From Serpula lacrymans var. lacrymans S7.9 (lineage: Eukaryota > Basidiomycota > Agaricomycetes > Boletales > Serpulaceae): a stretch of DNA of 64,000 bases. The notes below the pieces were generated by a model. The model was not told the DNA's origin, made no database searches, and saw only the letters and a list, made by a program, of their open reading frames with translations. Made by a program: the position numbers and the translations under genes. Position 1 is the first letter of the stretch; the number at the start of each line of letters is the position of its first letter. This document shows positions 1 through 64,000 of this stretch, piece after piece. The DNA is taken from positions 597,298 to 661,297 of the forward strand of contig NW_006763305.1 of NCBI RefSeq assembly GCF_000218685.1, in the 5' to 3' direction.

Positions 1-26
1 AATGAATTTATGTCTCTGTCTCTTAG

Positions 27-1309
27 ATGCTCCCGTACGAGACACAGCTTGATATTAAGCGAAATGTTGTCATAAAAGCATACCAAAACTACTCCTGTAT
101 GTTTTATGCCGTTGAATATCATTTCACGTTCTCATAGACTCTCTTAGCTTTACCAGCGTCGTCAGTACCTGAAGTTCTACCTACAATTGCATCACCTCTG
201 CAATATGGATATCGCACAAAAATCACCCCTCACTTCGAGGCTGCTCCGAAGAGGGCACGGCTGGAGCCGCCTGAAGACAAAAGTGAAAAGCCGAGCTGGC
301 TCAAAATTGGGTTCAACGAGATTGGCAGACGTACGGTAGTGGTGGATATCGAGGCAAGTAGACAACAGGCTTCAAAATTCATAAACAGACCATCTAAGCG
401 GTTGCACTTATGTAGGAATGCCCAATCGCGACGCCAGTACTAAACGAGGCGCTTGGTCCTATACGGGACGATATCATCAAGTAAGTCGCGTTTTTTTTAG
501 TTCTCGACCTTTGTCTGACTGTTTTTCTCAGGAACATATGGAACTACAAGAGAGGAGTGTCATTATTACTTCGAGATTCGATAGAGACACCACCATCAAG
601 TACTGATACCTCGGCAGAGTCCTCATCAGACCCTGTAGATGCACTCGCCTCTGAACTCGAAAAACATGTCTGCGTTACCAATCACAAGACGACAGTACGC
701 GAACGGGTCGGTGACATGTTCTTCGAGTTCCCAGGTGGGTCTTTCTTCCAGAACAACAACTCCATTCTTGGTCCTCTTACCGACTACGTCCACGACGCGA
801 TCTTCCCCTCCTCTCCCGAGCTCGCGCTTGCTGAGCGCCCGACGCACCTCGTAGACGCGTACTGCGGAAGCGGGCTCTTCTCCATCATGCTCTCTCCCCA
901 TTTCACGACCGTAGCCGGAATCGAGCTCTCCTCCGACTCTATCAAGTCAGCCGTGCACAACGCTCAGCTGAATAATATTCCAGAGGGGAAGTGTACGTTC
1001 CGTACAGGCGATGCCGCGAACATCTTTGCAGCCGTCGGCGAGTTCCCGCCGGAGCGCACGGCCGTCATCATCGACCCGCCTCGCAAAGGCTGCGACGAGA
1101 AATTCATCGAGCAACTTCTGGCGTTCAAGTCTAAGACGGTGGTGTATGTGAGCTGCAATGTCCACACGCAGGCGAGGGATATTGGTATGATCCTGGGGAA
1201 GACGGTAGGCGAAGAGGGGAGGAAGTATGTTTTGGAAAGCTTAAGGGGCTTTGATCTATTCCCGCAGACGGCACACGTAGAGTCCGTCGCCGTACTTCGT
1301 TTACTGTAA
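27..1309 (+). CDS. TRM2: tRNA (uracil-5-)-methyltransferase, TRM2 type (5' end outside window)
   Basis: Makes m5U54 in the T-loop of tRNA with S-adenosylmethionine; TrmA/RumA superfamily. Visible exons are 27-96, 148-353, 416-480 and 532-1309, and the N-terminus lies upstream. The first visible exon starts MLPYETQLDIKRNVVIKAYQ, the second contains QYGYRTKITPHFE, and the third gives ECPIATPVLN. The large last exon holds the Rossmann methyltransferase fold: GGSFFQNNN, the SAM-binding DAYCGSGLFS, IDPPRKGCDE, and the catalytic-cysteine motif VYVSCNVHTQ. The intron at 354-415 appears to start with GC (GAG|GCAAGT) because only that junction keeps the DIE-ECPIATP frame. Residue order and motifs match fungal Trm2 closely. 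The stop TAA is at 1307-1309. Confidence 0.93.
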
Positions 1310-1872
1310 AAAAAATTCGGGGCTGATTTATTCATGATATCGCGATGCACTGGATGAGCTAAGTGCTGTAATTCTTTGCACATTGGTTGAACGTGTTCTC
1401 AATACTTCTTGCCCTCGTCTGATATGTCTCCTCCAAACTTCTTCTTCGTGCCAGATATCCGATTTTGAATGACTCGTTTATCTTCGGCCGAAAAGAATAG
1501 AGATAGCATAAAAGCCTTATCCTGGCCGCACAAATTCTTGAAGTCTCCCGCTCCATCGAGCTGCAGTCTGAAATTCGATTGTAACGATTGCAAACTTCTG
1601 TCCCCTCTGTCCCCCCAATAATCTCCACCTTACGAACCGTGCCAGTTTTATCAAAACATTTCACCGCATCATTAGTTCACCAGAGTCTTATCTCACACAA
1701 GCGCCGTATCTAAAAAGTGACTCGATCGCTCCTGTGGCTGTACGGTGCTGACTGCCTTTTTAGGACTTCGAGTCGCTGATCGACTTTGGAGTCATCCAAC
1801 TTTGAAAAGGTACGAAAACATAAAATTTTAAAAAAGTCGCCCTCTGCGCTTTCCACTAAAAAACATTATACT
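1310..1872. other. Intergenic region and probable 5' leader of the aminotransferase gene
   Basis: No convincing gene. An upstream in-frame ATG at 1786 would extend the aminotransferase, but the sequence after it (AAAAGGTACGAA) looks like a splice donor in an untranslated leader. Minus-strand ORFs here have no recognisable domain. Confidence 0.4.
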
Positions 1873-3500
1873 ATGTCTGACATATCAGCGTGTGCAACTG
1901 CGATGACCGTCGATTCCAAATCCCAAAATGGAGTGAATGGACACTCCGCCGCTACTCCAGCCGAAAAGATTCAGAATATCAATGGGCAAGGAGGCCAACC
2001 TGAATTGGCCAAACTTGATGTGCGTTCCGTCTCCTCAAAACATCAGAAGAAGATGATTCAGATCTGAGTATATCCTTCAAGGCTTCAAAATTGACCATAG
2101 AACTCGCCACTTGCCTGAAACCTCTCCAAGAGCCTGAGACCCTGCGATTTGGAATGGCGAGTGTCATCGAGTATGTTTGGGTTACCGGTTGTGGGTCCTG
2201 ATCCAATGGATGGATTTACAGAATTTCACGGACCATATGATCGTCGCAACTTTCGACCCTTTGACTGGGTGGTCTATCCCAGAACTCAAACCATACGGAC
2301 CCTTGACTCTCGATCCATCATGTTCATGTTTTCACTACTGCCCCAACGTTTTCGAAGGTATGAAGGTGAGTGCATCTCAATGCTCTCAACAGGAGCATCA
2401 GGAGCGATCAGCACGTATCTCAACGATCGCAACAAGGCACACCTTGGTCCTGATGGAAAACCAAGACTCTTCAGACCGAATATGAACATGCGACGTCTGG
2501 AAGGATCGGCGGAACGCATGGCCTTACCAGTGAGTTGAACTCCGATTATCCTTCCCCGCGATCTAGGCTGCTCATCATTTACAGCCAATCGACGGCGACG
2601 AAGTGCTCAAGCTGGTCAAAGTTCTGGTCACCACAGACGCCCGGTGGATACCCGAGGGCGAGTCTTTCAGCCTGTATCTTAGACCCACTATCATTGGCAC
2701 GCGAGCTTGTGAGTCCTTTCGTCCCATCTGTTTCGTCTATCTCACACTTACGCACCCTGAAGCTCTCGGAGTCACCGCATCCGATTCCGCCATGCTGTAC
2801 ATCATCGCGTCTCCCTCAGGACCCTACTTCCCCCAGGGCTTCAGGCCAATGTCGCTCTTCGCCATGGGAGAGAACGTGCGCGCGTGGCCTGGTGGTACTG
2901 GCGGACACAAAGTAGGCGGAAACTACGCACCTGCGTTCCTCCCGCAGAGGATTGCTGCGAAGCAGGGGTATGATCAGGTTCTGTGGTTGTTTGGGGAGGA
3001 AAAGAACATTACGGAGGCGGGTGCTATGAACTTCTTCGTTGTAGTCCAGCGTGATGATGGAGGTTTGTGTTTCCGATGGATTCAGTCTTGAGCTGAGTAC
3101 TCACTTGGGTTCTCGCTTTTGTTCAGATATGGACGTCATAACGGCACCTCTGGATGGCACTATTCTCCCCGGTGTGACGCGGGCATCGTGTCTGATCATC
3201 GCCGCCGACCCATCCTTCCAAGAGAAGTATAAACTACGCCTGCACATCCACGAGCGGACTTTCACGATGAAGGAGCTGATGCAGTGGTCGGAGCAGGGCA
3301 AGCTGGTCGAGGCGTTCTGTGTGGGCACAGCGGTCAGTGTCGGGTCTGTAAATAGAATTGGGTTTGAGGGGAAGGAGATCACGCTCCCGTTGAATGGAGC
3401 AGTTCTGGGGCCTGTGAGCTACGCCATCCGAGAGCAAGTGTTGGGTATCCAGGAGGGACGGGTGCAGTGGGAGGACTGGAGCGTTCTCTGTGAGGAATAG
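1873..3500 (+). CDS. Branched-chain amino acid aminotransferase (BCAT, fold type IV PLP enzyme)
   Basis: Transfers the amino group between Leu/Ile/Val and 2-oxoglutarate, the last step of branched-chain synthesis and first of breakdown. Model: 1873-2019, 2082-2156, 2222-2365, 2437-2529, 2585-2708, 2763-3062, 3127-3500 (418 aa, frame closed). Motifs in order: NFTDHMIVATFD, CFHYCPNVFEGMK, LFRPNMNMRRL, LYLRPTIIGTRASLGV, then GGTGGHKVGGNYAP, whose Lys (about residue 244) is the PLP Schiff-base lysine, followed by EAGAMNFFVV and LPGVTRASCL. The second intron appears to be GC-AG (AATG|GCGAGT). The first ~45 residues are polar and poorly conserved and could hold a mitochondrial presequence. I cannot decide whether the enzyme is mitochondrial or cytosolic, so no BAT1/BAT2 symbol is given. 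Confidence 0.93.
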
Positions 3501-4168
3501 ACATCATCTTTATATCTATAAAATGTATCTCGGGATGTACTTTGTGATGCTGATATACACTAGGATTTTGTACAGTACTGACTTTGCGTGTGCAGTAGTT
3601 GTCCAGCACTGACCGGAATAGGTAACGACATGTGCCCGTTACCATAAACTGCACGTGGTCCGTGCGCGCGAGATGAAACGGCTATAAAGGGGGCATGGAA
3701 AGAAAATGACTCCCCATCTCTTGTGCTCGGGCATGTACTGTCGCCAGTGAGGTCTTTACCGAGGCACAGTCTTTTGCTGATTGCAAATTACACATCCGAA
3801 CCCGTCTGTTAGCTTCGGCTTTCAGCAATTTTTGAAAACCCTTTTCTGCAGTGAAGCTTTTACAAATTAGCTGAGCAGGACATTCTTGTCTAGGAATGGA
3901 TCCGGTAGTGGCAGGAGGAGGATTAGCAGTAGTGTAAATAGATTAGTTTGAACATGCATCTTGCAATGAGATATTTTTTGTCATATTTTTGAGGTTCTGA
4001 GGTTGTCAAGTTTATTGAGTCTCGTTGGGCGGCATCTGAATCAATGCAGACACATCGTTCTTTATGTTGAACTCCTAATGTCTATGTACTGGTCTAATGA
4101 TGATAGATAACTATTATAACGTGTATATACTGTATGTTCGGAATGCAGTCAGTTCTCAAAACAAGCAA
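3501..4168. other. Intergenic region between convergent genes
   Basis: AT-rich, with several stop codons in every frame; I see no gene. It should hold the 3' ends of the aminotransferase (+) and amylase homologue (-) transcripts. Confidence 0.4.
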
Positions 4169-6301
4169 TCAAACAAATGCGAGCGTTATACCGACCAGAG
4201 CGATGACAACAAGAGTTGCTTGTCGCGGTGACAAAGAGTGTCCAGCTCCAGTGGCCTTGTCACTAAATTGAAAATTCGGACAGAGACTGCGTGACTTGCC
4301 CAAGAGATTCATAGGCATCAACACCTGTCCCTTGAGGTATCAGCGACAATCAATCGCTCTCAAAGAAGAATATGAGGTCGCACCTGAGGCATCCCCTTCA
4401 GAGCCTTGACAGTCATCCCCCCCTTGCTGTCTGCCTGAATCGTATTGCAGGTCAAGACGTCTATCACATATTCATGCGCACCGAACGCAGAATGTACAGT
4501 CCAGGCCACATCTTCGGTTGCGTTACTCCCAACGTTAGTCAGAAGAGCAATCATAGGCGGCTTTGAGACAGCGAGCATTGAACTATTGCTCTGGTTCATA
4601 AATGTCATCTACACATTTGGTCAGGCTCACTAATAAGTTTTAGTCGTTCAAAATGAGTTTCGTACAGGATTTGTCAGGAAGTAGGACGTCTGAGGTGCAA
4701 TCGCTGCCTTCCTAGCAGCGTTGAGTGTCTTCATATGTGACACGTAAGGCCCATTTGTATCAAAGTTGGACAACCAGAGCCTGACAAGGGATTCAAAATA
4801 TCAGTGTACTAGTCAAAAGTACAACAAGTCGTTTTACGCTTCACGATTGTTGGGGTCTGAACCCCCTTGATATCCCTGTTCTTGCCCTGTTCATAACATA
4901 ACGTGAACACGACGCCAAAACTGGGAAGTAAAAGGCATACCATAGTAGAGAACGGGAATGCCATCAGTGATGAAGGGCCAAGTGATAGCGTTCGTAATCA
5001 ACTATTGTTTCATGTTTTGCGCCGGTAAGGTCCGAATTTCAGCATAGGAAAGCGAGTGGTGAAAAGAAAAAAAGCCTTACATACCGCCGTGTCGTTCGTT
5101 AGCGATGTAAATCTCGGCTGATCATGGTTCTCGAGGAACGTCCCTGTCATGAACGTGCTACTCTTGTAGATATTTTGTGCCGACTCAATCGTATCTACCA
5201 ACGCAGAAAGGTTTCCCTGTGGCGAGGAGAATGCGGATACCAAGGGATAATAGGAAGGATATTCCAGTACAGCGTCCATGACCTCTGTGACAACCCGTGA
5301 GCATAGGGCTCTCAAACAACAAATAGGCCAACGTACGTGTGTAAGGAGCCACATATGAGGTATCATTACTCAGGACCTTGTCAATTTGGATGAGGATATC
5401 AACAAAATGGGTTAGGCTAAACATACCTCCCCAAGTGAGAACACCCCCGCATTTTCGGTAAACCACGCCCAAAAGCTGGAATGGATGTGCTTGGCAGAAT
5501 CGAGTCTTATCCCGTCCACGCCATACTCCTGTACAACACCACTAATCCACGTCTCCAGCGCTGTCACCACGCTGGGATTGTCCGTGTTGATATCCGCCCG
5601 AGGAAGTGTCGAGTCTCCGGGCCAGCATTGCTGGACCTCCGTTTGATTATTGTCGTCTGTGATATAGCATAGCTGGTGGAATTGATCTGGGGCTGAGAAG
5701 GGCACGAGGGAAGTAAGATTTAGACCGTTGGGCGATACCATGTCGTTGACGACAACATCGAGCATGAGGTACATATCCCTAGCGTGGAGAGCGGCGCTGA
5801 GGTTCTTGAGATCTTCGGCAGTTCCAAAATGTGGGTTCAGAGACGTCATGTCTTGGGTCCAATACCTGTAAGCGACAATTTTAGACGATGTGGTAATGGT
5901 GTCCTGGAATGGTTGTCAGACTCACCCGTGGTATGCTTGCCCATATGCCGTCGTGTTCTCGATATTTGCCACGACGGGAGATATCCATACAGCGTCGAAA
6001 CCCATATCCTGGATATAGTCTAGATGATCGATGATACCCTGCCACGTTCCGCCACAATATTGGCGCAAAGAAGTATCACATGTAACATTACTGTTAGAAC
6101 TGGAGTCATTGGCAAGAGCGAATCTGTCCGTCACAAGCTGCGGACAATGGTGTCCACTTTAGCCACGTAAAACGAAACAAAGGTGCATTGCTCGCTCACC
6201 TGATAAATCGATCGTGAACGCCATTGGTCAGCAGTTGCTGCGTACGATCCTAAAGTAAAGAATGTGACGACTGTCAGCACGACAGTCAAAGAGGAAATCA
6301 T
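4169..6301 (-). CDS. Secreted, probably GPI-anchored GH13 alpha-amylase / alpha-glucanotransferase homologue
   Basis: Model (minus, 10 exons): 6301-6200, 6137-5926, 5865-5427, 5376-5337, 5284-5085, 5001-4941, 4886-4838, 4780-4666, 4608-4384, 4330-4169 (534 aa, frame closed). The N-terminus is a signal peptide ([20 protein letters not shown]). The GH13 barrel follows with nucleophile Asp ~227 (GIRLDSAKH), acid/base Glu ~251 (FSLGE, last codon of exon 3) and Asp ~319 (LENHDQPRF). Region I reads DVVVNDM, with Asp where secreted amylases have His (DVVxNHM). [19 protein letters not shown] and a C-terminal beta domain follow. The last exon ends in a hydrophobic tail ([16 protein letters not shown]) after a small-residue stretch (ATGAGHS), the usual shape of a GPI-attachment signal. 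GPI plus an altered region I points to the fungal cell-wall alpha-glucan group rather than starch digestion; this is inference. Confidence 0.88.
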
Positions 6302-6782
6302 TCTGAAATCGAATGACTGTGGAACTTGAAGTGTACAAAGGAAAGAAAGCAGACGAATGGACGTGGTTACGGGGGTGAACCAACCATAGGTGCTGCGTTT
6401 TTACTCCTTGCCGTGGCAAAACAGATCGGCAAGTAGTAGAACTAGCAAGTTCTTCGAATTCGCGTAAGTATACTTATCGTAGGAAGGGTACGACATTAAT
6501 GTCCGCGCGCCGCAGTCACGTGCTCGTAAAATCATTGTATCTTCTATTATCCGCCCGCTGTGGTCATCGTTGAAAAGCGGCGGTACTCATGGAGCACTTA
6601 AATTGCTTGCAGAACTTCTGGTTATAGATCCTGAGCCCTGATGTATACATTGTGGCACGGACGATTATTTATTGCCACCAAGCAGAGTAGTACCCGACTG
6701 AACGGAATCTCGGTATAAAAACGTTCGCCCACACAATGAATCTTGAGTTACATTCTCACTCGGCAGAAGAGCGATGACATAC
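6302..6782. promoter_or_regulatory. Upstream region of the amylase homologue
   Basis: About 480 bases between the amylase start and the 3' end of the dehydrogenase, both on the minus strand. It contains a TATAAA-like stretch around 6713 and GC-rich sequence near 6508-6520. I see no gene. Confidence 0.3.
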
Positions 6783-7918
6783 TCAAAAGTTATATTTGAC
6801 CCTCGCCCTCCATTCTACGAAAGAAGGCCAAATCCAATAAAGAAAATGACCCACTCTCATTGTCCATGGCATCCAAATTGTCCTATCTCCATGATCTATA
6901 GCCTTGATGCACCTCAAGGCCACCACTTCCCGTTTGATGCCGTGCTTGTTGGGATCCGCCTCGTGAACTTCGGTGCTATCAACGGCAGACGCTCGGAAAT
7001 CGCCCTCGATAGTGGCTGGTAAACAAAATGAAAATGTGATTGATGGATGTTCGATGGCTAGTGCTTGGTACAAGGCCAATGATGCAGCTTTAGTAGATGC
7101 GTAGATCGTGCGAGTAGGTGGTGGAATGATAGCTGCTATGGTTGACAAGAGTAGAATTGAAGGAGAAGCCGAGGACGACGAAAGTAGGGGAATCTGACTT
7201 CCTGTAAGCCTTGATTAGCAAGTATGACTTAAGACGAACACCTACAAATGTCACAGCAGCAGTGAAGGGTCCGAAAAAATTTCCACTGGTCGCGACGTTA
7301 CATATATCGGTCGCCTTACTTATACCCTCCCTCGTCGCTTGAGGGATATGTCCGCCTTTCTTGTTAAACTCGACGCCAGCCACTGTCATCAAGGGCTGTA
7401 GGGCAGATACGCCCGCAGTAACTATAAGAGTATCCACACCACTCCATTCTAACGACACAATAATAAACAGTTAGAGTAACCTAAACGTAAAACTGCATTA
7501 AGTGCTCGCCTTTCTCCAGTACAGCGCGTAGATTGACCATATCGTCCACGTTCGCTAAATCACCTCGGATGCCAAGTATCTTCTCTTTGGACTTTACATA
7601 CGTCGCTGCCTTGGAGATCGCCTTGCACTCTTCCACGACATTGGCCAGTTTATCTTCTCTGCGGCCTACGACACAGACTCTGGCACCCCGCGCAGTATAC
7701 TGATGAGCTAGAGTGCGGCCTACACCGCTGGTCGCACCGAGGATGAGAACTCGTTCCTGAGCTCTGGGAACCTTGCGAGAGCGCCTGAGGCTACGAGCAG
7801 CACGGACGACATGATGGATACAGAAAAGCAGGGATAATGCGCCTAGAGATAAAGAAGAAGGGTATAAGTATGGATAGCGTTCAAGTTCACGACACCATTC
7901 GGCGACTGTAGACATCAT
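6783..7918 (-). CDS. Short-chain dehydrogenase/reductase with N-terminal membrane anchor
   Basis: Model (minus): 7918-7510, 7448-7246, 7193-6783 (340 aa, frame closed). A hydrophobic N-terminal segment (SSLSLGALSLLFCIHHV, about residues 20-37) and a basic RSLRRSRK patch suggest an ER membrane anchor. The NAD(P)-binding motif GATSGVGR follows, then DTLIVTAGVS (NAG-like), LLLSTIAAIIPPPTR with the catalytic Ser, and YASTKAA with catalytic Tyr and Lys. The C-terminus has another hydrophobic stretch (VGHFLYWIWPSFVEW). Layout resembles fungal 3-ketosteroid/3-ketosphinganine-type reductases, but I cannot assign the substrate. The first intron fits only with a GC donor (AAAG|GCGAGC), which joins LEK to EWSGVDTL. 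An in-frame upstream ATG at 8050 would overlap RAD51 coding sequence, so 7918 is preferred. Confidence 0.82.
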
Positions 7919-8025
7919 CACTGTCACAGAACGAAAGGAGAAAGGGCACGCTCCGACATATGGAACCCTAACCCTATACTGCCTGCTGGTATCAGCGCGA
8001 TGCAACCGCGCGTTCTTGGTCTTCC
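7919..8025. promoter_or_regulatory. 107-bp shared promoter between the dehydrogenase and RAD51
   Basis: The two start codons point away from each other with only 107 bases between them, so the genes must share a bidirectional promoter or have overlapping 5' ends. I did not recognise a specific site. Confidence 0.5.
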
Positions 8026-9351
8026 ATGGAGTCCCAACCACCACCGTCAACTGAAGAAGGTCAGGATGATTATTCTGCGTCAGGCCCTCTTCTTGTAGGA
8101 AAGTTGCAAGAAGTAGGCATTCATCCCAATGATATCAAGAAACTCGCAGAAGCTGGATTAAACACAGTCGAGGCCGTAGCATTCACTCCCAAGAAACATC
8201 TGTTAGCTATCAAGGGAATTTCAGAACAGAAGGCCGACAAGATAATTGCAGAAGGTAGGCAGGCCTCCACGTGAAAGTAGTTCTGTCGACTAACGTGACG
8301 CGTCTGGTAACACAACAGCTCAGAAGATTGTTCCTCTTGGATTTCAGAGCGCCACGGAAGTACATGCGCGTAGATCAGAGCTTGTTCATATAACTACTGG
8401 TTCAAAACAACTTGATGCTTTACTAGGAGGTATATTGAAAATTAACAGTTGTCAAACTCCTCTGTCCTCACTTTGACTGGTCCAGGCGGTATTGAAACAG
8501 GGGCCATAACAGAACTTTTTGGAGAATTTCGAACTGGTAAATCACAACTATGCCACACACTCGCCGTTACGTGTCAGCTTCCCGTAAACATGGGAGGTGG
8601 AGAAGGAAAATGTCTGTATATCGACACTGAAGGCACCTTTCGTCCTGTCCGTCTTTTGGCGGTCGCAGAGCGGTATGGGCTCAGCGGCGAAGAGGTCCTC
8701 GACAATGTCGCGTATGCAAGAGCATATAATGCAGACCACCAGAACTCATTACTCACCAGTGCTAGCGCATTGATGTCAGAATCGAGGTATATAAGGCGCA
8801 TATAGCCAAGGTTTGCTACGTAACTGAACTTGATTTGATCAGGTTCTGCCTTCTTATCGTTGACTCTTGCACAGCCCTCTATAGAACAGATTTCAGTGGA
8901 CGTGGAGAGCTGTCCGCTCGTCAAACTCATCTGGGGAAATTTCTACGCACTTTGCAACGTTTAGCAGATGAAGTACGTGTTTTACAATGATTTGGCCAAG
9001 CAGGTATTATAATCACCGTACCACAGTTTGGAATCGCTGTCGTAGTTACAAACCAGGTCATGTCAAACCCTGATGCATCGGCCGGACCCTATGCTTCCAA
9101 CGAGAAGAAGCCTATAGGAGGCAACATCATGGCCCATGCTTCCACCACCCGGTAATCTATGCTTATCTCTCTTTTTTATTATTTTTATTTATTTATCACA
9201 TTACTCATTTACAAATTCCAGCCTTCAATTGAAAAAAGCTCGAGGCAATACCCGAACGTGCAAGATTTATGATTCACCCTGTCTCCCCGAAATGGAAACT
9301 CAATTTGCTATCCTACCCAGCGGAATTGGCGATCCGGAGGAGGAAGCCTAA
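8026..9351 (+). CDS. RAD51: RAD51 recombinase
   Basis: RecA-family ATPase that forms the nucleoprotein filament for strand exchange in homologous recombination. Model: 8026-8254, 8319-8429, 8486-8786, 8843-8972, 9027-9151, 9222-9351 (341 aa, frame closed). An N-terminal helix-hairpin-helix region contains [16 protein letters not shown]. The Walker A motif is GEFRTGKS (Lys ~132); it has Ser where eukaryotic RAD51 usually has Thr. [13 protein letters not shown] ([20 protein letters not shown]), [11 protein letters not shown], Walker [40 protein letters not shown] and [10 protein letters not shown] follow. The EFRTGK form and fungal-type TNQVMSNPD place it with RAD51 rather than DMC1 (which has EFRCGK). 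Confidence 0.95.
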
Positions 9352-10163
9352 TGTGTTTATTACAATAGCGACCTCGTCAAGTGCATTGTAACGATATCAG
9401 CAGCCCCTGTAATACAATAACAGAAGAAGTCTTTGATCACATCCTTTGCGCGTGTAGAGGTTAGTTCGTCTTGTTCAATCAAATTTTGTTGTAGCCTTTA
9501 AGCCTGCCAACGTGTCACAAATGAAATTTGTAAGTGCTTTCGCATCTCTCACTGGTTTATCTCTGTTAGGATATTTGGGAGAAATTAGAACGCCTTTAAT
9601 TTGAGCAAGGCAACATCGTGGTGGTAGTGAGTCAGAGTCATTGGGCCAGAGTTATTTTGGGGGGATAGAAGACCATATTAGAGAAGTCGTCGTTCCAACC
9701 TGAGCGGCTGGGCCGTGAGGGTGCTGATTGATGTGCGAGGGCTATGTATGCCACATGGGCGCACATCTACTCGGAGGCTCCGTCATCGACACGCTGCACA
9801 AGGTGTCCACTAACTAGGTGAACGATTATCGACATGCATCTGATTTGCACTGAGTGTCTCCTTATCACCAGGTACTACTACATCTTTGAACAGCAGGAAT
9901 AACGATCCTAGGTTGTCTTTCTGCGAATGGGATTTGTGTAATTTCAAGGTAAGCAAAGCGAATGCGTCTCGCTCAAGCTAGCTATTGTCTTTAGAATAGA
10001 TATGATTTTCGGTAGGTATATGAAAATCATCGAGGTGAGTGGTGTATTATCATTGATCATCATAGTAAGCGCGCGCTCTTTATGTTCTTCTTCAGGTCTT
10101 CTTTTGTTGGCGTTTATCCGCGATATCAACAACCAACACACAGCTTTATCGATATCAATAACT
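9352..10163. other. Intergenic, nothing recognised
   Basis: About 0.8 kb between RAD51 and the DUF6535 gene. ORFs are short on both strands and I see no repeat or RNA gene. Confidence 0.35.
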
Positions 10164-13100
10164 ATGGAGTCAAACATAATGCTGCAGGTTCCACCTTCGT
10201 TGAACCTGAGCGACAACAGCAATAAAACATCGGACAAGTAAGTATCTTGCCAACGGCCTAGTGTGCAACACTTTATAAGTTGATCTATAGCATACAGGAG
10301 GAGCCTGCAAAGGCCATTATCCCAGAGCGCACTGGTCTAAACGCTGCTGCTGACTCGTGAGTAACTTGAAGTATACAACGTTACAACCTGCTAACCTCGA
10401 GATAGGGCGCGGCAAGGCTTATGGACATCTCCGCAAGAGGACGAAGAAAAATGCGCGAACGTGTGAGTAGTACAAATAGACATTCTATCAGCTTACTGGC
10501 ACAATTGCAGGAAGGACATTTTGCAAGATATCCTCGAGACTCTTCGGGATTCGACTGTTGCTGGGGCAACTGGGAAGGATACGCGATCGCGATTTTGGGC
10601 GAAGTATAAGAAGGTGGCAGAGGAGCATGATACTGAGTTCCTAGAGAGATACAATGGGGAGATGGATATCGTACTGATTTTCGTAAGTCTGCGCTATGTG
10701 ACTGGGATTAGCTGTAATCGAAAAGAGTGCTACAGTCTGGTCTCTTTGCGGCAGTCAGCACTTCTTTCATTGTCGCGATGGAGTCTAGCTTGAGCCCGGA
10801 CCCGAGCGATACGACAAATGCACTGCTAATGCAACTCGTGCAGGTTGCACTCGGCAATATTACTACAGCGGGAAGTAGTTCGGCGCCCCCTATATGGACA
10901 GGTCCATCACAAACGGATATCTGGATCCAAGCCATCTCGTATGCCAGTCTCTCAACGACTCTTCTGGCAGCTTTCGGTGCAGTACTTGGTAAGCAATGGC
11001 TAGGCTATTACAAGTCGAGTCGTTATGGTCGCGGATCTCTCGAGGAGCGAGGCAAACGTCGTCAAGAGAAGATGAACGGTATCACTACTTGGTACTTTGA
11101 TGCCGTGGTACAATCTTTCCCAGTCCTTCTGCAGTGCTCGTTGTTTCTCTTTGGGGTTGCATTGGGAGCCAATCTGTGGTTCCAGCAACAAACTATAGCC
11201 AGCGTCATCATCGGAACAACAGCGTTTGGCGTTCTTTTCTATGCATTCACCGTTCTCGCTTCCTTAATTTCTCCGGCATGTCCATTCCAAACTCCAGTGT
11301 CAACAGTCGCGCGCTATGTGGGAAGCAGGTTTCATATTGACCGTAAGTTTTTCTATGTTTGTTCTTCTATGCTTGGCACTCTTTGAAGTGGCATTGGTCT
11401 GTGAATCCTAGGTTTCCTCCAGAAGGTATCTGTCTTTTGCCAAAATTTCATTTGGATGACGTATACGTTCGGGAGACTGTTGAAGCGCAAGTTATACATT
11501 AATCGTACGTTCATGCTAGCTACTATTATCTTTCAATCTATACCAACCCATAAGTTAGACTTTCTTGCAAAGGTTTCTACTCCGTATCAATCGTGCTCTC
11601 AGAAATTCTCGGACTCATGGCAACTTGCAAATAATTCATTCCAGTGGATCATCAACCGGCTATGGTCCTACATTGAAAAACACACTCGCTCAGATAGCAA
11701 CGACATAGAGTCTAGCGCAACAGCTCGGAGTGGCTTGTCTGTCGACACATACAAAATATCCCTCGATATTGAGGCATTTCCCACTAGTTCTCTTGAAGCA
11801 CCCTCGGTACAGTGGCTACTGGAGACGTGTACCGACCCCGATGTCTGTACCGCCGCTGCTCGCTTGGTTCCCGAGATTGAATGGCCACTAGGGCTTGATG
11901 TCTCAGCCACCTTCTTGCAGCTTCGAGATGCATTCATGCACTGTTTTGATATCCAAGATAGGCTTGTTCATGATATGCAAGACAGAGCTATGGCCTATGG
12001 ATGGGCACTCAACCACTTGTATTGCGAAAGCCACCTTGTGGGACACAAAGAGAGCTATCTGGAGGACAAGCGTTTCAATCCAGTTGCCTACTGGACCCTC
12101 TACAGATCAGCTGTCTATGAATTCAAATGTTTGAGTTCTCGTTGGCATCACCTAGAATCACTGGGTGCAAAATTTATGCTCATCTCTCACATCGGACTTG
12201 GTACCATCGAGTTCTCTCATCAGGATGATATCGACAGAGATGTATTACCTTCTGACTTTCATGGTTGTTCCGAGAATATCCTCACATGGCTATCGCATAC
12301 ACTTCCACACCTAATTTCCGCCAGAAAAGTGATTACAAATATTACACCTGCCCGTTCCGCATATCCCAGGCTGGAAGCACTCTCTATTGCAGTCATCCTA
12401 GACTTACTCAAAGCTGGGCCTAGGCCGCCAGTTGTTCAGATCATCGCTAGTTGTGCCGTGCTCGTTGGATGTATAATGGGAGTTACTTTTGAACCAAAGG
12501 ATATGAGGAGGATTGACAAAAGGTAGCGTCTTGTTATTTGATGTTTTAACGTTGGTATCAAATCGTTTGAGAGTTAAATCTAGGATAAGATAAGAAGTTC
12601 AGCTCTCGTAGTAGAGTCTGAGGTGTATTCAAGTAAGTACCTAGGATAAGATAAGAAGCTATACTAACAATCAGGCAAGTCAACCACGCCGGCTACGCCA
12701 TGTTGTTCTTTGCGCTGCATCTCGCGCTCGTCTGGCTTTTATAGCGACTGAAAACATCGACGAACCAGAGGTCCGAGAAATACTTTTCAAGGGATTCTCG
12801 CCAGCTCTCTTGACCGCGTCTGTCCTAGTCCAGGAAGGGAAGAGCCCCTGTATGGAGACCATACTAGTGACCGATCTCACGATATGGAAGATCGCGACTA
12901 CTGCTACATGCAGCTCATCTTTACCCTCGCAAACAATTCCAACTGGGTGTATTATCTTTTGAATGATGGGCATATCGAGAGGTGCATCAATCTATCTCAT
13001 GCTCTTTTGGGGCAATGTTCATGGCTAGACTTTTATCTTGGAGGCATCTTGGCACGAATGAATATGCGAGGAAAGACTGTAGACATTGCGAATGAGCCCA

Positions 13101-13381
13101 GACTGTGGCGAATCTTTATTGCGTTTTGGGATTCACTGTCTAACTGTGGTCTCGAGGACGATCATGACTGCATCGAAGTTATCCCAGCCGCTGTAAGGCT
13201 AACTCTTGACTGCTTCTATAACGGTCCTTATGTAATGCTTATGGAGGATATTAAAACTGTTCGAGACGCAGTGGATCTATTCCTCGGGAAGCAGAAACAG
13301 TGCGGTAAATCGCCAGAGGCTACCTTGGCGCTGGAGAATTTGAAGAAGTTACTCACCTCAGAATTGTATCCATGGGTATAG
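10164..13381 (+). CDS. DUF6535-domain membrane protein (basidiomycete-specific family)
   Basis: Multi-exon gene of unknown function. The start at 10164 opens MESNIMLQVPPSLNL; small exons near 10290-10360 (EEPAKAIIPERTGLNAAADS) and 10406-10460 lead to the domain (10512-11345): TRSRFWAKYKKVAEEHDTEF, GEMDIVLIF, AGLFAAVSTSFIVAMESS, then four likely membrane segments including LSTTLLAAFGAVLGKQWLGY and a VLLQCSLFLFGVALGANLWF pair. The large exon 11456-12526 is mostly soluble and helical. After an intron the reading continues from about 12680 (RLAFIATENIDEPEVREILF) to the end at 13381. Two frames are needed between 12700 and 12900, so there is either one more short intron or a frameshift there. Start and the final exons are the least certain parts. 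Confidence 0.72.
12580..12658. repeat. Direct repeat of 18 bases inside an intron of the DUF6535 gene
   Basis: CTAGGATAAGATAAGAAG occurs at 12580-12597 and again at 12641-12658, with a short inverted repeat (CTCTCGTAGTAGAG) between them. Its meaning is unknown. Confidence 0.7.
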
Positions 13382-13564
13382 TATAACCACAATTTAAGTA
13401 CATTTATGTCCATTAAAGCGACCAGAGACAAGCATCATTGCGGAGTGTTGTAGCGAGTGTCTATATCATACTGGCAATGATCACGAACCACGGCTTCACC
13501 TATACATGTATATCCTAGCATATATAACATTTTTACCGAATTATCTATCGGGTTTCAATTCTGC

Positions 13565-16500
13565 TCAAACGCTGATATTGCAATCATAACGATACAGCCA
13601 ATACAATACTATCATTATCGTGAGTAATTTGTTGACCGTAGGGTCTTTGTGAGCTAATGAGGGGAGCCATGTAAGAGACGCACCTGGATCGTTATCATGC
13701 ACATAGCTTATAATCCGTTGTATAAGACATAATGGAGGTCGTGCAATATCTATCCTATGGATTGTCTGATGACCAACAGTCGTCGTGTCTGTCAGTGGTG
13801 CACTGTTTATCCGCCGGGTGCAATTTTCCACTCCATCCACAGAATCAAACTCTGAGCTTGTTACACACTTTTGAAGGAGTTCCACCACGGCTACAGCTTC
13901 AATAGAGCGAGCAAGCATAATAAGTGTGATTCCGTTGTCGCCCTCCAGATCAACACGAATATCATCGCGCGCAAGAAAAAGGCCCACGATTGCCTCCTGC
14001 GAGCTCGCAGACACGCTGTTTGACGGTTCCTGTTCTTGGTCGGCACCCAAGATTGCGCAACACAACGGAGACTGTTCCTTCGTGTTTTTCAATTTCGGTG
14101 CGATCTCACAATGCGATAGAAGCAATGAGACTACATTTTCATGTCCAGAACGCGCTGCATAATGTAGCGGCGAATTTCCATCATTGTCTTGCAGATTCAT
14201 GCCAACATCTTCTCTGGTAGGAACCGGTTCATATCCATTTTTCGTCGCTTTGAAGAGAAGGGTCTGTTCATGTCTCCAATTGAGATCCATAGTCTCTTTC
14301 TAACAACAGCTTGACAGTCTTTAACTTTCCATTCTCGGCTGCGAAGGAGAGTGGTGTCCGGCCCTGGTCATTTTTCGAGTTGGCCATCACGTCGTCTCTT
14401 AACAGTAACAGCTTGACAATCTCTGCGTTTCCACGCTCTGCTGCGTACGACAGTGGCGTCCGACCATCTTCATCTTTCGAGCTGGCTTCTACGTCGTCTC
14501 TCGACAGTAACAGCTGGACAATCTCCGCGTTTCCACGTTCCACTGAGCAGGAGAGTGGTGTTCGGCCCCTTTTATCTTTCGAGTCGGCCTCCACATCATT
14601 CCTTGCCAGCAACAGCTTCACAGTCTCTATATTCCCATGGAAAACTGCAAACCAGAGTGGCGTACGGCCCTCCTCATCTTTCGAGTTGGCCTCCACATTA
14701 TCCCTAGTCAGCAACAGCTTAACAAACATTGTGCGTTCATACATGGCTGCGAATGACAGTGCCGTCTTGCCCTCTTTATCTTTCAAGTTGACGGCCACAT
14801 CATCCCTTGCTAGCAACAGCTAGACAATCTCTGCGTTTCTATGAATAACTGCGTACGAGAGTGGTTTCTGGCCTCGTTTGTCTTTCGAGTTGGCCTCCAC
14901 ATCATCTCTTACGAGTAGCAGTTTGACAGTCTCTACGTTTCCATTCTCGACTGCGAGGGAGAGTGGTGTTTGTCCCCTATTATCTTTGGAGTCGGCCTCC
15001 ACGTCATCTCTTGCCAGCAACTGCTTGACAATCTCCGTGCTTCCACGCTCTGCTGCGCTCGAGAGTGGCGTACGGCCCTCCTTATCTTTCAAGCCGGCCT
15101 CCATATCATCCCTTGCCAGCAACAGCTTGACAATCTCTGCACTTTAATGAAGAACTGCGTGCAAGAGCGGTGTCCGGCCTCTTTCGTCTTTTAAGTTAGC
15201 CTCTGCGTCAACTCTTTCCAGCAACAGCTTGGCGATCTCTGAATTTCTGTGAAGGATTGCATACGAGAGTGGTGTCCGACCTCTTTCGTCTTTCGAGTTG
15301 GCCTTCACATCATCTCTCTGCAACAGCAGCTTGACGATCTTCGCATTTTCACAAGCAACTGCCCACCAGAGTGGTGTCTGGCCCTTATCATCGTTCGAGT
15401 CGGCCTCCACGTCATCTCTTGCCAGCAACCATTTGACAATCTCTGGGTTTCCACGCTCCGCTGCGTACGAAAGTAGCGTCCGGCCCTCTGCGTCTTTCGA
15501 ATCAGCTTCTACATCATCCCTACCAAGCAACAGCTCAATGATCTCTGCATTTCCATGCTCCACTGCGCACGAGAGTGGTGTCCGGCCCCTTTTATCTTTC
15601 GATTCGGTCTCCACATCAGCTTCACAGTCTCTATATTTCCATGAAAAACTGCAAACCAGAGTGGCGTACGGCCATCCTCATCTTTCGAGTTGACCTCCAC
15701 ATTATTCCTTGCCAGCAACAGTTTAACGAACGTTGTGCGCTCATACATGGCTGCGATTGACAGTGCTGTCCGGCCCTCTTCATCTTTCAAGTTGGTCTCC
15801 ACATCATAACGTTTTTTGCGCTCTTCCGTGACTTCGTCCAAAGCATCAACGATGATGAAAACTTGTGAAAAGGTCTTGATCTCCGATACAAGCGTATCGT
15901 GGACATCCTTGACAGTTAGGCGAAATCTTTGTTCCCGATGACATTGGTATCGACTTTTAACGCGCTCGAACGTTGGCGAGGAATCTTGAACGAGTTGCTT
16001 CAGGAGACTTGCTTCAAGGTCAAAAACCGTTTGACTTGACTGGTCTTTGTAATCGCAGTAGATGTATGCTACAGCTATACTAGGGCTCTTGAGCGTACTG
16101 GCAAGATGATTGACGATATGTGACCTAAAGGCGTAAAATTTATCAATATAGATCTGTGGTGTTTCACTGCGATACTTACGCGATAACCGTTTTGCCAGCA
16201 CCAGCTGCCAGACTCAGCATCAGCAGTATCAACGTTGATAAGAACTTCATACTTACGAATCCCAGGACACCATAGTGTTTTAGCATCGCCCCTCTCCCAA
16301 TCCTTGTATATTTTGTTATCAAATACCCAACCTCCAGTCCCCTCTTGTCGATTTCCGTAGATATCATTCTGTTTTTGACGGAAATCCAGAGGAGTCAGCC
16401 AATCAGCCAGTTCTTGTCGCACTTGAGCTAATTTTTTTTTACAGTTAAGTTGAATGCGGCAGAAAAAGTGTAATAATACGACTCATACCGATATCTTTGC

Positions 16501-16630
16501 TGTAGTGGTTAACTATTGCGTGATTGCCATTAATTTGCTGGCCATGAACTTCACTGAACACGCTGTGGCGCGCATCGACAGATGAAGCATGTGCCATCAT
16601 ATTATGAACATCCCCTTGCTGAGCAGACAT
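13565..16630 (-). pseudogene. NACHT-ankyrin (STAND/NLR-like) gene, broken
   Basis: Read on the minus strand it starts at 16630 (MSAQQGDVHNMMAHASSVD, then INGNHAIVNHY), followed by a small exon with ADWLTPLDFRQKQ and a P-loop GAGKTVIA near 16200. SHIVNHLASTLKSPSIAVAY and Walker B VFIIVDALDE (about 15830) follow. The rest of NACHT and its winged-helix region are missing: within a dozen codons of VDALDE the frame runs straight into ankyrin repeats. The ankyrin part (15800-14290) and a divergent C-terminal tail (14290-13565) contain four lesions: an apparent 16-base deletion near 15616 (relative to sister repeats), a TAA at 15144-15146, a TAG at 14820-14822 where sister repeats have AAG, and a frame change at about 14282-14290 that a 2-base loss would explain. 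Complete members of the family act in fungal self/non-self recognition; this copy should be non-functional at full length. Confidence 0.85.
14290..15800 (-). repeat. Tandem ~99-nt coding repeats (ankyrin array)
   Basis: About 14 units with the consensus pattern DDVEADSKDKRGRTPLSYAA plus ERGNAEIVKLLLAR, each near 33 residues. Units are far more alike at DNA level than ankyrin repeats in ordinary proteins. Within the array, one block of three (AAMYERT, then WFAVFHGNIETVK, then LSCxVExGNAEI) occurs twice, around 15750-15540 and again around 14770-14510, which points to segmental duplication. Confidence 0.85.
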
Positions 16631-17493
16631 CGAGAAACTCAGAGAGTATCCTGTAGATGATGATGGTGTCTGGAAAATTCAGTAACGGGAAGGGATATCA
16701 TGGAATAGTCGCATAGAGTGGGAAAAGAGGAAAGAGGACTTCCAGGTTTCTTGTAGACTCCGTCCTAGCCATACTTGCCAGAATATTGGCACATTTTCAT
16801 TAAGTTGACGCTCGTAGGACACACATGTTGAAGTCGTGCATCACCCTCCCACGTTTGGACCCACACACTGAGTTCGAACATCGTGGTCACTGCATCTAAA
16901 GAAGTCCGAAATTACCAGAGTATACAAGGGATAATAAGTACCTGTAGACATAAGATCATCGCTGAACTTACCAAGTGGATAGTCAGGACTGCAAAGTGGG
17001 ATATCCAAAGCCTTTTGACATGGTATATGTTGCCATGAGTTCACCTCAACCCTACAACAATTATCAGCAGTTTCTCAATCATACGAACTCCTCTATGCCC
17101 ATTGAGAAGACAATTCATGCTGGCTGGACTTGTCATTGGCGCTCCCTGAGGTGAAACTAACAGGATGGAAATGAGTAGGATACAGTGGAACTCTGAAGAT
17201 CGTTCGAGAGAGAGTAACGGTCCAAATCTCCCAGCCACATTAATAATTCCACGTGAACTCACGCCAGCTGGAGCTTTTTCTGTAAAAAAATTTCATACTT
17301 AAGTCTTTCGATAACGCTCGGCTGCATTGTATAATGTTTATTTTTTGAATCCTAACTCATTACACTCTTATCATCTCTTAAGCGTAAATTTTCGAGAAGG
17401 CAGCGGGGGAATCGCGCCATATCTGAGTCACACAGCAGACAGGAAGTCAGGGACTCGGAAGCTGACTCGAAACTAGGATAGGATAACTTACTC
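16631..17493. other. Intergenic, nothing recognised
   Basis: Holds the upstream regions of the broken NACHT gene (-) and MET2 (+). Minus-strand ORFs at 16841-17044 and 17041-17262 have no domain I can identify. Confidence 0.35.
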
Positions 17494-18971
17494 ATGACTT
17501 CGATATCCTCGCTCGTGGACCAGGACATTCATATCGTTCCTTCGTTTACATTGGAATGTGGAAGCACCTTGCGAGAGGTACCAGTGGCCTACAAGACATG
17601 GGGCAAGATGAACCAGACGAGGGACAATGTAATGGTTATCTGCCATGCGTTTACCGGTAGTGCAGACGTCGAGGACTGGTAAGCCTTATCTATTCCATAT
17701 CCACATCCAATTTGCTCAGATTTCTGCAGGTGGGGTCCGCTCATGGGTCGCAATAAAGCTTTCGATCCCAGCCGCTACTTCATTTTCTGCGGTAATGTCA
17801 TGGGATCGCCATACGGCTCTGCCTCACCCGTCACAACCAACCCAGACACAGGAAAGCCCTACGGCCCAGAATTTCCCTGTACATCGATCCGCGATGACGT
17901 ACGGTGCGTCTCACACATCTATCTCTCACTTTGATCCGCTTTTGTAATATCAATCCTCCAATACACAGATTACACAAACTCGTCCTCGATCATCTTGGCG
18001 TAGTTTCTGTTGCAGTCGCTATCGGAGGGTCTATGGGTGGAATGGCAGTCCTGGAGTGGCCGCTATGCAGTCCCCCGGGCTACGTACGCCACATCATCCC
18101 TCTCGCTACCTCAGCTCGTCACTCTGCGTGGTGTATAAGCTGGGGAGAGGCACAGCGTCAGAGTATATACAGCGATCCAGACTACGATGACGGCTACTAC
18201 GGAAATCAACCAACATCAGGGCTGGGCGCCGCACGCATGGCTGCACTCTTGACCTACCGCTCTCGCGACTCTTTCGAGAGCCGCTTTGGGAGAAGACCTC
18301 AGCAGCCGCCAGCATCTGAGTTTAACGGCGTCACATCTGTCAATATCAGTCTCGCAGATCAGGCACTTGCTGCTCACAATGAGGGCCATCGAAAGGCTTC
18401 CCGTTCCCAAGCTGAAACACCCAGGCGATCCCCTCCCTCGTCAGACCACGACCAAGGCGCAACATCACCCACAAAACCATCACCACTCTTCTCCGCCCAG
18501 TCTTATCTGCGCTATCAAGGCAGTAAATTCGTCGCTCGCTTCGACGCCAACTGCTACATACACATCACTCGGAAGATGGACACTCATGACGTTGCACGAG
18601 GTAGGACGGTAGAGTCGTCTTTCCCTTTGGAGGCAGACGAACGGTCCGTTGCCGTCGGTGAAATCCTGTCCAAATTGCCCCCTCGCGCCCTCGTGATAGG
18701 CATCGCAACTGATGGGTTGTTCACGACTAGTGAACAGCATGAACTGTCGGAGCACATTCCTGGTGCGGAGTTGGTGATCATACCATCACCCGATGGACAT
18801 GATGGATTCTTGCTCGAGTTCGAGCAGATCAACAAGCATATATCAGGATTTCTCAGAAGGGAATTCCCAGAATATTACGAAAAAGACGTTGAAGAAGAAC
18901 CTACTGAAGGGTTTGCGATCAAAAAGACAAGTTTGTTCGGAGAGGCAGAGGCAGACATTACTAGATGGTAA
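17494..18971 (+). CDS. MET2: Homoserine O-acetyltransferase
   Basis: Acetylates homoserine with acetyl-CoA, the entry step to methionine. Model: 17494-17678, 17730-17903, 17969-18971 (453 aa, frame closed). This is an alpha/beta hydrolase fold: PVAYKTWGKMN and VICHAFTGSADVEDWW; FGN-type motif as FCGNVMGSPYGSASP; nucleophile elbow GGSMGGMAVLEWPL with catalytic Ser ~141; then ISWGEAQRQSIYSDP, GLGAARMAALLTYRS, YLRYQGSKFVARFDAN, TDGLFTTSEQ with the catalytic Asp, and DGHDGFLLEFEQI with the catalytic His. A low-complexity Ser/Pro-rich insert of about 55 residues (18370-18500) lies between the lid and the YLRYQG motif, as in other fungal enzymes. It is transcribed towards the dynein gene (convergent), with about 230 bases between stop codons. 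Confidence 0.95.
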
Positions 18972-19199
18972 CGGCTTTCATGGGACAATGTGATATAATA
19001 CCGTATGTATTCTTTATTTTACGCGTTCAACCGCGACCACACCACTTTTTATATATGTTCCATTAAGAATAAAAATCCATTATGTAGCCATTAGACGAAA
19101 CAATACAGGACAGACATATGCATGCAAGACACACAACATATACATGAGACGCGAAGTAATGAATGGCAAGATTCCAACAGGGGGTATAAAGTATATGTA

Positions 19200-22100
19200 T
19201 CAGAATCTCCGTGTTCCTCCTAGTAAACCTTCTATGGAATGATGCTCCAGGTCGTTCCTCGCTTTCAAGATAGATGCATGCATCTCCTTCATAGCATTCC
19301 CCAGTTTCACCCCGAACCTGCTCAGAATGTCACGTTGCCAAGCATCGTACTTAGCATTGACTCTGGCCTGTACTTGCTCGTAGTCAATGACGCATACGCC
19401 GAATGACTTCTGGGTTTCTGATGTGTCGAACGTGGATCTCGCTTTCTTGATCTCAGTAAGCAGTTGCTGCCAGTGCGCTAACGAGTCCCCTAGGCGATTA
19501 AACACATATTCGGCTTCCAAGTCCCACAGCGACTGGAATTGAAGCCACTTGGCGACATAATCTTTCAGCTGCTGGACTTTGTTCTCTATCAAAGCGAATG
19601 GACGGTCGAGAGTGCTATCAGCAAAGTGTGTGAGCTGGGGGAAAGAGATTTAGCTATCATGAACAAATCGACTGTGGCGTGTAACGCACAAGTGATGTAT
19701 ACGTCGTTTCTGACGCTGCAGCACCCTGCATCTGGAGGCCAATCTCGTACCGCGAACTTTGTATCCGACGTAAACTACATATAACCCCTAATATAGCAAT
19801 TTCAGTCCCGACAACAAACAACACGGCAATATGCTATAGAAGACCTACCAAGCCACTCGTGCAGTTGTTTGATCCACGTGGAACGAGCATATTCTATTGG
19901 CGGATCAAGGAAAATGACCTGGTTCTGTATCCGGATTTCATGTATAATGGGTTTCACTGTCATGTTTCCTTCCATGTGCTGGAAATAGGGCTCGTTTAAG
20001 GATTCGATATACCTGCTAACGTATTGTGAAACACACCTTTTCTTCCTTCAGGACTTTACCGCCGCGCCGTTTGTTAGTGATGTCTCGTAGTGGTATGACA
20101 TCACGTCGACTGTCCCCATCATCCGACCGATCGAATTCAGCACACCAAGTCTGTATAATATGTGTCAAGCGTTGCAAAAGGATGCCTTCTATCTGCTTGT
20201 CGAGTTCAGCAACCCAATGTTCGAGGTTAGCATAGCCCTCCAAATTCAGCCGGTCAATCTACGCAGGAGATTTAGCAAGAAGACCTTGAAAAGCATTGTC
20301 ATTACTCACGGCAGCCTGGACCTTACTCAAAAGTTCCGAGAATGCTTCCGTTGTATATGGACATGTGGCGAGGTCTTCAACAGCTCGAAGGATATCTCTA
20401 TACAGGTCGATCACACTATTCGTTTTGTCCTGCAGAATAGAAACAACGCTAGCAAACTCCCGGACGAATTGTATGTGTCTGCTGTCGCGGCCATCAGCAC
20501 TAGACACATATCGAGCCGTGTCGTATTGGTTGACAAAGTAATCCCATCGGATATTCATCCCTGCCATTTACCAGTGATGAGTTACTAGTCCTGGGAACAG
20601 ATAAAAACATCCTAACCTTTGGCAACCATTCTCTGCGCTTCATTCCGGTACTCTGCTACAAGCCATTCGATCCCTTTATTATTCTCGACCAAATCCAGAG
20701 TCTGCCCATATGTCCTAACTGTCTCCATCAAGCTGACGGCATGGGGGTACACTCTTTTAGCGTCCTTGGCCATATTCGTGATAGCATGAGGGACTTGGAA
20801 ATTAAGCCAAAGAAGATTTCGGACCTCCTTGAAAAGAGTGATGATCTGAGGGTCAAAGTTCACGGCCAACTGGTATCCGCCTCCCCTCAACCGCACGATC
20901 TCAAATAGACGGCCATTGACACCCATATCGCGACGATTAATGTCGTGCAGCCAGGCTTCATATACCGGGCGGGTGTCAAGTTTCTTGCGGAAAGCAGTAC
21001 TTTCCGACTGCAGCTTTTGACCCTCCGCATACAGCTCCCATCCCTTGCCCAACACATCTTCCACCCGCTTCATGTAGGTGAGCAGCTGTCTTTCGATCTG
21101 CCGTGCCCATATAATTGCTCCTGCTATTGGTGGCAAATCGCGCATTTGCGACATATGATATGCTTCTGAGAATCGATATTGCGTTTTGAACTGTAAATTA
21201 TAACGTTTGGGCGAAATGCGTAATATAATAACTTCCAAGTCTTACCTTGTCGTGCAACCGCTTGATATCTTCCTTGACGGAGTCGATCAGTTGAGTCTGG
21301 TACTCTTGGATGGCTCCTCGAATCTTGTGACAGTATTACAAATTTACCCAACTTCATTTCACGATTCCGCGCTCACCTTGGGGCGCACAAACAAGGCATT
21401 GAACTTTGAGAATACCCTGAACATCTCATTGGCATTTCTCGCCGTACCAAGCCTATCGCGCAGCCGTGCGATTATCTGGTTTTCAACACGGGCAACGCGT
21501 TCATTATATGCGTTCTCGGCCGTAATCCAGATCTCGGTGCCCTCTGTCGCACCATCCAGGCTTAAACGTCAGCAGCATCACAGGGTCAACCACGTCTACC
21601 CCACTCACCAACTGAGACGTCCAAGACATCAATTCGTTTGACCACTTCGTATGCCTCTTTCACTTCTTCTTCCATGTCCATACCACCAACCTCCTTCCCG
21701 ACACTCCCAAGACCTTTCGTAGGACCGGTCATGACCGCAAGCTGCTCGTGTTGTTTCCGCCAGTCTCGCAGATACCGCGTCCGTTCCTGCAACTTTGCGT
21801 GTGCCGGCACCACCTTGATCGGTATGAATTTTTCAGAGCGTTTTCGCGTGACTTCACGGGCAACATTCGTAAATTCTTTGATCAGGTCGTCCCAAGTGCG
21901 GAATATGTTCATCGCAAGCGACAGGAGACGGTCAAACGTTTCGTAGGGAGTATAGGGTAGACGGTGAGAAGTGAGCACACGCAACAGCTGATCGTTGAAG
22001 TCGCGAGAGATCGCCTCTACCAACGGAAGTGCTCTGCGTATAGGATATGGCGATAGTTTGAGTTTACGGTTGATGTGGCCGAAAATAAGCACGAGGGACT

Positions 22101-23504
22101 CTTGTATCTTGTCCAAGTCCGTCGCAGAAAGAAGTTCGTTTAGTGGGAAATCTTTCATGAGCTGGTTATACTTGTGTACTAGGTCCGTCGACGTCTTGAG
22201 TCCGGTGTCTGCGATGAAACTGACAGTCGCGAGGAATCGCTTCGCGTTTCTCAGACAGTCCATTACCATGTTCACCTCGTCACTTCTCAGCTGCGCCTCA
22301 ATACCCTCCAATGCTCTCTCAAGACTTAGCCAGAAGTTGATCTCTTGAGAGGCCGTACCGGACGAGACATCTCGAGTGAGCTTTGTCACTGCCTGAATGG
22401 ACTTTATCCACGAATTCACGTGGCCATGGAGAGTGTTGAGGAATGTACTGTCATTTAGCAGCTTGGCTGGGATGTGGGAGATATTTGGCCGGGTACCAGA
22501 CGATTGAGCCTGGCAAACGCGTTGAGACGATTTCACGCGTAATACCAAAGATGCTTACCTGTTCGACGGCTCGCTGAATGACGGGGTGGATAATCAGGTG
22601 CGTTTCGGGTATCTCAACGTTCTGCTGCAAGTGAAGTAATGATAACTCAAGTTCCGCAAACTTTTTTTTAGTCATCGGTATCCCTATACCCAGGGCAATA
22701 AACAAACACCGGAACTTGAGAAAATGGAACTTAACATACCCATCTTGGTATCACCGTCCTTACCGCTCCCGCGGGCACCGACGAATGCGTCAAACCATGG
22801 TTTCACACCACAGCTGACCACGGCATGCAAACTCTCATATGGCGTCTCATCGCCGCCAAAAAGGTTCAATATATGCAACTGAGTCGCGAGTGGGCTGAGC
22901 GGATCGAGTGTGGGTCCGCGTTTGATGAGTGCGAGGGAGGTGACGTGCGATTGGGAATAACTCAAGTGAGGTGTAAGCTGAAAAGAAAATGAGGGTGGGG
23001 CGTCCTCTGCTGACCGTCAGATCATGTATTCGTAAATTAGCAATATATTGGCTCACCCTCGCCTTCGTCTTTGACCTTTACTACATATATTACACCACCG
23101 CCTTCTGCGGCAAAGCGAGAGACGCGTTCGTCGAATTCATCGTCAAAGAGGGATTCCAGCTCAACCGGAGAAGCGCCTAGGACTGGAGGGAGCAAAGACA
23201 GGAGGTAGGAGCGAAAGAGAGAGGTATCGAAAGGTGAAGCATCTACAGGACTGTCGTGGGGCAAGACGCCATTTGAGTTCGTCAAGGGCGTCGAAGGACC
23301 TTCGGGCGTGGACATGGCGGACGTGACTGAGGGTGAATGTGAAGAATTATCGACCAAAGCAAGCGACGTTGTTGACGAATTTGCAGATTTTCCGGTGATC
23401 CTGAAGCCTTTCCAAAGACCACCCGCAACTCCAGCGAATCGTCGAGGGAGAGTCTTCCGGTGGCTGCTGAAATAATACTGAAAAGAACCGTCGTCAGAAC
23501 CCAT
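19200..23504 (-). CDS. dhc1: Cytoplasmic dynein heavy chain, N-terminal tail only (split-gene type)
   Basis: Starts at 23504 ([20 protein letters not shown]). Coding blocks on the minus strand lie at roughly 23504-23065, 22965-22700, 22690-22560, 22545-21600, 21560-21380, 21320-20630, 20570-20050, 19980-19650 and 19620-19200; small introns separate them. Tail-domain (DHC N1) sequence is recognisable from [14 protein letters not shown] through [18 protein letters not shown] to [20 protein letters not shown] and ATFDTSE-like [13 protein letters not shown]. The last conserved residues, [13 protein letters not shown], correspond to about residue 1190 of animal dynein-1. The frame then stops after eight non-conserved residues, with no linker, AAA or microtubule-binding domain, and MET2 lies immediately beyond. 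In Agaricomycetes the heavy chain is known to be made from two genes, dhc1 (dimerisation tail) and dhc2 (motor), so this is probably a complete dhc1. Confidence 0.82.
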
Positions 23505-24050
23505 TTTGTTTGATTTTTTTTAGCGAGAAATGCAGCACGGCAAGAAGGAAGAATATACCTTGTCCTGTTCTTCTGGCCACGCTCCGTATGAACGAGGCTT
23601 CCGCGCGTTGTGTTCGTTCAGCTGCTGCTGGTCGTCGCTTTGCGTGGCGACCCTTGCCTGTTCCAGTATTTCGCTCTTTCAGTCTCCGCTTCAATCCAAG
23701 CCCGCCCTTACCTTCAGCAACGCCATCGACGCTCCTCCCGCGACGAGCACGACGACGACGCGACATGCACGGGCCCGCCGTCTCCCAGCAAGTGCAGCCA
23801 TCCAATGTAACACGTATTCAGGTTTGGGCGAATTTACATAACACCATACACTCAGTGCATCTCAGCTTGTATCGTGACGTGTATTCAATCCCCGGCATGT
23901 TGACCACCGGAACGATAATAGCATTCACATTCGCACAGAGGTGCGACTTTTAGCGTTTGAACGTAAATATCACAACGAGGACATATAATCAAGGTTATCA
24001 ATTCAATTCATTTAACAATGCGTCGTTTTGCACTTGCTACATCTGAATAT
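23505..24050. promoter_or_regulatory. Upstream region of the dynein tail gene
   Basis: GC-rich around 23590-23780 with overlapping ORFs on both strands (for example 23510-23953 plus, rich in Arg, Ser and Pro). None shows a domain and they contradict one another, so I call no gene. Confidence 0.35.
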
Positions 24051-24719
24051 TCACGACGGAGAATACAGAGGAGGCGGACCACTAACGACATCTCCCTCTA
24101 CACTCCTCTCAGACATCAGTCTTCCGTCCGGACCATCCTCCTCCCCAGGTGAAGTAGGACGGGATCGTAGTCGCTGTGCACACATATATGCCGGTGGTGG
24201 TGTCGGTGGCGATATCGGAGGCGGCTGAGGAACCCACTCGGGTTCTGGCGATGACCTTGCTGATCCATTTGGCGCCAGCAATACCCCTCGAGGCCTTCGA
24301 AAAGGCATCGAGTGGTCGCAGCCATAGCACCTACAACCTTTCATCGCGCAACAGTATATGCAGAAAATGACGAAGACGACAAACAGTACTCCTGTAATCA
24401 ATGTCAGTTGTATTTTCCTTAATTTCTATCTGATTCAGGCAGTGCACCTGCGACGCACCAAATGCAATCCCGACTCTGTACTGCGTTGGCGTCAAACATT
24501 TGCTAGTGTGCCTGGATTACCGGTACCGGGCGTACAGGTATGCAATGGTCAGATATGGTTCGAGACCATCAAAGCAGAAGCGCGTACTTACGGAGTCTGT
24601 AGGCACGATGAAGCCTGTGTACCAGACACAAGAGACAAGACCACGAGTAATAGTAGGAGCCCATGGATAAGGACCTTGTTACCAACTTGGCTACTACGAT
24701 AGTCTTGGTAGTTAGACAT
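24051..24719 (-). CDS. Small single-pass membrane protein with proline-rich, PPxY-containing tail
   Basis: Model (minus): 24719-24592, 24511-24459, 24391-24051 (173 aa, frame closed). A hydrophobic signal (GLLLLLVVLSLVSGTQASS) is followed by a short ectodomain with two cysteines (CLQTPHTSKC) and a transmembrane helix made across exons 2 and 3 (VGIAFGVLFVVFVIFCIYCC). A Cys/Arg-rich juxtamembrane segment leads to a proline-rich cytosolic tail with PPPAYM and, at the very end, PPPLYSPS. PPxY is the ligand of WW domains such as those of Rsp5/Nedd4 ubiquitin ligases. No family is recognised. An alternative start upstream (MKLIRP, near 24790, spliced in frame) is possible. It lies next to a larger protein of the same design. 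Confidence 0.7.
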
Positions 24720-25189
24720 CTACCAGATCATTAAACGATAAGAAACCTTTTTGAGATGGGGAAGACTCACCGGTCTTATCAGCTTCATATTCCGTATGTG
24801 CAGTAGCAAATTTGGGCTATAGAACGTCGATGTAAGACTGCTTTTTCAAGTTCTCAACAACACGACTATCATACGTTGTCGTGGGATTATATGGGACGCA
24901 TGCAGGCAAACAGCATGCGCATAAGGTGCTTTTATCGTGTGCTTCTAGTGCTGTCTCGTTGAGACTCTGAATCGGAGCTACCGAGCGGTATGTTGTTCTT
25001 AACTAGAGGTACCCGACAGAATAGAAACCGGACTACTAAGATCAGACTAGCTGTGCGCTTTGGCCTCGGAATGGCAGTACGGTCATTCATAAGTAGTAAT
25101 TAATAGTCCGTTAGCCGCAATATTAGTACGGATAGCTATCATAGATGGTAGCGTACTGCCACTGAGTCGCTATGTTTACCTGCGATATG
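24720..25189. other. Spacer between the two PPxY membrane-protein genes
   Basis: About 470 bases, presumably the promoter of the smaller gene and the 3' end of the larger. I see nothing else in it. Confidence 0.35.
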
Positions 25190-26315
25190 CTATTCCTGTT
25201 CCTGTATCAATGTATATGCTGGTGGTGGATCGTTAATGATGTCGGAATCTGCGACGCTCCCCGTCATGGCGGGAAGCAGTGCTTCAGTTGGGAAGAGAAG
25301 TGGGGGATGTGTTTCAGAACTAGGCAACGAAGGCAGGAGATGTACTCCAGGACTAGGTGACAAATATGGGAGATGGGCTTCAGAAGGCGGTAAAAGTGGG
25401 AGATGTGCTTCAGTGGGCGGCAAGGATGGGAGGGAGCGATTGGGGGAGAGCGTCCCAGACACGGGGTTTGAAGTACGCTGTTCCATTGAAGGAGACATAG
25501 GAGGAGGCGCAGCGGCTAGAGACACCACCGACGGATCTTGCACAAAGGGTGTCCTACGTAAAGGCACCACAGCAGGGGATGGCATCGAAAACGTAGGAGT
25601 AGGAGTACGTATAGGCACAGCAGCAGGCGACGGCATCGAAAACGTAGGAGTAGGAGTACGTAGGGGCACAGCAGCAGGCGACGGCATCGAGAACGCAGGA
25701 GTCCTCGCAGTCAACGATTGCTGTGATTGCTGCTGTGATCCACCACCACTACCTCCACCACCTGATATCTGCCGTACAGTCTCGCTTGGCGCATCTTGAG
25801 AAACCTGGCGAAGATGTAGTGGGAGGAGATAGCGTGGGTTAGGAGGTGTATGGGTCCTTTGTATGGACCCCATTCTGTGTTGTACATTCCTAGGTTTTGA
25901 TTTGGCCATTGCGGCTTCAGCACGCCGGTGGTTCCTGATGCATCCCACCAAGACAGAGATAAAGATGAGGGACCCAAGAGTCGCGCCTGTACACCATATG
26001 AGATCAACTGTCTGCTCTATGCTGCGGAACCCGGAGAAGAAATGCGGACATACCTACGGCAATACCTATAGTTTGTACATTACTCTGTGCTTGGACCGCT
26101 GCACAATCGATACTTCTGAAAGGGGTCGAAACGTCAGATATGAATCAGAAATGAATCAGAGCGTCGTTAATGCACACGCACAGCGAGTCATCACAAGCAT
26201 TGACTCTAGCAGCGAGGGATAGAAGTAGAAGTGCGCCAAAGCCGACATTAACAGGACCGTATCGTATGATGCGGATTGCACCTTGGAGGTGCTGATATCG
26301 TACGCATCCGCTCAT
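25190..26315 (-). CDS. Single-pass membrane protein with long repetitive proline-rich tail ending in PPPAY
   Basis: Model (minus): 26315-26182, 26115-26054, 26007-25190 (337 aa, frame closed). An N-terminal hydrophobic stretch (VNVGFGALLLLSLAARVNA) acts as signal or anchor. A very short ectodomain with two cysteines (ACDDSLSIDCAAVQAQSN) and a membrane helix (CTGATLGSLIFISVLVGCI) follow, then basic RNHRRAEAAMAKSK. The cytosolic tail has poly-Gly/Gln, three copies of a 17-residue unit (TPTFSMPSPAAVPLR), a set of about 12-residue units of the SEAHLPLLPP type, and ends PPPAYTLIQEQE. It shares design with the neighbouring protein (signal, two-Cys ectodomain, helix, Pro-rich tail, terminal PPxY), though the sequences differ. 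Function unknown; binding of a WW-domain ubiquitin ligase is an inference from the motif. Confidence 0.72.
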
Positions 26316-26875
26316 GGGGTATTTGGAAGAGACACGAGGATCTCGTGCGCTAGAATGCGTCTGCAGGAACCGATTTAATGAGCGACTCGGAGGGAGTGAT
26401 GAGTGCTAGAGTTAAGGTTTACCAGATTTAATACCTTCGCAGCTTGATTTCCTACTGCCCTCGACGCTCTCATATTACGATGCATTTATGGGGATGACAA
26501 GAATGCAAACTATAATGGGAGACAGTACGAGTAAACGTTGGATCCCCCCAGCCAGTGGATAAGAGTGAGATCAATCCGCTATTCGCTGCTATATATGAGG
26601 CGCTCTTTATATGAATGCATATCTGTGCGTAGAAGCATTCTGATCACAACACTGACAGGTACATGAGGTGGGCTGTGCATTCTGTCCGACTTGAGGATTC
26701 GTTGCTGAAGAACTTCTATCAGAAGAACAATGAATAGGTTTCAGAAGGCGCTGGCTGTGAGTACCACTGCCTCTGGCCCGGTGACCCCGGACCGGCATTG
26801 GAAGGCCGCGATCAACTTACTGGGATGAGCCTTGTGGCACCATTGAGAGAAAGAACAGGCTGGTAACAAATTGCT
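26316..26875. other. Intergenic sequence up to the retrotransposon insertion
   Basis: No gene recognised. It ends in the left copy of the target-site duplication of the first copia element. Confidence 0.35.
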
Positions 26876-26880
26876 TTCTT

Positions 26881-27207
26881 TGTTGGAGATATGAGAGAAA
26901 CAAGCGTAGTACGAAGAAGGGAAGTGGCGCAAGCGCCGAACTAGGCAGGCCTAGTAGATGGAGTGGCCCGTGCGCCATCAGATAACATTTTTGATTTTGA
27001 TTCCGTTCTCCTTTATATACGCTGTCGTCGTTAGGCAGACACCTCAGACCTTCACTCGAAGTCTGAGGTGAGATTCCCCATTTAGTGTTAAATTACGAGT
27101 ACCTAGCTTACCTTTCGTTTTTCCAGCTGTTCATTGCTAGGTACATTATTCCAATATATTCAGACCTTCACTCGAAGTCTGAGCTGTTCATTGCTAGATA
27201 AACAATA
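26881..27207 (+). repeat. 5' LTR of copia element 1
   Basis: Begins TGTTGGAG and ends AACAATA. A TATATA box lies near 27015. It contains a duplicated hairpin: CAGAC...GTCTG at 27045-27065 and again at 27161-27181. The first is followed by GTGAGA and the second is preceded by TTCAG, which together would make a 96-nt intron (27068-27163). Confidence 0.95.
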
Positions 27208-27221
27208 GGTTATGAGTCCCA
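27208..27221 (+). other. Primer-binding site of copia element 1
   Basis: GGTTATGAGTCCC directly follows the LTR. It is complementary to the anticodon arm of initiator methionine tRNA (GGGCTCATAACC) except for one base, the half-tRNA priming known for copia elements. Confidence 0.8.
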
Positions 27222-29125
27222 GCAACGACGAATCAACTCACCTCGAGAAAGACACTATAGGTGTCCCGAAACTCGAACCCGATGGTTCGAACTGGTCCAT
27301 CTACCGGACGCGTCTCGAATGGGCTCTGTCAGGCAACAAATACGAAGCTATATAACAAAGCTCAATGTCTGGTCAAGTCCTTCCTTGAAGGCGGTGAATC
27401 AGAGTATGAGAATGAAGAGTATCGGTAAGAGCGCAAATCCAAACTAATATTGAACTAGAGAACAATACATCGAGTATATACTTCTCTATATAGTGAACGG
27501 CGATGGTCAGACCGAGAAAGGGAAATACTGAGAAAGTGGTCTGACCAGCTAACTAACCAATAAGAAAAAAGGGGGGAAGTGGTCAGATCTATCGTGTTTA
27601 CTAATCATATGAGAAAACGTATTGGTAAGGGATATGCGATTGGCTGTATCAGTAAGCCCATGAGAAGGCGCTGATTCACTACCTTCTTCGCTTATCAATA
27701 TTCCTCCGAAGTATTCCCAGACATAGCACTGGATCGTGGCTATGTCATCTGGATATCTTCTTGAGGGTCGACAACGAGTCTACCTCGTTGTAGGTACAAT
27801 AGAACGTGAGTGTGAAGAGAGAATAAGAAGAAAAATGATAAAAGTAATAAGACACCGGCTGTAATCTCTAGTCCAAGGGCAAGAGGAGTGATGGGGATCG
27901 AATCTGCTAACCACGACATGACGGGAATGCGATAAGAAAAATCGATTCCTCACAGGCTCTGGCCGACAGAGACTGTGTCGAACACCTCTTGGGAACCGCG
28001 CCCAAACCAACGCCTACACCACCTGCTGCTGCACAGAGCGCACAGGCCAGCTCCGGGACAACGGTTGCTCCCGTGTCGAGCAAGGCGGACCTAGATGCAT
28101 TGAACGCATGGTCAAAGAAAGAATACCGAGCGAGAAACATACTGGCACGTACCGTACCCGACTCTACCCTGCGAAAAATCCTCCACAAAGACACCGTAGC
28201 CGAGATGTGGAAGCTAATCTGTCAAGAAAATGAAAACAAGACAGAATTAGTACAATCAGAACTGCGAGACAGACTTGCCGCGTTACGCTGTCCAGACAAA
28301 GGAGACATGCGAGTCCACATCGATAAAATCCGCGAAATGTGGGAGCAACTGAGCTCCGCGGGGGTACAGCTCAGTGACAAAGAAAAATCCTCAAATGTCA
28401 TGAGAAGCCTACCTTCCAACTATGCAACTTTTGTCTCCCAACTATCCGCATCTGCCCACATGACCGGAAACACCATCGACCCCGAAACATTGATAGTATA
28501 CCTCTTGCAAGAATACGACCGTCTTACCATCTCAACCAAACGACCTGGCAAGAACGAGAATGCAGCCATGTCAGCGACTACAACGTCCAACAGAAGGAGT
28601 CGAGGCGGTAGAGGTCAAAGTCGAGGCCGAGGAGCGAGGAACGATCCCAAAGACAAGCCTTCTGACAATAGCGAGATCGAATGCTATAACTGTGGGGGAA
28701 AAGGCCACATCGGCCGAAATTGCCCTAGTGAAAGGCGCGACCGCAGAAACGAGCAAAAGAAGGACGCACCAGCTGAAGGAAAGGGCAATGCCCAAGAAAC
28801 TGATAACAAGGGCAAGAAGCCCGAACAAGCGAATATTGCGATGGTCGAACGCGAGGAAGAGGGCATATGGAGCGCCATAGCGCTCCCCCCACCTAATGAA
28901 TCACAAGAGTTAGCATTCTATGCCAAAAATGGAATACTCACCAATGGCGTTGAAACCGTCGAGTTGTACGACTCGGGGGCTACCGCCCATTTCACTCCCT
29001 ACCGTCATCTTTTGAAGTCCTTTCAGACGATACCCGCCCAACCTATTAGCGCTGCAAATCAAAATTCATTTGCTGCAGTTGGGCGAGGTGAGCTTACCAT
29101 CTACGTGCCGAACGGCGTCGAATGA
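27212..29125 (+). pseudogene. gag and start of pol (protease), copia element 1, interrupted
   Basis: Opens MSPSNDESTHLEKD with VPKLEPDGSNWSIYRTRLEW, the usual N-terminus of copia gag, then stops at 27353-27355. Gag resumes at about 27960 (DCVEHLLGTAPKPTP) and continues through a UBN2-type region to a CCHC zinc knuckle (CYNCGGKGHIGRNC, 28683-28724) and the aspartic protease motif LYDSGATAHF. A TGA at 29123-29125 ends the frame inside protease. The 27356-27950 block between the gag halves is non-coding and looks inserted. Confidence 0.88.
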
Positions 29126-32100
29126 CCTACTCGAATCACCCTGAAGGATGTCCTTTACACACCAGACATCGCCCATACGCTGGTCTCAATTGGCCGAATC
29201 GATAAAGCCGGGTATAAGACCACCTTCAACCATGGGGAATGTGTAATCACAAACCCCAGTGGCAAGGTGATCGGTCGAATACCAAACATCGGCGGTGTGT
29301 ATCCTTCTCGTCCTTTTGGACAAATCAGCCCGAGTGCGAATGCAGCGATAGAAAGACTCACCATCATGGACCTCCACAAACGTATGGGACACATAGCACC
29401 AGCTGCGGCCAAACGCATGGTCGATAACGGGCTAGTCCAAGGTATCAAGCTGATACCTGGTGATGAAAACGCTTTCTGTGAGTCATGTGTGCACGCAAAA
29501 ACAACGCGAGAAGCCGTACCTAAGATCAAAACTGGCGAGCGTGCGATGGCCTACGGCGATGAGATACACACGGACCTTTGGGGCCCAGCACCTGTAGAAA
29601 CGCTTGGAGGAAAACGTTACTACGTCGCTTTCACAGACGATAAGACGCGGGAAACTCACCTGTTCCTAATACGCGACAAAAGTGACACTTTCTCGCAATT
29701 CCGCACGTACGAGGCATGGCTGCAAAATCATATGAGCGCCGCCATCAAGGTTCTACACAGCGATCGAGGTGGCGAGTTCTTGAGCGGAGAATTTGACAAA
29801 TACCTGCAAAAGATGGGAATAGTCAGAAAACTGACCGTCCATGATACCCCCGAGCAGAACGGGGTGGCAGAACGAGTGAACCGCACTCTCATGGAGAAAG
29901 TGCGCGCCATGTTACATGCAAGCAGCCTACCCAAATATCTGTGGGGAGAGGCAGTCAGACACGCTGTCTGGCTTAAGAATTGGACCTCAACAAAGGCACT
30001 TACCGGCATGACACCGCATGAGGCCGCCCATGGCGTAAAACCAGACCTTTCCACCCTAAAAGAATGGGGCAGCCAAGTCTGGGTGCATCACAATGATGGA
30101 ACGAAGCTCAATGCCCGCGCGCGTGCAGGCCGATGGATGGGTTTTGACAGCGAAAGCAAAGGGCACAGGATTTACTGGCCAGAACGTTGATCTGTGACAG
30201 TTGAGCGTTCTGTCATCTTTAATGACTCGAAACTCACCCCAACGTCTAATGATGTGACCCCTCTTGAGCTTGAGGGGGAGAATAATGCCTATGATCAAGT
30301 CCAAAAAGAGAGTCAGATCATCGAGATAAACACCAATAACGCACCTCAGGATCCACCTAATCCCCAAGCACCCATCGATCCACCTGATCCACAAAACGAT
30401 CAACCTCCTGCTCAACCTCCTGTTCCACCCCCAGTGGCCCCTCGTCGAAGCACCCGTCTTCGTCAGCCAACCCAATACGTCCGCGACCTCCTACAAGGAA
30501 AAGGGTCAATATCAGGAAATGATAAAGAACCCACCTTGCCCAGAGGCATCCAACTGAACCTTAACGACCCCGAGGGAACAGATGAAGAAGAGAGGGATGA
30601 CGAGGCTTTAAGAGACCTGGCCCAAAATGTGGCCATGGTGGCGCGTATGGCTGACCTTGATGGTGTCGAGCCCAGAACCGTCGAAGAAGCGAAAAATTGT
30701 CCTGATTGGAACAAATGGGAATCAGCCATCAAGGAAGAGCTAGAAAGGCTAGACAAAGCCGGAACATGGACGTACGTAGAAAAGCCACAAGGCGCCAATG
30801 TGGTTGGCTGCCGCTGGGTCTTCAAAGTCAAGAAGACTGCTTCAGGCGACGTCGACAAGTACAAAGCCAGGCTAGTAGCCCAAGGCTTCAGCCAAGTTGA
30901 AGGAATCGACTATTTCGACATGTTCGCCCCTGTAGCCAAAATGGCATCTCTAAGAATCATACTAGCGACAACCGCTAGAAACGATTGGGAAGCTCACCAA
31001 ATGGACGTCAAGAGCGCCTATCTAAACGGCAAACTTGACGATGACGAAGTCATTTTCATGCGACAGCCACCAGGCTACCATGCCCGCGGTCGTGAATCTA
31101 TGGTACTACGTCTGAACAAGACACTATACGTCCTTAAGCAAGCTGGACGTAGGTGGTACCAAACGCTATGCGACGGACTTAAAAAGATAGGTTTAGTTCG
31201 GTGCGAAACAGACCATGCTGTTTTCTACAAACACCAAAGAGAAGGACTCACTATCATCGCTGTCCACGTCGACGACATGACCCTAATCACACCGTCTGCG
31301 ACTGAGATGAAACGCTTAAAGATCGACCTAGGCAAGTTGTTTGAGGTGAGCGATCTGGGCGAGCTCCATTGGATGCTAGGCATCGAAATCAAGAGAGACA
31401 GGATTGCCCGCACCTTGTACATGTCCCAACGCAGTTACATCGATATGGTGGTCAGACACTTCAACCTAGAAGACGCAAAACCATTAGTGATTCCGATGGT
31501 TGCGAGCACGTACCTGAGCAAGGATCAAAGTCCTAAATCGCCCGAGGACTATGCAGAAATGCGAGACGTCCCATACCGAGAAGCGGTGGGATCACTGATG
31601 TACGCAGCAATCGGAACTCGCCCCGATATCGCACATGCCATCGCAATCCTATCGCGCTTCGTCGAAAACCCGGGTCCGGCCCATTGGGAGGCAGCAAAGA
31701 GGGTAATTCGATACCTAAAAGGAACCAGAGAGTTATGGTTAACATACGGTCCGGATGAACAACCACTCACCGGATATACCGACGCGGATGGGAGCATGAA
31801 CGATAACAGGCGAGCCATATCTGGCTACGCCATGATGGTTGATGGAGGCGCTGTATCGTGGTATTCTAAGCAACAAGAAATCGTCGCGTTGTCGACGACA
31901 GAAGCCGAGTATGTGGCTGTGACACATGCGACCAAGGAACTGTTATGGGCAAGGATGTTTATAAATGAGTTATTCGACCAAAATCTACCACCGACTAACC
32001 TTCTATGCGACAATCAATCCGCGATAGCTCTTTCTAAAGACGGTCAATACCACGCGCGCACAAAACATATCGATATTCGATACCATTTCATTCAACATGC

Positions 32101-32230
32101 TATAGAAGATGGAAAGATCGAGATCACCTATTGCCCAACCAAAGATATGACAGCGGACGTACTCACGAAAGCTCTGCCCTCAGCTAAGGTCAAGCACTTC
32201 GCAAGTGCCCTCGGACTCCGTACAGCTTGA
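29126..32230 (+). pseudogene. pol of copia element 1: integrase, reverse transcriptase, RNase H
   Basis: Same frame as gag. The integrase zinc region (H...H...C..C, ending CESCVHAK) and the DDE core (HTDLWGP, SDRGGEF, EQNGVAERVNRTL) run to a TGA at 30188-30190. Beyond it, 30194-32230 is open and encodes reverse transcriptase (NVVGCRWVFKVKK, QMDVKSAYLNG, active site HVDDM where most have YVDD) and RNase H (DADGSMNDNRRAISGYA, LSTTEAEYVAVTHATKE, HTKHIDIRYHF-like). It ends in LGLRTA just before the polypurine tract. Confidence 0.92.
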
Positions 32231-32237
32231 GGGGGAG
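32228..32237 (+). other. Polypurine tract of copia element 1
   Basis: TTGAGGGGGAG lies directly against the 3' LTR (TGTTGG), the priming site for plus-strand synthesis. Confidence 0.85.
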
Positions 32238-32564
32238 TGTTGGAGATATGAGAGAAACAAGCGTAGTACGAAGAAGGGAAGTGGCGCAAGCGCCGAACTA
32301 GGCAGGCCTAGTAGATGGAGTGGCCCGTGCGCCATCAGATAACATTTTTGATTTTGATTCCGTTCTCCTTTATATACGCTGTCGTCGTTAGGCAGACACC
32401 TCAGACCTTCACTTGAAGTCTGAGGTGAGATTCCCCATTTAGTGTTAAATTACGAGTACCTAGCTTACCTTTCGTTTTTCCAGCTGTTCATTGCTAGGTA
32501 CATTATTCCAATATATTCAGACCTTCACTCGAAGTCTGAGCTGTTCATTGCTAGATAAACAATA
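32238..32564 (+). repeat. 3' LTR of copia element 1
   Basis: 327 bp, one difference from the 5' LTR by visual comparison. Followed by the target duplication TTCTT. Confidence 0.95.
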
Positions 32565-32569
32565 TTCTT

Positions 32570-32834
32570 CAACACACCTCCTCAATGAGTGACCAGAGAA
32601 AGACCTGAGCAATAAAATGAAAAACTGGATTTGTATAAGGGGTTTACGGGCAATAGGTTCAATTGGTCCAAGGAAAAAGTTGAATTACCCATCAGTCGTT
32701 GGACTTGAGACTGTTGGAACTTGACCAGTAGATACAAAGTATAGTTATTTAGCTGTAGAAAAATAAGCAAGGAATTGGAGGGTTAGGGCAGTGGAACAAA
32801 ACCAAGGTGATGACACACCTTTTAGAATTAGGGA
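32570..32834. other. Short spacer between transposon copies
   Basis: AT-rich, no ORF of note. It continues the target sequence of copia element 1. Confidence 0.35.
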
Positions 32835-33018
32835 TGTAACAACCAAGAGTTAGTTACTCTGGCGCACACAGAATACACTATAAAGAAGATGACGAGGGAG
32901 TGGTTACCCCTTGAGCTGCAGAGAGTTTGTTGGTATACAACAGGAGGACTCGCTGAGGAGTCTCCTGGATCTATTGGGGTATATATACTACTACAGGGTT
33001 ATTTGTACATGTGTACTA
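32835..33018 (+). repeat. 185-bp repeat, left copy (probable LTR fragment)
   Basis: Starts TGTAACAACCAAGAGTTAGT and ends TGTGTACTAT, where the LTR of copia element 2 begins. A near-identical copy in the same orientation is at 39704-39890. It contains inverted-repeat stems, for example CAGGAGGACTC paired with GAGGAGTCTCCTG. TGTAACA is a typical start for a fungal LTR. Confidence 0.8.
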
Positions 33019-33360
33019 TGACAAAACCGGATAAACCCGGTCTCTGCCAAAGCAGCCATTGTTCTCCATGGAGCATAGCCACCACTCCATGGAGTAACTA
33101 TTGTTCTCCTAGGAGCACAATTGTACTCCTAGGAGTCATTATACTGTAGCGAGTAGCACCTCTGACTATAAGTAGTAGGGGGTTTAGTATAGGAATACCT
33201 CAGTCGTTTCTATAGCCTCTCAGGCAGCGGCTGAGGTATGTTACATTACATTTATTAGAGATCACCTTAAACTAACATCTATTGTAGTTTCACTTAGGTA
33301 AATAACTCAGTCATTTCTATAGCCTCTCGGGCAGCGGCTGAGTTTCACTTAGGTTTATTA
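33019..33360 (+). repeat. 5' LTR of copia element 2
   Basis: Contains four 10-bp perfect palindromes spaced about 21 bp: CTCCATGGAG at 33064 and 33085, CTCCTAGGAG at 33106 and 33126. Further on, a CTCAG...CTGAG hairpin (33199-33235) is repeated at 33306-33342. The first copy is followed by GTATGT and the second preceded by an AG, so 33236-33310 could be a 75-nt intron. The right LTR lacks the second hairpin copy. Confidence 0.9.
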
Positions 33361-33372
33361 GGTTATGAGCCC
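33361..33372 (+). other. Primer-binding site of copia element 2
   Basis: GGTTATGAGCCC directly after the LTR is a perfect complement of the initiator tRNA-Met anticodon arm. Confidence 0.85.
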
Positions 33373-33429
33373 TGGTGCGCAAAAGCTACGCAGGAAATAA
33401 TTCTTATTTGAAACGGCAACCTCAGAACC

Positions 33430-36400
33430 ATGACCACAGCACGTAATACATCCGCATGTCCAGTTCTCACTGGACCCAACAATTTTCAGATATGGAAACT
33501 CCGGATCATCTCAAAGCTATGTCGGGAAAAAGTTCTCTGGGTTGTTACTGGAGAGGAGCTTAAGCCCTCACCAGGAAAACCTACCTCCTCGGAGGATCCT
33601 GAGATCACCTGGATACTTAAGGATGAGAAGGCACATGGAATCATCCAGGACCACATCTCTGATGCCCTCCTAATGAGGACTGGAGACCTCACCAGCTCCA
33701 AGGAGTTATTTGATAAACTTATCTCACTCCATCAAACGTCCAACATTGCCTCGGCCTTCTATTCATTCCAGCAACTCACCAAATTGTCCTGGGATGGGAC
33801 ATTACCTATCCAGGACCACATTGCAAAAATCCGGACAATTGATTCACACCTCTCCGGAATGAAACTAGGAGTTGATACCAAACTCATGGCCTTCGCTCTT
33901 CTCCAATCTCTCCCATGCACTCCTGAATGGCAAATATTTCAGTCATCGGTAATCAACACGATTGAAGAAAATAAACTTACCTTTGATGCAGTTGAGATCC
34001 GGATCACTGCAGAAGTTGCATGACAGTCAGGGAAGGCCCCTGGAGGTTCCAAAACAGCACTCAAATCCGAGGAGAAGTGGTGTGACTTCCACAAAGCCAA
34101 AACACACAACACCTTAGAGTGTCAAACACTTCAGTCAGCCGGAAAAGGTCAAAGGAAGAAGGAAAAGGCAAATGCGGCGGAGCAATCATCTGGATCTGAC
34201 TCCGAGGAGGAACAGAGTCATATTGCATTGGAACATGTACATATTTCCAAGCCCCTTGCTAAACGCATTCAAGCTTACCTTGTGTCGGAACCCAATAAGA
34301 CCAAAACAACAATTATTATTGACTCCAGAGCAACATCCCACATGGTCCCTCACCGCTCCTGGTTTGAGCCAGGAACATACCATGTTCTGCATCCTCCGAG
34401 GACAATCAGTTTTGGGGATGAATCCTCTGTAAATGCCATTGGCATTGGAACAGTAATCCTACAAGCAACTGTTGGCAAAAAGGACTACAATATTGCACTG
34501 TCAAATGTCTTACTTGTGCCAAACTTCACATTAGCACTTGTCTCTGTCCACAAATTGTCCAAAACCGGGTTATCAACACTTTTTCCAGCAGGGTCAAATG
34601 CTTGTGAAGTTCGGAAAAAGGAGGAACTTATCCTCACTGCCTTACACAAGCGAGGATTTTATCACATCCAAGCAAAACCCGAAATCAACCCGGAGTCAGC
34701 TTTTGCAGCAGTAGATGTAAATTTATTGCACAGAAGAATGGGACACATTGGAATGGACCGCTTGCAACGAATGGTTACAAAAAGACAGCTCCAGGACATA
34801 GACACCCTTACCGGAACCCCGGAGTTTTGTGAACCTTGTGCTTTAGGAAAGATGAAGAAATTACCTGTCAAGTCCACTGGAGGAAACCGAGCCAAGCGCC
34901 CCATACAAATTGTGCACACAGATGTTGGAGGACCAATCAAACCAACTTCCAGGGAGGGTTTTCGGTACTGGATTATCATTGTAGATGATTTCTCCAAATT
35001 TCCATGGATATATTTCCTAAAACATAAAAGTGAAGCACTGGAACAATACAAGCAATGGAAAGAAGATGTCCAAACATTCTTCCGGACTCATTTGGGAGAA
35101 GAAAACTTCACTCCACTATACACAGAATTCCTCCGGAGTGATGGGGGAGGAGAATATACTGGCAATGCATTCAAAAATCAACTCCGAGGAGATGGTGTCA
35201 TCCAAGAAACTACAGCTGCAAATACTCTGGAACAAAATGGCATTGCAGAACGCATGAATCAGACATTGGCTACATTAGTAACCACTATGCTCCATGATTC
35301 CAAGCTCCCAAAGTCATTTTGGGTAGATGCCATGCAAACAGCTGCATATATCACAGCACGCAGCCCAGCATCAGGACTCCATGGAAAGACCCCATATGAA
35401 ATACTGTTTAAAAGGAGAGTTGATCCAACTTTGTTTCGCCCTTTCGGATGCCAAGCATATGCCTTGATTCCGAAAGACAAAAGGCAAGGGAAGTTTTACT
35501 CCAAGGGGCGCAAGCCATAATGATTGGCTACACACATGGAAAGCAAGCCTACAAACTCCTAGACACTGAAAAACGGACTGTGTTTTCCAGTCGGCATGTC
35601 ATATTCAATGAATCCGGAAAGGTACAAAAGGATGACACTGCTCCCTGGAACACAGACACTAGCACAGATCAGTGGGAGGGACTCATTCCAGAGAATGCTC
35701 ACTATCCAGACCAAAAAACATTGGAGGAGGATGATCCTGACCCTCGGATCCAAGATCCAAATGAATTGCAAATGGAACCACATCTCCAAGGAGATGTTCC
35801 ACAAGCAATGGAACCATATCAGCATGAAGATGTTCCGAGAGCAGTGGGGCAATACCTCCGTGGAGACGTTCCGAGAGCAGTGGGAGCACCTGATCAGCTA
35901 AGACACCCTCCACAACAGTCTCTACAACCAAGACCTGAACACTGGCCATCTTCAGAACGGAAAGCCAAAGTAGAGTTACAGTCAGTGGGAGGACAGCCCC
36001 TCAACATACAGCCAGCTGATGTGGAAAAAGTCCGAATACAGCTAGACAGCCTGTCCATTGGATCAGCTTCTGGAAGGCATACAACACCTCCAAGGAGTCA
36101 TCCAACGCCTCCGAGGAGTGATTCAACACCTTCAGGAGTGAGTGGGGCAACAAATACACAAATGTGTCTACTCCCTGGAGTACCTGCACAAGTTCCTAAA
36201 AGAGCAGTCATGCCTGCTGAAGTCCTAGGAGTACGCAGAAGCAGTCGCCAGACCCGTCCTGCAGACAAAAACCGAGATTATCAAAGGACTCTAGATGAGG
36301 AACAGTCTCGAAAAGAGCAGCATGACAACTCCATGGAGAAGCCTAATACTCCTGAGGTTCATGAAGAAACATCTGATACAGAGGAGACATTTTTTGCTGG

Positions 36401-37986
36401 AATAGCAAGTACCGGTCCATCTAACACAGACCTTCCAAGGACACTAAAGGAAGCCTTATCACATCCGGATGGAGAATTATGGAAGTCTGCCTTGGAGGAG
36501 GAACTCCTAAGTCTCAATACTAATGCAGTATATGACACTGTTCCACTTCCGAAGGGAGTAAAACCCATCACATCAAAACCTGTGTTCCAGATCAAGTTTG
36601 ATCAAAACAGAAACATTGAGAGATACAAACTCCGGATTGTTGCATGAGGTTTTACTCAAAGGGAGGGGATTGATTACCAGGAGGTTTTTGCTCTGGTTGC
36701 AAACTTAGAGTCAATCCGAATTATTCTAGCCCTGGCAGCAAAGTATGACCTAGAACTTGATCAAATGGACGTATCCACAGCTTATCTCAATGGAGAACTT
36801 GAAGAAGAACTGTACATGCTTCCTCCAGGGGGTGTTCCTATCCAACCTGGATACTGCTGGAGATTGAAGAAATCCATCTACGGGTTAAAACAAGCTGGTC
36901 GTACATGGAACAAAACTTTTGATCGCAAGCTCCAGGAGCTTGGTTTCACAAGACTAAATGCAGAAACATGTCTCTATGTATTCCGGGACAACAAATAAAT
37001 ATGCTTTGTTGTTGTCTATGTAGATGACCTCCTCCTAGGAGCTTCATCCCGGAAATTCATGGATATCACAAAAGCCAAACTCGAATCCATATTCAAAATG
37101 CGGGACCTTGGAGAAGCAAAATACATCCTCGGAATATAAATCCAATGTGATCGTTCAAACAAAACAATATCCCTATTGCAACGCCAATACATTGACACAG
37201 TCCTGGAGCGTACTGGAATGAAGAACTGCAAACCAGTATGGACACCAATGGCCCATGGATCAAAACTCCTTGCAAATGCTCCAGGGGAAGATATTGTGCA
37301 ACACGAGATGCATATTAAAGGGCGTCAAGTGTCATACCTCTCAATTGTAGGCTCCCTCATGTATGCCATGCTCGGAACCCGCCCAGACATTGCCTATGTT
37401 GTTGGAATACTAAGCAGGCATAGCTCAGCTCCAAGGAGCCATCACTGGGAAGCTGCAAAATGTGTCCTCCAATATCTGAAAGCAACCAGGGACATGGAAC
37501 TACGATATGATGGCACAGATGTCTCCATGGACATGGATTTCTATGGATATTCAGATGCAGATTGGTCTGGAGACCCAGACACGTCTTGATCAACATCAGG
37601 CTTTGTTTTTATCACCATCCGAGGAGCAATCTCCTGGACAAGCAAAAGACAAAGCATGGTAGCTTTATCCTCCATGGAGTCAGAGTACATTGGATTGAGC
37701 AATGCTGGACAACACCTTGCATGGCTTCGGACATTTTTTGAAGAAATTGGACATGCTCAAAATGGACCTACAACATTGCACTGTGACAATTAAGCAGCTA
37801 TTATTCTTACATGAGATCCACAGTTCCGTGCTCGCACAAAACACATTCAACGGAAATATCATTTTATCCGAGATGACTTAGTATCAAAGGGAGAGGCAGT
37901 AATCAGATACGTTCCTACAGGAGATATGGTTGCAGACATTCTCACTAAACCCCTCACTCATGAAAAACACTGGAAATTCTCTAAAG
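33430..37986 (+). pseudogene. gag-pol of copia element 2, inactivated
   Basis: Gag starts at 33430 (MTTARNTSACPVLTGPNNFQ; UBN2-type). The same frame continues past a TGA at 34021 into protease (DSRATSHMV, with Arg replacing the usual Gly of DSGA) and integrase (HRRMGHIG, HTDVGGP, SDGGGEY, EQNGIAERMNQ). A probable 1-base loss near 35515 moves the frame. Reverse transcriptase follows (QMDVSTAYLNGELEEELYM, YGLKQAGRTWN, YVDDLL) and RNase H (SDADWSGDPDTS, CDN-AA). Nonsense codons in the second frame are TGA 36645, TAA 36996, TAA 37137, TGA 37587, TAA 37791 and TGA 37812. The zinc knuckle is not evident. Confidence 0.93.
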
Positions 37987-38017
37987 CTATGGGACTACGG
38001 TTGCACTCGAGTGGGAG

Positions 38018-38304
38018 TGACAAAACCAGATAAACCCGGTCTCTGCCAAAGCAGCCATTGTTCTCCATGGAGCATAGCCACCACTCCATGGAGTAACCAT
38101 TGTTGTCCTAGGAGCACAATTGTACTCCTAGGAGTCATTATACTGTAGCAAGTAGCACCTCCGACTATAAGTAGTAGGGGGTTTAGTATAGGAATACCTC
38201 AGTTGTTTCTATAGCCTCTTGGGCAGCGGCTGAGGTATGTTACATTACATTTATTAGAGATCACCTTAAACTAACATCTATTGTAGTTTCACTTAGTTTT
38301 ATTA
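38018..38304 (+). repeat. 3' LTR of copia element 2
   Basis: 287 bp, preceded by the purine-rich CTCGAGTGGGAG. It has the same palindrome array, with the third palindrome mutated (GTCCTAGGAG), and only one copy of the CTCAG/CTGAG hairpin. Confidence 0.9.
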
Positions 38305-39703
38305 AAGCCCATAAACAAATTCCGTGGAATCTGGGAGGATTGTGTGTTAGTTTGTTTTTGTGTGTAGTTTTTCTAACAACAGTTCTCATCATCGACAACG
38401 GCAATTGACCATCCATTCACAACTTCTAGCTTGCAAGACTCTGATGTGCAATCACAAAGGCTCAGAGAAGTACTGGGTTACTCTAGGTGGATTTTTGCCA
38501 GGGGTGCAATCAAAATGGTAAGCACACCTCTGTTTAGTTCATGTCTGGCTGTGGCAATTAACTATCCACACATAGAATATACTCATCATGGCAGGCCTTG
38601 GCTTACATGTGGTAAGGATACACCATCTTTTCTAATAGCCATTTGATGTCTCTCAATTCCAGAAGTGTATGAAGTTCAGTATCTGGAGTACATCATCAAG
38701 ACCTTGGGTTCCACAATACATGCTACACCTCGCAAGCAGCTTGTGGAGTTATTCAATCATTTTCTTTCATTTATCGGACTACATTGCCTTTTATCCAGTG
38801 GTTATCATGTACCAGTGTTGCATCTTCTCACACTATATCTTCTCATTCTTATCTCATCTTATCTCTCAACCATTGTACTACAGCATTGCCCTCCCGGCAC
38901 CCCTGGCACTGACAATGACATTGAAGTGGGCATGTGAGCTTGAATCAAAGTGACATGAATTGCATTGACAAGATTCAGTCATCTGCTAAGGCACTAATGT
39001 CACATGATCACCTGTGACTTTCTTGTATATATCTAATGACACGCACAAAACCTTATTTTTGTCTTAAAAAATTGCACAGAAAGTTTTGCAGCTTGATTCT
39101 GCCCAACTCTGTCTGAGCCGATTGTCAGAAATATGCAATGTGCAGTTGCCATTAAGAAAATGGAGTCGGACACAGTGTTACAACAAGCATGGATTTGAGT
39201 GGGTCACAGGCTGTCACAGATCACCTGATGTTAGTGGTGTGTGCATGAGCCCTACCTCAAAGTACAAGTATTGGCGTACAAAGCATACAGTCATAAAGAA
39301 ATGGAAGTCAGTGCGAATAACCGGTGCCATTTCCAGTGTCAAATTGTGAATGTGAGACCTGGTAACCTACAGTACCAAAAATTATCTTACTTTTCTATTC
39401 CTTTCTTGGACACACAGCCATAGTCTATACCAGGTGATCACAGTTCTTCTAAGGATACTCCTTATAGTCACATTATGGTCATATGCCCCTGACCTGTTAT
39501 TACTATCTTCCTAGGATATTCATGTTGAACAATACCTCATTGCCCTTGACACTGGAAGTCTTTACACTGTTTGCTCTTACATACAAACCCAGCTTGGAGA
39601 GGAGCCTAAATTCACTACCTATTTATAATTAGTATATAAACCCCTGTACAACAGTAGGATAGGACAAGTTGAATATACTCTATATTTCCTTGCTACCATC
39701 AGC
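38305..39703. other. Decayed sequence between repeat copies
   Basis: ORFs of 60-94 codons with no domain I recognise. Stop codons are frequent. It may be remains of another element, but nothing proves it. Confidence 0.35.
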
Positions 39704-39890
39704 TGTAACAACCAAGAGTTAGTTACTCTGGCGCACACAGGAACACACTATAAAGGTAGTGAATGGGGAGTGGTTACCCCTTAGGCTGCAGAGAGTTTGT
39801 TGGTTAACAACAGGAGGACTCGCTGAGGAGTCTCCTGGATTTATTGAGGTATATATACTACTACAGGTTTTGTTTGTACATGTGTACTAT
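39704..39890 (+). repeat. 185-bp repeat, right copy (probable LTR or LTR fragment)
   Basis: Same orientation and roughly 90% identical to 32835-33018. Unlike the left copy it continues past TGTGTACTAT into ACAGTTGATG and further sequence, so its true 3' end is not visible. Confidence 0.78.
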
Positions 39891-40830
39891 ACAGTTGATG
39901 AAGGCAGTGGCTGATGATGTCATAGGGCCTAGCCCGTATGGCCAGCTCCACTGCGTGAGAGAGTTTAAGTCTAAAAGTAAAAGAAAGGCAACGCGGCGCG
40001 AGAAAGGGAAATGCCGCGTGGCGCTTTAAAGTATAAAGTTAAAGCGGAGAAAAAAGGAAAGGAGATGTCCGGAAATTGTGTTATCATAACATCAGCCCTG
40101 TCATCTGAGCAACTATATCTTTGACCCTGACAGCAATCCTCAGCTGTAGGGAAGGATCTTCTATCCATAATCCCTGGGAACAATTGAAGACAGGAACCAA
40201 TGGCAGCAATACCCTTGAGAGTCAAATTACAGTCATGTTGAAGTCTTGATCATAACAGGTACAGGACCATGTGAAGTGTCAGAGCACAAGGAACATAATT
40301 CCGGGAAGACCAAAGGTGTGGGAGTTTGGACTTGGGGGTTTCTGACTGTTTAGAGGTTCTGGTTTGTTTCCTGTCTGTATGAGCTCCAAGTCAGTAAGTT
40401 AGCCTTCAGGATTTGTTTCAAATCAAAAGACCCTGCAGATCTTCTCCCAACTCAGTTTACAATCAAAAAAAACACACTTCAAACAGTTTTTCTATTCTCT
40501 GAACACAGAATATCAAGCTAGTGTTCATTTGGTCACAGTCTGGCCTAACCCCATGGCTGCACATACAGTTTTCAGAATGTGTTCATTTCCCACAACTCAA
40601 TTCTCTACCACAGAGAAATCCGTTCACTGTAGTGGATGACCCACGTCCCTCATACTTTTTGTGGGATAAAATAGATGTTTTCCAACTCCTTATGACCAGG
40701 TTTTTCTCCAGAATCAAACTGATCTAAGAAAAATGATCACTAGTTCTCGTGTAATAACATTCGGATGCAAACTCAATAGGGAAGTATCATTACCACAATA
40801 ACACACATAGCGCAGATAGCTAGTCTGGAA
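39891..40830. other. Non-coding remainder of the transposon island
   Basis: Includes a GC-rich inverted motif near 39988-40025 (GCGGCGCG / CGCGTGGCGC) and otherwise AT-rich DNA without a supported gene. Confidence 0.35.
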
Positions 40831-42386
40831 TTACGACTTCTTCTTTCCACTTCCACTGCCACGTTTCCATTGCTGCCAGCCTGACCTGTTGTTCTCCACT
40901 CTAGCGGGCTTAGTTGTAGAGGGGGACGCAGCTCTATGAGGATCAGATGAAAGCAAAGGATGCGCCGATGACAAACTGGGCGGGATAGGAGGTAAGCCCG
41001 GAAGTTGGCCCGACGAGGTAGGGAAAGTGGGTGGCTCGGGAGGGATCGTGGGGGCATTCCAGCCATGCGAAGTAAATGTAGCAGCCGGCGGCGGCGGAGG
41101 GGGATGAACAATGGCTTGGGGTGGCGGCGGTGGAGGAGGAGATGTAGAGCTGGGTGGAGGGGGTAGGGACGAGGAACTGGTATCGAGAGACGTCCACCCT
41201 GCGGTTCGGAATGAAGGAGCATTAAACGAGTCCCTTGGGTTTGGTGGGGGAGGAGGACCAGGCTGCGGGGGCGGTGAAGCAGGTGCAGGTATATTTACGG
41301 CAGACGCTGGCTCCATGGTTTTCCAGCCAGAGCGACTGGGGGTCTGGCTAGTACGAGTTGGTTCGACGACATTTGCTACTGTTGCCCAGCCTGATTTCTT
41401 GAATCCAGATGGTTTTGGAACATCCTCAACAGGGGCAGGATCAGTTGGTGGAGCCGGTGCGAACGGCGGTGGTACTGCCATCGCAGGTTTGGCCACCATC
41501 TTAATTCCAGCTGCTTTCGCGATCTTCCTGAGTTCCTTTTCTTCTCTCTTTCGTTCTTTTTCCTTCCTTTTCTCTACTTCCTCCTTTGGAACTATACGCT
41601 GGCTTGCTTGCATGTCCTTGAAACGTGCTTTATGGTGATGGGCATACGAGTTTGTGTGTTCATCATACTGAGCGACGTTGCGGAATTGTTTATCACAAAG
41701 AGTGCAGTAGAAAGCTTTTAGGGTGCTGCTTATCTCTGATTGAAGATTCGCGCGGCGAGTAACCGCGTCCTGTAAAATATGTTTAGCAACCACACCCAGA
41801 GTTTGGAGTAAGACGGCAAAGATAAGAACATACTTCTCGCAGCCTTCTTTGTTCCTCTGTTTCCTTCTGTTGTCGCTCGGAATCAAGTTCACGGCGTTGA
41901 GATACTGTCGTCTCTATCATTCTAACATCCTGATTAATCTTCCCTAAACCTGTCAAGTCTCGTTTGATTTGAAATGGGACCGGGTCGACACGACCTGCAT
42001 AAGACAAACCCTGGATCTACATGGGGCACATCGTGAGTGAAAGGAACACCACTTACCATCGCCAGATAAACCAAGTGGCTGTCCTTCAGTCCACCCAAGT
42101 TTCGCCAACATGGCAAACCCCTTGTTTGTGTTCTTAATCTTGGTCTCAACCGTGATAACCTCCCGCGAATTCCCTCGAATGTACTCATCATACTTTGATA
42201 GATTCTCGTCGACGTTCATGGGCTCAGGTGGAGGAGATGGGGTCCTTGAGACAAGCGAGATGTCGTCGTCGTCGCTATCATCGGGATGCAGTTGCTGGAA
42301 GGAATGCAGGCAAAGCAAAAGGGCAGTAGTACGGAATGCATCTGCTACAGCGAGGTGCAAAAGAGTACCTTCATAGTAGAGTCCAT
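40831..42386 (-). CDS. GPATCH8-like protein: G-patch, C2H2 zinc finger, proline-rich tail
   Basis: Model (minus): 42386-42369, 42294-42057, 41994-41834, 41769-40831 (451 aa, frame closed). A very short first exon (MDSTMK) precedes an acidic segment. The G-patch (residues ~60-110) reads GFAMLAKLGWTEGQPLGLSG followed by GRVDPVPFQIKRDLTGLGK. A charged helix (RRELDSERQQKETEEQRRL) and a C2H2 finger of the type found in GPATCH8 follow: FYCTLCDKQF with HTNSYAHHH, then KARFKDM. A Lys/Glu coiled stretch (KRKEKERKREEKELRKI) leads to a long poly-proline tail with repeated SGW motifs (KKSGWATV, SRSGWKTM, RTAGWTSL, NRSGWQQW). Family members bind RNA or spliceosomal helicases; the exact role here is unknown. 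Confidence 0.86.
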
Positions 42387-45110
42387 TGGTTCGTTTGTTT
42401 CTGGACGTGATGCTGGGATGGCATTCCAGCGTGCTATAGTGCGTGCAGACATCGCATTGGTTGACTGTGAATCCGAAATGTTCGTTTCGCACTCTTTTCA
42501 CGCCACATCACATGACCTTACTAATACAATTACTTCGAAGGTAGACAAGATTACCAGAATATGGGGCAAAGTACCTTACATCAAGTCGTTCTAGTACAAC
42601 GTCCCGTACAGTGGACACTTTCCAAATGAATAGCTCGCACATGCCAGATGGCACGCTGCATCGGGATCGGGTGACAAGTGCTGAGTCCACCGTGACAAGT
42701 ACAGCAGTCTTCACTACTGACCAAGTCCGATAGCCTGGAATAGGGGAACCGCAAAAAAATTTCGTAAATTCACGATGCAAAAACATGATTCTTGAACTTC
42801 GTTACGCTATTGGGACTTCGAAACCATCCGAAGAGATGAAAGGGATGGCGAGCACCACGAGGATTAATAAATGAGATACGAATGGCTGTAAATCCAGAAT
42901 GTGCAGCTTTGTCGTGGGCCTCTTCGTTGAAGGAGATTACGCGGTTAACTTCTGAAGACAGTTCCATCTCGAAATCTGAAGTTGAAGTTGTGGTATCGGT
43001 CCTCAGGGCTGAAATAGCACCGTCGAAGCAGGTTGGAAAACAAAGGGTAATTCGGCATTAACAATGGCTCTCAGGAGTTTCTGCGAAGAACAAAATACGA
43101 GCATTCAAAAGCTGCCATTTAGAACTTCTGTACTGCAGTTAGGTCCAATACCGTGAGTGGAGCTTTTCAAGAAATGACGAATGAGTTTAGCCAGCTCATA
43201 TATCAGACCTAAAAGGCCCATCACCAAAATCTATATTATTCAAAATCGCGATAAGATAACTCACCGCCACGTTGAAATTAAATCAGTACACCCAGAGTCG
43301 GGCTACAAGGACTACTCACAAAATACTACTTTCAAAAGCCAAAAGTTGAGATACGGCATCCAGGTAGTCCGGAGTCTCCTAGGGAGATATTAGATATCCT
43401 CTGTAGTAACGCGGTCCTATCGTTTCCGGGTTTCGTGGTGACAGAAATGAAGACCAATATGAGAGCAAAACGAAATTTTCAAATGGCTGTGCAGGATGAT
43501 GAAAACCTCGAGATGGGTCTTGGCCTAGCCTGATGCGCGCAATGATTCAGATCAGAATGGTATTCATGTCACTTTTTTCCGAGCTCACCAAGTCATCTCA
43601 GGTCGTCTCGTATCTATCACTGGCCTGTAGAGGTCTCAGCTCTCGGCTGACGATAGAGAGCCTCGTGCAGCACGAATTTTGCCGAATTTCAGCGTCAAAC
43701 TGACGAAAAAGTCCAGGTCTAGTCCAAAACCAGTCCAAACTGCCCTAACAGGTTCTGATCATCAATGCATCAACTGCGAGAGACAAACTGCCGACAGATT
43801 GCAGCCCAATGCAACCTGGGGGTATCAGTGCCGAGATCATCATCATCATGGATTCTGGTCAAGTCAGAAAAGGAATGGGCGCTGTGAGTAGATAGCGGCT
43901 TGGGTAGTCTGACTTCTTCTACATAATCGGTACTACTACTGGCCTTGAGGCGGACTAGACTTGTCACGGCGCATTGACGAGTTTGACAGTTGGCTTTTGC
44001 AGAGTATACCATGCTACCATTTTTATCGTTTAATAAAATTTCAGCCTGAACGTTGTAACAAATACGCAGCCGAATACGAAGATGCGGTTGCACATGATAC
44101 GTCCCATAGGCATATAAGTAGCACTCCGGTACAGTTACTATCCCATGCCTCACATCCATGGACAAGACTCAAGGTTTAACCTTGCGGCGTGAATTTGGTC
44201 TGTCCATAGTTTCCAGAGTTTCGAATAAGGTGGGAGGATTTTTGGTTAGATCTTTTTTCCGGGCATCTAACGCTAATACTGCGAAGACATAAATACGAAC
44301 GACATGTGAAAGCAGCCAAAAAATATAACAGGGAAAGCATGGGTCCACACAACAGCTTCGAAGTGTAGCGACAGAAGATGAATTGCAGGCTCATCAAGAG
44401 CAGAGGGGCGAACTGACATCCATATGCGTATTATTGATCCGAAAAAAAATGATAGAATAGTTTAATGAAGCTGGACGGAATTCCATGCTTAAAACACGCG
44501 TAAGATATACAATGAATAGAAAGAAAAGACATTCCACAGCATCAAAACATTGAAAGAGAGGTACTGTGCCTATATCTCCCCATAGCAATAGCAACATGAT
44601 GACAATGCAAAACGGAAATCATAAATCGTTGGAGTTTCGGCGTGAAAATGTATTCAGGCGCTTAATTGAAACCTGAAGCGCTCATAACATAATATGGCGG
44701 ATCTAGATACACCGAAGCATGACAATTAGCTCGCATGCGAAAAGAATCTCAAGGGCCTGAATTGATGAACGACACTCACGTTCTTGCTTATGATGGCACT
44801 AGGTAATGCAAGGAACCGCAAGAAAGTGCATTAATACATAGATAGAAGCAGATTTACGAGTTCCGTCAGAAGAAAGGCAAAGGAAATGCGATATCAGGAT
44901 GTGATTTGTTTCCAAAGACGAAAGGGAAGCAAGAGAGTGACGTTATCAGGAATAGCAAATCCGAGCCAGCAGTAGATGTTCCGTTTTTTTTATACCCCAG
45001 ACAGACGGCGCGCAGTAGTACGGGTCGACATAAATTTGCCGCAGATGTGTGCAGGTTGACAATGCATCGCGCAATGATAATTGGAAGATAAAAGACAAAA
45101 AAAAAGAACG
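42387..45110. other. Long stretch without a supported gene
   Basis: 2.7 kb. Minus-strand ORFs at 42508-42786 and 42770-42967 (MELSSEVNRVISFNEEAHDK) could be exons of an unrecognised gene, but I find no splice-consistent model. The rest (43000-45100) has only short ORFs; part must be the 3' UTR of the G-alpha gene. Confidence 0.4.
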
Positions 45111-46842
45111 TTAAATCAGCGCCGCAACTTCAAGATTTGATCGGAGAACGATGCTAGTGAAAGGAGAGAGAGCAGAGCGCGGGGACAATAGTTGAGCGTA
45201 CAGTTGGCAGGGATGTCAAAAAGTTGATAGACTGGGTGGGGGGATGAATGGAAAAAGGTACTCACTCTGTAAACAACGTCAGTCAGTCGAGCATTACAGT
45301 GAGAAATATCGAAGACAGACCTTCAACAGCAGCCATAACAACTCGCAACATTGCCGTATCTGTCGCAGTTGTCACACTTAAGTGCTGTAAGTAAACTCTC
45401 CTGATACACGTAATAGTCTTAATACGCACTGTATATATATTTCACGTTCTTTCGACCGTCCAGCCTTCTGAGCGAGCCTTGAGAAGCGCTTCTTGAAATA
45501 ATCTCGACCAGCTTTCGCATCGCTTGGTTCACCTTCGTAATCCTAGTGGAAATTTTGATTAACGGACGATATTCTGGGTAGATCGAACTTACAGGGAAGA
45601 AGTTCTTGATGTCTGAATGAACTATCTTGCGCTCGAATAGATCGTTCTTGTTCAGGAATAGAATCTAATATCGCGAGTGTAATTTCGTTCCAATCTAGAA
45701 GTAAAATTACGTACAATTGCAGTTTGCTTAAACCATTGCGAATGACATATGGAATCCCATATGGTCATTGCATCTTGCATTTGGTTCTGATAGAACAAAA
45801 CAGAAAATCAGATCGATCACATGACGCCGTTACAGGTCTTGCGGTTCACTTACCGCATCTTTGTCCTCAACCAAACATTGATCATACCCGCTTAGACTAA
45901 CCAAAAAGAGAATACTTGTCACATCTTGGAAACAGTGTATCCATTTTCTCCGCTCGCTCTTTTGACCGCCGACATCTACCATAAGCATTTCATGGTCGTG
46001 AAGCTGGAAGTTTGTCTCCGTTATACCGATCGTGCGTGCTCTACATTGAACAATATCTTGCTCTGTTGGTTGATACGCAGGCTCAAAGAGACGTTCTAGG
46101 TCCGGGTAGAAGTATGACAAGCTATACGTGTGGAGCTTGAGCCACTTCTTTTAACAGTGAAATACCACGTACTTTTCTGGGATAGCTGCCTCATTGCCTC
46201 GTTCATATGCCTTTTGTATGTTGGGGTCGTCCCACAGACACCTTAGGGGCTCGAAGTAGTCTGCTGGGAAAGGTTCCCAGTCACGGATATCAACAGCATT
46301 TCTCACTAGCTCCACATGGGACATTACGTCTTCAGATGGTTCGAGGTCCATATCCTCCATGGCCTCAAAGAGGTAGTTCATGCCAGTAGTCAGATTATTG
46401 AAGACAAGTTGCCGATAAGACTCTATTTCCCCTGGCGAGAACGGCACCCTATGGATAAGCCGCATTTGCTAGCCATGAGAAGTTAAGCGTCAGGTACAAC
46501 CAAGAGAGCGCAACTTCAATATACCTTGAGTATTGTCGACTTTCCTGAGTCACCGGATCCAAGTAATAAAACCTGGAAATAGACATTAGAATGGTATCAT
46601 TATACAGTTAGCTGGTGCTAGTCACACCTTGACTTGAGAAGACATCTTTGCTCTAGCCTGTGAGAGCGAATGTCAGTACCGATCAAATGATGAGCAAATT
46701 AATAGTTGAAGAAGGCATAAAAGAGACTGCGTTAATGTCGGTGAAGGCTTACCTCCCTCAAGTATTTCTCAGCCTCTCGATGTTTCTTCTTATCTTCCTC
46801 CGACACCTCTATCATACCCCCCGAAGACATACATGCTCCCAT
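45111..46842 (-). CDS. Heterotrimeric G-protein alpha subunit
   Basis: GTP-binding signal transducer at the plasma membrane. Model (minus, 11 exons): 46842-46753, 46657-46628, 46572-46525, 46468-46173, 46121-45854, 45786-45715, 45664-45593, 45542-45430, 45376-45321, 45266 (single base), 45153-45111; 362 aa. The N-terminus MGACMSSGG has the Gly for myristoylation and a Cys for palmitoylation. P-loop is LLLGSGDSGKST (Lys 51), where most G-alpha have GAGESGKST. Switch I is RARTIGITET, switch II VDVGGQKSERRKW, then LNKNDLF and TTATDT. Residues after VMAAVE match the canonical C-terminal helix (IVLRSNLEVAALI) only if a 1-nt exon is used; otherwise translation ends AAVEE. The C-terminus lacks the pertussis-toxin Cys. 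Subgroup is not assigned. Confidence 0.93.
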
Positions 46843-49824
46843 TATGACCTACGACTAGAACTAGAATAAATGTGTGAGGAGGGGGTGGCAAGGGATATGT
46901 GCCAATACAAGCGCGCAAAGCAATTGAGCGTCCAGGAAAGTGAGAAAGACGGGGAGGGTAAAGACTGAGAAAACCTGAGGACCGAATACACAGGCTGTTG
47001 ACAAATTAGACGCCGAATGATGGAAGCAGTGATCAATGAAACAACAAGGATCAACAACAAGCTTTGAAACAGAGCAAAGAACGCAAAGCCTCCAGGCTGT
47101 TGGCAATGCAGAAAGGCAAGGCAGGAGAACGAAAATGTGGTAGAGAAGAGAACGATAGCGAGGTCAAGCCAGCCCTGTAAGTGAGACTCTGTCGTCGAAT
47201 GCTGTGCCACGCGCCCGTCGTTGGGAGTAATTGAGGAAAAAAATATATCACGAAACGTCGGCTATAATTCACTCGTAGTCTGAAATAGCAACCAAATTCG
47301 CATCAAATCTGCAGAAAGACACAAGTCGATCATGATCTCTTGCTTAGTACACACCGCATTCCATCACTTTATGACACATCCTTCATGGAATGTCATACAA
47401 ATGGGAGCTCAGTGACAATGATCGTAGTCGTCTGCGTTCAAAGTATAGAAGTACTTCTTGCAATACTGGCCGGCCGGTTACTGCATGGAGCGAATGCTTT
47501 TTCACAGAAACATTCGACAATGCACACAGCGACGACATCAAAAAGGCGCGATAATTAGGGTTGGAATATATTCAATTCCTCCGCGACAATGCTACCGGTC
47601 GCCTACAAATTAGCAGAAATGTCACAATGACATATAGTCAGTAGTTGAGTTATATTGGGAGTCAAGGTCCCTAGTTCCTCACAGCCCAACTATTCGACAA
47701 CCGTGGAGATCCTGTGCATTTTTGAGGCCACCCTTAGGACCAATATCAAGTAAATTAATCCTTCACAGCGGGAAACTTTTAGTCTCGTGCGATTGCGTCG
47801 AAATCACCACAACATCCTTCCACTAGTGTTGGTGGCGCTAATTGTGTTGAGTATCATGGGAATGAAATCGGGCCGTCAGGTAAGTCAGGTTGACAGGCCG
47901 CATCAGAACCTACGAGGGAGGCCATCAGAAACAGGTGCGCTCTGACAAAGCACAACACTTTTGGACACCCAGGTGGTCTGCCATGCGACAGGGCGGGATA
48001 TCAGCTTCTTTTTGGCTGTGCTTTTGATTCCTCCGAGTGGCAAGACCAAGGATCCTGTCTGCATACATGAGCATTAGACCGATGAGGGCGGCAACATAAC
48101 TAAAGGTAATCCATTCGGCCCTTGTATCAACCTAATAAAGTTCTAACTCTTAACTAGTAAAGATGCGGCGGCAGTGGCGGTGTTTCAGACTCGTCACCCG
48201 AGAGTGCTGTTTGAATATCATAATCCACGGATGAATCGCCACGATGATCATCATAGACCTCTGCAATCAGACCAAACTAATGATGACACACAGTGAGTGG
48301 GCGTCGTACGTGCAGTGACAAGAACTCGACAGGAACTTACACTGTCGCACCTGCAGTTCATCAGATCATTGACAACAACAAATCTTATCAGATGCGGAGC
48401 CGCGGCGAGGTCCTTGCGGCGAGTCGGCTTGGTAATGAAATCTGCCTGGGAAACATATACGCGAGCAGGGCAGCGGGTGTTGCGGCTTCAGCAATCCTAT
48501 GCAGTGTATGTAAGTAGTTGCTCACTATCAGCACAAAGATGATATCGGGGACATGGCCGAGCGCTGCAATGCAAGGTGTCTAACTGGCACTCCCACATCA
48601 ACAGGGATGCCAATAGAACGACGAACAATTGTCGCGGGATGACAGGTCGATATGCCTTTTGGGAGTGCGCAGTCATAGCAATTGCTAGTGCTAGTTGCTG
48701 GAAATGTCGATTTCAGCGCACATGATTGAAAAACTAATCTGGATACCAAACATACGATATTAGCGGTGCCTTGTGAGTGATCATCATCGTGTCATCACAT
48801 CAATGTCCGGGAAAGACAGCCATAAGTAAAGCACTGACAGGACGGTGAGATCGTAAGCCAACCGATGATTCTGGGCGACACAGGCAAGACACATGCACGA
48901 AGATTTTTACATCTAGAACTTCGACAAGTGGAAGGACGCCAGCAGCGGCGAAACAAAACATGATGACTTTAACGCTCAGGAGTGATCGGTACTTGTCTTG
49001 GGTCGATGACTTGAGTATGAGCACTGAAAGGAGATGATCTTTCAAAGTAACATCTGAAACATGGTAGAGGGCGACATGCAAAATGCTGAGGAGACGCTAT
49101 GATGCAAGGCTGTCAGTCACATCTGGGGGTAATGGTACGATAGGGTGAGTGGTCTCCCGAGGGATGTGCCACAGCGGTTCCATAAAGCGCGTTACAATGG
49201 GGATGCTTGTGTCTGCGGTACGTGCAACCACTAAAACGTTGAAGATAAAGCGATAAGAGGTAAACACGACTTACCTGAAGCTTGCATATATGCAGGCCCA
49301 GGCGGCAAATACATACGTTATTCCCTGTAGAGGTGACCGATCGGAACCACATAATGTATCGCAGAGGTCCATGAAAAGAGAATTGTTGAAAATGTGTCCT
49401 GACTTCGCCCAAGGCTTGTTATCCTTGCGTATTGGGTTATCAACCAACCTATAGAATGTCGCGATCGGTCCAGAAGCTATGTTCCTCTGAATTCACGATA
49501 AACTTGGATCCATACGAGCATTCACGAGCGCGCTCTCCTTGCTTAACGTTGATGACTACAATGGCCACAACCGGCAATAATCAGAGGATTACAGGTGAAG
49601 GAGAGTGGTGGTTATAAACTTGGGTGTTGGCTGGGTGACCAAAATGGAAACTTTGCACAGCCACATCCTTGTCTTCCCTTCGCCGACTGGTATTGTTCAA
49701 TTTTGTTCTAAAGCTTGCACATATCATCAACTAACGGATATTTATTTGCTAGTTAGCTCAAAGTTACCATTTCGAGTGGCAACCACACAAAGGAAAAAAG
49801 GAACATACGTATCACATTTACCGT
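46843..49824. other. Long stretch without a supported gene
   Basis: 3 kb. The part next to 46843 should be the G-alpha promoter and leader. Minus-strand pieces at 48800-49081 (SLLSVKVIMFCFAAAGVLPL) and a hydrophobic TYVFAAWACIYASF near 49290-49330 suggest exons of a membrane protein, but the exon order and frames do not join convincingly; it may be a decayed gene. Confidence 0.4.
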
Positions 49825-51867
49825 ATGGCCAAAAATGCTCGCAAACGCCAAAGAACCGAAAAAAACCAGGACGAACAAGCTCAGCCATTAGGAGCAAAGG
49901 TAGCATTGGACGACGATGCTAGTAAAGATGATGAGGAAAGACGTCTGGAGAGCATTCTTTTTGGCGTTCCTTACAAGCCATCGGGGAATAAAGGCAAGGA
50001 TGTGCTAGCGTTTTCTGACGAAGAAGAAGATCTCGAAGATGTGGGAGCCGGCAAGGAACTGGAGAATATGCTGGATTCAGATGTGAGTTCTCTATATCTT
50101 TTCGCGCATATATTGACAGGTGATTGATCTTCCACGTAGCTTTTCTTCGTAGACGACAGTACTATGCCGTCAGGAGGTATCCCAGACTCACAGACAAGTC
50201 AACAGGAAGATGAAGATAGGGAGCAAGATGACGAAGCGGATGATGCAGAAGTTTCTGATGCTGGGCTCACAGAAGTACAACCACAAGATTTCTCAGAAGG
50301 ACAGCTTGCACCCTCGGAAAACCCTCTGTCGTCAAAAGGCCGAAAAGCCCCTGCCTGGATGGACCCTGACGATGCTAACATCCAGATATCCCTCGCTTCT
50401 AATAATCGGCTGCGAAAAATGCGTGATGCTCCCTCAGATGACACCGTCGGAGGTCGAGAGTATGAAAGAAGACTACGAAGACAATACGAGCGCATCAATC
50501 CAACTCCAGATTGGGCATCTAATGCTCGCCAAAAGCTTCACAAGTCAAAAAGGAGAAGGTCGTCGGTTTCGGGTTCCGAGTCAGAGGATGGTGATGAATT
50601 CGAGGACTTTATTCCTGATATCCTCAATTCCACTGCAGGTATAGTCGGTACAAGGAAGTCGAGAAAGCTTCCCCAGGGAACATTGTCCATCGAGCGCCTC
50701 CGTGATGCAAATCAAGCTGCTCCCGCTGAAGGCGAGATTAAAGCCTTACACTTCCATCCGTCTCCTCAGGTGCCAATGCTTCTCACCGCAAGTTCAGACC
50801 GGCGGCTTCGCCTCTTTCATGTATGTATCCTTACCGTGAAACTCAGCAGCCTTTAATATCTTCTCTTACCTCTTACTACGTTAGATTGATGGCCTCACGA
50901 ATCCACATATGCAGACACTCCATATCCCCTCTCTTCCACTTTCAAACGCCGTCTTCCATCCTGACGGGTCCTCCATTTTATTAACGGGTTCACGCCCTTT
51001 CTATTACACTTACGATCTACAATCTGGTGCGTCACATCGATCTCCGAGGGGACTCTGGGGAACCACTTTCTCCTCCGACCGTACTGCACAAGGCGCTACC
51101 ATGGAGATGTGCGCATTCAATCCAACAGGCGACATACTCGCTGTTGCTGGTCGGCGTGGATATATTCACCTTGTCGACTGGCGGTCAGGTACGGCGCAGG
51201 TCACCGGGGAACTTAAAGCCAACACTGCAATCAAGTCCATATGGTGGGCACGCGGTGGGCGCGGGGAGCTCATGAGTCTCGGAGAAGACTCACAGGTGTA
51301 TGTCTGGGACATCGGGCAACGGAGATGTGTAAAACGGTGGCAGGATGAAGGTGGTTTTGGAAGCCGGTTGATGAGCGGTGACAAAGCAGGGAACTACCTT
51401 GCTATAGGGTGAAATTGATTCATTTGGTTGTGTGTTGATTGAATTGACTGTTAAAAATTTCTTCTTTTTCAGATCTACCGGTGGTCTTGTCAATGTCTAT
51501 GGATCCCATGGCACTTCTCAGCCAGGAGATGAAAGATCAAAGCCCCTGAAGACTATCGGCAACATTACGACTTCTATTTCAACGCTTCGTTTCAACCATG
51601 ACTCACAGCTTCTTGCCGTAGCCAGCAACGTTAAAAAGGATCAACTACGTCTGGTAAGCTTCAGAACTTCTTCAAACCACACACGACTTAGACTACCATC
51701 AGATCCACTTGCCTTCCTTGACTGCTTTTGGAAATTGGCCGACCTCAAGCACTCCGTTGGGTCATGTCACTGCTATAGACTTCTCTTCCACCAGCCAATA
51801 TCTAGCAGTTGGGAACAACCGCGGACGTGCTTTACTATACAGCCTGAGAGACTTCACGCAACTTTGA
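49825..51867 (+). CDS. UTP18: U3 snoRNP / small-subunit processome protein UTP18
   Basis: WD40 protein of the nucleolar small-subunit processome, needed for 18S rRNA maturation. Model: 49825-50082, 50140-50820, 50885-51408, 51473-51653, 51703-51867 (602 aa, frame closed). The N-terminus is basic (MAKNARKRQRTEKN), then a long acidic, Ser-rich region with LEDVGAGKELENMLDSD and KAPAWMDPDDANIQISL, both typical of Utp18. The propeller fills the C-terminal half: IKALHFHPSPQVPMLLTASS, GLWGTTFSSD, GRRGYIHLVDWRSG, SQVYVWDIGQRRCVKRW, SGDKAGNYLAIGSTGGLVNV, TTSISTLRFNHDSQLLAVAS, IHLPSLTAFGNWPTSSTPLG, ending LLYSLRDFTQL. All splice junctions are ordinary GT-AG. Confidence 0.95.
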
Positions 51868-52017
51868 TCGTCTCCACATTACGAGAGAAAAAGAGTGCTA
51901 ATTAGTGCCCAGTTACTATACATAAGTCGTGTGGGACATACCCCCGTGCAGAACGAAGACAACAAAATATACAGTAATTCTGCAGACATAAAATGGGGGG
52001 GAAAAACAATGACGACA

Positions 52018-55000
52018 TTACCTGTTAGCATACCGTGCTAAAAGGTCGGTGTATGTTTCAGATATCTATGAAAAGCTAAGTTCTGGGAATGTTGGACATG
52101 CCACGTTTGCCTTACTTTCTCCGCACGTCGTCTCCCGTCGGGGACAAAACGGCAAATGACAGTAGAACATTCAAACCAACGTTTGGCCTCATCAATCAGT
52201 GATGCGCTGTCAAAGAAAACAATCCATTAATACAGACGTCATCCGGATATTGTAAATGTCGAACTGTAAACATTCGATGCCGGTGTTGTAAGACGTGCTG
52301 AGAAGCCATTGACGTTCATCCATCGGGTATAGCTTCAGTGTGACCGTTACCATACGGGTGATTACAGTTCATGGTGGGCACGTACGTCACCGCTGTCATC
52401 GTGTAGATCGCCATGCTCATCGAGCACTGCGACGGCTTGTTCCATGTATCCAATAGCCTTGGTCCTATCTGACGCAGTGTTTCGTGAAAGGAGTACTGTA
52501 CAGATTGATCGTAACCACCGAGAGAACTTTTCCACGGATAGGCACCTGTGGTCCAGACACGCATGCAAAATCGCCTGGTATACTTGAGGCATCATACGCA
52601 AGGCGATAAGCGTCAAGTTCGTACCTCTAATGCTGTGAACAAAACTGCGGATGCGCTAAGTCCAGCTGCCCACTCCCTTTGTGAAACCAAATCAACTCAC
52701 CGTTGACCGGGCAACTCTTGTCTCCCCACTACATCACAATCAGATGAACAAAACTCGCTGATCAGGTGAGAACGAACTAATATGTCGGCAATTGCCTCAA
52801 AGGTTTCCAAAACTGGAGCGTCGTGCTGAGCGGCCTCCTAATCGTGGTCAGCTTCCATTCCACAACCAGGGCTGATCAGATCAACAATGCACCTCGATGA
52901 TATGTGAAACCGAAATCCAGTCCTGTAGCCCACATAAAATTTCAACCTCGAAAACACCCAAAACGTGAAGGAAAGATTGGGCTCGAGTGGAATCGTCAGC
53001 CGGCAATTGTATTTTCCCCATGATGTTTATGATTCGTTGCTTGCATGACTTTATTTCCGTAGCAAGGGCCCGGAGGTGCTCCGGCTGGTAACATTTAGGA
53101 GAGTTTTACAAGAAAGGAAAGTCCTCACCTGTATGAGACTTTCAGCGGCACGCTGACGAGTGAAAATCACTATGAAATCTAAATAAGCCATAGAATAAAT
53201 TTGCAAAATATCGCTCAAGACTCACCCCGGCCCGCTATTGCCGCGAAAGATGCATTGATCGTGTACATGTGGGTATTTGCATCCACTTCAACCAAGGAAT
53301 TAGCGGTAAATAGCCCCAATAACTATGTTCGGCAGGAGCTTCGTTAGCACATATGCACTCGGCAGAGGAATGGGGCCGACCTGTCTCGAGACGTCAAACA
53401 TTTCTGGTATCTGCTCCTCGTCTTCCTGCCAGTCGGAACAGCCTTGGATGGCACAATTATATGCCGTTCGCCATAGCCACGATATATCTTTGATCACCAG
53501 GGCCGAATTTTCAGCAGATGCGCTTGCTACCCATGTCTTCGCTGAAATAGATCATTCAAATCCGTCAGCTCTCAAGGAATTCGATTGACCTACCATTTGT
53601 GAAGTGCTCAAGCAATGTTTGTACTAGAAGGCGCCTAGAACAGTCAATGATGGTGGCGTACCTTCGCACGACGGATGCGCTTACTTATTTGCGCCGGGTT
53701 GTCCGAGGAGTTGCAGAATGAGTCTGATTATACATCGAATCAACGTCATGGCTTCCGTTACTGTGTCCACGTTCTCTCGATATTTCAGCGTGCTAAGTAG
53801 CGCGTTCAGTACGGAAAGGAGAAGCGCCTTCATGTCAGAATCGCGTGATAGTTGCGTAGCTAACAGAAGCATCTTCCGGTCAAAACCGGGAGCTGCCACC
53901 ATTTCATGAACACATTTGATAGCTAAACTACCAGGTCAATGGTTGAACACGACGTTTCGGCACCTTGTTGACGAACCTTCATCTTCAAGACCTACATATG
54001 GCGTTAGTCAAACCGGTTCGATATATCACTTTAACGCTCAAACCTTGGTGTACACTAATCAACAATTTCACATAATGGGTGGTAGCCTCATTGCTGTGAC
54101 ATCGCCGTATGATAGTTGCTGCTCTGGCATATTCCTTGCACTGGAGATAGCACAAAGCGGTCTTTCGGAGACATTTGGAGGAACTGACGGACCCTAGACT
54201 CTTGAAAATTGAATGTGTGCCACATAGGAACCAATCAGCAGCCACACTCCATCGCCCGGCATGATAATGGCGATCACCATATTGCCATATCAGCTATTAA
54301 TGGAAAAATCAAACTTACACGCTGAAAGCAGCATTATGTGGCATCACATTTGACCGACTTACTGTGAGACATGCAGTGGCAGGCACTTTGGTGATTTCAA
54401 TGTCGGTTTTGGAAATTTCTACGGATTTGTGCTCCCGCATCAGAAAGTGCAGTTTAGCCTATGCAATGTTTTCAGTACAACTTACCCGTAAATGAATTTT
54501 CTACATCCGCCATTGCCCTCTTGTGATCTTCATCTTTGGAACAGTGAAAAATCAAAGAAAGCAGAAGTCTGTCAATAAATTGGACTCCAGAACCATCGGG
54601 ATGTTCTAAAGCCCGGTGTACACAATGCTGAATCGCGGTAGTTACCAAGACGCTAGAATGGTATTTGCCTGAGAGTTTGGGCGAGGAAAGCCAAATGAAT
54701 CTTACTGCTGTTGGGAAAGCGTACGAAGTTCCTGTAAAATACTTGTGAACGGGTTAGCAAAACCACGGACGCTGTATCATGATGGCACAAACTCTGTTAG
54801 ATTAGTTTCAGAAAAGGACATGTTGTCAATGATAGATTGTAACGCTATATGCGATGTTGGGATGTGATGAAAGGGTCATCTTCGTCAATCGCCGCACTGT
54901 AGAACAATCGAGACGGGCAACGGAAGCTCACCCTGCAAAACGGCTGTTTCGCCGGCCTTTCGCCGCTTTACGATGGCCAATCTCATCCATCGAAGCTGCT

Positions 55001-56751
55001 GAAACTCGGAGCTTGCCTATTAGAAGCATGATGCGGATTATGATTAAATGTGCTGATATGATAGATATACATACATGGTCAACGGAACCGTCTATGGACG
55101 AAATAACTTCTTCTAGTGCAGCTTCCGCTCGGTTCAAATTCTCCGAGTCTTGCGACGATGAAAGGAAGTACCCGCGGGCTAAGAGAACGGAAAAGAGGTG
55201 TTGATCATACGCATTGGTATACCTAAAATGGTTGCTCACCCAGACTCCTGAGAATTGATCTCTATTTCAAGGGACTTAGTGCGTTCGCCGCATTCGAATA
55301 AACCATTCACATCACTGACCTTCAACTCCGCTATACCGGCTGTGGCCGAGCTATCCATTGGCTCAACCACGGAGAACGCCTTCTGCATCCAACGAACAGC
55401 ATCAAGCGCTTTGACCGCGATGTCTCTTACACCTGTGCTACTTTGGTAGGAATTTCTCAAGAATGATTTTCCGATTTCGAGTAATTTCGAGGCAAGCATT
55501 TCCCGCTTATGGTCCGTGAGCTTTCACGGATCCATAATGTTTTGTATAGGAGACTTACGTCACGAGGAGATAAAAGGGCAAGCTGTTTGTCGTTTTCTGT
55601 GCCGCAATCACGTTTTCAGTATGGATGGCTATGATGTGACAAAACAGGCACGGAGATAACCTGTAATCTTATCTGCCATAAACGTTGCCAGACCATCGTT
55701 TTTTTCTCTCCACGCCTCCGTACAGAAAGTGACGTTAAGACGGCTGAGTCATATTCAATGGTTTGATCGAACACTCACCGCTTCCATTCTACTGCAGTAA
55801 TAGAGGGTGGTGACACGTGCCTTAGACTGCTGTTGCACCACATCTTGCGTATTCATAGTTCTCAGCGAGTCTTCGAACTTACAGGCTGATGGTCAGTTGG
55901 TATTCCCAATGACGAAGTCAGAATGAAATGGTCAATATATCAACCTTGGCTGCGCATGTCAAGACGCTGGCTGCTACATCATTCTTTCCCAGTTCTGAAA
56001 CCCGTGATAAGAGAGCAAAAATGATCAGCCTCGTGCCCTATGCCATACGCACATCAAAACCCTGGTGCAGTGAGAATCACATACCTGAAAGCGTCGCTCC
56101 TGTCTTACTTGCGACTTGAAGCATATGAAGTAGCGCTATAGGTATAGGTTAGTTTATCATGATACGCAATATCCCCGTAGGGTCGGGGCATTTCTCAAAG
56201 ACCTTCGAAACTAGGTTTTGGCTCCAAACCAGCCTCCATGAGGCGAAACCCTGCTAATCTCACTGTTCCCCGCCCAAACCACCGCCCCGATCAGTAAAGA
56301 AATCAATTCTCGCGAAAATTTTGGACAAACGAGCGGCAAAGATAACACTGCTATTGTTCTCCGAGTCTCGACGAAAGAAGCCGGACGTGTTCCATAGGTT
56401 GACACCTTTTAGTTCGACAATTTTCCTATCTGTGACTGTATGCAAAGAATATGCGTGTACGTACCTTCCTGATCGAGTACGTCTGCCCATTTATTCCAGG
56501 CTTTGGTTGATTTTGGACGGTGATCCGTAAATGATTTCGCCAATGCTGCTATGTGATACAGGTCACCGACTGTGGAGGAGCTATCCGTAATCGAATCGTT
56601 GAGCTTGGGTTTTGTGTTGATCAGGAGATCTAGTATCATAGAATATGGTCGGATCAAGCATGGCACGATGTTGTCGGGAAAGTTCACCCTTTATTTCATC
56701 ATATATGCCTTGCAGGTTTGACGGCAATGTTTGCTTTTTGTTAGCAGACAT
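52018..56751 (-). CDS. SPO22: Meiotic crossover protein SPO22/ZIP4 (TPR repeat)
   Basis: Large minus-strand gene with many short exons. The start at 56751 reads MSANKKQTLPSNLQGIYDEI and splices into KDLLINTKPKLND, then VGDLYHIAALAKSFTDHRPK and ADVLDQEG-VNLWNTSG, the conserved N-terminus of the family. Helical TPR-like blocks follow, for example KALDAVRWMQKAFSVVE (55350-55430), YDQHLFSVLLARGYFLSSS, RAEAALEEVISSIDG, KTALCYLQCKEYARAATIIR and WLWRTAYNCAIQGCSDWQED. The end is well defined: DEAKRWFECSTVICRFVPDG, RRRAEK, then after an intron ISETYTDLLARYANR and TAA at 52018. ZIP4/SPO22 is a ZMM scaffold for crossovers at the synaptonemal complex. Individual exon borders in the middle were not all resolved. 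Confidence 0.82.
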
Positions 56752-57039
56752 CGTAAGATGCGACGGCTCGTAAGCTGAGGACAGCTAGGCGAGTTAGGAG
56801 AAACGCGTAAAGTCACGCCGTGACCGAGCGTGTTTGGAAACATTCAATTATTTTTTTATTTTGTAATTTTACAAATGTAATTCAATTATCACTTGGCAGA
56901 TACGGATACTTCTTATGTAATAACAATTCGTATTTATTTACTCGGGTGCGCCCAACGCCGGATTGCAAAAATAATTATGTGAAATAAATGTCTCCTATAA
57001 CGGAACCTTGAACGGAACTACAACCTTGCTGAACTCAGA
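56752..57039. promoter_or_regulatory. Divergent promoter between SPO22 and a small conserved gene
   Basis: 288 bases between the two opposite start codons; AT-rich centre (56850-56930) with T- and A-runs. No specific site recognised. Confidence 0.45.
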
Positions 57040-57563
57040 ATGGCCGAACAAAGGAGTGTTCCTACCATTGATGCCGGAGTAATAGCACATAATCGAAGAG
57101 TCAGTATCGCGTTCCTTTCCACTGGAAATACATGCCATCACATTTTACTAACAGCAGCATCATGATCTTTAGGAAGCTCAGCGGGATGGAGCGTTTGCTG
57201 GTCTGACGTCGGGTCTAGCAGGAGGCAAGTGCATCTACTGTCACCGTGTGCCTGGTAGCTATCGTCTGAATTGCCTCATATAACTTTCGCAGCGTTGTTG
57301 GGATCCAAGGTCATGGGCTTTGGCAGAAATAAAACAATAGTCTGTGGTATTTGTAAGTCGCATCTGTCCTTGTATCCTTCCTGAGACCAGTGCTTCAAGT
57401 TACCCCTTCTGAGATTCTATCTACATGGCCATATTGACCAACTTGTTATTTCCATGTAGTCACGGGAGCTCTTTCCGGTTATTACTTCACGCAAGCTTTC
57501 TTCTCGTCTAATGTATCCCGTTTGAAGCCCAGACAGAACAGTCACACCGATAGTATAGAATGA
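57040..57563 (+). CDS. Small conserved fungal protein, two membrane-like segments (91 aa)
   Basis: Four short exons: 57040-57099, 57173-57224, 57293-57352, 57460-57563 (91 aa, frame closed). Protein begins MAEQRSVPTIDAGVIAHNRR, then EAQRDGAFAGLTSGLAG, ALLGSKVMGFGRNKTIVCGI, and FTGALSGYYFTQAFFSSNVS with a polar tail. The two Gly-rich hydrophobic stretches separated by FGRNKT look like paired membrane helices, as in small mitochondrial or ER proteins; I believe similar proteins occur widely in basidiomycetes, but I cannot name the family. The second intron (57225-57292) starts GGAG|GCAAGT, the exact GC-AG donor consensus. No exon exceeds 104 bases, so ORF scanning would miss it. Confidence 0.72.
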
Positions 57564-59107
57564 ATCAGGCGCAGCAAAGGGGATACTTGGCTGCTGTGGG
57601 CCTTGCTACTCGTCAAAGTTTGGCTATCAGAGCCATGATCTTTAGATTCTATTTCTCCGACTAGTTTAGTCTATGACATGATACCAAAGTAGGCCCTGTC
57701 TGCTCCAGAATCTGGAAATCACATCCTTGTGCTTACAACCAAATCTAGGCGTGTTTATTAGGTCAGGGCACAGCGCATCATGCCGCTCTACTTGATGGTA
57801 CTCCGACGTGCAACCAGGTCGATAGGTGATTCACAAATTGTCTCATAGACTGCCCATCTGCATCCTGTATTATTTTCCGCCCCACATTCTATGAACGGGG
57901 GTAGACTACATTGGGAATCACCAAATTCAGAATTTTGCACGCTGTACGTCGTGTATGTACAGCATGTGTATGTGAGATCCACCGGTGAGTGACGCGTTAA
58001 AATTCCATCAGTTTTCTCCGCAAGGGATTCTGTGGCGCTTCAACCTCACGTACGTTCCATACTATCGTGATAAGGCAACTGGACTCTCTAAACCTTCTCA
58101 TATTTATATTCGCTAATTGCTAGGCCCTCGCCATTCTATCACCAACATCCACGCTGATATCGCGCATCTTGCTCGGGCTATTGCTATTTGCATTACAACC
58201 AGTGCTAAAGGCGGTTTTGGAGGCTCACTTGAGCTCTCTAGAACATTGATATATACTTTCAGGCTGCTTCTGATCGAATCGACCACATATCGTATTTTTG
58301 ATTTCCTAACCCGTCCCGTTACTAAGACCCACCTAACAAGGTCGTAGCTTCGTAGCTAAGATCTTTTGGAACCGAAACCCTGTATGGTATTATATGTTGA
58401 CGTGGCGCGCAGGTCCCAGGGGTTTAAATTTTCGGAATCATATAATTCTAAAGTTACTTCAGCGAGAACCTCTTTGGGGATACCGAATCCTTCTCTGTAT
58501 GGACCACATTGAACCTCAATTCTGTGAAATGATGGCTGAGCGTGCGTCAACTATATAAGATACTGATCAACCGCGGATCCGGACTTGTGATTGTCAAACC
58601 AGCGCAAGCTTTTTTTGTTGAGGGAAGATGTCGATGCGGAAGTCGAAAAAAAAAATAATAAAAAAGGCTCCAGCCATAGCCCCATCAAATCATACGACGG
58701 TGGCACTAGTATCCTCAAGCGTAGTATTTCATCGGAACCTTGTGAATCTATATCGCATCATGATGTTACTAAGTTCAGCAGAGAGAAGTGAAGATTTGTT
58801 CTGATTTACGGTGGGATCGGGATTCCACACTCGTAGTAACCTGCGCTATAAATTTCTACACTATTTTGAACAGTATGTAAGATATGTGAATGGCCCCCTC
58901 AAAACCATCAAAACGTATAATGAATAATGCGGAAAAAGTACAACAATGAATGATGAGAGTCTATGCCAGTGAAATAACGTGATGCAGCGAGTGAAAGTGT
59001 GCGTATGGACGGTAATGAGACCGCATGCCAAAGGTGATTAAAAGAGGATAAATTGTTAACGTGAACAGAGAAGTAATGAATGTGTGCATTAACAAGAACT
59101 GTAATAA
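57564..59107. other. Intergenic, nothing convincing
   Basis: 1.5 kb. ORFs at 57788-57982 (-), 58117-58347 (+), 58356-58550 (-) and 58591-58791 (+) are short, without domain or splice-consistent extension. Confidence 0.4.
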
Positions 59108-61172
59108 TTATCGCCTGCAAGTATTCCAATTATAAGGATATACGGGAGATGCCCGTTGACTAGAAGGAGTGTAGAACTGTACACCGGGTGGACCAGCATT
59201 CGCAAATGGGGCCGAAGGAACGGCACTTTCTCTGAGAGGAGGAAGATGATGACGGCCATCTGATGGAGACTGCGTATAGACCGGTGGTGCGAATTTGCGA
59301 GACCAGACTGAATCGTGAAAGTGGGGCAAAGAGGCATGTGAAATGGTCATGTGGACTTCATGTGGACTAACAGACGCTGATTGAATATCCATCGGCATAT
59401 ACGCGGGAGGAGGAGGCTGATAATAAGTCAAAGGTGGTGGTGGTGGCTGATAACACCGCAATCTAGCCTTTCGTCGATGTTCTACTTCGCTATCTATTGA
59501 GGAACCTGCAAGTGAATAATAATAAAGATTCTGAAGTAGACGTGAGAATCATTAGACTGAAAACATAGAGGGCACTCGTACCTGAGGAACGTTCACAGGC
59601 CTCTCTGCGCGATAAGCAGCCACCAATGTATGGGGCATGGTATCCACTGGTGGTACAGGTGACACATGTGCCGAGTGGACAGTGCGTGCAGAATGTGGCG
59701 AATTAGAAGAAAGGGACATTTTCGCGAAGGACTGCAAAGACTCCAGTGGTGACGCAGAGTTAGCACCGCCAGAGTAACGCTGTTCGGGAATCTGTAGCGT
59801 CATACCGGTCGGGCGCTTCAAAGGCGGTAACTCGTGGAACGAAGCTGATGTTGGGGAAAACGCATCTGCAGCCGAACGCTTGGACCCTGGATGAGGCGTA
59901 GGTGAACAATCGGAAGTAGGTACAGTCACGTGATGATTCGACGAAAGAGTTCGAGCGTAAGTGAACGACTCAGTTGGAGAAGTCGAGCGAGCGCGATATG
60001 ACGACGAGTGGCATCGCAGTCTATATGTTCGTGCGGGAGGAGCTGATGTGACCGGGTTTATCGTACGCGATGGCCTACAGCGTGCTCGTGATTTGCGCCA
60101 TTGCCGACTATCCCTCTCTTTCGCCATCACCAAGCCTTTCAACAAATTCAACCAGGATTCGTAGGTCGAGTTGTCGACATACAGCCCGAAATCTATCCCA
60201 ACTAAAAATTCCCTCTCCATCTTATTTATTTCTGTGAGTTCTATGCCCGACACCTCTGACCACGTTTTATTCGTATACGTGTTACTGTACACAAAGAATT
60301 AAATACAGTCACAAGAAGCGTGCGTGCAACTTACTCGTCAAGAAATTTATTAGCCATCATGAGAGCGGCGACGGCTATGCGGAATTCACTACCAGCAAGT
60401 CCGGCGGTGAAACGATTTCGTTCCTTGAGGCGATATATGTAGTGTAGAGACAGAACGATTACAGACTGGCTGACTTGAGTTGTCTCGAGCACTTTTTGCA
60501 TGAACTGTATAAACGTCGTAGAGGCAGTGAATTGAAGGGCGGAAGTGGGGGAAGGTGTTTCAGGAGAGTACGGAGGAGATGGAGTCTGCAATGACGTCGA
60601 ACGAAGTCGCTGCGAAGTCCCCGACAAAGATGTTGAGAACCACAGGTAACATATCATTTCACAGGTCTTCTCCGCGATGAAATGGGCCGACCGCTTGAGC
60701 GAAAAATCAGACCAGTCAATGAGATGAGGAGCATCCTCGCGCATTAGAGGTTTCTGCAGAAATGGTTGATCCAAGGTAGAATCTTCACTCATCCGGTCTG
60801 GCGAGTGGTAGACCATCTCACTGGTAGGAATGGACTTTATCCAGGTGGACGCGTCTTGGGTTAGTGGTGGCGTCACTGCAAGTTAGCTTTAACATGAAGA
60901 AGCCAAGTGTAGAAGTGTTTGAGATACGTACAAGGAGCCATTGCCGAAAGCTGGCGATCAAAGTGAGTTATAGGAGGTAGGGAAGTGACTTGGGACTGAG
61001 GTGTGAGTCTTTGTAAGGCGGAAGTCATGGGAGGGGTTAGGAGGTTTGCTGGGTTTGGGGGGCGCCATGAAGACCAAGTTGCAAGGAGCTCAGCGGGGAG
61101 GGAGGGGAGGGTTGTGCGCATGGTGCAGGAGGAGGGCGTTCGAGGTAAGGACGGAGGAGTGTAAAGAGCCAT
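59108..61172 (-). CDS. PHO85-type (PCL) cyclin
   Basis: Cyclin partner of a Pho85-like kinase, probably in nutrient or polarity control. Model (minus): 61172-60932, 60875-60335, 60284-59582, 59530-59108 (635 aa, frame closed). The N-terminus is Pro/Thr-rich. The cyclin box (about residues 120-260) contains KRSAHFIAEKTCEMICYLWF, FMQKVLETTQVSQSVIVLSL, HYIYRLKERNRF, RIAVAALMMANKFLDDNTYT and NKTWSEVSGIELTEINKMER followed by EFLVGIDFGLYV, the signature of the PCL group. The C-terminal half is Ser/Pro-rich with poly-proline runs (QPPPPPLTYYQPPPPAYMPM, including PPAY) and many SP/TP sites, likely phosphorylated. The last intron is set by frame: only the CTTCAG acceptor at 59531 keeps NLYYYSLAGSSIDSE in register. 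Confidence 0.88.
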
Positions 61173-61863
61173 TTGACCGAATGTTTTTCAAAGTAGGGAA
61201 AGGCAATAGATGAACATAATGATATATAAAAAGGTAAAGACCTCGATAGGATTCCATGGAGGAGTAAAAATTGAAGACGTGGATGGATATTCCGCTTAGA
61301 GACAAACAGGGGATACGGTCAAGCAGCCGCGATTGTAAGGGTTGGTGGTGGAATTGGAAGACACAGCGCCTTCAGTCCCGCTTCGTAGGCGTACTGCTCG
61401 CGCTGCGTAGATCTTAGACATTTTTTTGCTAAGATTGACTACGTTCCTCTGATCTCTAAAACTTAGCAACTCACATGGCCACTGGGGACTTTCCAGGGAT
61501 TCCCCATAGCCTTACCCTTATCCGACTGCCTTTCCTGGGTTATGCTAACTGTTTATCGCTCTCCCACGCCACCGGGTTTCCTTTCCAAGGCCCAGGTTGG
61601 CTTCCTCCAACGAATCTCGGGTCGCAGTCTGCCTGTCAATGTTCACTGTCGCGTTACCGCTGCCTTCCAACATCCCTTTTCGTCTACCGCTACTTCCGCT
61701 TGTAGACTCTGACCGCATGTGCGCTCGTCAGCTCACTCTCCATTTTCTCTTCCGCCAGTAATAATAAGTCCATAGAGCCCGAGTCACATACTTACTCTTC
61801 CAGTTCAAACATGTCCTAAAAAATGTCATCAATCCAGAACGCCAGGCTCATCCTATCAACAAG

Positions 61864-62001
61864 ATGAAATTTGCCTTTTATGATTTTCTTCTGATTGTTT
61901 CCTCCCTCCTCTTCGCAACATGCTCATTCGGCAGTTCACCTTTGCTCGATACTCCTCCTGATACTTCACATATAACAATGTCTCTCTCGTGTGTGAGATA
62001 A
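61864..62001 (+). CDS. Possible short secreted peptide (45 aa)
   Basis: A lone ORF starting MKFAFYDFLLIVSSLLFATC, a good signal-peptide shape, followed by a polar 25-residue tail that ends TMSLSCVR. There is no CAAX box, so it is not a mating pheromone. It may be chance, or the first exon of a longer gene. Confidence 0.25.
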   Translation: MKFAFYDFLLIVSSLLFATCSFGSSPLLDTPPDTSHITMSLSCVR

Positions 62002-64000
62002 GACGGCAGTGCCGATACCTGTATCCTATCAGTGTGGTGGCACTGCCCTCACATGGTCTCTGCTCTACGGGGTTCTGGAAGATTTCTGAGCGGGATCAGC
62101 TTATTGAAATCCAGCCAGGATCAAACTTTGAAAATTTGTCTGCAAATTATTTATTTGCTAAGGGATCTCGGTAATTGTTCCCAAAACGGACACTCCTTTG
62201 ACAGATTTTGATGCGGCCACTTTGCAAAAACTCAGAACGCCGTGACAAAAGCACAGTGACAAACGCGTGACGACAGCCCTTTACCGTCATAAATTATGCG
62301 CACCTGCTAAGTCCACGTGGACTCGGAGACTCGCAGGCCTACCATTAGCCGCCTGTACCTTGGCCAATAGGCAGAGATGATGATATGTTCGAATGGGAAC
62401 GAGGAGGCCTACACAGTTCAGCTGCCGTTCCTCACCCATCCACTCCGATATCGACGGCAAAAAAATCGGACCAGAAGAGAATTACGGCCAAGACAGGACT
62501 TGATATGTCCAACTTGAAGGGTGTTTAATTGTAAGTTGCCCAATTTACAACTGAAAAATGTCGATAGATACTTAGAATAGGTTGCCGTTTATGGATCGAC
62601 TGCCACTCCGAGCATGAGGCTACACGTAAAAGTAAAGTCCGTGGTCTGTCTTTCCGCTTGCTCCGTATTTGCCAGGAAGAAGCTTGGCGCTCAAGCGGAG
62701 TATAATGACTGCATTGGTACGGAACTAGCCTTCCGTGACCTGTCTCATGCTAAGGGGGATGGCGCAATCACGAATAAGAACATGTTTCGCAGTGGTCTGC
62801 ACTCCGCCGCCGCCATCATCGACCTTGGAAAGTTCAAGTAAAGTAGTGAATTGGTCTTCTTTTGACACGATCAGGTAAGTTGCACACTCAAAGTTTGCAG
62901 TGAGGTCTCACGTACTTTTATTTACATCCGTTCGTGGCTCTTCACTTGATTCGCAATGTACGTGTCGTATCACATTTGGTAGCAGTGAGTGATAACTTTC
63001 AAGTCAAATGGGTACCCAGCGGTGATGAGCCAAAGGTATGAACTTTCACAGCTATTCCTGAACTATTTTTTGCCAGTGGGTTTCATGGTTGCCGTTTGGG
63101 TATGTGAGTTTCTACTTAGCACATAGTAGGTAGTATCAAAAGGTCATCAAAAGTTCCCTCGCTGTCGTGACTAATCACAGAGGATGAATGGTGCGTAATA
63201 CCAGGATCATCGACGAATTATACTATTATTATTGATTATCTACAGGCTCGTGCTTGTCGCACCTATAGTTCCTCCTTTGACATCGCCCGAACGGAAAGGA
63301 GCAGCAGGTGAGATATTTTCGCGAGGTACTTGTGGGCATCTTAACTATACTAAGCTACTACTGCTTGCTGGGTTTGGTTATCTCGGGTGAGTAGCAGCAA
63401 CACTGTTGCGGAGGCTTCTTATGTGGTTGATGCGGCGGCAGATGCAGTATCCCTGGGTTACAGCTATAACGGATGCGCAACAGCGCTGAGCGCTGAGCCA
63501 CTAAGTCCGTAGCATAAGTTACGAGCTGACCGCAAGGAACTTCCTCAACAAGCCCTGATTTTGATAGCAAGCACCATACCATACTGTAAGTACTTGATAG
63601 TGACCCGATTCTCCCGCTTCTGTATTCGGCTACACAGCACACTGTCGTGTCCGACAGTATTGATGCTGACAGGGTGTGCAATGCCAAGGGCTCGGTCCTT
63701 TAAGGCAATCGAAGGCAACCTCGGCACATATACATCCATTTTGCGTGTACGTATCTCATTAGCGCCCTGTTGTGTTCATTATATCCTGAGGATTTTAGGT
63801 CACTAGCAATGATCTAAAATACCAACACCGCGTCCTAGGACTTCCGAGCACCCCAAACCACGGACTGATAAGGTTTCAAATGATCTATGTCAGGTGTCAC
63901 GTACTATGAAGTTCCACTGCTGGGACAGTCCTTGTGTCAAGCGTGTCATACATTGAGAAAGTTAATCGCAGATGCGGCTGACCTGATCCATTATTCCTGT
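62002..64000. other. Window end, no supported gene
   Basis: A plus-strand ORF at 62614-62841 and fragments near 63000-63330 (QVKWVPSGDEPK, WVSWLPFG, LVLVAPIVPPLTSPE) could be exons of one gene running off frame between them, but I could not build a consistent model. The rest is featureless. Confidence 0.35.

Follow-up and report, generated by a model that had tools for sequence, protein, structure and literature searches.

A putative one-nucleotide exon that may lead to two alternative C-terminal endings in a G-protein alpha subunit gene of Serpula lacrymans

How does a G-protein alpha subunit (G-alpha) gene reach its conserved C-terminal end when one of its exons stops within a codon and the two introns that follow lie a single nucleotide apart? 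This question is raised by a G-alpha gene (minus strand, 46842..44682) in the window, by which we mean the whole 64-kb stretch of Serpula lacrymans DNA that was analysed. Its translation carries GSGDSGKST, DVGGQKSERRKW, NKND, and TATDT, which we take to be the nucleotide-binding and switch motifs, followed by a C-terminal stretch of canonical register, as expected of a member of the G-alpha family. The gene is the GPA2-like "G-alpha subunit 4" of Serpula lacrymans. The closest protein among the matches listed was SERLA73DRAFT_188809 from the same species (P0001; 99% identity over 96%), a deposited model that scored 390.5 bits against the PF00503 profile over residues 18-349. When the genome was searched with this profile, one piece of the gene locus scored 206.2 bits, against a cut-off of 48.8, and ranked second in the genome. 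The close homologue P0033 could be aligned with Gq chains up to residue 357 of 361. Across the whole genome there were 33 PF00503 matches on nine contigs; as exon fragments of perhaps twelve genes, they indicate that Serpula has a large G-alpha family. The full gene model consists of nine exons, the one-nucleotide exon discussed below, and a terminal exon encoding the ending that we call tail A, for a product of 362 amino acids. The nine exons are as follows:

46753..46842, minus strand: exon 1, with the ATG (gene model, homologues)
46628..46657, minus strand: exon 2 (gene model)
46525..46572, minus strand: exon 3, with GSGDSGKST (gene model)
46173..46468, minus strand: exon 4 (gene model; within the PF00503 match G000:C16:642881-643765)
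45854..46121, minus strand: exon 5, with DVGGQKSERRKWIHCF (gene model)
45715..45786, minus strand: exon 6 (gene model)
45593..45664, minus strand: exon 7, with NKND (gene model)
45430..45542, minus strand: exon 8 (gene model)
45321..45376, minus strand: exon 9, encoding VTTATDTAMLRVVMAAVE plus a final G, with a phase 1 end (gene model; homologues with HVTTATDT or HITTATDT)

The intron upstream of exon 9 has the 3' end TTACAGCACTTAAG (45390-45377, minus strand), and the homologues demand its AAG acceptor at 45377. A CAG acceptor lies 8 nt before the AAG acceptor; it was rejected for this exon, as its use breaks the frame and leads to an early stop. Exon 9 is preceded, then, by a tandem CAG/AAG acceptor of which CAG is the poison option.

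Downstream of exon 9, the DNA and the model give the following features:

45267..45320, minus strand: first intron of the pair, 54 nt, GTCTGT...TTTACAG (read from DNA)
45266..45266, minus strand: putative one-nucleotide exon, coding-strand A, middle base of the Asp349 codon (DNA, frame, homologues)
45154..45265, minus strand: second intron as used with tail A, 112 nt, GTGAGT...CACTAG (read from DNA)
45111..45153, minus strand: terminal exon A, (GA)C IVLRSNLEVAALI stop (DNA, gene model; tail A is present in 42 of the 70 transcript-like homologues defined below)

These coordinates agree with the first-pass annotation of this DNA, which placed the exon end GTTGAAG at 45321 and the A at 45266 between GT-AG introns of 54 and 112 nt. 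Joined, G, A, and C form Asp349 and open tail A, IVLRSNLEVAALI (45153-45111, minus strand: C ATC GTT CTC CGA TCA AAT CTT GAA GTT GCG GCG CTG ATT TAA). In the full 362-residue model the split Asp is indeed residue 349, and tail A has the canonical G-alpha length that had been claimed for it. A single base therefore stands between the AG of one intron and the GT of the next, and this base is needed for the frame of the conserved protein; two longer in-frame products made with a single intron also exist. If the base is skipped, translation runs into the frameshifted VEASFSDQILKLRR and a stop, as had been stated; the accompanying assumption that skipping is the only alternative did not hold, given those two other in-frame joins. 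Retention of the second intron was correctly predicted to end the protein at VEE and a stop (VEE-stop), with the receptor end absent. A zero-length recursive splice site was ruled out because the base is required in the mRNA.

With regard to splice signals, the 54-nt intron carries two CTGAC branch-point-like motifs close to its 3' end. No YTNAY motif was found in the 112-nt intron between 8 and 60 nt from its end; in two ordinary introns of the same gene, the nearest YTNAY is no closer than 37 nt. The sequence YAGAGTRAGT occurred once in the 64-kb window, at the 45266 site (0.75 occurrences expected on both strands), and the looser YAGAGTRNGT likewise occurred once in the window, at the same site (1.95 expected). 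Within the 167-nt gap, three candidates of the form AG-N(1-13)-GT would leave introns of at least 40 nt, and the A at 45266 was the only one in frame. Judged from the Serpula sequence alone, the case for a one-base exon is fair; with the relatives added, the putative exon has a strong case. The junction reads predicted for it in Serpula are GAAGACATCG and GAAGATGCCATC.

The relatives were gathered in three protein searches with Serpula queries. The best 120 of 1385, 193, and 236 hits yielded 178 different homologues. The first query (1385 hits) was 365 amino acids long, with three extra residues near IYI that left the tails unaffected; another (193 hits) favoured the second tail, B, by design, and another (236 hits) ended in VEE. 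We classed 70 of the 178 homologues as transcript-like (jgi, lgn, or ena sources only, contigs of ≤3.2 kb, uninterrupted open reading frame) and the other 108 as genome models or nr records. From their source, their small contigs, and a reading frame that is uninterrupted despite the approximately ten introns of the gene, we infer that the 70 transcript-like proteins derive from assembled cDNA. VED followed by a full tail was present in all 70 of the transcript-like homologues listed, 42 with tail A and 28 with tail B, a ratio that is no measure of expression level because one search was biased toward tail B and the best 120 hits of each were listed. The B tails were 13 residues long in 27 cases and 12 in P0029; sorting by pattern returned 42 as A, 26 as B, and 2 as "other," and both of the latter are B tails that the pattern did not cover. 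In the 1385-hit search alone, 51 of the 120 proteins listed were transcript-like (32 A, 19 B). Within Serpula itself, the paralogue L003 reads VKETILQNALKDSGIL with no intron at the junction site and with equal length, and the paralogue L001 has an intron at a different place (both by eye).

The second ending is also present in the Serpula locus. Two exons at 44798-44682 (minus strand), 312 nt beyond tail A, encode AIISKNIRHIML; their phase matches that of tail A, and they need the same extra base:

44799..45265, minus strand: alternative second intron that would serve tail B, 467 nt, GTGAGT donor as for tail A, acceptor TTACCTAG (coordinates; use inferred from homologues)
44780..44798, minus strand: terminal exon B1, (GA)T AIISKN (DNA, profile)
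44703..44779, minus strand: intron inside tail B, 77 nt, GTGAGT...TATCTAG (read from DNA)
44682..44702, minus strand: terminal exon B2, IRHIML stop (DNA, profile)

With slashes marking the splice junctions, the DNA reads CTAG/T GCC ATC ATA AGC AAG AAC/GTGAGT ... TATCTAG/ATC CGC CAT ATT ATG TTA TGA, and the product would have 361 amino acids, one residue fewer than that with tail A. We scored this ending with a two-exon profile built from the 27 transcript-like B tails of 13 residues, Serpula excluded. It obtained 35.5 of a possible 42.2 bits; the runner-up in the window scored -10.0, and none of 1000 simulated 2-kb sequences reached the score of tail B (maximum, -1.2). One locus thus holds two in-phase endings after a common donor, the arrangement of mutually exclusive terminal exons. 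The tail B junction predicted for Serpula is GAAGA joined to TGCCATCATAAGC. The ending of the Lactarius tabidus model P0153, VEGTIRDIML, suggests that this species shares the intron within tail B.

It could be argued that the one-base exon is real but that Serpula uses tail A only, tail B being a remnant or an ending whose use has been lost. The tail B route requires an intron of 467 nt, whereas the others in the model measure 50 to 112 nt. However, the high profile score of the Serpula tail B, its intact GT-AG sites and stop, and the presence of tail B in three transcript-like proteins (P0006, P0008, and P0025) of the supported clade that holds Serpula all speak against such a loss, and we consider it unlikely.

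What stands at the junction in the genome models and nr records bears on two further readings. Among the 108 listed, none had VED with tail A and two had VED with tail B (Mycena amicta and M. chlorophos; P0145 and P0159); in these two the one-base exon may no longer exist as such, through absorption or loss, or it may have been modelled. The 106 of 108 that lack VED plus a tail amount to an annotation error across this G-alpha class. The deposited Serpula model, P0001, is one example: its ending, VEDPPYYVMSASGFN, is the direct join of exon 9 to B2, out of frame. In seven of the 108 records, tail A was recovered in the frame that results when the base is skipped, with none of 2000 shuffles as good in each case. 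Five of these frameshifted models were among 40 homologue endings scored (Heterobasidion irregulare, Daedalea quercina, Boletus edulis, Psilocybe cubensis, and Coprinopsis cinerea), and two more were picked by eye, both of the two so scored (Athelia psychrophila and Pisolithus orientalis). Seven models with the identical shift point, at the protein level, to the same phase mismatch in other species. A further 14 of 108 had VEG and a tail at the correct length (4 A, 10 B; P0176 by eye), in which the Gly may reflect the intron's first base replacing A in an alignment of RNA reads. Longer inserts preceded tail A in 7 of 108. The remaining class, "other" (40 of 108), began with Gly in 35 of its 40 members, and a leading Gly is what reading on into the GT donor after GAAG is expected to produce.

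One of the two readings dispenses with the one-base exon. A GT donor 4 nt downstream of the exon end (45316, GTCTTC) would define a single intron of 163 nt and an in-frame product, VEGLIVLR... (VEGLIVLRSNLEVAALI), longer by one residue; a GC donor at 45292 is also in frame, with a longer insert. The join from 45316 obeys GT-AG and is in frame with both tails, and endings of this kind (VEGx plus tail A, one residue longer) were found in 5 of the 108 genome or nr records, in other species. A donor of the form GTNNGT contains a second GT, so gene finders could land on it. Yet this type of join was absent from all 70 transcript-like homologues listed, and it lengthens a stretch whose length L003 keeps. 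We regard this single-intron reading as very improbable.

The other reading takes VEE-stop as the main product, with the first intron removed, the remainder serving as 3'-untranslated region, and a receptor-uncoupled G-alpha as the result. This ending was found in 34 of the 108 genome or nr records (30 plus 4 from the "no junction" class, by eye). It is what splicing of the first intron followed by read-through into A-GTRA produces; it can also be obtained from a contiguous GAAGA with no first intron, in which case gene finders should easily find the tail. Among the 34 is an nr-only record from Flammulina (P0083), and a truncated product may be real because this record could come from cDNA. 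Against VEE-stop as the main product, none of the 70 transcript-like homologues listed had it, even with the query that itself ended in VEE (best 120 of 236 hits), and both downstream tails are strongly conserved. It is highly unlikely that most of the protein ends there. The one-nucleotide exon put forward in the first-pass annotation thus stands as the best reading of the junction, on the strength of Asp and a full tail in every transcript-like homologue listed, the frameshift in seven other species, and the uninterrupted L003; that account was incomplete, however, in that it missed tail B, which lies beyond the coordinates it gave.

To place the two tails relative to the rest of the protein, we used a tree of 91 bodies without tails. 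These comprised 67 transcript-like proteins (all 70 except P0133, P0141, and P0142, which are partial) and 24 of 93 genome or nr records picked by eye, namely P0001 and 23 others whose tail could be read; three records in which tail A follows an insert (P0146, P0147, and P0157) were kept out. Tail type required 24 changes over 90 labelled rows, and at least 12 of these changes were forced by starred branches. The labels were slightly more clustered than chance: shuffling gave a mean of 29.6 changes, and a value as low as 24 was reached in 14 (A) and 11 (B) of 500 shuffles. There is no old split into an A gene and a B gene, given the 24 changes and the at least 12 that are forced. The closest pair, P0004, a tail A genome model from Suillus fuscotomentosus, and P0008, a transcript-like protein ending in tail B, were equal at 345 of 348 body residues (by eye), although the two may differ in organism. 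That A and B are two paralogous genes in most species, a reading compatible with the one we favour for Serpula and exemplified by Armillaria solidipes P0117 (A-type) and P0129 (B-type), which are 90% identical and lie on contigs of unequal size, is extremely improbable: it fails at the Serpula locus, which holds both tails, it fails as an old split in a tree with no A clade set against a B clade, and it sits poorly with the near identity of P0004 and P0008. The Armillaria pair may instead be a later division of labour in which the isoforms were split between duplicated genes.

Taken together, the one-base exon is probably, and with good confidence, a common hub for mutually exclusive terminal exons, whose alternation would swap the receptor-contact end of the protein. 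In the mechanism that we propose, the nine constitutive exons, ending in phase 1 (GAA G), would be followed by the 54-nt intron, the A, and its GTGAGT donor. This donor would be joined either to the near exon A, giving C plus IVLRSNLEVAALI and 362 amino acids, or, with exon A skipped, to the far B1-B2, giving T plus AIISKN/IRHIML and 361 amino acids. Splicing in Serpula would presumably be the same as in its relatives, and the flanking introns would be removed in sequence, since a single base leaves too little room for its two splice sites to be occupied simultaneously. Neither tail is the obvious default, since the near route lacks a YTNAY motif 8 to 60 nt from its acceptor and the far route uses the 467-nt intron. 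The last 12 to 13 residues, which we take to be the receptor-contact end of the alpha-5 helix, would differ between the products, and the swap would be expected to change the choice of receptors or effectors. By analogy, a different receptor or effector preference of tails A and B is likely, because the end of the helix is swapped and because peptides of the last 11 residues of the mammalian Goa and Gob are isoform-selective. AlphaFold models show the tail as a helix, though at a confidence too low to be of use, in both P0033 (tail A; mean pLDDT, 63.0; residues 332-361 below 50) and P0074 (tail B; mean pLDDT, 73.2; residues 355-360 below 50).

A bolder version of this mechanism, which we offer tentatively and which has somewhat less than an even chance of being right, makes the one-base exon an obligatory stepping stone. 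Its donor would become active only after the first intron is gone, so that the choice is delayed until both endings have been transcribed; the cell would set the shares of the tails, with VEE-stop as an off form, and one gene would provide two receptor specificities. Such a device would be conserved through the orders Agaricales, Boletales, Russulales, and Polyporales, and it would have stayed hidden because a one-base exon is hardly ever placed by gene finders. If the two-tail reading is right, the one-base exon would be both broadly conserved and linked to a functional decision. It would offer a natural system for asking how the spliceosome deals with exons that are too small to be defined, as well as a fungal equivalent of the animal G-alpha isoforms with different receptor selectivity. 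Work on mushroom signalling that relied on such models may rest on wrong protein ends, because nearly all of the genome and nr records listed lack VED plus a tail and many are truncated or frameshifted at the receptor end.

One-base exons as such are already known, from APC11, VPS55, and CYP621A, and that of Serpula is not the first fungal case; the first-pass annotation's remark that such an exon had been reported in a plant gene has been overtaken by VPS55 and by the Fusarium CYP621A. In the titles and abstract openings of the open-access papers listed, we found no G-protein gene with a one-base exon, no such exon in any nuclear gene from Basidiomycota, and no description of fungal G-alpha subunits with alternative endings. 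What we rate as new is a one-base exon that would serve two alternative terminal exons at the receptor end of a signalling protein.

The single-nucleotide exon of plant APC11 is an A between two GT-AG introns that is essential for the frame, was overlooked by annotation, and is widespread in land plants (PMC4674806, PMC8831610). Consecutive or recursive splicing has been proposed for it, and the argument from adjacent splice sites has also been made (PMC4674806). In Arabidopsis the exon is described as constitutive, and a moss has a second isoform as well (PMC4674806, PMC8831610). That of plant VPS55 is present or lost, the loss in Selaginella having come about through intron retention (PMC8831610). 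The Serpula gene shares with APC11 and VPS55 the one base between two GT-AG introns, its necessity for the frame, and its neglect by annotation; unlike them, it is a fungal signalling gene whose base would lead to two alternative endings. The closest fungal precedent is CYP621A of Fusarium, whose one-nucleotide exon is a G backed by reads from two species (Nelson and Syed 2026; PMC12940212). Both that gene and ours are fungal nuclear genes in which the base is the middle one of a conserved codon and most database models are wrong (PMC12940212). However, CYP621A is an ascomycete P450 with a G and one described outcome, whereas the Serpula gene is a G-alpha of Basidiomycota with an A and two terminal outcomes.

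The junction also resembles stwintrons in that adjacent introns need consecutive removal. In a stwintron, the internal intron splits a splice element of the outer one; in contrast, both Serpula introns have complete GT...AG ends with one exonic base kept between them, and we therefore rejected this classification. A parallel for the two endings exists in mammals, in which the G-alpha-o isoforms Goa and Gob arise by alternative splicing. That arrangement is not known to involve a micro-exon. Peptides of the last 11 residues are reported to block their own isoform only, so that the end carries the selectivity (PMC9293909). Serpula, like mammals, would have a pair of G-alpha isoforms with different C-terminal ends (PMC9293909). 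With no common origin suggested, the fungal swap is distinct from the mammalian one in that it takes in the last 12 to 13 residues and changes the length of the protein by one.
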